From contig CAINFC010000135.1 of the NCBI GenBank assembly GCA_903847975.1, positions 1 through 35,648 of the forward strand: a stretch of DNA of 35,648 nucleotides. The letters run 5' to 3'. Below, one piece after another: positions 1 through 35,648 of this stretch (position 1 is its first letter; each line of letters opens with the position of its first letter). A model generated the notes under the pieces. It searched no databases and was not told the origin of the DNA. It was given only the letters and a program-made list of their open reading frames with translations. Made by a program: the position numbers and the translations under genes. Source of the DNA: an uncultured Acidobacteriota bacterium. Its GTDB lineage: Bacteria; Acidobacteriota; UBA6911; CAINFC01.

Positions 1-4
1 ACCA

Positions 5-166
5 GCCTTTTCGCCTTTCTTCCCGCTCTTCCTTTCTTCCTGTGAGTCCTATCTTTTCACAGGAAGACGGGAAGATCAGGAAGGAAGAAAAAAGCCATCA
101 GGGCATTTCGGATGGAGAGAGGGCCTTTTTACCGCTTCATCTTTATTGATAGCTTCGCAATAAATC
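5..166 (+). repeat. Composite intergenic repeat, copy 1 (TC-rich hairpin plus GACTTTTT-type hairpin)
   Basis: Positions 5-100 form an imperfect hairpin: a pyrimidine-rich left arm ending CTTTCTTCCTGTGA and a purine-rich right arm starting TCACAGGAAGACGGGAAGA. About 24 bases on, 124-166 form a weaker hairpin (CCTTTTTACCGCTTCATC, then GATAGCTTCGCAATAAA). The same two-part arrangement recurs at 23078-23225 (opposite orientation) and 30497-30630. It encodes nothing convincing. The conserved order suggests a mobile or structured intergenic element, which is inference. Confidence 0.75.
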
Positions 167-440
167 CGTGAACCCTGAAGGGGTTCCGTAACACAGCCGG
201 GGTTGCGCCGCAGGCGCTACCCCGGGTAAACGGATTTGTTTTAAAATCAGCCCTGGAAGGGCTGCGCAAACAACGGCCATTGCGGATTTTGCGCAACCCT
301 TTCCGGGTTGTCGCCTGCAGGTGTCCCTACCCGGGGTAGGCGCGAAGCGCGCCAACCCCGGGCTGTGTTACGAAGCCCTTGCGGAGCTATCCCCAACGGA
401 AATCCGAAGATGTGCGACTTTTTGCCGGGCCGTCAAGGTT
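167..440. repeat. GC-rich interspersed repeat block, copy 1
   Basis: This gene-free stretch holds short GC palindromes such as CTACCCCGGGTA and CCCTACCCGGGGTAGG, arranged in a series that includes GGGGTTCCGTAACACAGCC and CCCCAACGGAAATCCGAAGA. The same series appears in reverse orientation at 18122-18258, with near-identical landmarks (TTCCGTTGGGGATTGCCC, AACCCCGGGCTGTGATTCGG). Short ORFs crossing it in both strands look like translated repeat rather than genes. It ends in GACTTTTTGCCGGGCCGTC (416-434), a half-copy of the GACTTTTT palindrome family. Positions 441-507 hold nothing recognisable. Confidence 0.7.
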
Positions 441-507
441 GCGCGCCGGCTCCTTTTGTTCCAAGCAAAAGGATCTTTGCGATTGCGATAGCGGGCAATG
501 GTCGGGT

Positions 508-1992
508 TCAGGGCGTGGAGGCCGTGAGGTAGGGGATGCCGATGCCCAGCAGGGCGGCCAGAAAGAGCAACCCGAATATAAGGCCCAGCTTCCAGAAATC
601 GGCGCGCGAGACATAGCCGCTGCCATAAAAAACCGGGGCAGGTCCGGTGGCATAAGGGGTGAGAATCCCCATCAGTCCGAGTGAAAAAACCAACAGCAGG
701 GAGAAGGGAAGCACGGGTATTCCCGGAATTTTAATACCCACCGCCAGGACGACCGGCAGGACCGCGGCGGTGTGCGCGCTCAGGCTGGCAAAGAAGTAGT
801 GGATTCCGAAGAACAGCGCCACCAGCAGCGCCATAGCCGGCATCGGCCCCATGCCCAGCAGGGGTTGTGCCGCCAACTGGGCAAGCCACCCGACGAAGCC
901 GACCTTGTTCAGACCGTCGGCCAGGGTGACCAGGGTGGCAAACCAGACCAGCACGTTCCAGGCTCCTTTGTTTCCGGCGATGTCCTCCCAGCCGACGATG
1001 CCCGTGAGCAGCAGAAGCGAGACGGCCACCAGTACTACCGCCGTGGAGTGGATGAAATTGGAGCCGACGAGGGGCAGGGAAATGTCCCGGTTGGAGCCGG
1101 CAATCCACAGGAACAGCGCCAGGGCCACCAGCAGAATCATGGCGAGCTCCTGCCGGGTTAGGGGGCCCATTTTCTCCAGCTCCGCCGCGGCCCAGCGGGG
1201 AATTTCCCGGCTGCACTTGATCTCAGGCGGATAAAGAAGGTAGGTGGCCAGGGGCACCAGGGCCAGAAGGACGGAGCCGATCGGCAGGGCTCCCAGAAAC
1301 CACTGCGTCCAGGTAATGTCGAGACGGGTGGTGTTCTTGACGATGGCCAGGGCGGCCGCGTTCGGGGCCAGCGCGGTAAGGAAAAGGCAGCTGGTCACGC
1401 AGCTGGAGGCAAAGGCGACCCACATGATATAAGCGCCGATGCGCCGGGCGGTCGGCCCGGGCTCGGAGCCGTAGAGCGGGGGAATATTGCGCAGCACGGG
1501 GTAAAGAACGCCCGCGCTGCGACCGGTGTTGGAGGGAATTCCCGGCGCCAGGGCCAGATCGGCCAGTGCAACGGCATAGCCGAAACCGAGGGTCCGGCTG
1601 CCGAGCCTGCGGACCAGCAGCAGGGCGATGCGGCGGCCGAGGCCCGTTTTGGAATAGCCGGTCGAAAAGACAAAGGCGCCGAAAATGAGCCAGACGGTGG
1701 CATCGGAAAAACCGCTGAGAGCCCAGTTCACCGAGCCGGCCGTGGTCGGATCCACGTAGCGGAAAACAGCGGCTGCCGAGATGCCGATCAGGCCCACCCC
1801 GGCGGCTGGAATCGGCTCGAGAATCAGGGCGAGAATCACCGCGGCAAAGAGGGCGAAGAAATGCCAGGCATTGGCGGGCAGGCCTGCAGGGGCCGGCCAG
1901 AGCAGGAGCAGCAGCCAGAGCGCCACCGGAAGGACCGCCTTCCAGGTTCCCGCCAAGGCGCGGCCGGCCGCTGCAGGAGTGGGGTCGCTCAT
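508..1992 (-). CDS. DASS/SLC13 family dicarboxylate transporter
   Basis: A 494-residue polytopic inner-membrane protein with about 12 hydrophobic segments, close to the usual family length. DASS carriers move C4-dicarboxylates, tartrate, citrate or 2-oxoglutarate by Na+ coupling or antiport. Seen directly: a GIPSNTGRSAGV stretch (the SNT signature of the family), FFASLSAHTAAVLP in the second half, and TPYATGPAPVFYGSGY near the C-terminus, typical of the DiT1/CitT/TtdT branch. The start MSDPTP was chosen because its ATG overlaps the TGA of the upstream dehydrogenase gene as ATGA (1989-1992), implying translational coupling; a longer reading frame would run through that gene. With a D-malate/tartrate dehydrogenase next door, a hydroxy-dicarboxylate is the likely cargo (inference). 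Confidence 0.9.
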   Translation of the reverse strand: MSDPTPAAAGRALAGTWKAVLPVALWLLLLLWPAPAGLPANAWHFFALFAAVILALILEPIPAAGVGLIGISAAAVFRYVDPTTAGSVNWALSGFSDATVWLIFGAFVFSTGYSKTGLGRRIALLLVRRLGSRTLGFGYAVALADLALAPGIPSNTGRSAGVLYPVLRNIPPLYGSEPGPTARRIGAYIMWVAFASSCVTSCLFLTALAPNAAALAIVKNTTRLDITWTQWFLGALPIGSVLLALVPLATYLLYPPEIKCSREIPRWAAAELEKMGPLTRQELAMILLVALALFLWIAGSNRDISLPLVGSNFIHSTAVVLVAVSLLLLTGIVGWEDIAGNKGAWNVLVWFATLVTLADGLNKVGFVGWLAQLAAQPLLGMGPMPAMALLVALFFGIHYFFASLSAHTAAVLPVVLAVGIKIPGIPVLPFSLLLVFSLGLMGILTPYATGPAPVFYGSGYVSRADFWKLGLIFGLLFLAALLGIGIPYLTASTP

Positions 1993-3062
1993 TTCGCCTG
2001 GGCCCGCATCGCGGCGAGGATGGCTCCGGTCACTTCGGCGGTGGTGGACGTGCCGCCGAGATCCGGGGTGCGTGCCTCCGCGCAGCCGGTGACTGCGCGG
2101 ATGGCCCGGAGGATCATCTCTGCGGCGGGCGCCTCCCCAAGGTGATCCAGCATGAGCGCGCCGCACCAGATCATGGCGATCGGGTTGGCGGTTCCTTTGC
2201 CGAAGATGTCGGGAGCCGAACCGTGAACCGGCTCGAACATGGAGGGATACTCCCGCTCCGGGTTGATGTTGCCGCTCGGTGCCAGCCCCATGCTGCCGAC
2301 GATGGCTGCTCCCAGGTCGGTAAGGATGTCGCCGAAGAGATTGGATCCGACGACGACGTCCAGGGATTCCGGGCGGAGCACGAAGCGCGCCGCCAGTGCG
2401 TCGATCAGCACCCTCTCCACCCGCACTTCGGGGAAATCCCTGGATACCTCATTGCAGATTTCGTCCCAGAAAGTCATGACGTGCTGCTGGGCGTTGGACT
2501 TGGTGGCATTGACCAGGAGCCGCCGCCGCTGCATGGCCAGCTTGAAAGCATAGCGCAGGATGCGTTCCACCCCGGCGCGGGTCATCACCGTGGTTTCCAC
2601 GGCCACCTCCAGCGGCAGATGGCGGTGGGCCCGCCCGCCGGCCCCGGCGTACTCCCCTTCCGTATTTTCGCGGATGACCACAAAGTCGATGTCGCCGGGC
2701 TGCTTTCCGGCCAGCGGGCAGGGAATGCCCGGCAAAAGGAGGCTGGGCCGGTAGCAGACGTACTGCTCGAAACCCTGGCAGATGGGCAGGCGCAGCCCGC
2801 GCAGGGAGACGTGGTCGGGAACGCTCGGAAAGCCGACCGCTCCGAAATAGATGGCGTCATAGCGGCGCAGGATGTCGAGGGCCCCGGCCTCCATCATGGT
2901 GCCGTGTCGCAGATAGAACTCGCATCCCCAGGGAAAATAATCGTAGCGCAGCCGGAAGGAGCCGGTGATTTCCCCGGCGGCATCCAGCACGCGGATCCCC
3001 TCGGGAAGCACTTCCTGTCCGATTCCGTCGCCGGGTATGGCGGCAATGTGGAAATATCTCAT
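1989..3062 (-). CDS. dmlA: D-malate / tartrate dehydrogenase (decarboxylating)
   Basis: Isocitrate/isopropylmalate dehydrogenase superfamily, 357 residues, cytoplasmic, NAD+-dependent. Family members oxidise and decarboxylate D-malate to pyruvate, and many also use tartrate or isopropylmalate. Seen directly: IAAIPGDGIGQEVLPEGIRV at the N-terminus, YDAIYFGAVGFPSVPDHVSL, PCPLAGKQPGDIDFVVIREN with the following NTEGEYAG loop, the metal-binding region SNLFGDILTDLGAA, and FEPVHGSAPDIFGKGTANP at the nucleotide-binding side. These stretches resemble DmlA/TtuC much more than LeuB. It lies 63 bp after the aldo/keto-reductase-like gene and overlaps the DASS transporter by four bases, so uptake and oxidation look co-expressed. 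Exact substrate preference cannot be read from sequence. Confidence 0.92.
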   Translation of the reverse strand: MRYFHIAAIPGDGIGQEVLPEGIRVLDAAGEITGSFRLRYDYFPWGCEFYLRHGTMMEAGALDILRRYDAIYFGAVGFPSVPDHVSLRGLRLPICQGFEQYVCYRPSLLLPGIPCPLAGKQPGDIDFVVIRENTEGEYAGAGGRAHRHLPLEVAVETTVMTRAGVERILRYAFKLAMQRRRLLVNATKSNAQQHVMTFWDEICNEVSRDFPEVRVERVLIDALAARFVLRPESLDVVVGSNLFGDILTDLGAAIVGSMGLAPSGNINPEREYPSMFEPVHGSAPDIFGKGTANPIAMIWCGALMLDHLGEAPAAEMILRAIRAVTGCAEARTPDLGGTSTTAEVTGAILAAMRAQAK

Positions 3063-3125
3063 AGGTCTGTTTGCCTGTCGGAAAGCAGCGGCGGCGCCGG
3101 CCGGCTGCGCTGGATACCAGGGTCG

Positions 3126-4157
3126 CTAGACCCACTGCCAGTCCCGGAGCCATTCGTAGCCCGGGGGCAGGTTGCGCCACATTTCTGCCGTTATCTGCCG
3201 GTTCTTCTCCTCCTCGGTCCGGTCGAGCTGCCGTCGCTCCTTTACCGCGGCGGCGGCATTCTTCACCTGCTCCACGGTGATCAGCCCGGGGATGGCTGCC
3301 GCCAGCAGGTCGCAGCGCAGAACGTTGCGCAGCGCCAGGCGGGCCCGATCGTCGTCCTCCTGGCGGGTGGCCGATTCCGGCGTGCCGCGCGAGGCGAACA
3401 GGGCTCCGCTGGCGAAGGGCTTGATCCCGATGAACCCGGTGTCGGTCTTGCGCAGGGCGTCGAACATGCTGCCCACCGGCTTTTCTCTGCTTCCGGACGC
3501 ATAGGGGGTGATGACCACCTGGATCTGCGGGTATCGAACCACCGCATCGGCAATCCACGGGCGGTGGTGCGTCGAGATGCCGGTGAAGCGCGCCCGCCCC
3601 GACTGCCTGGCCCAATCCATGGCGGCCACGACGTTCTCGATTTCCTGCAGCGAGTTCCGGGTGGTCTGCTCGCGCATCGTCACCCGCCACAGGTCGACGT
3701 AGTCCATCCGGCATTTTTTCAGGGCTTCGTCCAGGCCCTGTTTCATCTTTTCCAGGGATCCGGCGATTTCCGGATTCCGGGCCCCGGTGCTCTCGAAGCC
3801 GAAGTAGATCTCCTCCCGCCTTTCCCGCACAGCCTGGGAGTAGACCACCACTTCCGAGGGGGTGCAGGCGTCGATGTAATTGATCCCATGATCCAGGCAG
3901 GCGTAGACCACATCGCGACGGTTCTTATGGAATTCTTCCGTTCCGGGCTTGAAAGGGATTTTTTTCCAATGGCCGCCCATGCTGACCGCCGAGATCATCA
4001 GGTTGGTCCGGCCCAGGCGGCGGTACTCCATGTTTTCGTTGTAGCTGCGCGTGTTTCGCGGCTCGGGGGCCGGCGGAGCAGCGGAGGCCTTCGCTTCCCA
4101 CCCGGCGGCAGCGGCCAGACTAAACCATTCTCTTCGGGAAACTAGAACCGGATTCAT
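3126..4157 (-). CDS. Exported aldo/keto reductase-like protein with altered active site
   Basis: 343 residues. The N-terminus MNPVLVSRREWFSLAAAAG has a twin-arginine-like RR followed by a short hydrophobic run and an Ala-rich cleavage-like region, suggesting export. This ATG was chosen because AAGGAGAG lies just upstream; a longer frame exists. The body looks like the AKR TIM barrel: YRRLGRTNLMISAVSMGG, then HGINYIDACTPSEVV around residues 90-104, MDYVDLWRVTM, and FTGISTHHR. The general AKR tetrad is Asp-Tyr-Lys-His. Asp96 is present, but the expected Tyr (normally DxAxxYGxSE) is missing, the Lys position reads IYFGFEST, and the His position reads DLWRVTM. Ordinary NADPH-dependent reduction is therefore doubtful. 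It follows the ThuA-like gene by 34 bp. Confidence 0.83.
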   Translation of the reverse strand: MNPVLVSRREWFSLAAAAGWEAKASAAPPAPEPRNTRSYNENMEYRRLGRTNLMISAVSMGGHWKKIPFKPGTEEFHKNRRDVVYACLDHGINYIDACTPSEVVVYSQAVRERREEIYFGFESTGARNPEIAGSLEKMKQGLDEALKKCRMDYVDLWRVTMREQTTRNSLQEIENVVAAMDWARQSGRARFTGISTHHRPWIADAVVRYPQIQVVITPYASGSREKPVGSMFDALRKTDTGFIGIKPFASGALFASRGTPESATRQEDDDRARLALRNVLRCDLLAAAIPGLITVEQVKNAAAAVKERRQLDRTEEEKNRQITAEMWRNLPPGYEWLRDWQWV

Positions 4158-4191
4158 CGTTCTCTCCTTATTCCTTATCGTCCGGGGGGTG

Positions 4192-5085
4192 TCAGTTACG
4201 TTTTGTTTGTCGGGCCTGCGGGGTGACCTCATTCATGTTGGGCCTGATCCCGGCATCCGCCTGGCCGCTGATCCATTCCAGGGCTCCCCGGGCGATGGCC
4301 TGGAAAAAGGGGTTTTCCCAGATATCCCCGCGGTGTCCCAGGGACGTATAAAACACCCGGCCTTTGCCGTGCAGGCGGGTCCAGGTTGCCGGGTAGTCGG
4401 GACGGCGGTAGGCTTCACCTTTCATCATCGCGGTTTCCTGGACCAGGAGGACCGACAGATCCGCGGCGTAGTTGGTAAACGTGAACCACTCGTCGGTGAA
4501 GGCCAGGCCCTCGGCCAGCCCCAGGTCGGCGATCCCCGCGAATTGGGTCGTGGTCAGGAGCAGCGAGGCCTCCTGCTCTTTCCCGTGGGCGAGAAACTCT
4601 CCGCCGAGCATGGCGATGTAGGGATCCAATTTCGCCTCGCTGCCCTCCCCGGCCGCCGGAGAATGGAACGTATCGGCGGCGGAGTGGAATCCCAGGAACC
4701 CTTTGCCTCCTTCGACGGCCGCCAGGAGGCGGCTTTTTCCCTCGGGGGTCATCGCCGGGGAGCCGTCCCCTCCGCTTTGGGTCAGGTCGCCGGAGGTGTA
4801 GAAGGCAAAGGCGTCGTAGGCGTCCAGGCTGCCGTCGAAAATCCGCCCGTCTTTACTGCATTCCACCATGAATCCCGCCCGCCGGCCGATCTCCTCAAAC
4901 GCCTTTTCCGCCGGGCTCCAGGCGGATCCGGTTCTCCGGATCACGTCGTGTTCGAAGCCCGCGCTGCGGGTGAAAAACAGGACCCGCCGCTGCCTGGCTT
5001 CCGGCCCAGGGGCAATCTGTCGCCAGGGAATGGCAGCGCCCAAGGCTGCGACGGCGGCGTTTTTGAGCATCTCACGTCGTTTCAT
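4192..5085 (-). CDS. ThuA-like domain protein, probably exported
   Basis: 297 residues. The start MKRREMLKNAAVAALGAAIPW carries a basic N-region and an Ala-rich hydrophobic run, read as a Tat-like or Sec signal; the ATG is preceded by GGGGTGAG. The rest matches the ThuA-like fold, a glutamine-amidotransferase-like domain often found next to sugar oxidoreductases: RRVLFFTRSAGFEHDVIRR near residue 35, YDAFAFYTSGDLTQ, KGFLGFHSAADTFHS around the nucleophile-elbow equivalent, FTDEWFTFTNYA, and the end segment GKGRVFYTSLGHRGDIW. No classical Cys nucleophile is seen at the elbow (GFHSA), normal for ThuA-like proteins. It heads a run into the AKR-like, dehydrogenase and transporter genes. A role in carbohydrate modification is family-based inference; the substrate is unknown. 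Confidence 0.85.
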   Translation of the reverse strand: MKRREMLKNAAVAALGAAIPWRQIAPGPEARQRRVLFFTRSAGFEHDVIRRTGSAWSPAEKAFEEIGRRAGFMVECSKDGRIFDGSLDAYDAFAFYTSGDLTQSGGDGSPAMTPEGKSRLLAAVEGGKGFLGFHSAADTFHSPAAGEGSEAKLDPYIAMLGGEFLAHGKEQEASLLLTTTQFAGIADLGLAEGLAFTDEWFTFTNYAADLSVLLVQETAMMKGEAYRRPDYPATWTRLHGKGRVFYTSLGHRGDIWENPFFQAIARGALEWISGQADAGIRPNMNEVTPQARQTKRN

Positions 5086-5140
5086 GGCGGACTCACCCCG
5101 TACGGAGAAATAGAGTTTTTCCTTTTGTGCCTGACCGGAC

Positions 5141-5149
5141 ATTGTATCA
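5141..5149 (-). promoter_or_regulatory. Candidate extended -10 promoter for the ThuA-AKR-dmlA-transporter run
   Basis: On the minus strand the 130-bp gap between the U32 gene and the ThuA-like gene contains TGATACAAT, an extended -10 (TGn plus TACAAT), about 55 bases before the ATG. No good -35 was found. The position agrees with a new transcript starting after the U32 gene. Confidence 0.35.
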
Positions 5150-5215
5150 CGGTTTGACCCGCAACTTTCCCCGGGTGGCATCGGATCGGGCCGCGCCGGG
5201 TGAGGTCGGCAATCC

Positions 5216-7855
5216 TCAGCTCAAATCCCCGCCGGCTGCGGTGCCCCGGCCGCGTTTGCGGAAATCCGAGGCCAGCTCTTCCGCCCTGCCCTCCAGGAAT
5301 GAGGTCAGGATCCGGGCTTTGAAAAGCGGTTCCCATCCGAAGAATCCGGGATCCCGCAGATCCACCAGCAGGAGGTCCAGCCCCTTGCCCAGAAGGGCCT
5401 GCAGGCCGGGGACAAACAGCGGGCGATCGTCCCAGAGCCGGCTGTGGCAGCCCGGCTGCTTGACCGCATGAAACCGTGCGCCGGAACCTCCGTCCAATGT
5501 GCCCGAAGCCCGGCAGGAAACGAAGCAGTCCCGATCGCAAACGGACTTGCCGCACTTCCGGAAGCGGTGTACCAGGCACTGCCTTGTAGTCATAGCCAGG
5601 ATCGGGCCGAAGGCCGGCGCCGCCTTGAGGAAAGGCGAGCCGGACCGGCCTGCGGCGGCAAACGGGCCGGGGGAGCGGACGGCAGCCTGAATCTGCCCGA
5701 GGCCGAGCTCCATGGAAAAGACGGCCCCGGCGGCCCCGGCGGCCTGGACGAGTGCGGCTGCCGACCAGGCGTTGGTGATGTTCAGCAGCGTTCCGGCCAC
5801 CCAGGGAATCCTGAGCAGTGCGGAGGCCAAGCCCAGCCCGCTGTTGTCGGAAACAATCCAGGGCCAGCGCCCGGAAGCGAGCAGAGCCTCGCAGCCGGCC
5901 AGATCCTCTTCCAGCAGAATGGCCGGAAACCAGGGAATCAGGCCGGGCTCCTCCGGCGGATCGATTCCGGGCCGGACTTCAAAGCAGAAAAAACCAATTC
6001 CCGTCGAGCGGATCCAGTCGAGATCCTCCGGATCGGAAATCAGAGGAAGTATTTTTTGTTGGAAAACCGATCCGGGCAGAGCCATCCGGCCAGGCAAACG
6101 GCACGGAGAGCCTTCCGCCGGCTCCTGCGGATCGTCCCGGCCGCCGGAGGAGGCAGGCGGGAGACAGTCCGGAAATCCCAGCTTGCCCGGCGGCAGAAGC
6201 ACCGGGCGCGATCTTCCGGACATGGCGTCCAGTCCGGCTACCGCTTCGCGGCGCATGCGGTTCAATTCGCTGACCGGCAGGAAAAGACCGTCTGCCAGGT
6301 TCTCCGCCCGGATCGACGCGTCGGTTTCGTCTCTTTCGGGGGGATCCAGAGCATACACGGAATCGCCGAGCTTGCTGAAATGCTCGAAAAGCAGCGGCAC
6401 GGTAAGCGGATTCTTTCTGGCCGCAGTCAGGGGCACGCCGCTCTGGACCCGGACCGTGCGGTGCGGACCGGAAAGGACGGCGAACTCCGCAAGCAACGGC
6501 GCGCCGGCGTTTCCTTCGACCTTTATGAGCAGCGGAATGCGCTCCGGCTTCATGGCGGCAAGCCGTGCGGCCAGTGCCTCCGACTCCCGGTACTTCGGAA
6601 TCCGGAACAGGTGCTGACCGCGAAGAATGCGCCCCTGCAGCTCATGCTCGATGCGAACCCGGAAGGAATCGGGAGCCAGCCGCTCTTCGACCACCACCTG
6701 GGCTATAAAATGCTCCTGGTCGCGATCGGCAAAAATGCCGGCGGCATCCCCGGGGACGAATTGCTCTGCGGGTATGGGCCGTCCGACGCGGAGGACGCGG
6801 CGGTCGGCGCCGTAGGAGAGAACCGCTCCCAGGGGCTGCAGCGAGCTGTCTTCCACGGATTCGCTGAACATAGCCGGGGAAATTCGCCCGGTCAGGTAGC
6901 CGATGTCGAAACCCCGGTTGTACACTTTCCGGACCAGCTCGAAAGGATCCTCGTCCGACTCCGTCCGTCCGCCCGCTTTTTCCGGAGCGTCCGGCGGCAA
7001 AAGCGAGAGAAGCTGCAATCGCCAGGCCCGAACGATGGTGTATACATAGAAATACCCTTTTCGCCGCCCTTCGATCTTGAGGGCGTCGACTCCGGCGGCG
7101 ATCAGATCCCCGGCTGCCGACAGGGCGTTGTTGTCCTTGAGATTGAGCCAAGGAAAACCGCCGGAGGGTCCGGCCCGGCCTCCGCTCTCCGCCCCGCCGG
7201 GAATCCGGTATTCCCTGCGGCAGGGCTGGACGCAGCGGCCGCGGTTGCCGGAAAGGCCGCAGAGAAAAGAGCTCATGTAGCACTGCCCGGAAAAGGAGAT
7301 GCAGTAGGCTCCGTGGACGAAGACCTCCGATTGGATCCTGTGGCGGTGGCAGCATTCGGTCAGCGGGCGGATTTCCTCCAGGCTGAGCTCCCGGCTGAGG
7401 TTGAGCTGAGAGACCCCGAATCGCGCCAGCAGTTCAATCTGCCGGGAGTTGTGCGTGGTCAGCTGGGTGGATGCATGCGCTTCCACCTGCGGATAAAGCC
7501 GCCGCATGAGGTGGAGCAGGCCCCAGTCCTGCAGGATCACCGCATCGGCCCCGGCGTTCCAGGCGGCCACCGCCAGGGACAGAGCCTCCTCCATTTCCGG
7601 CTGGCTCAGCAGGACGTTCAGAGTGACATAAAGCCGCACCCCCCGGCTGCGGGCCACTCGGGCCAGATCGGCCAGCTCCGCCAGGTGCAGGTTATCGGCA
7701 CGCATCCGGGCGTTGAAGCGGTCCAGCCCCAGGTAAACCGCATCGGCGCCGGCGAGAATGGCGGCCCGCACCGAGTCGGAATCGCCGCCCGGCGCCAGGA
7801 TCTCCGGCTGCCCTGGCGATGAACGGGGTCGGTCGTGCCGCTTTTCCGGTTCCAT
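5216..7855 (-). CDS. Peptidase U32 family protein, long form (RlhA-like)
   Basis: 879 residues, cytoplasmic; longer than the roughly 650 residues of E. coli RlhA and far above the roughly 330-450 of short U32 proteins. U32 proteins are now mostly linked to RNA hydroxylation (RlhA for 23S rRNA, TrhP for tRNA) or ubiquinone hydroxylation (UbiU/V), and carry an Fe-S cluster. Seen directly: PEILAPGGDSDSVRAAILAG, GADAVYLGLDRFNAR, ILQDWGLLHLMRRLYP, ASTQLTTHN, LSRELSLEEI, and the Cys cluster C185, C192, C208, C212 in HGAYCISFSGQCYMSS and GNRGRCVQPCRREY. The C-terminal third (from about residue 600) is a second barrel-like part ending with a Cys-rich HRFRKCGKSVCDRDC stretch. It starts one base after the stop of the upstream secreted-protein gene. 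The exact substrate is unproven. Confidence 0.88.
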   Translation of the reverse strand: MEPEKRHDRPRSSPGQPEILAPGGDSDSVRAAILAGADAVYLGLDRFNARMRADNLHLAELADLARVARSRGVRLYVTLNVLLSQPEMEEALSLAVAAWNAGADAVILQDWGLLHLMRRLYPQVEAHASTQLTTHNSRQIELLARFGVSQLNLSRELSLEEIRPLTECCHRHRIQSEVFVHGAYCISFSGQCYMSSFLCGLSGNRGRCVQPCRREYRIPGGAESGGRAGPSGGFPWLNLKDNNALSAAGDLIAAGVDALKIEGRRKGYFYVYTIVRAWRLQLLSLLPPDAPEKAGGRTESDEDPFELVRKVYNRGFDIGYLTGRISPAMFSESVEDSSLQPLGAVLSYGADRRVLRVGRPIPAEQFVPGDAAGIFADRDQEHFIAQVVVEERLAPDSFRVRIEHELQGRILRGQHLFRIPKYRESEALAARLAAMKPERIPLLIKVEGNAGAPLLAEFAVLSGPHRTVRVQSGVPLTAARKNPLTVPLLFEHFSKLGDSVYALDPPERDETDASIRAENLADGLFLPVSELNRMRREAVAGLDAMSGRSRPVLLPPGKLGFPDCLPPASSGGRDDPQEPAEGSPCRLPGRMALPGSVFQQKILPLISDPEDLDWIRSTGIGFFCFEVRPGIDPPEEPGLIPWFPAILLEEDLAGCEALLASGRWPWIVSDNSGLGLASALLRIPWVAGTLLNITNAWSAAALVQAAGAAGAVFSMELGLGQIQAAVRSPGPFAAAGRSGSPFLKAAPAFGPILAMTTRQCLVHRFRKCGKSVCDRDCFVSCRASGTLDGGSGARFHAVKQPGCHSRLWDDRPLFVPGLQALLGKGLDLLLVDLRDPGFFGWEPLFKARILTSFLEGRAEELASDFRKRGRGTAAGGDLS

Positions 7856-7856
7856 T

Positions 7857-10124
7857 TTACTGGGTCAGGTTCAGCACCGGCAGCGTGGTGAAGATGCCGC
7901 CCTGGTAAAGCAGGCCGACGACGATTACGTCCCGGCCGGAGGAAATCTCGATGCTTCCCTCGGCCGCTGCCGGAACCGCCGGAAACAGCTGGCCGGTGAA
8001 CTGTGCGACCTGCTTTCCCGGCGGAAGGGGAAGGGTGGTTTCGCCGAGAAGAACACCCGAGGAGGAGAAGAACCGGCCGGTCAAAACCGCCTCCTGATCG
8101 CCGGTGTTGGCGACCGCAAGGCCGGTATCGCTTCTGGCGTTGAGCTGAGGGATCGGGAGCGAAAAGCGCCGCATCCGCGGAGAAGGCAGCACCGAGGCTT
8201 CCGCCAGCAGCGTGCTTCCATCAACCCACTGGTAGATGAGCACGCCGCCGATCGGCTGGCTGGCGGTGACGCGGCACCACCCGGAAATCAGCCGGCCGTC
8301 GGGGCTCTGCAGGAGCAGCCGGGCCGAGCCTCGGGCGGCCAGGAGCACGGTCTGGGAGCTGGCGGCCTGTCCGTTTACCAGCAACGGCTGCGGCAGGCCT
8401 TCCGGGCTTCGGAAGGAAACGGCGGCCGAGGCGGAGGCGCTCCCCGGATTGGTCAGGAGAAGGAAGCTCTGGTATCCGCTGCCGGCGGCGAACTGGGCGA
8501 ACTCAAGGAGAACCGAGGGACCTCCGGCGGCAGGGAGCGTGGTGCTGGTGGTGGAGCCGCCCGTGCTGCTGGTCGTGGAGGTGCTGGAAGTGCTGGTAGA
8601 GGACGGGATGCCGGTGGTCGTAGTCGTCGACGGCCGTAACGAAGTGCTGGTTGCCAGGGTTGTGGTGGTGACGGTGGTGGTCGTCGTCGAGGAGACCGGC
8701 GGCAAGGTGGTGCTGACCACCGAAAGCACCACGGAAAGGGAAGTCGTTTTCCGGCTGTCGGCCGGGTCCTCATTGTCGGCGTAGGAGACAGTCAAGGTGT
8801 CTCCCGGAACGGCCTGCAGGGTTCCGTCGGCGGCGGCCGCGGCCGCATTCTGGGTTGGGATTTCCGCGGTCAGGAAAATGGTGGAAGCCAGGAGGGTTTC
8901 GGTGGCGGAAAGGCTCAGGGTGTCGCCGTTGCGCATGTTCCGGACCTGTATGCCGGCGGCGGTGTCGTTGGCCGCCACCTGCAGGGCTTCATCCGCATCC
9001 CGCAGCATCACGCGGAAGGCATTTCTGACCTTCAGCTCCCGCAGGGGAATCAGGTTCTCGCTGACCGCTTCCAGCGAATCGGCCTCGTGGCGGATAAAAC
9101 CGGGAGCCGTTTCCATGATGGTTCCGGCATTGGCGATGGCCCCGGGAACGGACAGGACGGCGCCGGCAGCGATTTCCAGGGTGGTGCCGGCCGAGACCGT
9201 AAGCTGCTGAATGGTGTTCGAGGAATTCCAGACCGTTTTCTGGCCGGCGGCGTTCTGGATGGCCACCAGGTCGGCGGCATTGCTGCCGTGGTGCACGGTG
9301 CCGCCGGAGCTCTGGATGACCAGCAAGGCGTTGGTCAGGTTGCCGGAGGGGAGAAAGGTACCGGGGACGGCCCAGTTCCCGTTGCAGGTGATGGCCGAAC
9401 CGGCCACGGAGGCATCCAGTGTTCCGCTGATGCTGGCCCCGGAGAGAAAAACCAGGGCGCTCTCTTTCTCCGCTTTGAGCGTGCCGCCGATGGAATGGGT
9501 GGTTACAGTGAGACTGCTCGGTGTCCCCAGAACCAGCGCCGCCCCCGGGTCCACCTGCAGGTGGGCGGCTATAAAATTCCGGGTGAGGGTGCAGCGCCCC
9601 GAGGGGACCAGCAGGGAGGCCAGGGTCTGCTCCGCGGCCGAAGACCCGTTCAGCTGTGCGCTGGCGCCGCGCATGCGCAGGATGCCGATGATGCCGGCGG
9701 TGACGGATGCATTCCCCAGGCAGGTGATGTCGGAGGATTTTCCGCCGCCGACCTGCAGCGAATTCTGGGCGGTGACCCGTTCGGTGCCGCTGATCAGGAT
9801 TCCTCCCTGGAGAACGATGGTTCCGGCGGTGATGGCCCCATCCAGAAGAAGGGAAACAGTTCCGGAATAGGAGCTTTCCACGCGCAGTTCCGCGATCGTG
9901 ACCGGCTGCGTCAGAGTGCAGTTGGAAATCGCGGAGGAGAAAATGGCGCGGTCGGTGGGCTGGCTTGGATAGCCGGTGCCGGGCGACCAGTTGGCGGCAT
10001 TGGTCCATTGCCCGCCCACCGGGGTGGAGGAGCCGTTCCAGGTATAGTCCACCGCCGCGACGGGCCCTGCGGCCAGCAAACACAGGATGATTCCACCGCA
10101 CCAGCCGCGCATCCTTAATAACAT
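7857..10124 (-). CDS. Secreted beta-rich protein with Thr/Ser linker and two C-terminal repeat modules
   Basis: 755 residues from the chosen start MLLRMRGWCGGIILCLLAAG, a clear signal peptide with GGGAGA upstream; ATG at 10157 with GGGAGG close upstream is an alternative. After cleavage near AAVDYTW comes a Gly/Ala/Thr-rich region to about residue 470, with repeated short beta-strand motifs and the opening WTNAANWSPGTGYPS, like autotransporter or beta-helix passenger domains. Residues about 473-530 are a low-complexity Thr/Ser linker. The C-terminus has two related modules: FAQFAAGSGYQSFLLLTNPG and RSDTGLAVANTGDQEAVLTG, the latter ending IVVGLLYQGGIFTTLPV. Similar modules occur in the subtilase and matrixin-like proteins downstream of the divergent TonB receptor gene. 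Likely cell-surface or extracellular; no catalytic motif seen. Confidence 0.8.
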   Translation of the reverse strand: MLLRMRGWCGGIILCLLAAGPVAAVDYTWNGSSTPVGGQWTNAANWSPGTGYPSQPTDRAIFSSAISNCTLTQPVTIAELRVESSYSGTVSLLLDGAITAGTIVLQGGILISGTERVTAQNSLQVGGGKSSDITCLGNASVTAGIIGILRMRGASAQLNGSSAAEQTLASLLVPSGRCTLTRNFIAAHLQVDPGAALVLGTPSSLTVTTHSIGGTLKAEKESALVFLSGASISGTLDASVAGSAITCNGNWAVPGTFLPSGNLTNALLVIQSSGGTVHHGSNAADLVAIQNAAGQKTVWNSSNTIQQLTVSAGTTLEIAAGAVLSVPGAIANAGTIMETAPGFIRHEADSLEAVSENLIPLRELKVRNAFRVMLRDADEALQVAANDTAAGIQVRNMRNGDTLSLSATETLLASTIFLTAEIPTQNAAAAAADGTLQAVPGDTLTVSYADNEDPADSRKTTSLSVVLSVVSTTLPPVSSTTTTTVTTTTLATSTSLRPSTTTTTGIPSSTSTSSTSTTSSTGGSTTSTTLPAAGGPSVLLEFAQFAAGSGYQSFLLLTNPGSASASAAVSFRSPEGLPQPLLVNGQAASSQTVLLAARGSARLLLQSPDGRLISGWCRVTASQPIGGVLIYQWVDGSTLLAEASVLPSPRMRRFSLPIPQLNARSDTGLAVANTGDQEAVLTGRFFSSSGVLLGETTLPLPPGKQVAQFTGQLFPAVPAAAEGSIEISSGRDVIVVGLLYQGGIFTTLPVLNLTQ

Positions 10125-10279
10125 GGTAATTTCTCCCACGGAAAATTTTCCTGTCATTCTTCCTCCCGCTCCTTCCCCCCGTCTTCGGAAACAAGGCATC
10201 TCCGCTGACCTGCAGCGGTCTGCTAAAGTTATATCAAATCCCCTTGACGGGAGCCCCCCAGGGTCCATAAAATTCTGCC
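10125..10279. promoter_or_regulatory. Divergent intergenic region with candidate promoters
   Basis: This 155-bp region separates two oppositely transcribed surface-protein genes. On the plus strand TTGACG (10244-10249) and CATAAA (10266-10271) are spaced 16 bp, which would start transcription almost at the receptor ATG and leave nearly no leader. On the minus strand TATAAC (10228-10233) is a possible -10 for the secreted protein. A perfect GGAAAATTTTCC palindrome sits at 10140-10151. None is decisive. Confidence 0.25.
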
Positions 10280-12607
10280 ATGATTCAAATCCACCGTTAC
10301 CCGATACTTGAAGCCTTTCGAATCCTTGCGGTTGCGTGCCTCGTCTTTCTGGGTCTGGCGGCAGGGCCGTTGTCCCGGGCGGGCGCCCAGGAAGGTGCTC
10401 CGAGAGAAACCGCCCTGGCCGGGACCGTTAAGGATGCCGTATCCGGCGAGCCCATTGCCCGCGCCCGGGTGGCTACCATCGAGCCGAAGCGGGAGACCGA
10501 GTCCGGGCCGGATGGAAGGTTCCGCCTGGTTGTACCGGCGGCCGCGGAAGTGGAACTGCAGGCCGGAACCGTGGGCTACGCCATGGTTAAACTGCGGGTG
10601 CAGCCCTCCGCCGGGCAGGAAACCGAGGTTTCCATCGAACTCAGCCCGGAGGCCTCGCTGCGGCGCTCCGACAAGGTCACGGTGACCGCTGCGGTTTTCG
10701 AGCCTGTGGAATCGGGCGTGGTCCTGGAGCGCACCCTGAACTACAGCGAGCTGAAAAACATGGCCAGCGTGCTGATCGATGATCCGCTCCGCTCGGTGCA
10801 GGGTCTGCCCGGCGTGGCCACCGGCGACGATTTCAACGCCCAGTTCAGCGTCCGCGGCGACTCCTACAGCCACGTCGGCCTTTACCTGGACGGGGTGCTG
10901 ACCTACCTCCCGTTCCACACCGTGCAGAACATCCAGGACGGCGGCTCCATGACCATTCTGAACGGTGACCTGGTGGAGAGCGTATCGCTGCTGAGCAGCG
11001 CCGCGCCGGCCCGCTTCGGCGACCGGACCTCTTCGGCCCTGATCGTCTACACCCGCCCGGGCAGCGCCGACCGAGCCGTCTACCGGGTGGCCGCCGGGGT
11101 GACCGGCGTTTCCGCCACGGCGGAAGGGCCGCTCCACAAAAGCCGCAAGGTCACCGGCCTGGTTTCGGCGCGCAAAAGCTACACCGACTACATCGTCAAT
11201 CGCCTGGCCGACGATATTAATTACGTGATCGGCCTCTGGGATGTGCAGGGCAAGCTGAGCTGGCAGCCGGCGGAAAACCACCAGGTTTTTCTCACCGCTC
11301 TCTGGGGAGATTCCGGCCTGAACCGCGACCGGTGGATCGAGCGGCTGGGGATGAATTCCCTGCTGCGCGGCGAAAGCAAGAGCGGAATCGGCAACCTGCA
11401 GTGGAACTGGACTCCCTCCCACGACCTGGTCCTGCAGTCCAGAGCTTACCTGACCGACGACCGGGGCAGGAACTGGAACCGATACGAGGAAACGCTATAC
11501 CGCAGCGGCCACCGGCAGTGGTCCGCCGGCACCGACGCGGCCTGGGAGTGGAAAAACGGATCCCGGCTGGAGTTCGGGGTCCAGGGGAGGCGCCTGGGAG
11601 AAAGCGGCCTGGAGCGGGTTTACGACTACGGGCTGTCGAAGTACCTGGTGCAAAGCCGCTTTTCCGGGACGGGGTGGCAAAATTCGGGTTACGGGCAGGT
11701 GGCCTGGTCGCTGCTCGATCGGCGGCTGAACCTGACCGTAGGCGGGCGCGGCGATCACTTTCAGGCCACGGGGGAGAGCCTGCTGCTCCCCAGGGCCGGG
11801 CTGACGGCCAATCTCGGCCGGCGCCTGTCCGTCTCGGCCGGCTTCGGACAGTACGGTCAGTATCCCTCCTGGGCCTATCTCCTCGGAGAGCACACGAATT
11901 CCCGGCTGCGCGCCGAGCGGTCCACGCACTACGTGACCGGCCTGGAATACCAGATGGGGGAAAGAACCCGGCTGCGCCTCGACGGCTATTGGCTCCAGGA
12001 ACGGCGCAACATTTTTGCCCCCGAGGCGGAATATCGCCTGGTGAACGGCAAGCCGGCGGCCCCGAGCAGCACCGCCCGCTGGGAGAACCTGCTCTCCGGG
12101 CATTCCCGCGGAGTGGAGGCCGTTCTGCAGCGCCGCAGCGTGAACCGCCTTTCGGGCTGGCTGTCCTACTCTTACGGGATTACCCGCATGCGCGACAACC
12201 TCCACCGGCTCACTTTTCCGCTGGACTTCGATCAGCGCCACACCGTGAACCTCTACGGGAGCTACCGGCTGCGGCAGACCGTCAACCTCAGTGCAAAATA
12301 CCGCTACGGCAGCAATTTTCCGATCATCGGGTTCTTCCGCACCCAGGGCGGAAAGTTTTACCTGGCCGAAAGCCGCAACCAGCTGCGCACACCGGCCTAC
12401 AGCCGCCTGGACTTCCGGATCAACAAGGCTTTCTTTTATCCGCGCTGGAAGCTCACCCTTTATTTCGAAGTGGTCAATCTCCTGAACCGCGAAAACATGC
12501 GCTACACGGGAATCGACCGGGTGTACATGAACACAGGCCAGGTCACCCTCCAGAAGAACACCCTGTTCCCCGTGCTGCCAACCGCCGGGCTGCTGTTTGA
12601 GTTCTGA
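10280..12607 (+). CDS. TonB-dependent outer-membrane receptor with carboxypeptidase-regulatory-like N-domain
   Basis: 775 residues. A signal peptide (about residues 1-36, hydrophobic core ILAVACLVFLGLAAG, ending GAQEG) is followed by a carboxypeptidase-regulatory-like domain (about 43-125; LAGTVKDAVSGEPIARARV, GPDGRFRL). SDKVTVTAAVF near residues 130-140 looks like a TonB box. The plug follows (VLIDDPLRSVQGLPGVATGD, FSVRGDSYSHVGLYLDGVL, ARFGDRTSSALIVYTR), and then a beta-barrel of alternating aromatic strands ending in the C-terminal Phe of GLLFEF, as expected for BAM-assembled proteins. Ligand unknown; such receptors import siderophores, glycans or peptides. The nearby subtilase makes peptide uptake an attractive but unproven idea. 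No TonB/ExbBD genes are in the window. Confidence 0.93.
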   Translation: MIQIHRYPILEAFRILAVACLVFLGLAAGPLSRAGAQEGAPRETALAGTVKDAVSGEPIARARVATIEPKRETESGPDGRFRLVVPAAAEVELQAGTVGYAMVKLRVQPSAGQETEVSIELSPEASLRRSDKVTVTAAVFEPVESGVVLERTLNYSELKNMASVLIDDPLRSVQGLPGVATGDDFNAQFSVRGDSYSHVGLYLDGVLTYLPFHTVQNIQDGGSMTILNGDLVESVSLLSSAAPARFGDRTSSALIVYTRPGSADRAVYRVAAGVTGVSATAEGPLHKSRKVTGLVSARKSYTDYIVNRLADDINYVIGLWDVQGKLSWQPAENHQVFLTALWGDSGLNRDRWIERLGMNSLLRGESKSGIGNLQWNWTPSHDLVLQSRAYLTDDRGRNWNRYEETLYRSGHRQWSAGTDAAWEWKNGSRLEFGVQGRRLGESGLERVYDYGLSKYLVQSRFSGTGWQNSGYGQVAWSLLDRRLNLTVGGRGDHFQATGESLLLPRAGLTANLGRRLSVSAGFGQYGQYPSWAYLLGEHTNSRLRAERSTHYVTGLEYQMGERTRLRLDGYWLQERRNIFAPEAEYRLVNGKPAAPSSTARWENLLSGHSRGVEAVLQRRSVNRLSGWLSYSYGITRMRDNLHRLTFPLDFDQRHTVNLYGSYRLRQTVNLSAKYRYGSNFPIIGFFRTQGGKFYLAESRNQLRTPAYSRLDFRINKAFFYPRWKLTLYFEVVNLLNRENMRYTGIDRVYMNTGQVTLQKNTLFPVLPTAGLLFEF

Positions 12608-12621
12608 TATCCGGTCGCCCC

Positions 12622-12672
12622 TGCGGGATTTTTACACCTCCATCAGGGGGATAATCCGGTAAAAAGTCCTGC
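12622..12672. repeat. GACTTTTT-family palindrome downstream of the TonB receptor gene
   Basis: GGATTTTTAC (12626-12635) pairs with GTAAAAAGTCC (12659-12669), with additional inner pairing and CATC/GGAT around the loop. It sits 15 bp after the receptor stop codon, so it may act as a terminator as well as being a family member; the T-run lies in the left arm for plus-strand transcription, so a canonical U-tract is lacking. Confidence 0.5.
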
Positions 12673-12969
12673 ACTATACAGGGAATGGTCGGCAGGGCGC
12701 ACTGAAATGGTTGAATTTACTTCCTTTTAACACAACCATTGCCCCCGGGGATCATCTAACCCTGCGTAAGGAAAAAAAGGAGAGAGGGACTTCCGATGAA
12801 CGCAGGGATTCGTTTCTATGATCAAATTGCCACCTTGTATGAATTGCGCCAGAGGCACCTTTCTCCGATCAGGGACTTTTCCGCTGGCCGGCGAAAGGCT
12901 TTGGAGGCGATGCCCGCCGGCAGACGCGAGGACGAAATCTGCACGGCGCAGGCGCGCAGCAATTCAGAT

Positions 12970-12975
12970 TATAAT
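12970..12975 (+). promoter_or_regulatory. Candidate -10 box for the subtilase gene
   Basis: A perfect TATAAT lies 54 bases before the ATG at 13030, giving a predicted leader of about 45 bases. No good -35 is visible at the right distance. The start codon has GGGAG as ribosome binding site at 13017-13021. Confidence 0.35.
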
Positions 12976-13029
12976 GCCTCGGGAGAGGAACAGGCTTTAC
13001 CAGAATCAAGGCTTTGACAGGGAGTAAAT

Positions 13030-16000
13030 ATGCGCGGTTTTCGCAGGTTTTTATCGGTTTTTCCGGGGCCCATTTTAATCATTGTCCTGCTGGTCCTGGC
13101 GGCCCGGTTGCCGGTGCCCGGGGTTCATGGCGACGACAGCGGGGAGGGAGCCCCCATGCCGCTCAGCAGGCTCCAAAAAATGGTTCTACCTGGAAGTCAG
13201 GATCTGCAGCTGATCGTTCAGCTTGCCGAGCCATCGGTCACCGAGTGGATGCGAGCCGGGGAAAGCCTCAGCGGTACGTCCCGGCTGGAGTTTTCGGGCG
13301 GGTCCGCCGGAATGGGCCTGCAGTCTTCCCAAGCTCTGAGCTACAGGGGTCAGATCGAAGCCGCTCAGCAGATCCTGGCGGAAAAAGTGGCCGTCCTGCC
13401 GGGTGCCCGGATGGAAGGAAGCCTGACCACGGTCATGAACGCCCTGATGGTCCGAATCCCGCCGGAGCAATACAATTCTCTTCGAAGTCTCCCCGGGATC
13501 AAGAAGGTTTACTTTTCCCGGCTGCACAAACGATTGCTGGACACCTCCGCGGAGCTGGTGAATGCCCAGGGGCTCTGGAGCAAAGCCGGCGGAAGCTCTG
13601 TCGCCGGGCGAGGTGTCAAGATCGGTATTATCGATACGGGGATTGATATCACGAATCCCATGTTTATCGACAATTCCCTGACGGTTCCCAGCGGCTACCC
13701 GAAGGGGGAATCGGCCTACACCAATCGCAAGGTCATTGTGGCCCGGAATTACATGCACCTCCTTTCCCGAAGCCAGGCCATACGTACGGCGGTGGATGAG
13801 GACGGCCATGGAACGTTCGTTGCGGGCGTGGCTGCCGGCCGACAGGTCGCCGCGCCGATGGCCACCATTTCGGGCATGGCTCCGGGAGCCTTTCTGGGTA
13901 GCTACAAGGTCTTCGGTACACCCGGAATCAACGACTATACCACCACCAACGCCGTGCTGGCCGCCATTGAGGCGGCCGTGGCGGATGGGATGGACATCGT
14001 CAATATGAGCCTGGGCAGCCTGGATTACCTGCTGCCGTCGGAGGACCCGGAAATCGCCGCCGTGGACAACGCCGTTCAGGCGGGCGTTCTCTTTGTACTT
14101 GCCGCCGGAAACGAGGGCTCGGCGACCCAGACCATCGGAAGTCCGGCCACCGCCGCCAATGCCATCGCCGTCGGCTCGGTTTCCAATTCCCGCATATTTG
14201 CCTCCCAGATCCATGTAACCGCTCCGCTGCCGGTTCCCGCGGCGCTGGCCGATATGGCCTATGCGGTCGGCTCCGGGCCCCAGTTCACCCAGAACCAGTC
14301 CGCCGCGGCGGTTATCGATGTGCAGGCGCTGGACGGAAACGGTTACGGCTGCGAGGCCCTTCCCTCCGGGAGCCTGACCGGGAAGATCGCTTTCCTCCAG
14401 CGGGGGGGAGTCGGAACGGCGTGCACCTTCGCGGTCAAAGTCAATAATGCTGACGCTGCCGGTGCCATTTCGGTCATTGTCTTCAACAACCTGGCGGCGG
14501 ATGGCATCATTCAGATGGGCGGGCTGAGCGGGACACGGATCCCGGCGCTCATGATTTCCAATCGGGACGGGCTGGCATTAAAAAGTTACATAGCCCTGTA
14601 TCCGGGAACCACCCTGGTGGCCATCGATTCCAGCTCGGTCCTGAAATCGACCCTGGCCACCGGAAGAATGATCTCCTCGTTCAGTTCCGTCGGGCCTACC
14701 GCGGATTTCCGCCTGAAGCCCGACCTGGTGGCCGTCGGGGAAAATGTCTACTCGGCGACCCAGAGCGTCAGTCCGTCGGGGTACATGTACGACAGCAGCA
14801 AGTTCCTGCTGAACCAGGGGACCAGCTTCTCTTCGCCGATGGTGGCAGGAGCCGCCGCCGGACTGAAGCAGCTGTACCCCTCGCTCAACGCCTTCGGCAT
14901 CAAGTCCATGCTGGTACAGACCGCCAGCCGCAACCTGACCGGCGACGGCGTGAATCCCGCCAGCGTCCTGCAGGGGGGAAGCGGGCTGCTGGATATGGGC
15001 AGCGCTTCGGCGGCCGGAATCGTATGCGACCCGGTCAGCCTGAATTTCGGAGTGCAGTCCTATTCGGGCCACCTTACTCTCTCGCGCACTTTTACCATAA
15101 AGAATATTTCCTCGACGGCCGACCGGTACTCCCTTTCCTTCGAGCTGCTGAACCCCGGACCCCGGATCGCAGCCGACCAGGATTCCATCGGACCCGTCTC
15201 TCCTTCGGCCTCGGCCGACATCCGCATCACTCTGGATGCGGATGCCCCTCTTTCCGGCGGATTCCAGGGATTTGTCGTCCTGCGCGCCGCCTCCGGCCCC
15301 CCGGTTTACCGGATCCCCTTCTGGGCGGGACTTTATGCGGCCAATCCCGACCGGATCCTGACCGTGTCCCAGACCGCTTCCGGAGCCGATTCCTACAAAA
15401 GCCTGGCCTCGGCCGTTCTTGCCGCCCAGCCGGGCAATATCATCGAAATTGCCGACAGCGCCACTTATCCCGGCGGACTGACCATCGCCACCAACCGCGA
15501 GGGCCTGCCGCTTCATGGCCTGACGATCCGCGCGGCCGCCGGACAGACACCCACCATCGACGGCACGGGTCTAACCAGCCAGCCCGGCATTCTGATTATG
15601 GGCCTGCGGAACGTTCTGCTGCAGGGGTTGAAAATCAGCGGCGGATGGATAGGGGTCTACCTGGAGCACACCTCCTCCGTTTCCCCTCTCTCGGCAACCA
15701 TCGACCACTGCACGATCACCGGCACCACGGAGGGCACCGGCCCGGTCGGTGTGGAAATCGACGGGGGCGGCACGCTGGAAATCACCCAGTCGGTGATCTC
15801 CGGCTCGCGGGGGAGCGGGATCGTGATCGGTGCCGGAACCTACTTTACTCTTTCCGATTCCACGGTGGACGCCAACGGCAATGTCGGCATCGATGCGGAT
15901 TCCTCCAACCTGCGCATTCTGAATTCGACCGTCAGGGGGAGCGCCGGCCCGGGCATTTATGCCACCTATTGCGTGGGAACCGTATCGGAAAGCCTCTTTT

Positions 16001-18069
16001 CCGGAAACCGCGGTGCATATGGAGACGGGGTGGAGATCATTGACGGGAATTTCCGTATCCTTTCCAGCCGGTTCGAGTCCAACGAGCGTTACGGGCTGCT
16101 GCTTTCCCGGTCCTCCTCGGTCGGGTCCGAGCCGATTGCCCATGTTTCCCAGACGACTTTCAAGGGGAACAAGTCGTATGCGCTTTACGGCAACCCGGTC
16201 TCGAGCCTGACCATGGAAGGCAGCACGCTGAAAGACAACGTCAAAGGCATGCGCCTGGCCGGCGCGTCGGCCGCTCTGCTCCGGAACAACGTGATCGTAC
16301 GCTCCACGGACACCCTGGCGGGCAACGGCCTGGAAGTCGCCGGAACCAGCAAGGTGCAGCTGATCAACAATACGATTTACAGGAATGCCGGCCTGGGAAT
16401 CGTTCTTTTGACGGGGCCGACCCTGTCCGTGCGGAACTGCATCCTCAGCGGGAACCGGCTCGGCGATATCCAGGGGCTCACCGTGAGCCACATCGAGTAC
16501 TCTCTCGTCGGCGACCGCCTGCTGGGGGGAAGCAACATTACCGGAGACCCCCTGCTTCTGAATCCCGATGCCGACGTGTTCGACCCGGCCTCCGGTTCTC
16601 CGGCCATCAACGCCGGGAGCAATGAGGCCGCCAATCTGCCTTTTCTGGATTTTTATCAAAAACTTCGGATCGCCGGCCCGCCGGAGGGCAGCGATGGCCG
16701 GGTGGACATGGGAGCCGTGGAATCGAACTCCAGCTACTCCCTGGTTTTTCCCATGATGGCCAACGGCACGCAGGCGGCACTGGGAGGGGACTACGCCACC
16801 GGGTTTGCCCTGCTTAACGCCGGTACCAGTTCCACAGAAGCCAGCCTGGCAGCCTTCAGTTCTGCCGGCAGCGTGCTGGCGAGCCGGAGCAATCCGGCAC
16901 GGCAGAGCCTGGCGGCCGGAGCCCAGCTCCCGACGCTGGCCCCGCAGGTTTTCGGTTTTGACGATACGCAGCCGAATCTCGGCGGAGTTCTGGTGAGCTC
17001 GGCGCAGCGCCTGGCCGGGTTTTTCCTGCTCTTCGACTCTCAGTTCCGGCGGTTCGCCGAAGGAGTCAACGTTTCTTCGGATACGGCTACCGACCTGATT
17101 TTCATGCGGCATGAAAAAGATGCCTCCGGGAGGGCGATCTACTGCCTGTTTAATCCGGGTCCCAATGCAGCCAATATTCAGGCTGGTCTGCTGGGGCCCG
17201 CCGGCACGCTGATGGAGACGGCCCGGACCGTGGTTATTGCTCCCAAAGGGCAGCTTCTCCTGGAATTCGATACCGTCGGTTCCTCGGGTTACGTGCGGGT
17301 GCTTTCCGACCGGCCGATTGCCGGACTGGAGCTGATCGGCAACAGCAGCGAGCTGTCGCTGCTACCGGGGGTGACTCCCGGTCCGGAAGCCCTGCTGCTG
17401 ATTCCTCACATCGCCTTCCACCAGGGCTTTGAGACCACGATCGGACTGGTCAATTCCAAGTCCAGTATCACCACCGTTCTGCTGACGGCCTTTACGGACA
17501 GCGGCCGGATCCTGGGTACTCCGGCGACCGTGACGGTTGCGGCGAACGGCCAGGTGCTGAAGAGCGCCGCCGATCTGTTCGGTTTGGGGACGGAGACGGG
17601 GCTTACCACCGGTTATGTTGTTGCGGAATGCGGCCAGGAGGGTATTCTTGGATTCACCCAGTTCCGGTACAACGACGGCACGCGCCAATCCTCGGCTGCC
17701 GTTTCCACCGAAACGGTGCCGAAGAAACATCTGGTCTTCTCTCATGTCGCGCACCAGGTTCCTTCCGGATCGGGGGTCCATTACCAGACCGGGATCGCGC
17801 TGGTGAATCCTTTCGGCGCTCCTGTCGCTTACACTCTGAAGGCCTACGATGCGGCCGGCGTTCTCCTGGCGGAAAAAACAGAAAAGCTGAATCCCCGTCA
17901 GAAGGTCGCCCGGATCCTCAGCCATCCGACGCCCGGAGTCGGCTTCTTTACCAGGAGTCTGACGATGGCGGGAGGGCATGTGGAAGTCTGGACCGATTAC
18001 GGGCTGCTGGGATTTGAACTCTTTTTCACGGAGGATTTCTCCCAGCTGGCCAGCGTACCCGCCCAGTAG
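13030..18069 (+). CDS. Secreted S8 subtilase with PA domain, beta-helix region and four C-terminal modules
   Basis: 1679 residues. Signal peptide about 1-36 (core GPILIIVLLVLAARLPV). Propeptide-like region about 55-175, ending before the catalytic domain. The catalytic triad is intact: Asp202 in KIGIIDTGIDI, His260 in DEDGHGTFVAG, Ser599 in NQGTSFSSPMVAG. A protease-associated (PA) domain of about residues 427-520 (QRGGVGTACTFAVKVNNAD, GTRIPALMISNRDG) is inserted between His and Ser, as in lactocepin-like and plant subtilases. Residues about 670-770 look like a beta-sandwich; about 778-1210 is a right-handed parallel beta-helix (IEIADSATYPGG, repeated N-x-I/L-x-x-N-x-G rungs, NNTIYRNAGLGIVLL). 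Four copies of a module shared with neighbours begin near 1238, 1357, 1456 and 1567. Likely an extracellular or surface protease; targets unknown. Confidence 0.93.
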   Translation: MRGFRRFLSVFPGPILIIVLLVLAARLPVPGVHGDDSGEGAPMPLSRLQKMVLPGSQDLQLIVQLAEPSVTEWMRAGESLSGTSRLEFSGGSAGMGLQSSQALSYRGQIEAAQQILAEKVAVLPGARMEGSLTTVMNALMVRIPPEQYNSLRSLPGIKKVYFSRLHKRLLDTSAELVNAQGLWSKAGGSSVAGRGVKIGIIDTGIDITNPMFIDNSLTVPSGYPKGESAYTNRKVIVARNYMHLLSRSQAIRTAVDEDGHGTFVAGVAAGRQVAAPMATISGMAPGAFLGSYKVFGTPGINDYTTTNAVLAAIEAAVADGMDIVNMSLGSLDYLLPSEDPEIAAVDNAVQAGVLFVLAAGNEGSATQTIGSPATAANAIAVGSVSNSRIFASQIHVTAPLPVPAALADMAYAVGSGPQFTQNQSAAAVIDVQALDGNGYGCEALPSGSLTGKIAFLQRGGVGTACTFAVKVNNADAAGAISVIVFNNLAADGIIQMGGLSGTRIPALMISNRDGLALKSYIALYPGTTLVAIDSSSVLKSTLATGRMISSFSSVGPTADFRLKPDLVAVGENVYSATQSVSPSGYMYDSSKFLLNQGTSFSSPMVAGAAAGLKQLYPSLNAFGIKSMLVQTASRNLTGDGVNPASVLQGGSGLLDMGSASAAGIVCDPVSLNFGVQSYSGHLTLSRTFTIKNISSTADRYSLSFELLNPGPRIAADQDSIGPVSPSASADIRITLDADAPLSGGFQGFVVLRAASGPPVYRIPFWAGLYAANPDRILTVSQTASGADSYKSLASAVLAAQPGNIIEIADSATYPGGLTIATNREGLPLHGLTIRAAAGQTPTIDGTGLTSQPGILIMGLRNVLLQGLKISGGWIGVYLEHTSSVSPLSATIDHCTITGTTEGTGPVGVEIDGGGTLEITQSVISGSRGSGIVIGAGTYFTLSDSTVDANGNVGIDADSSNLRILNSTVRGSAGPGIYATYCVGTVSESLFSGNRGAYGDGVEIIDGNFRILSSRFESNERYGLLLSRSSSVGSEPIAHVSQTTFKGNKSYALYGNPVSSLTMEGSTLKDNVKGMRLAGASAALLRNNVIVRSTDTLAGNGLEVAGTSKVQLINNTIYRNAGLGIVLLTGPTLSVRNCILSGNRLGDIQGLTVSHIEYSLVGDRLLGGSNITGDPLLLNPDADVFDPASGSPAINAGSNEAANLPFLDFYQKLRIAGPPEGSDGRVDMGAVESNSSYSLVFPMMANGTQAALGGDYATGFALLNAGTSSTEASLAAFSSAGSVLASRSNPARQSLAAGAQLPTLAPQVFGFDDTQPNLGGVLVSSAQRLAGFFLLFDSQFRRFAEGVNVSSDTATDLIFMRHEKDASGRAIYCLFNPGPNAANIQAGLLGPAGTLMETARTVVIAPKGQLLLEFDTVGSSGYVRVLSDRPIAGLELIGNSSELSLLPGVTPGPEALLLIPHIAFHQGFETTIGLVNSKSSITTVLLTAFTDSGRILGTPATVTVAANGQVLKSAADLFGLGTETGLTTGYVVAECGQEGILGFTQFRYNDGTRQSSAAVSTETVPKKHLVFSHVAHQVPSGSGVHYQTGIALVNPFGAPVAYTLKAYDAAGVLLAEKTEKLNPRQKVARILSHPTPGVGFFTRSLTMAGGHVEVWTDYGLLGFELFFTEDFSQLASVPAQ

Positions 18070-18100
18070 GGAGCGCAGGGCTTTCGCAAGAATTCCGGGC

Positions 18101-18141
18101 TTGTTGCGAAGCCATCAAAACAGATGACCCGGCAGAAAGTC
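18101..18141. repeat. GACTTTTT-family palindrome with AAAACA loop
   Basis: TTGCGAAGCCATC, loop AAAACA, then GATGACCCGGCAGAAAGTC: the two halves are imperfect reverse complements. It lies about 30 bp after the subtilase stop and may contribute to termination. Confidence 0.65.
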
Positions 18142-18258
18142 CCACATCTTCGAATTTCCGTTGGGGATTGCCCTGAAAGGGCTTCGTAACCCTACCCGGG
18201 GTAGCGCCTATACGGTGCAACCCCGGGCTGTGATTCGGAACCCCTTTCGGGGTTCCAG
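18122..18258 (-). repeat. GC-rich interspersed repeat block, copy 2 (inverted relative to copy 1)
   Basis: Reading the minus strand gives, in the same order as 171-430, GGGGTTCCGAATCACAGCC, a CTACCCCGGGTAG palindrome, a TTACGAAGCCC stretch, CCCCAACGGAAATTCGAAGA and a GACTTTCTGCCGGGTCATC half-palindrome. It is shorter than copy 1, which has an extra internal segment around 234-320. Confidence 0.65.
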
Positions 18259-18301
18259 ACTTTTTATCGATTCATCAAAACAGATAGTCTCGTAAAAAGT
18301 C
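18258..18301. repeat. GACTTTTT-family palindrome, best-preserved copy
   Basis: 44 bp: GACTTTTTATCGATTCATC, AAAACA, GATAGTCTCGTAAAAAGTC. The outer 8 bp pair perfectly (GACTTTTT/AAAAAGTC) and the ATC/GAT next to the loop also pair; some middle positions mismatch. The AAAACA loop is shared with the copy at 18101. Confidence 0.75.
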
Positions 18302-18421
18302 TTCTTCGCTCAGTACAAGCTTCAGCTTGCGTAGCACAAGCGAAATTCTGCTTGCAGCGCGCAGCCTGAAGGCTGAACTCAAAACGGCTTTGGTTTGTAA
18401 GTTTGTTTTCGGGTGTTTCTC

Positions 18422-18465
18422 GGCTTTTTGCGAAGCCATCCAAACAGATCGCCTCGCAGAATTTC
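18422..18465. repeat. GACTTTTT-family palindrome, third clustered copy
   Basis: GGCTTTTTGCGAAGCCATC, then CAAACA, then GATCGCCTCGCAGAATTTC. Inner pairing GCGA-G-C-ATC with GAT-G-C-TCGC is kept; the outer arm has drifted. Confidence 0.65.
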
Positions 18466-18471
18466 ATACTT

Positions 18472-18507
18472 TGTTAAAATGTTAAGTCGATGTTAAAAAG
18501 GTGTTAA
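18472..18507 (+). promoter_or_regulatory. Four TGTTAA direct repeats, possible regulator-binding array
   Basis: TGTTAA begins at 18472, 18480, 18491 and 18502. The last three are 11 bp apart, about one helical turn, the spacing used by OmpR/PhoB-type response regulators. The array precedes a CATAAT hexamer (18553-18558) by roughly 50 bp and the small exported-protein gene by about 85 bp. Role as an activator site is inference; the region is AT-rich, so chance occurrence is possible. Confidence 0.4.
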
Positions 18508-18552
18508 CAAATTTTTTACATCACGATTACCCTGGTTTTATCTAAACTCTAC

Positions 18553-18558
18553 GCATAA
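18553..18558 (+). promoter_or_regulatory. Candidate -10 for the small exported protein / matrixin-like operon
   Basis: CATAAT matches five of six -10 bases; the corresponding -35 (near 18530) is poor, as expected for an activator-dependent promoter. The predicted leader is about 25 bases, with AAGGA before the ATG at 18591. Confidence 0.25.
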
Positions 18559-18590
18559 TTTCATATTGATTTGGATGAAGGAATTGGAAA

Positions 18591-19106
18591 ATGACAAGAA
18601 GCAGAGCTGTATTCATACTGGTTTTTCTGGCAGCCACGGCCGGACGTCCCCTGCAGGCGGCTACCATGTATCGTCTGACTTTGGAGGACCTGGTAGTCAA
18701 AGCCGACCGCATTGTGATCGGCCGCGTGATCGAATCACAGACTTTTCGCAGCAAAGAGCGAAATCTGATTCTTACCCGGCATAAAGTGGTGATCCAGGAA
18801 AGCCTGAAAGGCCCCTCCGCAGCCTCAGTGGAAGTGACGACCATCGGAGGGCAGATGGGAGAAACCGTGCTTCAGGTTTCGGGCATGCCGGCTCTGAATG
18901 TCGGGGAGGATCTTCTGCTGTTTCTCAAGCCTTCCGGCGAATACATGTCGGTTCTGGGGTGGCAGCAGGGGAAGTACTCCATCCGAAACGGCGAGGTTTC
19001 CAATACAATGGCCGGTCTGTCGTTCTCGGACGGCCTTCCTGGAAAGACGGTACGAATGTCCATCGAAGCCTTCAAAAGACAAATCCTGGAGCGGTTGGGA
19101 AAGTAA
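18591..19106 (+). CDS. Small exported protein of unknown function, partner of the matrixin-like gene
   Basis: 171 residues. Signal peptide MTRSRAVFILVFLAATAG, likely cleaved around PLQAATM. The mature part reads as a compact beta-rich domain: YRLTLEDLVVKADRIVIGRV, then HKVVIQESLKGP, VEVTTIGGQMGETVLQVSGM, NVGEDLLLFLKPSGEYMSVL, GWQQGKYSIRNGEV. I do not recognise a named family with certainty; in my general knowledge, similar proteins occur beside secreted matrixin-like proteins in related bacteria. The start is supported by AAGGA eight bases upstream. Its stop is three bases before the ATG of the 1280-residue protein, so the two are surely co-translated or coupled. It could be a chaperone, inhibitor or subunit for that partner (inference). 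Confidence 0.8.
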   Translation: MTRSRAVFILVFLAATAGRPLQAATMYRLTLEDLVVKADRIVIGRVIESQTFRSKERNLILTRHKVVIQESLKGPSAASVEVTTIGGQMGETVLQVSGMPALNVGEDLLLFLKPSGEYMSVLGWQQGKYSIRNGEVSNTMAGLSFSDGLPGKTVRMSIEAFKRQILERLGK

Positions 19107-19109
19107 GCC

Positions 19110-22100
19110 ATGAAAAAAGCAGCCTGTATTTTTATGTCGGTGCTTTCCTGCTTTGTCATGGAAGCGATGTCCTATACCCGCATGGTTTCCTTTTCCGGTG
19201 AGCCGGCGCTTTGGAGTCAGAAAAATATTCCCTACTGGATTCATGCCGCCGGATCTTCCCAGATCGCCAACGGCAGCGAATTCGCCGCCGCCCATGCTGC
19301 ATTCCGGACCTGGCAGAATGTGGCCACGGCAGACGTTTCCTTCCAGTACATGGGGACCACGCCCATACGCACGGTCGGCCAGGACGGAATCAACCTGGTG
19401 ACTTTTGCCGATGACACCATCCTTATGGGATCGGAAGTTGTTGCGGCGACATTCCTGTATTTTCAAAAGGACAGCGTGGGAACGGTCATCGAGGAGGCCG
19501 ATATTGCCCTGAACCCCTCCGTCCTCTGGTCTGCCAGCGCGGAACCAGACCGCTGGGATATGCAAGGCGTGATTACACACAATGTTGGCCATTTTATAGG
19601 CCTCGGGGAGTCGCCGCTGCTCTCCTCGGTCATGATGCCGTACGGCGCGCCGGCCCAGCTCTTACAGCGAGTTCTCAAGTACGACGATATCGCCGGGGTC
19701 ACGGAGAGCTATCCCGAAGCGGCGGCCATTTCCGCGCTGGGAGCCATATCCGGCCGCATTCTCCGCGAATCCCTGCCGGTTTTCGGCGCCCACGTGGTCG
19801 CCCTCGATGAAAACGGAACCCCCGTTCTTTCGGGGATTTCCAGCTCCGACGGCTCCTACCGCCTATCTCTGCTGCCGGCCGGCAGTTATCGCCTTTACGC
19901 GGAGCCGCTGGATGACCCGGTTTCGGAACAGAATATTGGAGGGGCCCCCGGGTCCTATTATTACCACCTGAATACTTCCTTCGGCACAACGTTCCTGGGG
20001 GATGGATTCGATATCAATCAGGCTCCAGCGGTCAAGCTCAACCCCGGGCAGACCGTGGACGGAAAAGATATTCGTACCGCACCGGCTACCACCTTGAATG
20101 TAACGGAGCCGGGCGGCACGCCGGCTCGCTTCTTGCCGGGCCAGCAGACCTGGCTGACCATCGGCGGTGCCGATTTCACGAATGATGCCATTTTTGCAGC
20201 CAGCTCGCCGGGCATTAGCCTGGCTCTGGGCAAAATCGGAGGGAGCATCGGGCCGTATGCGCCCATGAGCGCCGATTTGCGTGTGACGGTTTCCCCAAGC
20301 GTGGCGCCCGGGCCCAAAAGCCTGATTGCCTGGGGTAATTACGGAATCAGCATTCTGAGCGGCGGACTGGTGGTCACTCTGCCGCCGCCGTCGAATATCA
20401 AAGTTTCCACAGCAGCGGGCCCGGCCGCCGGAGGAACCGCGGTGACCATTACCGGCCAGGACTTCCGGAGCGGCGTTCAGGTCTTCTTCGGTGGCCTGCC
20501 TGCCGCCAGCGTGCAGTTCGTCAATTCCAATACCATCCAGGCGAATGCCCCTGCCGGCAACCCGGGGAGTGTGAACCTGGTGGTGGTGAATGCCGACGGC
20601 ACCTGGGGGGTTCTGGCGAATGCCTTCACCTATCAGAGCCAGGCGCTGCGCGTTCTCAGCCTTTCCGCTACGAGCGGCCCGCCCACCACGGTGCTGACCA
20701 TTCAGGGCGAGGGATTTGATGCCCAGATGCGGAATCTGCAGGTCTTCTTCGGATCCGCATCGGCCAGGATCCTGAGCGCTTCCACCAGCCGGATCGAGGC
20801 GATCGTGCCCTACGGCGCTTCCAGCGGCCCGGTCCGCGTGGTGGTTTCCGGGCAGTCGGCGGCAGGGCCAAACTTTACGGTGGTTCCCCTGGGATCCAGC
20901 AGCAATCACGCACCGGATATTCCCCAGTTCATCGATGCCACCATCGGTGCGATGGTGCCGATGAACAACATCAACGATGCCGTCTCCCTTGTGGAACTGC
21001 CTTTTACGTTCAGCCTGTTCCGGGACATCTATCCTGCCGGCAGCAAGATTGCCATTTGCACCAACGGCTGGATCAGCCTCGATGCTATCACCAGCCCGGA
21101 GAGCCGCAACGGGCCTCTGCCGGGTAAAACAGTCCAGCGACCGGATGGGAGTACCGGCCTGATTCCCACCGGCCTGATCGCCCCCTTCTTCAGCGACCTT
21201 TACGTGCGCACCGGCCTGTTTGTAGAGGTCGGCCGCAAAATAACCACGCGGACCGTCGGTACGGCACCCAACCGTCAGTTTGTGATCGAATGGTCGGATA
21301 TGGGCATCCTGGACGAAAACCAAAAGGACACCGGCGCCCGGGTGACCTTCGAGGTGGTTCTTTACGAGGGCAGCCAGGATATCCAGTTCATCTATTCCAC
21401 GCTGTCCGGCCTGCTTTCGGACGGCTCCACCGCCACCATCGGAATTCAGGACTCCTCCGCGTTGCAGGCCATCCAGAGCGGATTCAACCAGAATGTGCTC
21501 TCGGGAGTTTTTTCTCTGACCTACCACTTCGAAAACGGCAGCTACACCACCACTTCCAGTGTTACGGCGCGGCCCTTTTCCTTTCCTGACCAGGGTGGGT
21601 TTGCATTTTCCGCCGCCAGTTCGGGGAACGACGCGGTTCCCGGGTATGCTTTCATTTCTCCCAATTCGGGAAAGGACACCCCGACGGGGACGGCCGTGAT
21701 CGGCTTCTCCTCCCCGGACGGCAGCCTTCTTTCCGAAGTTTCCGTTCCCGCCTCCACTCTGGTGACCGGCGGCCGGGTTTATTTTGAAGCCAATGACCGG
21801 ATCCGCTCGGGGATCGCCCTGGCCAATCCCAACAACCAGATAGCGCTGGTCTCTTTTTACTTTACCGATTCCGCCGGCAATAATTACGGATGGGGAAACC
21901 TGCAGATCCCTGCCAACGGGCAGATTGCGGGCTTCCTGGACGAAACGCCCTTTACCGGAATCCGCAACTCCCAGGGTACGATGACCTTTGCGGCTAAAGT
22001 GTCCATTTCGGCCATCGGCCTTCGCGGGGTGACCAACGAGCGCGGCGAGTTCCTGATGACCTCTCTGCCGATTACGCCTCTCGCGGCAAACTCCACGGAT

Positions 22101-22952
22101 ACCGAAGTTCTGCTGCCCCGGGCGGCCAATGGCGGCGGGTGGAGCACGGATGTGCTTCTGGTGAATCCGACGGATGCCGCCATCACGGGAAAGATCAGCT
22201 TCACCGCCTCCGAGGGGGGCGCCTGGAATGTTACCGCCAACGGAGAGACCGGCAGCAGCTTCTCCTACGCGCTGGCACAGCGCAGCTCCTACCGGCTGGC
22301 CGTTTCCAGCAGCCAGGGTTCCAGACAATCCGGCTGGGTAACCGTCACGCGGGACACCGACAACACCCTGCCGGCCGCCGTGGCGGTTGTCTCCTCCAGC
22401 AAGAACGGAGTGACCACGAATCAGACCGCGGTGTCCTCGGCCACCGGAACGATATTCCGTTCCCTGGTCGAAGCCCAGGGCGCGGCCGGAACCGCCGGTT
22501 CCGTGCGGTCCGGCCTGGTGCTCATGAACTCCTCCACCGAGGCCTCGGAGATTTATTGCGAGCTCCGTGATTTCGACGGAAACTACCTCGGGCTTTATGC
22601 CGGATTCACACTCTCCGCGGCCAGCCAGAGGGAGGTTTACCTCACGGAATTGTTCCCCGCACTCACGCTGCCCTTCCAGGGAGTTTTGCGAGTCACTTCC
22701 TCCGGCTCCATCAAGGTGGCCGGAATCCGGGAAAAGGTCAATCAGCGCCGGGATGCGCTTTACGCTTCCATGGCGGTCAGCGAGGAAACGACGGCGGCCA
22801 GCGCGGAGCCGCGGTTCTTCCCGCACCTGGTTCATGGCGGGGGGTATTCCGTGCAGTTCACCCTTTTCAGCGGAATCACCGAACAGGCCACGAACGGGAA
22901 CCTGCTGTTCTATAACCAGAAGGGGTCGCCGCTGCCTTTGCCGGTCAAATAA
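19110..22952 (+). CDS. Large secreted matrixin-like protein with degenerate zinc motif, IPT/TIG domains and C-terminal modules
   Basis: 1280 residues. Signal peptide about 1-21. Residues about 25-200 resemble a matrixin (metzincin) domain: WSQKNIPYWIHAAG, AFRTWQNVATADVSFQYMG, DIALNPSVLW, then ITHNVGHFIGLGES and SSVMMPYG as Met-turn. The family motif is HExGHxxGxxH; here His157 and His161 remain, but the catalytic Glu is Asn158 and the third His is Glu167, so proteolysis is doubtful. A carboxypeptidase-regulatory-like domain follows (about 208-270; SGRILRESLPVFGAHVVALD), then two IPT/TIG domains (about 427-510 and 516-595), then a NIDO-like beta-sandwich region (about 604-815; KIAICTNGWISLDAI). 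Shared modules start near 845, 999, 1116 and 1235, the last containing FFPHLVHGGGYSVQFTLFSG. Probably a surface or extracellular binding protein derived from a protease. Confidence 0.88.
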   Translation: MKKAACIFMSVLSCFVMEAMSYTRMVSFSGEPALWSQKNIPYWIHAAGSSQIANGSEFAAAHAAFRTWQNVATADVSFQYMGTTPIRTVGQDGINLVTFADDTILMGSEVVAATFLYFQKDSVGTVIEEADIALNPSVLWSASAEPDRWDMQGVITHNVGHFIGLGESPLLSSVMMPYGAPAQLLQRVLKYDDIAGVTESYPEAAAISALGAISGRILRESLPVFGAHVVALDENGTPVLSGISSSDGSYRLSLLPAGSYRLYAEPLDDPVSEQNIGGAPGSYYYHLNTSFGTTFLGDGFDINQAPAVKLNPGQTVDGKDIRTAPATTLNVTEPGGTPARFLPGQQTWLTIGGADFTNDAIFAASSPGISLALGKIGGSIGPYAPMSADLRVTVSPSVAPGPKSLIAWGNYGISILSGGLVVTLPPPSNIKVSTAAGPAAGGTAVTITGQDFRSGVQVFFGGLPAASVQFVNSNTIQANAPAGNPGSVNLVVVNADGTWGVLANAFTYQSQALRVLSLSATSGPPTTVLTIQGEGFDAQMRNLQVFFGSASARILSASTSRIEAIVPYGASSGPVRVVVSGQSAAGPNFTVVPLGSSSNHAPDIPQFIDATIGAMVPMNNINDAVSLVELPFTFSLFRDIYPAGSKIAICTNGWISLDAITSPESRNGPLPGKTVQRPDGSTGLIPTGLIAPFFSDLYVRTGLFVEVGRKITTRTVGTAPNRQFVIEWSDMGILDENQKDTGARVTFEVVLYEGSQDIQFIYSTLSGLLSDGSTATIGIQDSSALQAIQSGFNQNVLSGVFSLTYHFENGSYTTTSSVTARPFSFPDQGGFAFSAASSGNDAVPGYAFISPNSGKDTPTGTAVIGFSSPDGSLLSEVSVPASTLVTGGRVYFEANDRIRSGIALANPNNQIALVSFYFTDSAGNNYGWGNLQIPANGQIAGFLDETPFTGIRNSQGTMTFAAKVSISAIGLRGVTNERGEFLMTSLPITPLAANSTDTEVLLPRAANGGGWSTDVLLVNPTDAAITGKISFTASEGGAWNVTANGETGSSFSYALAQRSSYRLAVSSSQGSRQSGWVTVTRDTDNTLPAAVAVVSSSKNGVTTNQTAVSSATGTIFRSLVEAQGAAGTAGSVRSGLVLMNSSTEASEIYCELRDFDGNYLGLYAGFTLSAASQREVYLTELFPALTLPFQGVLRVTSSGSIKVAGIREKVNQRRDALYASMAVSEETTAASAEPRFFPHLVHGGGYSVQFTLFSGITEQATNGNLLFYNQKGSPLPLPVK

Positions 22953-23094
22953 GATGGCTTCGCAAAAAGAAAAACAGGAAGTCCGAATGCAGTAGCCTGA
23001 ATCCAGAATATAAAAGACATATTTTCAACAGTTTACCACTATTCTGAATTCTATCTTCTGGATTCTGAATTCCAAAACTTTTTGCGAAGCCATC
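22953..23094. repeat. 142-bp nested inverted-repeat element
   Basis: Perfect 17-bp inverted termini: GATGGCTTCGCAAAAAG (22953-22969) and CTTTTTGCGAAGCCATC (23078-23094). Inside, AATCCAGAAT near 23000 mirrors TTCTGGATT near 23055, and the right part has ATTCTGAATT repeats. It begins at the stop codon of the matrixin-like gene. The termini are half-copies of the GACTTTTT palindrome. The interior is AT-rich compared with its neighbours. It could be a MITE-like unit or two palindromes with an insert between; no target-site duplication was identified. Confidence 0.7.
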
Positions 23095-23225
23095 AAAGAA
23101 GAGGGTCGAGGTAACAAGTCCAACTCTCCTTCAGGGATACTATGACTGCTTTTTTCTTCCTGATCTTCCAGTGAAATGATTGGGTTCACAGGAAGACAGG
23201 AAGAGCGGGAAGAATAGCGAAAGGG
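23078..23225 (-). repeat. Composite intergenic repeat, copy 2
   Basis: On the minus strand 23225-23143 is the TC-rich hairpin (TTCTTCCCGCTCTTCCTG, then CTTCCTGTGAA, right arm ending GGAAGAAAAAAGCAGTCA), nearly matching 5-100. It is followed by GGAGAG and then GACTTGTTACCTCGACCCTC, TTCTTT, GATGGCTTCGCAAAAAG, the second hairpin. It overlaps the right terminus of the 142-bp element. The rest, 23226-23280, holds only a CTGTCGACAG palindrome (23227-23236). Confidence 0.7.
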
Positions 23226-23280
23226 TCTGTCGACAGGAGATCGTGATTTTTTAGCGATTTCTTACGCCTGCGTTTCCGGG

Positions 23281-24312
23281 CTATCCGGCAAAGGCGTGAG
23301 CGGCTTCGATGGCCGTGCGGATTTTTTCCCAGCCGATGTCGCCCGGAAGAGTGCAGTCGGCTCCCAGGAGGAAGGGGCGGGAAGCATCGGACAGAACGCG
23401 CCGGACCTCGCTCCGGATCTCCTCGCTGCTGCCGGATGCCATGATTCCGTGCCGGTCCATGCCGCCCATACAGGGCTTTCGGAACAGGGCGGCAAGTTCC
23501 TTCCATGTGTATTGTCTGGAAGTCAGCTTCGGATTGCAGTTCACCACGTGCCCCGGATAATCCAAAAAGGGGCTGAAGTCCGCGTAGGGACCGGTGTAAT
23601 CGCATATGTGCAGGATATTGAAGGGGCACCCGCCTTCCATTTCCTTCATCAGGACCAGGTCGTGCGGCTTCACGTAGCGGTCAAAAATTTTCGGGTCCTT
23701 GAACCGGCCGGCCTCCCCGCCCTGGGTGGAGGCGTAAAATCCGTCGACTCCCAACCGGATGCACTCCCGGACAAACAGCAGCAGACTGTCGGTGATGATT
23801 TCCATTCCCTTCCGGACGGCCTCCGGGTTTTCCTGCAGGTGAGCGGTCAGCAGGGGAAGCGTTGCGGTATGGCCGGCGGACATAAAAGGAGAGTAGGCCG
23901 TCATGAGCACCAGGGCTTCTTTTTTGGCGGCCTGCACCAGGCCCTTGACGGCCTCCAGGACCGGGGCGTAAAAATCGAGCCGGTAGAGCGGCATGTTCTT
24001 CCAGTCTTCCGGCCGCCGGATGGCGGGCAGCGGCGGAAAGGTCTTTTCGTACTGGATCTTGACAAAATCCATTCCGGTAGCCCGGAAATACTCGAGATGC
24101 TTTTGCACCGCGGGCGGTCCGAAGTGGCATGACTTGTCGAAGTGGATGAAAAAGGCGGCCGGAATGTAGTCCTGGCTGCGGCCTTTTTGCAGGAGGTTCA
24201 TCATGGCCTCCCGTTTGTTCCGGGCGGGACGGTTGCTTGGTTGCTGCTGCCACGCGGCACCGGCCGCCGGCAGGCAGTTCAGAAAATTCCTTCGGGTGAG
24301 TTCCTGTTTCAT
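23281..24312 (-). CDS. Uroporphyrinogen-decarboxylase (URO-D) family protein with Tat-like N-terminus
   Basis: 343 residues from ATG 24312 (GAGGG upstream). The beginning, MKQELTRRNFLNCLPAAGAA, has a twin-arginine RRNFL motif and a short Ala-rich stretch; the hydrophobic part is weak, so export is uncertain. The remainder fits the URO-D/cobalamin-methyltransferase superfamily: FIHFDKSCHFGPPAVQKHLE, FRATGMDFVKIQYEKTFP, then GVDGFYASTQGGEAGRF, ILHICDYTGPYADF, CMGGMDRHGIM and LGADCTLPGDIGWEKIRTAI. The residues diagnostic for true HemE are not obvious, and no haem-pathway neighbours exist, so HemE is unlikely. Members of this branch often act on methylated or one-carbon compounds; the reaction here is unknown. 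Confidence 0.82.
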   Translation of the reverse strand: MKQELTRRNFLNCLPAAGAAWQQQPSNRPARNKREAMMNLLQKGRSQDYIPAAFFIHFDKSCHFGPPAVQKHLEYFRATGMDFVKIQYEKTFPPLPAIRRPEDWKNMPLYRLDFYAPVLEAVKGLVQAAKKEALVLMTAYSPFMSAGHTATLPLLTAHLQENPEAVRKGMEIITDSLLLFVRECIRLGVDGFYASTQGGEAGRFKDPKIFDRYVKPHDLVLMKEMEGGCPFNILHICDYTGPYADFSPFLDYPGHVVNCNPKLTSRQYTWKELAALFRKPCMGGMDRHGIMASGSSEEIRSEVRRVLSDASRPFLLGADCTLPGDIGWEKIRTAIEAAHAFAG

Positions 24313-24489
24313 GGTGCCCTCGATCAAAAACAGTTAATGGATAAGATCGGAATACAAGATACAGTGGAACAGGAGGAGGAAGCAAGCTGACCGTCGCTCT
24401 CCCCGACGGAGTCGGCCGGCTGGGACGAACCACCGGACGGCCTCGTAAAAAAGTCACGAACGATCGGAGGCCGGGCCACGTTCCCTGCT
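24313..24489. other. Intergenic region after selD with a GACTTTTT half-palindrome
   Basis: No gene. 24435-24457 reads, on the minus strand, GTGACTTTTTTACGAGGCCG, a half-copy of the GACTTTTT family located about 35 bp downstream of the selD stop. CCGACGGAGTCGGCCGGC nearby is short and GC-rich. It may serve as the operon's end, but no canonical stem plus U-tract is clear. Confidence 0.4.
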
Positions 24490-25536
24490 TCAATCGACGA
24501 TCAGGTGCTCGCGGCTCTCCGGGAGCGCTTCCCCCACCAGGGCCGCCCGTCCGTAGCCGGCTTCCCGCAGCCTTTCCAGAATCTGGCCGGCCTTGTCTTC
24601 TCCGGCGCACAGCAGCAGACCGCCCGATGTCTGGGCATCCAGCAGCAGCATCCGAAGGCTGTAGTCGAAGCCGGGGCGGAAGCGGCAATGCGGCTCGACG
24701 AATTCCTGGTTGCGAAAGGCAGCGCCGGGCAGGCATCCCATCTCGGCCAGGTCATATGCCTCGGGAAGGATGGGAACCTCGATGGCCTGGAAACGAAGGG
24801 TGACCCGGCTGGCCTGGGCCAGGCGCAGCGCGTGGCCCAGCAATCCGAACCCGGTGACGTCCGTGGCGCACCGCACACCGAACTCCTGCATGAGGAGGGC
24901 TCCGGCCCGATTCAGCTGCTTCATGCCGTCCAGTGCGGCGCGCAGAGCCGCTTCGCCGGCTTCGCCGATCCGGTGGCCGGCGGTGATGATTCCCGTCCCG
25001 ATCGGCTTGGCCAGGATCAGCCGGTCGCCGGGCCGGGCGCCGGCGTTGGTGATAATCCTCTCGGGATGAACGGTCCCGGTGACGGCCAGTCCGTACTTGG
25101 GGGGGTAGTCATCAATGGTGTGGCCGCCGAGGATCACTCCGCCGGCCTCGTGCACCTTTTCCGCTCCGCCGCGCAGGATTTCCCGCAGAACATCCAGGGG
25201 GATCCGGGAAGAGGGGAACAGGACGATATTCAGAGCGGTGAGCACCTCTCCGCCCATGGCGAAGACATCGCTCAGGGCGTTGGCTGCGGCGATCTGGCCG
25301 AATTCGAAAGGGTCGGAGCAGACCGGGGGAAAGAAGTCGGTAGTTTGAATCAGGGCGGTCTGCGGATCGAGCAGGAAAATGCCGGCATCGTCGTGGGTGC
25401 GGATGTCCACCAGTACCCGGGAATCGGCCGCCTGCGGCAGCCCCTGCAGCGCTTCCTCCAGCTTGCCAGGAGAAAGCTTGGCGGAGCATCCGCCGTATTC
25501 CACCGTAGAAAGCAGATCAAAGCGGTCCGATTCCAT
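24490..25536 (-). CDS. selD: Selenide, water dikinase (selenophosphate synthetase)
   Basis: 348 residues, normal length, cytoplasmic. SelD makes selenophosphate from selenide and ATP, the selenium donor for Sec-tRNA, selenouridine in tRNA and the labile selenium cofactor. Seen: the active-site loop EYGGCSAKLSPGKLEEAL with Cys17 and Lys20 in the E. coli numbering positions; HDDAGIFLLD; ALIQTTDFFPPVCSDPFEFG with AAANALSDVFAMGG (AIRS-type ATP site); GGHTIDDYPPKYGLAVTG; CATDVTGFGLLGHALRLA; DAQTSGGLLLC. The second loop Cys of E. coli (GCGC) is Ala here, which is common. It overlaps the DUF3343 gene by 20 bp as the last member of the selenium operon. Confidence 0.96.
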   Translation of the reverse strand: MESDRFDLLSTVEYGGCSAKLSPGKLEEALQGLPQAADSRVLVDIRTHDDAGIFLLDPQTALIQTTDFFPPVCSDPFEFGQIAAANALSDVFAMGGEVLTALNIVLFPSSRIPLDVLREILRGGAEKVHEAGGVILGGHTIDDYPPKYGLAVTGTVHPERIITNAGARPGDRLILAKPIGTGIITAGHRIGEAGEAALRAALDGMKQLNRAGALLMQEFGVRCATDVTGFGLLGHALRLAQASRVTLRFQAIEVPILPEAYDLAEMGCLPGAAFRNQEFVEPHCRFRPGFDYSLRMLLLDAQTSGGLLLCAGEDKAGQILERLREAGYGRAALVGEALPESREHLIVD

Positions 25537-25768
25537 CGTTCTCGACTCCGGAGCGGAGCAAATGAATCCTCATTTCCACTTCCTCCCGGACGGCAATAGC
25601 GCGAAAAACAGGGAGATCGCCGTCCTCGATTTCCAGGACCATGGCGCAATCGGAGGAAAGATCGCGGGGTACGGGCAGAACCTGAACCCGGAGCTGATCG
25701 CGGCGGGCGGCTCTCTCCATGCGGATCAGATCGTGGACGGAGCGGAAGAGCAGCAGGCTCCGGCTCAT
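25517..25768 (-). CDS. DUF3343 protein (putative selenium/sulfur carrier)
   Basis: 83 residues. It opens [20 protein letters not shown] and continues [20 protein letters not shown], the pattern of DUF3343 proteins, with a single conserved-looking Cys41 in SSDCAMVL. Proteins of this family accompany selD and yedF in many anaerobes and have been suggested to carry or deliver sulfur/selenium; biochemical proof is limited. ATG overlaps the TGA of the cysteine desulfurase-like gene as ATGA (25765-25768) and its end overlaps selD by 20 bp, so all three are translationally linked. The C-terminal tail after about residue 70 is not conserved-looking. Confidence 0.85.
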
Positions 25769-26916
25769 GATTGCGCCACCTCTTCCACGGCTTCCGCCAG
25801 TCGCTGCAGGTCAGCCGCAGTGTGATAAGCGGAAACCGCCACCCGCACGGTCCCTTCCGGGAAGGTGCCCAAAGTGCGGTGCGCCAGCGGGGCGCAGTGC
25901 AGTCCGGTGCGGGTTTCAATGCTGTATTCGCGGTTGAGCCTTACGCTGGCTGTGGAAACGTCTGTCCGGCGGAGCCGGAAGGAAAAGACCGGGCCCTGGC
26001 AGGCGTCGTCTTCTGCCGCAAAAATGCGGATCTCCTTCCGTGCCCTGAGGCGCCGGATCAGGTCCAGCAGCTCTTCGCGGCGGTGTCGGGGCGCAGGGGC
26101 ATTGTCCAGGGCGCCCTTCAGGCCGAAAAGACCGGCCACATTGGGAGTTCCCGCCTCGAAACGGTCCGGAAGGAATTCGGGCATTTCATAGCTTTCGCTG
26201 CGGCTGCCGGTACCACCCAGAATGAAAGGGCGGACTTTTTCCGGGTCCCGGAGGTAAAGGCCGCCGGTCCCCGTCGGCCCAAGCAGCCCTTTGTGGCCGG
26301 TGAAGGCGCAGAAGTCGATTCCTTGCGTCACGACGTCCAACGGGGTGTTCCCCAGGGACTGGGCGGCATCCACCAGCAGGGGAACTTCTCCGAGAGCCTG
26401 GCGAATAGCGGGGAGCGGCTGAACCACTCCATTGACGTTGCTCTGGTGATTCACCACCGCCAGCCGGGTGTCGGGGCGCAGGACCCGGGCCAGCCGGCCG
26501 GCATCGACGGTCCCGTCCGGGAGGTGAGGCATTACCTCCAGCGTTGCCCGTGCCCGGCGGCAGATTTCAGCAAGGGGGCGCATGACCGCGTTGTGCTCCA
26601 TCGGGGAGACCAGAATGTGTCCTTCCTCCAGGGGCAACCCCGAAAGAACCGTGTTGATGGCCACGGTGGCATTGGGGGTAAAAACCACGTGCCGCGAGCT
26701 GCGGCAGCCCAAAATACCGGATAACCGGTCGCGAGCCTCCTCGATGACCCGGGCGACTTCCAGGGTTCGGGTCAGGGCGCTCCGTCCATAGGATCCGCCT
26801 ACCTCGCAAAGATAGCGGCTCATCTCCTGTCCCACTTCCGGGGGTTTGGGAAAGGAGGTGGTGGCGTTGTCGAAATATCCGTTGAAAATCTCCGGATTCC
26901 TCGGGTCGGTTTCCAT
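25765..26916 (-). CDS. Cysteine desulfurase family protein (class V aminotransferase)
   Basis: 383 residues, PLP-dependent, cytoplasmic. Seen: [15 protein letters not shown] at the N-terminus, [12 protein letters not shown] with His108, [29 protein letters not shown] with Asp183, the PLP lysine Lys209 in [17 protein letters not shown], and the persulfide-forming Cys341 in [17 protein letters not shown]. This is the branch (TIGR01977, EF2568 type) known to co-occur with selD and selenium-dependent molybdenum hydroxylases, rather than IscS/SufS housekeeping enzymes. It probably releases sulfur or selenium from cysteine or selenocysteine for SelD (inference). It starts four bases after the yedF stop. 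Confidence 0.92.
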
Positions 26917-26920
26917 GGCT

Positions 26921-27526
26921 TCAGGGGTAGAGGACGTGCCCGGCCGCCGTGAGCACTTCCAGAATGGAGTACAGGTTGCTTACGGTCCCGACCTCGACCT
27001 TGTCCTTCAGGCGGAAATAATCGAGGCAGGTTCCGCAGACCAGGACCGGAATCCCTTTCTCTTCCAGCCTGCGGAGGGGCTCCACGGACGGGCTTCCTTC
27101 GGTCGCCAGCCGGACGCCCGTATTGTAACAAACGATACCGGCAGGCAGGGGGGCGACGGAATCGATGGTGTGGATAAAAGCCTGCATAAGGATATTGCCC
27201 AATTCGTCGGGGCCGCTTCCCATACGGTCGCTCCGAAAGGCGATCACATGGCCGGATGGCCGCGGCCCTTCTTTCGGCTCCGACTGGGCAAGGGGCTGCC
27301 GGGCCGAGGCTCCGGAAGTCAGAATCCGGTAGATGCCCTGCTCTTCCGAGGTGCGGGAGGGGAATCCATTGTCCTTGAGGAACCGCTCGATGTTGGTCCT
27401 CGCCGTGTAATTGTCCACGAGCACCGAAAGGCTCCTTCCCGGCGGCAACTGACGCAAAGCCTCTTTCGTCAAAAGAAGCGGTTTGGGGCAAAGCATGCCT
27501 CTGGCGTCGACAGTTTTTTCCTTCAT
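26921..27526 (-). CDS. yedF: Selenium metabolism protein YedF
   Basis: 201 residues from ATG 27526, with GAGG six bases upstream; a TTG four codons earlier is possible. The N-terminal TusA-like domain has the family motif [18 protein letters not shown] with Cys13-Pro14. After a linker (about 70-95) comes a DsrE-like domain, [20 protein letters not shown], with [11 protein letters not shown] and [13 protein letters not shown] containing three further cysteines. This two-domain build matches the YedF family of selenium-using bacteria (TIGR03527). It is the first gene of yedF-desulfurase-DUF3343-selD and may shuttle Se/S as a persulfide or perselenide on Cys13. Confidence 0.93.
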
Positions 27527-27565
27527 TTCCAGCCTCAATACGGTCGTAAAATTCCGGGCCAGCCT

Positions 27566-27574
27566 ATAATATCA
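27566..27574 (-). promoter_or_regulatory. Candidate extended -10 promoter of the selenium operon
   Basis: The minus strand reads TGATATTAT: TGn followed by TATTAT (five of six -10 bases), about 40 bases before the yedF ATG. No clear -35, which extended -10 promoters can lack. Confidence 0.45.
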
Positions 27575-27588
27575 TGTTTCCATACGTC

Positions 27589-27617
27589 TTGCCTGCGGGA
27601 GAAAACTACTGTATATT
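27589..27617 (+). promoter_or_regulatory. Candidate promoter of the beta-helix / cytochrome genes
   Basis: TTGCCT (27589-27594), 17-bp spacer, TATATT (27612-27617). Start about 27624 would give a leader of roughly 29 bases to the ATG at 27653, with AAGGA in between. Confidence 0.5.
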
Positions 27618-27652
27618 AGGCCGCAGGCGGCAATTATTAAGGAATCGGAGAA

Positions 27653-28864
27653 ATGGAACCGGCCCTGCTGGATTATTTAAAGGAGAGAGGTGTCGTTATC
27701 CCGGCGCCTCACGCGATCCTGATCGGCCCTGAGGTCAGGGCGGATCGCATCGCCCGCGGAGTGATTCTGCATCCCGGTGTGCGCCTGCACGGCTCCGCAC
27801 TGACCCTTTTGGAGGGTGCCGAGATCGGCAGGGAGGGCCCGGCCGTCCTTGAGGATTGTGTGATCGGCCCCCAGGTTCAGCTGCAGGGGGGAACCTATCG
27901 CAAGTCGGTCTTTCTGGCAAAAGCGTCGATGGGCCCGGGTGCGCAGGTTCGCGAAGGGTGTCTCCTGGAGGAGGAGGCCGGCGGTGCCCATACGGTGGGC
28001 CTGAAACAGACCATCCTGTTTCCTTTCGTCACTCTGGGCAGCCTGATTAACTTCTGCGACTGCCTGATGACGGGAGGCACCAGCCGAAAAAACCACAGTG
28101 AGGTTGGCAGTTCCTATATTCACTTCAACTTTACGCCGAACCAGGACAAGGCGACTGCTTCCCTGATCGGAGATGTCCCTCGCGGCGTGATGCTGCGCGA
28201 GCGTCCGATTTTCCTGGGAGGTCAGGGAGGCCTGGTCGGGCCGGCCCGGATCGGCTTCGGATCGGTCCTGGCCGCAGGCATCGTCTGGCGCGGCGACCTG
28301 GAGGAGAACCGCCTGGTTTGCGGCGTGCCGGCAGAGAGCAAAATTCTCGAAGCCCGGCCCGGGGTATACCGCGAGATCCGGCGTCGCCTGATCCGGAACA
28401 TCGAGTACATCGGCAGCCTGGTGGCTCTGCGGGAGTGGTATTCCTTTGTCCGGCGCGCTTTCCTGTCCGTCGACCTCCTGCAGGGTGCCCTGCACGTTCT
28501 GGATGCGGGACTCGCCGAGCGGCTGGAGCGCCTCAAGGGCCTGGCCGCCCGGATGCCGGAATCCATCCAGGGCTTCCGAACCCTGGAGGCGAGGGAAGGG
28601 AGCGAGCTTATTCTGCGCCAGAAGGAGGAGCTCCATCGCTTCTGGGATAAGGCGGAAGCAGCCCTCCGGGAGCGGATCGACCGCCCGGGAATGGAGCAGA
28701 AAAGAGACCTCTTCCTGGGCCGGATGCCGCCGACCACGGATCCATATATCGGTTTCATACAGAATTTACCGGATCGGGCCCGGGAGGCGGGAATCGGCTG
28801 GCTTCAGGAAATCGTCGAAGAGATACGCCGGTCGGCCATCGAACATTTGCCCAGCTTCAGGTGA
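27653..28864 (+). CDS. Left-handed beta-helix protein, GlmU-like without nucleotidyltransferase domain
   Basis: 403 residues. Residues about 20-235 show hexapeptide-type left-handed beta-helix rungs: IGPEVRADRIARGVILHPGV, AEIGREGPAVLEDCVIG, KASMGPGAQVREGCLLEEEA, then the strongly patterned AHTVGLKQTILFPFVTLGSL, NFCDCLMTGGTSRKNHSEVG, SSYIHFNFTPNQDKATASLI and RERPIFLGGQGGLVGPARIG. About 240-403 is mostly helical, charged, with no known motif. Databases often label these as UDP-N-acetylglucosamine pyrophosphorylase, but the Rossmann pyrophosphorylase domain is absent, so that reaction is not supported. A sugar-nucleotide acyltransferase or scaffold role is possible. The cytochrome gene follows after 57 bp. 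Confidence 0.85.
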   Translation: MEPALLDYLKERGVVIPAPHAILIGPEVRADRIARGVILHPGVRLHGSALTLLEGAEIGREGPAVLEDCVIGPQVQLQGGTYRKSVFLAKASMGPGAQVREGCLLEEEAGGAHTVGLKQTILFPFVTLGSLINFCDCLMTGGTSRKNHSEVGSSYIHFNFTPNQDKATASLIGDVPRGVMLRERPIFLGGQGGLVGPARIGFGSVLAAGIVWRGDLEENRLVCGVPAESKILEARPGVYREIRRRLIRNIEYIGSLVALREWYSFVRRAFLSVDLLQGALHVLDAGLAERLERLKGLAARMPESIQGFRTLEAREGSELILRQKEELHRFWDKAEAALRERIDRPGMEQKRDLFLGRMPPTTDPYIGFIQNLPDRAREAGIGWLQEIVEEIRRSAIEHLPSFR

Positions 28865-28921
28865 AACGGGCTGTTTCGGATAAACCAATGTATCGGGAAG
28901 AAAAACATATCCAGGAGAAAT

Positions 28922-30364
28922 ATGAGCATTAAGGAGAGCCTTGTTGCCAGGGGGCGGGCATTATTTTTCTTAGCGAACAATCCGATCAGCCTGATCGGGG
29001 TCATCATCACCTCCGCCACCGGGATCAGCATGATCCTTTTCTGGGCGTATGAGTTGTTCCACCAGGGGCCGATGAACCCGTATGCGGGCATTTTCCTTTT
29101 TCTCATGCTTCCCACCTTCTTTCTGGCCGGATTGGGGATCATTCCGGCCGGAATCCTGCTGCGAAGGTGGAACCTGCAGCGCAAGGGAGAACTGACCGAC
29201 GTTTACCCGCAGATCGATCTCAAGGATACCAAGTTCCGGCATGCGCTGTCGTTTGTCGTGGTGGCCACCCTGGTCAACCTGTTCATTATCGGGATTGCCG
29301 CCATCCGCGGGACCGAGCACCTGGATTCCGTGCAGTTTTGCGGCCAGACCTGCCATACCGTAATGGCGCCCGAATATGCCGCTTTTGTCAACTCGCCTCA
29401 CTCGAGGGTCGGCTGCGTGCAGTGCCATATCGGTCCGGGGGCCTCCTGGTTTGTTAAATCCAAACTGTCCGGGACCAGGCAGGTTTTTGCCGTGGCCTTT
29501 CACACCTATTCCACTCCGATTCCCAGCCCGGTGACCCAGCTCCGGCCGGCCCGGGAAACCTGTGAGCAGTGCCACTGGCCCAGCAAGTTTCACGGGGACA
29601 AGCTTTTCGTCAAAACCCACTTCGCCGATGACGAGGCCAATACCAGGAACTACACGGTGCTCATGCTGCGCATCGGAGGGCACACCGGACAGCAGAAAAT
29701 CGGCATTCACGGCCGCCACATGAGCGGGTCGGGACGTATCGAGTATGTGACTTCGGACGAAAGGCGGGAAAAGATTCCGCTGGTGATCCATACCGGGGAG
29801 GACGGCAAGGTCGTCGAGTTTGTTGGCAAGGGAGCGGATCCGGCCGCTCTGAGCCAGGCGGAAAGGCGGACTATGGACTGCATCGACTGCCACAACCGGC
29901 CCACTCATGCTTTCGAGATGCCTTCCGGCGCGGTCGACAGCGTCATGGCCTCGGGCGGCATCTCCGCGAAATTGCCATTCATCAAGAAGACGGGCGTGGA
30001 GCTGATCCAGGGTACCTACCAGGACCAGGATGCGGCCGAGAAAGAAATCAAGGTGCGGCTGGAGGATTTCTACCGGAACAAGTATCCCGAAGTGTATAAG
30101 AATGAAAAAGCCGCCATCGATGCTGCCGGCAGCCAGCTGGCCGCCATCTATAAGCGTAATGTATTCCCGTCTATGAAGCTTACCTGGGGTACCCACCCGA
30201 ACCATATCGGCCACACCGATACCGTCGGGTGCTTCCGCTGCCACGATGATGAACACAAATCCAAGGAAGGAAAATCGATTACCCAGGAATGCAATGCCTG
30301 CCACGCCATTCTGGCCCAGGAGGAAACCAATCCGAAGATCCTGAAAGATATGGGGATCGAATAA
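28922..30364 (+). CDS. Membrane-anchored hexahaem cytochrome c, NapC/NirT family
   Basis: 480 residues. Three hydrophobic segments at about 20-46, 54-80 and 108-128 precede a periplasmic domain. Haem-binding sites: Cys140-His145 as CGQTCH (CX3CH, not CX2CH), then CVQCH at 165, CEQCH at 214, CIDCH at 320, CFRCH at 437 and CNACH at 457. Segment CHTVMAPEYAAFVNSPHSRV and the following GCVQCHIGPGASWFVKSKLSG define the NapC/NirT core. Such proteins pass electrons from the quinol pool to periplasmic or extracellular reductases. At 480 residues and six haems it is larger than classical tetrahaem NapC/NrfH. AGGAG precedes the ATG. No cognate reductase is in the window, so the terminal acceptor is unknown. 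Confidence 0.93.
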   Translation: MSIKESLVARGRALFFLANNPISLIGVIITSATGISMILFWAYELFHQGPMNPYAGIFLFLMLPTFFLAGLGIIPAGILLRRWNLQRKGELTDVYPQIDLKDTKFRHALSFVVVATLVNLFIIGIAAIRGTEHLDSVQFCGQTCHTVMAPEYAAFVNSPHSRVGCVQCHIGPGASWFVKSKLSGTRQVFAVAFHTYSTPIPSPVTQLRPARETCEQCHWPSKFHGDKLFVKTHFADDEANTRNYTVLMLRIGGHTGQQKIGIHGRHMSGSGRIEYVTSDERREKIPLVIHTGEDGKVVEFVGKGADPAALSQAERRTMDCIDCHNRPTHAFEMPSGAVDSVMASGGISAKLPFIKKTGVELIQGTYQDQDAAEKEIKVRLEDFYRNKYPEVYKNEKAAIDAAGSQLAAIYKRNVFPSMKLTWGTHPNHIGHTDTVGCFRCHDDEHKSKEGKSITQECNACHAILAQEETNPKILKDMGIE

Positions 30365-30496
30365 CCGGAAAGGGATTCTTCTTCCGCGGTGAAGAGTCCC
30401 GCAGGGACGGCAGAATTGGTGTCCGGTCATGGATTGTCGGGTCGGCTTCGGGCATTCCCGGCGATGCCGCAAAAAGCAGGTGTTCGCTGGCGACAG

Positions 30497-30630
30497 GCCC
30501 TTTCGTTTTTCTTCCCGCTCTTCCTTTCTTCCTGTAAAACCTATTTTTTCACAGGAAGAAGGGAAGCTCAGAAAGGGAAAAAGAAGCCGTCCGGGAATAT
30601 CGGAGTGAAAGACTTTTTGCGAACGGATCA
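30497..30630 (+). repeat. Composite intergenic repeat, copy 3
   Basis: 30497-30592 is the TC-rich hairpin (left arm CTCTTCCTTTCTTCCTGT, right arm ACAGGAAGAAGGGAAGC), closely matching copies at 5 and 23225. Eighteen bases later GACTTTTTGCGAACGGATC (30611-30629) is the half-copy of the second hairpin, and the thiD stop follows directly. The region 30365-30496 shows nothing recognisable. Confidence 0.7.
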
Positions 30631-31443
30631 TTGCCGGCGGACCGGCCTATTCCAGAGGGAGAAAAAGTGGCCCAGCGGTCCGGGGCCCTGGCCTATGCTC
30701 AGGGAGTGGCTCAGGGCCTCGGTGACATACATTTTGGCCTGTTCGGCGGCACTTTCCACGCTCATCCCTTTGGCCAGGCCGGCGCAGAGAGCCGATGCCA
30801 GGGTGCATCCGGAGCCGTGCAGATTGCGGGTCCGGACCCGCTCGGCATGGAGCTCGCAGAAGATCCTCCCATCGAAAAGAAGGTCTGTCGCCGGCCCGCT
30901 CAGGTGGCCGCCTTTAAGGTATACATATTTCGGACCGAAGTCGATCATTCGCCTGGCCGCTTCCTTCATGTCGTCCATGCAGCGGATGGCCATCCCGGCC
31001 AGGATTTCCGCTTCCTGGCGGTTCGGGGTAATGATGGTAGCCAGCGGCATCAGCACCCGGCAAAGCGGGCCCTGCGTTCCCGGAGGCATCAACCGCGCGC
31101 CGCTGGAGGCCACCATCACCGGGTCGACGACCAGCTTCCGCACCTTGTATCGGAACAGGGAGGAGGCGATGGTTTTGACCAGGGCGGCCCCGGCGATCAT
31201 ACCCGTTTTGACGGCGTGGGCCCCGATATCCTCAAAGACGGCTTCCATCTGGGCTTCCACCAGAGCGGGCCGGATCCGCTGAATGGCCAGGACCCCGCGG
31301 GTGTTCTGTGCGGTTACCGCGGTAATCACCGAGGAGCCGTGCACCCCCAGGGCGGCGAAAGTTTTCAGGTCGGCTTGAATTCCGGCACATCCGCCGCTAT
31401 CCGAACCGGCAATGGTCAACGCTTTACAAATGTTTTTTGACAT
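30628..31443 (-). CDS. thiD: Hydroxymethylpyrimidine / phosphomethylpyrimidine kinase
   Basis: 271 residues, ribokinase fold, cytoplasmic. ThiD phosphorylates HMP and HMP-P to HMP-PP for thiamine synthesis. Seen: LTIAGSDSGGCAGIQADLKT, SSVITAVTAQNTRGV, HAVKTGMIAGAALV, VVDPVMVASSGARLM, IITPNRQEAEILAG, YLKGGHLSG, and the active-site Cys213 in NLHGSGCTLASALCAG. Normal length. The start ATG has AAGGGG immediately upstream. No other thi genes are close and no TPP riboswitch core was recognised upstream, so it may be a stand-alone salvage kinase. The 3' end runs into the third composite repeat. Confidence 0.95.
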   Translation of the reverse strand: MSKNICKALTIAGSDSGGCAGIQADLKTFAALGVHGSSVITAVTAQNTRGVLAIQRIRPALVEAQMEAVFEDIGAHAVKTGMIAGAALVKTIASSLFRYKVRKLVVDPVMVASSGARLMPPGTQGPLCRVLMPLATIITPNRQEAEILAGMAIRCMDDMKEAARRMIDFGPKYVYLKGGHLSGPATDLLFDGRIFCELHAERVRTRNLHGSGCTLASALCAGLAKGMSVESAAEQAKMYVTEALSHSLSIGQGPGPLGHFFSLWNRPVRRQ

Positions 31444-31578
31444 ATGCTCCCCTTCGATTGATTCCGATTAAAAGTCAAGCTACAATTCTAACGGATTGCC
31501 TGAGATTCATCGAGTGAATGGTTAGCCGGTTTTTCCGGTTTTGCAACAGTGGTATACGTAATCGAAGGAGAACAATTT

Positions 31579-31887
31579 ATGAGTGAAGGTACTGGAGCAG
31601 GAGAAAAATTCCTGTTTTTTGCCATTGGCGCCCTGATTGGTGCCGCGATCGGCATGTTATTCGCGCCTAAGTCCGGCCAGGAGTCCCGGGAGCTGATTTC
31701 CAGGCGTTTTCGTGATGGAGTAGACTTCCTGTCGGAGCAGAAGCAAAGTGTCGGGGAACGTGCGTCCTCCCTGGTTCAGGAAGGCAAGGATATCCTTTCC
31801 CGGCAGAAGGAATCTCTGGCAGCGGCTTTTGAAGCCGGCCGGCAGGCTTATCGCGAGGAGATCGGCAAATCTCAGGCTGAGTCCTAA
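31579..31887 (+). CDS. YtxH-like small membrane protein
   Basis: 102 residues from ATG 31579, which has GAAGGAG nine bases upstream; an upstream ATG at 31549 lacks a binding site. The N-terminus has one membrane segment, FLFFAIGALIGAAIGMLFAP, immediately followed by KSGQESRELI, the standard YtxH/gas-vesicle-like pattern. The remainder is charged, helical and Gln/Glu-rich, probably a coiled coil facing the cytoplasm. YtxH-domain proteins are often stress- or envelope-linked, with no defined activity. A membrane-coiled-coil gene follows after 83 bp, separated by a strong hairpin. Confidence 0.85.
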   Translation: MSEGTGAGEKFLFFAIGALIGAAIGMLFAPKSGQESRELISRRFRDGVDFLSEQKQSVGERASSLVQEGKDILSRQKESLAAAFEAGRQAYREEIGKSQAES

Positions 31888-31921
31888 GCCGCTCCCGAAT
31901 CGTGTACAGAATCCCATTTTG

Positions 31922-31955
31922 GCGAATACGGTAGCCGAACAGCTTCCGTATTCGC
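31922..31955 (+). promoter_or_regulatory. Strong hairpin just before the GTG start of the DUF948-like gene
   Basis: GCGAATACGG (31922-31931) pairs perfectly with CCGTATTCGC (31946-31955). After a single T-T mismatch AGC/GCT also pairs, leaving a six-base loop CGAACA. Six bases on is the GGAGG binding site (31961-31965) and the GTG start. There is no U-tract, so translation or mRNA-stability control is more likely than termination. Confidence 0.55.
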
Positions 31956-31970
31956 TCTCTGGAGGCCATT

Positions 31971-32507
31971 GTGGAGAACCAAACCCTTTTGATCCTGATC
32001 ACCGTCTTTATCGGCTTGACTGCAGGCGCCATGCTGATCCAAGGTTTGGCGATTTACGGGATGTACAAGCGATTTCAGCAGCTGTCCGCACGGGTGGAGG
32101 CCCTGACGGAGGATACCCGCAAGAAAACACAGGCCATCACCGAGAGCCTGCAGCAGACCATCGAAATGACCCGGTCTTTCATGGACGGGGTACAGAAAAT
32201 CAGCGAAAATGTCATATCGATCGCCGAACTGGTTCACGGGCGCCTGGCTGATTTGGACCGCCTGGTCGGCGAAAGCACCACGGCCGTTCGCCGCCAGGTA
32301 AATCGCTACCAGGAAGTGCTGGACAAGGCGGCGGGTCGAATGGATCAAAGCCTGGATATCTGGTACAACAGCGTGATCTCTCCGGCGATCGAACTGGGGG
32401 CTTTGATCAAGGGGATCAAAACCGGATTCAATTTTTTCCTCAGCCGCCGGGCGGGAGCCCGTAAATCAAGGGCCCACAACCAGCCCGATGAAGAGCTCTT
32501 TATTTAA
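31971..32507 (+). CDS. DUF948-like membrane protein with coiled coil
   Basis: 178 residues starting at GTG with GGAGG five bases upstream. A single membrane segment, LLILITVFIGLTAGAMLIQG, occupies residues about 6-30. It is followed by a long amphipathic helix (about 33-125) with heptad-like hydrophobic spacing (FQQLSARVEALTEDTRKKTQ and onwards), similar to DUF948 and methyl-accepting-like helical proteins. The C-terminus is basic (RRAGARKSRAHN). No enzymatic motif. Pairing with a YtxH gene is frequent in bacteria (both encode TM-plus-coiled-coil proteins), suggesting a joint envelope role, which is inference. It converges on fabH with 27 bp between. Confidence 0.75.
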   Translation: MENQTLLILITVFIGLTAGAMLIQGLAIYGMYKRFQQLSARVEALTEDTRKKTQAITESLQQTIEMTRSFMDGVQKISENVISIAELVHGRLADLDRLVGESTTAVRRQVNRYQEVLDKAAGRMDQSLDIWYNSVISPAIELGALIKGIKTGFNFFLSRRAGARKSRAHNQPDEELFI

Positions 32508-32534
32508 AGGCGCGGCCGGGCGGCCGGAGGAACT

Positions 32535-33539
32535 TTAGTTCATCTCCCAGCGGAGCAGGATGCTCCCCCAGGTGAAACCGGCCCCGAAGCTGGCCAGAAC
32601 GATCAGGTCTCCTTTTTGGATGCGCTTGTCCTGGTGCGCCTCGTAAAGGCCGATGGGGATGGTAGCCGCGGTGGTATTGGCATAGCGTTCGATATTGCAG
32701 AGCACCACCGATTGGTCTACGCCCAGTTTTTCCGCGCAGGCATCGATGATCCGCTTGTTCGCCTGATGGGGGACAAAGAGCTTCAGATCCTTGATGTCGA
32801 CTCCGTTCCGGGCCAGGATTTCCTGGCTGACGTCGGCCATGCCTTTTACGGCGAATTTAAAAACCGTTTTCCCGTCCTGGTGAACGTAGTGCATCTTTTT
32901 ATCCACGGTTTCGTGGCTGGGGGGATTCATGCTGCCGCCGCCGGGCATGTAGAGGTACTTTCCGCCGGCGCCGTCCGAGCGCAGGATCATGTCCATAATC
33001 CCTTTCTCCCCTTCTTCTGCCGGCTCCAGGAGCACGGCTCCGGCGGCGTCTCCGAACAGTACGCAGGTGGCCCGGTCATGAAAATCGATGATGGAGGACA
33101 TGACATCCGAGCCGATCACCAGGACCTTCCGGCAGGTGCCGTTGGAAACAAACTGCGCTCCCACGGAAAGAGCGTACAGAAAACCGCTGCAGGCTCCGGA
33201 AAGATCGAATCCCCAGGCGTTTTTGGCGCCGATCTTTTCCTGAACGATGCAGGCAGTGGGGGGGAAGAACATATCCGGGGTGACCGTGGCGACGATGATC
33301 ATCTGGATATCCAGCGGATCCAGGCCCCGGGCCTGCAGCACCTGGCGGGCAGCGCGGGAGGCCAGGTCCGAGTTGCATTCCCCCGGTTTGACCATGTGGC
33401 GCTGAACAATTCCCGTGCGGGTGCGGATCCAGTGGTCGGTGGTGTCCACCATGGTTTCCATGTCTTTGTTGGTGAGAATCCGGTCGGGGACGGCAATTCC
33501 CACGGCGGTGATCTTTGCGGCAGATACGACTTTGCTCAA
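32535..33539 (-). CDS. fabH: 3-oxoacyl-ACP synthase III (KAS III)
   Basis: 334 residues from a TTG start at 33539 (AGGATAATATT just upstream), which gives the usual N-terminus SKVVSAAKITAVGIAVPDRI; no ATG exists at a sensible place, and a longer TTG frame adds a sequence unlike the family. FabH condenses acetyl-CoA (or another acyl-CoA) with malonyl-ACP to begin fatty-acid synthesis. The catalytic triad is present: Cys117 in DLSGACSGFLYAL, His258 in VPHQANKRI, Asn288 in ERYANTTAATIPI. GDAAGAVLLEP and the C-terminal FGAGFTWGSILLRW are standard. It lies 125 bp downstream of hisG. An ordinary KAS III or a paralogue for a branched or secondary acyl chain cannot be told apart from sequence. Confidence 0.93.
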   Translation of the reverse strand: MSKVVSAAKITAVGIAVPDRILTNKDMETMVDTTDHWIRTRTGIVQRHMVKPGECNSDLASRAARQVLQARGLDPLDIQMIIVATVTPDMFFPPTACIVQEKIGAKNAWGFDLSGACSGFLYALSVGAQFVSNGTCRKVLVIGSDVMSSIIDFHDRATCVLFGDAAGAVLLEPAEEGEKGIMDMILRSDGAGGKYLYMPGGGSMNPPSHETVDKKMHYVHQDGKTVFKFAVKGMADVSQEILARNGVDIKDLKLFVPHQANKRIIDACAEKLGVDQSVVLCNIERYANTTAATIPIGLYEAHQDKRIQKGDLIVLASFGAGFTWGSILLRWEMN

Positions 33540-33664
33540 AATATTATCCTGTCCCAATAGCTCCGTTGACTCATTATAAAGCCAAGAAACATAGCACAGA
33601 ACCGGTTTCGCATCAACCCTTGGGGGAAAATCGTGAAGAGGTTCCGCCAAGGGCGGGGTGATGC

Positions 33665-34714
33665 CTAGAACAGGACCACGTCCGTGCTGGGGATCGAGGA
33701 AAGGATCGGCATGGTATCGATGCTTTTAGCCTTGAGCTTGGCCAGTTCGTAGCGGATCCGGGCTACCGGCAGGTTCCTGTCGGCGGTGTCGACCTGGATG
33801 CTGAACTGCGTGTAGTCCCGGCCGGCGATCTGCGTGGGTTCGTCGGCGAACAGGTTGTTTTCCGCCAGGTATTTTTCCACCTGGGCCGCTTCGGAATTCA
33901 TAACGTTGAATACGATCAGCACCTTGTTTTCGGCATTGACGGCCCCGTACAGGTTCAGCACGAACATGCGCAGCAGCTCCCGTTTCTGCCCGTCCTTCAA
34001 TATTTCCGGATTGATCCAGATGCCGGCTTCCGATTCCATCACCGTATCGATGATTTTCAACCCGTAATTCTTGATGGTTCCTCCGGACTGGGTGATTTCC
34101 ATGCCGATATCCGCGCCCCGGTTCTTGACTTTGGATTCCGTTTTCCCCCAGGTTTCGTAAATCAGGATTCCTTCGCTGATCTTGGGGGGAGTTTTGTATT
34201 TCTGCACGGAAAAAGGGGCAGACTGTTTGGCCAGACCGAGCTTTTCCAGCTTGTTCCTCAGCCAGTCCAGAGCGGTGTAGGGCAGTTCGGAAACCACGGT
34301 GATCAGAGGTTTTTCCCGGCAGAGAGCCGTAAGGAACTCGTCGGTGGTGTTGGCCGGATTCTTATCGTCGATAATGCCGACCAGCTTCACTTTGCCGCGC
34401 TTTAAGGGGAGAACTTTCTCCAGGGTGATCGGCAGGTTGTATTCCAGGTGCAGCTCCACGATGCGCTCCTTGATCCAGTCGTCCCCGGAAATGGCCACGT
34501 CCAGCTCCTGTATCCCCAGCTGGGATCCGAATTCCTGCGGTCGCCCGTCCCATCCGTAAAGGAATTGAACCGTCTTGAAGCCGGTTGGTCCTCCGTCGAC
34601 GTAGCCGGCGGTGACAAATCCGGCATCTTCCAGCAGCTTGACCAGGTTGCCGCCCCGCTGGGGGCTGGCCAGCGATCCGGAAGGCATACCAATTCGTAAA
34701 ATCGTGTTTTCCAT
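33665..34714 (-). CDS. hisG: ATP phosphoribosyltransferase
   Basis: 349 residues, longer than the roughly 285-300 of typical long HisG. It catalyses the first histidine step, ATP plus PRPP to phosphoribosyl-ATP. Seen: ILRIGMPSGSLASPQRGGNL, LDVAISGDDWIKER, the IIDDKNPANTTDEFLTALCR segment, VVSELPYTALDWLRNKLEKL, and the PRPP-binding loop RGADIGMEITQSGGTIKNYG followed by LKIIDTVMESEAGIWIN. The C-terminal part (from about residue 270) resembles a regulatory domain, so it should work without HisZ; none is visible. Start chosen at MENTILRIG; a longer frame overlaps the hisI gap. It follows hisI by 60 bp. Confidence 0.9.
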   Translation of the reverse strand: MENTILRIGMPSGSLASPQRGGNLVKLLEDAGFVTAGYVDGGPTGFKTVQFLYGWDGRPQEFGSQLGIQELDVAISGDDWIKERIVELHLEYNLPITLEKVLPLKRGKVKLVGIIDDKNPANTTDEFLTALCREKPLITVVSELPYTALDWLRNKLEKLGLAKQSAPFSVQKYKTPPKISEGILIYETWGKTESKVKNRGADIGMEITQSGGTIKNYGLKIIDTVMESEAGIWINPEILKDGQKRELLRMFVLNLYGAVNAENKVLIVFNVMNSEAAQVEKYLAENNLFADEPTQIAGRDYTQFSIQVDTADRNLPVARIRYELAKLKAKSIDTMPILSSIPSTDVVLF

Positions 34715-34774
34715 ATGATTCCGATCCAGAAAGTGCCCAAGGCCTTTCCCCTGTGGGGAGGAGCCCGGCAAAGC

Positions 34775-35182
34775 CTAGGAGGGTGCGCCGGCGGTGGTTT
34801 CCACCAGCTCCAGCGTTCCTTCCGCAGTTATTTTTCGGTAATAGCAGGATGTATAGGGCATGGAATCTGGCTTTTTGGCATGGCAGGCCCCTTTTCCCTG
34901 CGGATGCACCAGGTAAAGCAGCGAATTCTGCTCGCAATTGATGCGGATTTCTTCGATCCGCAGCAGGTCGCCGGAGGTGAGCCCCTTCTTCCACAGCTCC
35001 TGGCGGCTGCGGCTCCAGTAAGTGGCGAATCCGCTGCGCCGCGTCTCCTCAAAGGCCTCCCGGTTGGCAAACGCCAGGATCAGCACTTCCCGGGTTACGG
35101 CATCCTGGGTCACCACCGGCACCAGCCCCATTCCGTCGGCCCCAAAATCCAGCAGCAAATCCGTTGTATATTCTTTCGCCAT
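34775..35182 (-). CDS. hisI: Phosphoribosyl-AMP cyclohydrolase, divergent form
   Basis: 135 residues from ATG 35182 (MAKEYTTDLLLDFGADG); an ATG five codons upstream is adjacent to AGGA and less likely. HisI opens the adenine ring of phosphoribosyl-AMP in histidine synthesis. Seen: GLVPVVTQDAVTREVLILAF, ATYWSRSRQELWKKG and TSGDLLRIEEIRINCEQNSL, then GKGACHAKKPDSMPYTSCYY with a zinc-type Cys-His-Cys set. The standard metal motif DCDxD reads NCEQN here, so the second metal site is changed; an eight-residue stretch separates the Cys pair. It belongs to a divergent HisI-like subfamily, probably still functional since hisG follows. A stand-alone enzyme with no HisE domain. Confidence 0.85.
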   Translation of the reverse strand: MAKEYTTDLLLDFGADGMGLVPVVTQDAVTREVLILAFANREAFEETRRSGFATYWSRSRQELWKKGLTSGDLLRIEEIRINCEQNSLLYLVHPQGKGACHAKKPDSMPYTSCYYRKITAEGTLELVETTAGAPS

Positions 35183-35648
35183 AGCTTTCGAAATCATTCC
35201 TGAAGGTCTCAAAACGATATCGGACAACTGCCAATTTTTTGTCAGTTCCAGTCCGGGACCAAGCTAAATATACACCGGACCGCTCCTCTTTGTCATGATC
35301 GCAGCAGTGTTTTGCGTTTGAAAATCAAGAATTACCTGAATTGTAGTAAGCTTTAACATGCGGTGTGATAAAGTTTCCGGTCCTAATTGAAAATGGTAAA
35401 CCCCCGGCTTTGCCGGGAAGACGAGCAAAGTTTGACAGATACGGGAACAGGCAGTTAGGCAACAAGATGAATTGGACGTTTTAACAAGTCCTCTTTTGAA
35501 CTCGACCATTACAAGAATAGTAATAAGGTCATAGCTAAAAAGTTGGATAATTGTCGGATTGAGCATGATGAGATTGCAAATGCCAGATAGTAGCCAATTG
35601 GTAGTCATCTAAATTGACCGCTTTGAGCGGCTAAGTGTTACAAGCCTC
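35183..35648. other. AT-richer terminal region without a convincing gene
   Basis: The last about 470 bases are clearly less GC-rich than the rest. They contain a small hairpin CCCGGCTTTGCCGGG (35403-35417) and a minus-strand ORF (35264-35608) whose translation shows no recognisable motif and lacks a binding site. Possibly old insertion or repeat remnant; it runs off the window. A TATATT (minus strand, about 35266-35271) could be a -10 for hisI. Confidence 0.45.

Follow-up and report, generated by a model that had tools for sequence, protein, structure and literature searches.

Several families of small gene-less mobile elements share one set of ends in the genome of an uncultured acidobacterium

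Introduction

Bacterial MITEs are short and non-coding, carry terminal inverted repeats, are flanked by target repeats and occur in high copy numbers, mostly in intergenic regions (PMC10969869, PMC2229807). Within the IS1182 family of insertion sequences, different ways of dealing with the target have been described: IS1272 targets a stem-loop, which it deletes and replaces without target duplication (PMC5678879), ISPse1 duplicates 4 bp (PMC3281130), and some members target palindromic sites (PMC5678879, PMC4923244). As a hypothetical alternative, the authors of the IS1272 study also drew a duplication of the loop (PMC5678879, Fig 13c).

Here, we report on a window of 35,648 nt, i.e. the whole stretch of DNA that was analysed, from an uncultured acidobacterium. 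A preliminary description of this window had reported a composite repeat of two hairpins in three intergenic copies and offered a non-autonomous mobile element, a structured RNA or a terminator family as explanations. The repeat turned out to represent one family among several of tiny mobile elements without genes in this genome. They are of a known kind, the MITEs, with which they share terminal inverted repeats, target duplication, a short sequence free of a transposase gene and a high, dispersed copy number. As a variant, and in contrast to typical MITEs, they combine one end set with several unrelated interiors in the same genome and form chains in which one 6-bp target is used repeatedly. 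In the open-access literature, with the terms tried, we found no paper that contains the end sequence or describes IS1182-family MITEs.

Materials and methods

The host genome comprises 8.13 Mb in 326 contigs and is ~99% complete; base 1 of the window is base 1 of contig C135, and the nearest relatives of one protein encoded there belong to Acidobacteriota (up to 55% identity). A portion of 1.80 Mb was analysed as stretches. Because part of it had been selected for holding matches, the densities given below refer only to four large contigs with 0.80 Mb in total. Ends were scored by an 18-bp weight matrix, which at the same threshold found 147 strong ends in the 1.0 Mb searched and 5 in simulated sequence. 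The inverted ends of related elements from other organisms were located without this matrix, on which simulated sequence reached a score of 14 once per Mb.

Results

Borders and copy number of element A

Element A is ~174 bp long, and its ~18-bp terminal inverted repeats GATGRCCSGGYAAAAAGT...ACTTTTTRCSGGYYCATC enclose the TC/GA hairpin (Table 1). This hairpin, already recognised in the preliminary description, is real; in copy 1 its arms at 15-45 and 57-87 are 84% complementary. The borders given before had to be shifted, especially on the left side. Among 30 compared copies, the similarity spans from the inverted end GATGRCCCGGCAAAAAGT, some 50 nt 5' of the hairpin, to ACTTTTTACCGGGTCATC, hence the unit reads end, TC/GA hairpin, end. 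In the window, positions 5-120 and 30497-30612 form a direct repeat (83%), with inverted matches to 23164-23236.

The repeat is indeed present at the three places where it had first been seen, but three is far from its true number. The own genome gave 77 matches in a blastn search with window positions 1-175 and, at first look, 362 candidates, several of them at contig ends. By profile search, 65 distinct loci were located in the 1.8 Mb analysed, while the large contigs (0.80 Mb) gave 20. Scaled from the latter value, we estimate ~170-200 copies genome-wide. A lack of further copies, which the preliminary description had named as a refuting outcome, was not observed. The location between genes was confirmed as well, since the midpoints of only 10 out of 60 copies fall within open reading frames of at least 200 aa, compared to 83% of random positions, which represents an avoidance of genes. 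The repeats flanking element A are eroded in many copies, including copy 2 of the window.

Two insertions touch the ends of genes. The left 6-mer AAATAA (22947-22952) of the type-C element holds the TAA stop of the gene at 19110-22952, and the TGA stop (30628-30630) of a thiD-like gene on the minus strand (30628-31443) consists of the last two bases of copy 3 and one base of the adjoining 6-mer.

Table 1. Mobile elements, their ends and 6-nt target repeats in the window.
Feature	Position	Strand	Remarks
Element A copy 1	1..141	+	left end lost at contig start; right terminal repeat CCTTTTTACCGCTTCATC at 124-141
Target repeat/spacer TTTATT, 6 nt	142..147	.	between copy 1 and type-B neighbour
Type-B neighbour, ~287 bp	148..434	+	ends GATAGCTTCGCAATAAAT, ACTTTTTGCCGGGCCGTC; right 6-mer AAGGTT differs from left
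End of outer element facing the chain, GCTTGTTGCGAAGCCATC	18099..18116	+	
Target repeat AAAACA, first of three	18117..18122	.	
Short type-B element, 154 bp	18123..18276	+	flanks AAAACA / AAAACA
Target repeat AAAACA, second	18277..18282	.	
Type-D element, 158 bp	18283..18440	+	flanks AAAACA / CAAACA
Target repeat CAAACA, third	18441..18446	.	
Half-like sequence GATCGCCTCGCAGAATTT past third 6-mer	18447..18464	-	possible decayed end; score 7.2
Type-C element, 142 bp	22953..23094	+	left end GATGGCTTCGCAAAAAGA, right end ACTTTTTGCGAAGCCATC; flanks AAATAA / AAAGAA
Element A copy 2, decayed ends	23101..23263	-	abuts type-C element across AAAGAA
Target repeat ATTCCC, left of copy 3	30454..30459	.	
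Element A copy 3, 170 bp	30460..30629	+	terminal repeats 30460-30477, 30612-30629
Target repeat ATTGCC, right of copy 3	30630..30635	.	

Junctions, ends and the unit that moves

The second hairpin of the preliminary description, the GACTTTTT hairpin, is a junction at which an end of element A meets the end of another element across exactly 6 nt. It exists only where a neighbour abuts, as in copy 1 with its type-B and copy 2 with its type-C neighbour (Table 1). Copy 3, which has no abutting neighbour, lacks the facing half (score -21), hence the unit consists of one hairpin with terminal repeats and not of two hairpins. The earlier statement that the unit rather than each hairpin is maintained thus applies to the element, whereas the second hairpin belongs to two elements at once.

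The ends, whose conserved outer part reads ACTTTTT, occur at a density of ~100 per Mb in the own genome, and their spacing is fixed. Facing ends not more than 40 nt apart are separated by exactly 6 nt in 36 out of 39 pairs. A facing partner with a score of at least 8 was found at gap 6 for 66 of 146 strong ends, compared to none at gaps 4, 8, 10 and 15 and 2 each at gaps 5 and 7. In the own genome, 111 sites fit the strict junction pattern, compared to none for the reversed control. The pattern is absent from 37 other genomes of the class, from 395 others sampled across the phylum and from viral contigs, and plasmids gave no good match to the 44-nt junction or to element A. Similar GACTTTTTGCGAAGCCATC repeats presumably exist in sulfate-reducing Desulfobacterota.

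Regarding the unit that moves, the two ends of one element agree at 6.95 of 11 positions, compared to 6.29±0.25 after shuffling (13 of 2000 shuffles as high), while ends that face each other across the 6-mer agree at 6.40, compared to 6.62±0.20 (1705 of 2000 as high). Since an element's own ends are more alike than expected by chance and facing ends are not, the mobile unit is the element and not the palindrome. A palindrome with co-evolving arms as an independent unit was rejected, because its facing arms match no better than shuffled ones.

At least six interior types, which are mutually unrelated inside and share the common ends, were found among the two-ended elements: B (n=26, median 288 bp), A (n=15, 174 bp), E (n=10), D (n=9), C (n=3) and F (n=3). 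Their lengths range from 60 to 330 bp, a few elements of 60-70 bp are barely more than two ends, and none contains a transposase gene. Hairpin repeats of the form GAAGCCCTGAAAGGGCTTCGTA..AGCCCAGGGTTGG..CCAACCCTGGG, which resemble the type-B interior and lack the inverted ends, occur in other Acidobacteriota (L272, L276, L273, L274).

Target repeats and chains

A search for target-site duplications, as initially proposed, was clearly positive. In the first comparison, which included 201 end pairs oriented as one element, the flanking 6-mers were identical in 18 cases (0.05 expected) and differed by one mismatch in 17 (0.9 expected). For end pairs 60-600 bp apart, not more than one mismatch was found in 46 of 113 pairs (~0.5 expected), where pairs from the same chain are not independent of each other and many unlinked loci with differing 6-mers contribute. 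The excess is limited to end spacings below ~600 bp. Together with the inverted ends and the high copy number, these direct repeats far above chance bear out the non-autonomous mobile element among the options considered initially.

Moreover, several elements can stand in a chain on one and the same 6-mer. The chain in the window (18117-18446) reads AAAACA / AAAACA / CAAACA, and others are found in contig C36 (three times ATTCCT), in C169 (ATATAG / ATTTAG / ATTTAG) and in C6 at 331125-331750 (ATTTTT / AATTTT / AATTTT / ATTTTT). In contig C47 a type-B element is nested in a copy of A, GATC-AGGAAG-[B]-GGGAAG-GAA, at a point where other A copies are uninterrupted; on the right-hand side of B, the sequence of A has diverged.

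The flanks of lone elements give some information on the target itself. Approximately 20 such flanks point to a probable preference near TC-N6-GA. The outer flanks can pair at 4.27 of 12 positions, compared to 3.83±0.35 after shuffling, and any palindrome in lone targets extends no further than ~3 bp per side. Since lone targets are not clearly hairpins, we do not claim a stem-loop as the target, and a general hairpin target is unsupported, in contrast to IS1272. The 6-mers begin and end mostly in A/T. They also lean strongly towards all-purine or all-pyrimidine composition: in 38 of 57 junctions, the minority class is represented by one base or none. This bias is not explained by any step of our model.

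Candidate transposase

Only one element with an IS1182-like transposase gene was found in this genome. It is located on contig C220 (L243:1297-3180), occurs in one copy, has a length of 1884 bp with the DDE gene between GATGGCTTCGCAAAAAAG and GATAATCTCGCAAAAAAG, and adjoins elements of the group with the common ends. The protein matches PF05598 and PF13751 above cut-off and contains DUF772 and DDE_Tnp_1/DDE_Tnp_1_6 domains. NF033551 is the best NCBIfam match for both parts into which a stop divides the gene, and neither part reaches the whole-protein cut-off. The gene is decayed by this internal TAG stop and a disturbed 3' part. Furthermore, the outer 6-mers of the element disagree (ATCCTT / AGAGAA), hence it does not represent a clean insertion.

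A close relative of the C220 transposase was not found among 395 other Acidobacteriota. Its nearest plasmid relative, with 30% identity, is from Microvirga. The ends of that copy, GACGGGGCGGTAAAAAGT, form a perfect pair and score 19.4 on the matrix of the acidobacterial genome; the 6-mers adjoining these ends differ. Three haloarchaeal plasmid copies (L255, L256, L257) possess GAGGGCGCAGTAAAAAGG-type ends in the same register together with 7-bp repeats, and more distant relatives from Streptomyces, Rhodococcus and Nostoc have other ends. The ends in register in Microvirga and the haloarchaea argue that ends of this type are tied to this transposase branch (25-30% protein identity).

Some features of these relatives deserve mention. 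In plasmid pMVF16-1 of Microvirga sp. VF16 (L253:2313-4132), a second inverted repeat, GAGCTATGACGGA/TCCGTCATAGCTC, lies ~5 nt outside the 18-bp ends, followed outwards by a perfect 9-bp direct repeat ATGGAGTGG; the outer inverted repeat could represent either a longer bipartite end or an insertion into an older palindromic element. The 7-bp repeats of the haloarchaeal copies (AGAGTAT, AGAGCAT, AGAGGTT) all start with AGAG, which points to a preferred target in haloarchaea.

Other potential partners were rejected. IS1634 (L245) has its own, different 22-bp ends, and IS1380 (L244) and IS4 (L242) lack a pair of such ends. Two candidates for an autonomous element among the long paired ends in the 1.8 Mb were false: C6 316549 contains ordinary genes, and C41 14659-19254 spans two separate chains.

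Discussion

In our view, the elements are probably non-autonomous MITEs that a DDE transposase mobilises, duplicating 6 bp of the target in the process, and the likely partner is a member of the IS1182 family. The similarities to this family comprise the DUF772 and DDE domains of the sole candidate partner and the ends of its distant relatives, which are in register. The duplicated 6 bp distinguish the elements from both IS1272 and ISPse1. The enzyme behind their movement was probably an IS1182-like transposase, of which this genome now retains one broken copy.

According to the mechanism that we propose, a transposase acting in trans would bind the ~18-bp ends, and the element would be inserted between genes at a preferred TC-N6-GA site, where the staggered cut would be filled in and the 6-bp repeats would arise. 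Later elements would land on the same 6 bp, which would lead, presumably in this order of events, to a chain of unrelated interiors split by one 6-mer, with a pseudo-palindrome wherever two insertions abut.

Chains could also be explained without repeated targeted insertion, if the repeats underwent homologous recombination or tandem duplication. Near-identical tandem copies do exist in some chains, for example two adjoining B elements in C36 that are 98.8% identical over 86 nt. However, the interiors in most chains are unrelated and stand on a common 6-mer that differs from those of other loci. Since an exchange between loci would scramble the 6-mers, their chain-specific nature counts against this explanation, which we regard as improbable.

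Only a little less favourable is the view of the elements as site-specific cassettes, as in integrons or the XerCD pdif modules, in which facing ends would form the site of a tyrosine recombinase with inverted arms and a 6-nt core around gene-less interiors. The inverted arms exactly 6 nt apart, as in dif-type sites, and the chains of exchangeable interiors would fit. Nevertheless, this view is rather unlikely, because the 6-mer varies among loci and is constant only within a chain, as expected for a duplicated target and not for a core that has to match between sites. Furthermore, the arms of one site agree no further than the family consensus, and many ends border plain DNA and still keep the 6-mer. 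Our elements also differ from pdif and integron modules, since the middle 6 nt are duplicated on insertion and the modules are gene-less.

A structured RNA or terminator family selected at gene ends is very unlikely. The strong TC/GA hairpin, the intergenic location and the position of 15 out of 43 scored copies between convergent genes are in line with such a role, but the copies occur in many gene contexts, no Rfam match was obtained, and copies 2 and 3 are devoid of a terminator-like site. The compensatory changes that had been suggested as a test were hardly seen; most pairs are nearly invariant, and the covariation term amounts to only -0.15 kcal/mol. The elements may nevertheless be used secondarily as terminator or mRNA 3' protector. 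Finally, REP/BIME-type palindromes spread by a RAYT (Y1) transposase, which like REPINs resemble our elements as high-copy, intergenic palindrome mosaics, can practically be dismissed, because a search of the ~99% complete assembly for the Y1 enzyme that the preliminary description had in mind found one truncated IS200-type fragment not flanked by the repeat and no RAYT, because facing arms do not covary, and because the elements instead show 6-nt duplications and long inverted ends, which to our knowledge are not REP features.

Returning to transposition by an IS1182-like enzyme, the outermost bases of the elements offer a reason for the growth of chains. Each element starts with GAT and ends with ATC, so every insertion would remake the preferred site ATC-N6-GAT on both of its sides. 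We tentatively suggest a self-seeding transposition, an idea about which we remain somewhat doubtful, in which the outermost bases equal the target preference, one insertion creates two perfect targets, one 6-bp site gives rise to a chain of exchangeable modules devoid of genes, and the common ends capture hairpin repeats that exist end-less in related bacteria. The occurrence of pieces similar to the B interior without these ends elsewhere suggests such a capture of older hairpin repeats.

The elements help to explain breaks in the assembly. The window itself starts inside a copy of element A, and the contigs that start or end inside A comprise C135, C137, C185, C186 and C54. An element end was found in the first 400 bp of 8 out of 61 contigs taken from base 1, compared to 4.3% of random internal windows. 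The A copy of C186 stops at the contig end, carries the 6-mer TTTATT (L003) that is also found at 142-147 of the window, and fits the missing left part of copy 1. Matching 6-mers therefore suggest that C186 may be joined to C135 (TTTATT) and C185 to C137 (CTGCCT).

Regarding the family, our results suggest that an IS1182-type enzyme can duplicate its target, whereas the best-known relative IS1272 deletes it. The 6-nt duplication between inverted arms resembles the hypothetical product drawn by the authors of the IS1272 study (PMC5678879, Fig 13c), although the lone targets here are not clearly hairpins. In the chains of this acidobacterium, targeted transposition into a single 6-bp site would have left a natural record from which the repeated insertions can be counted.
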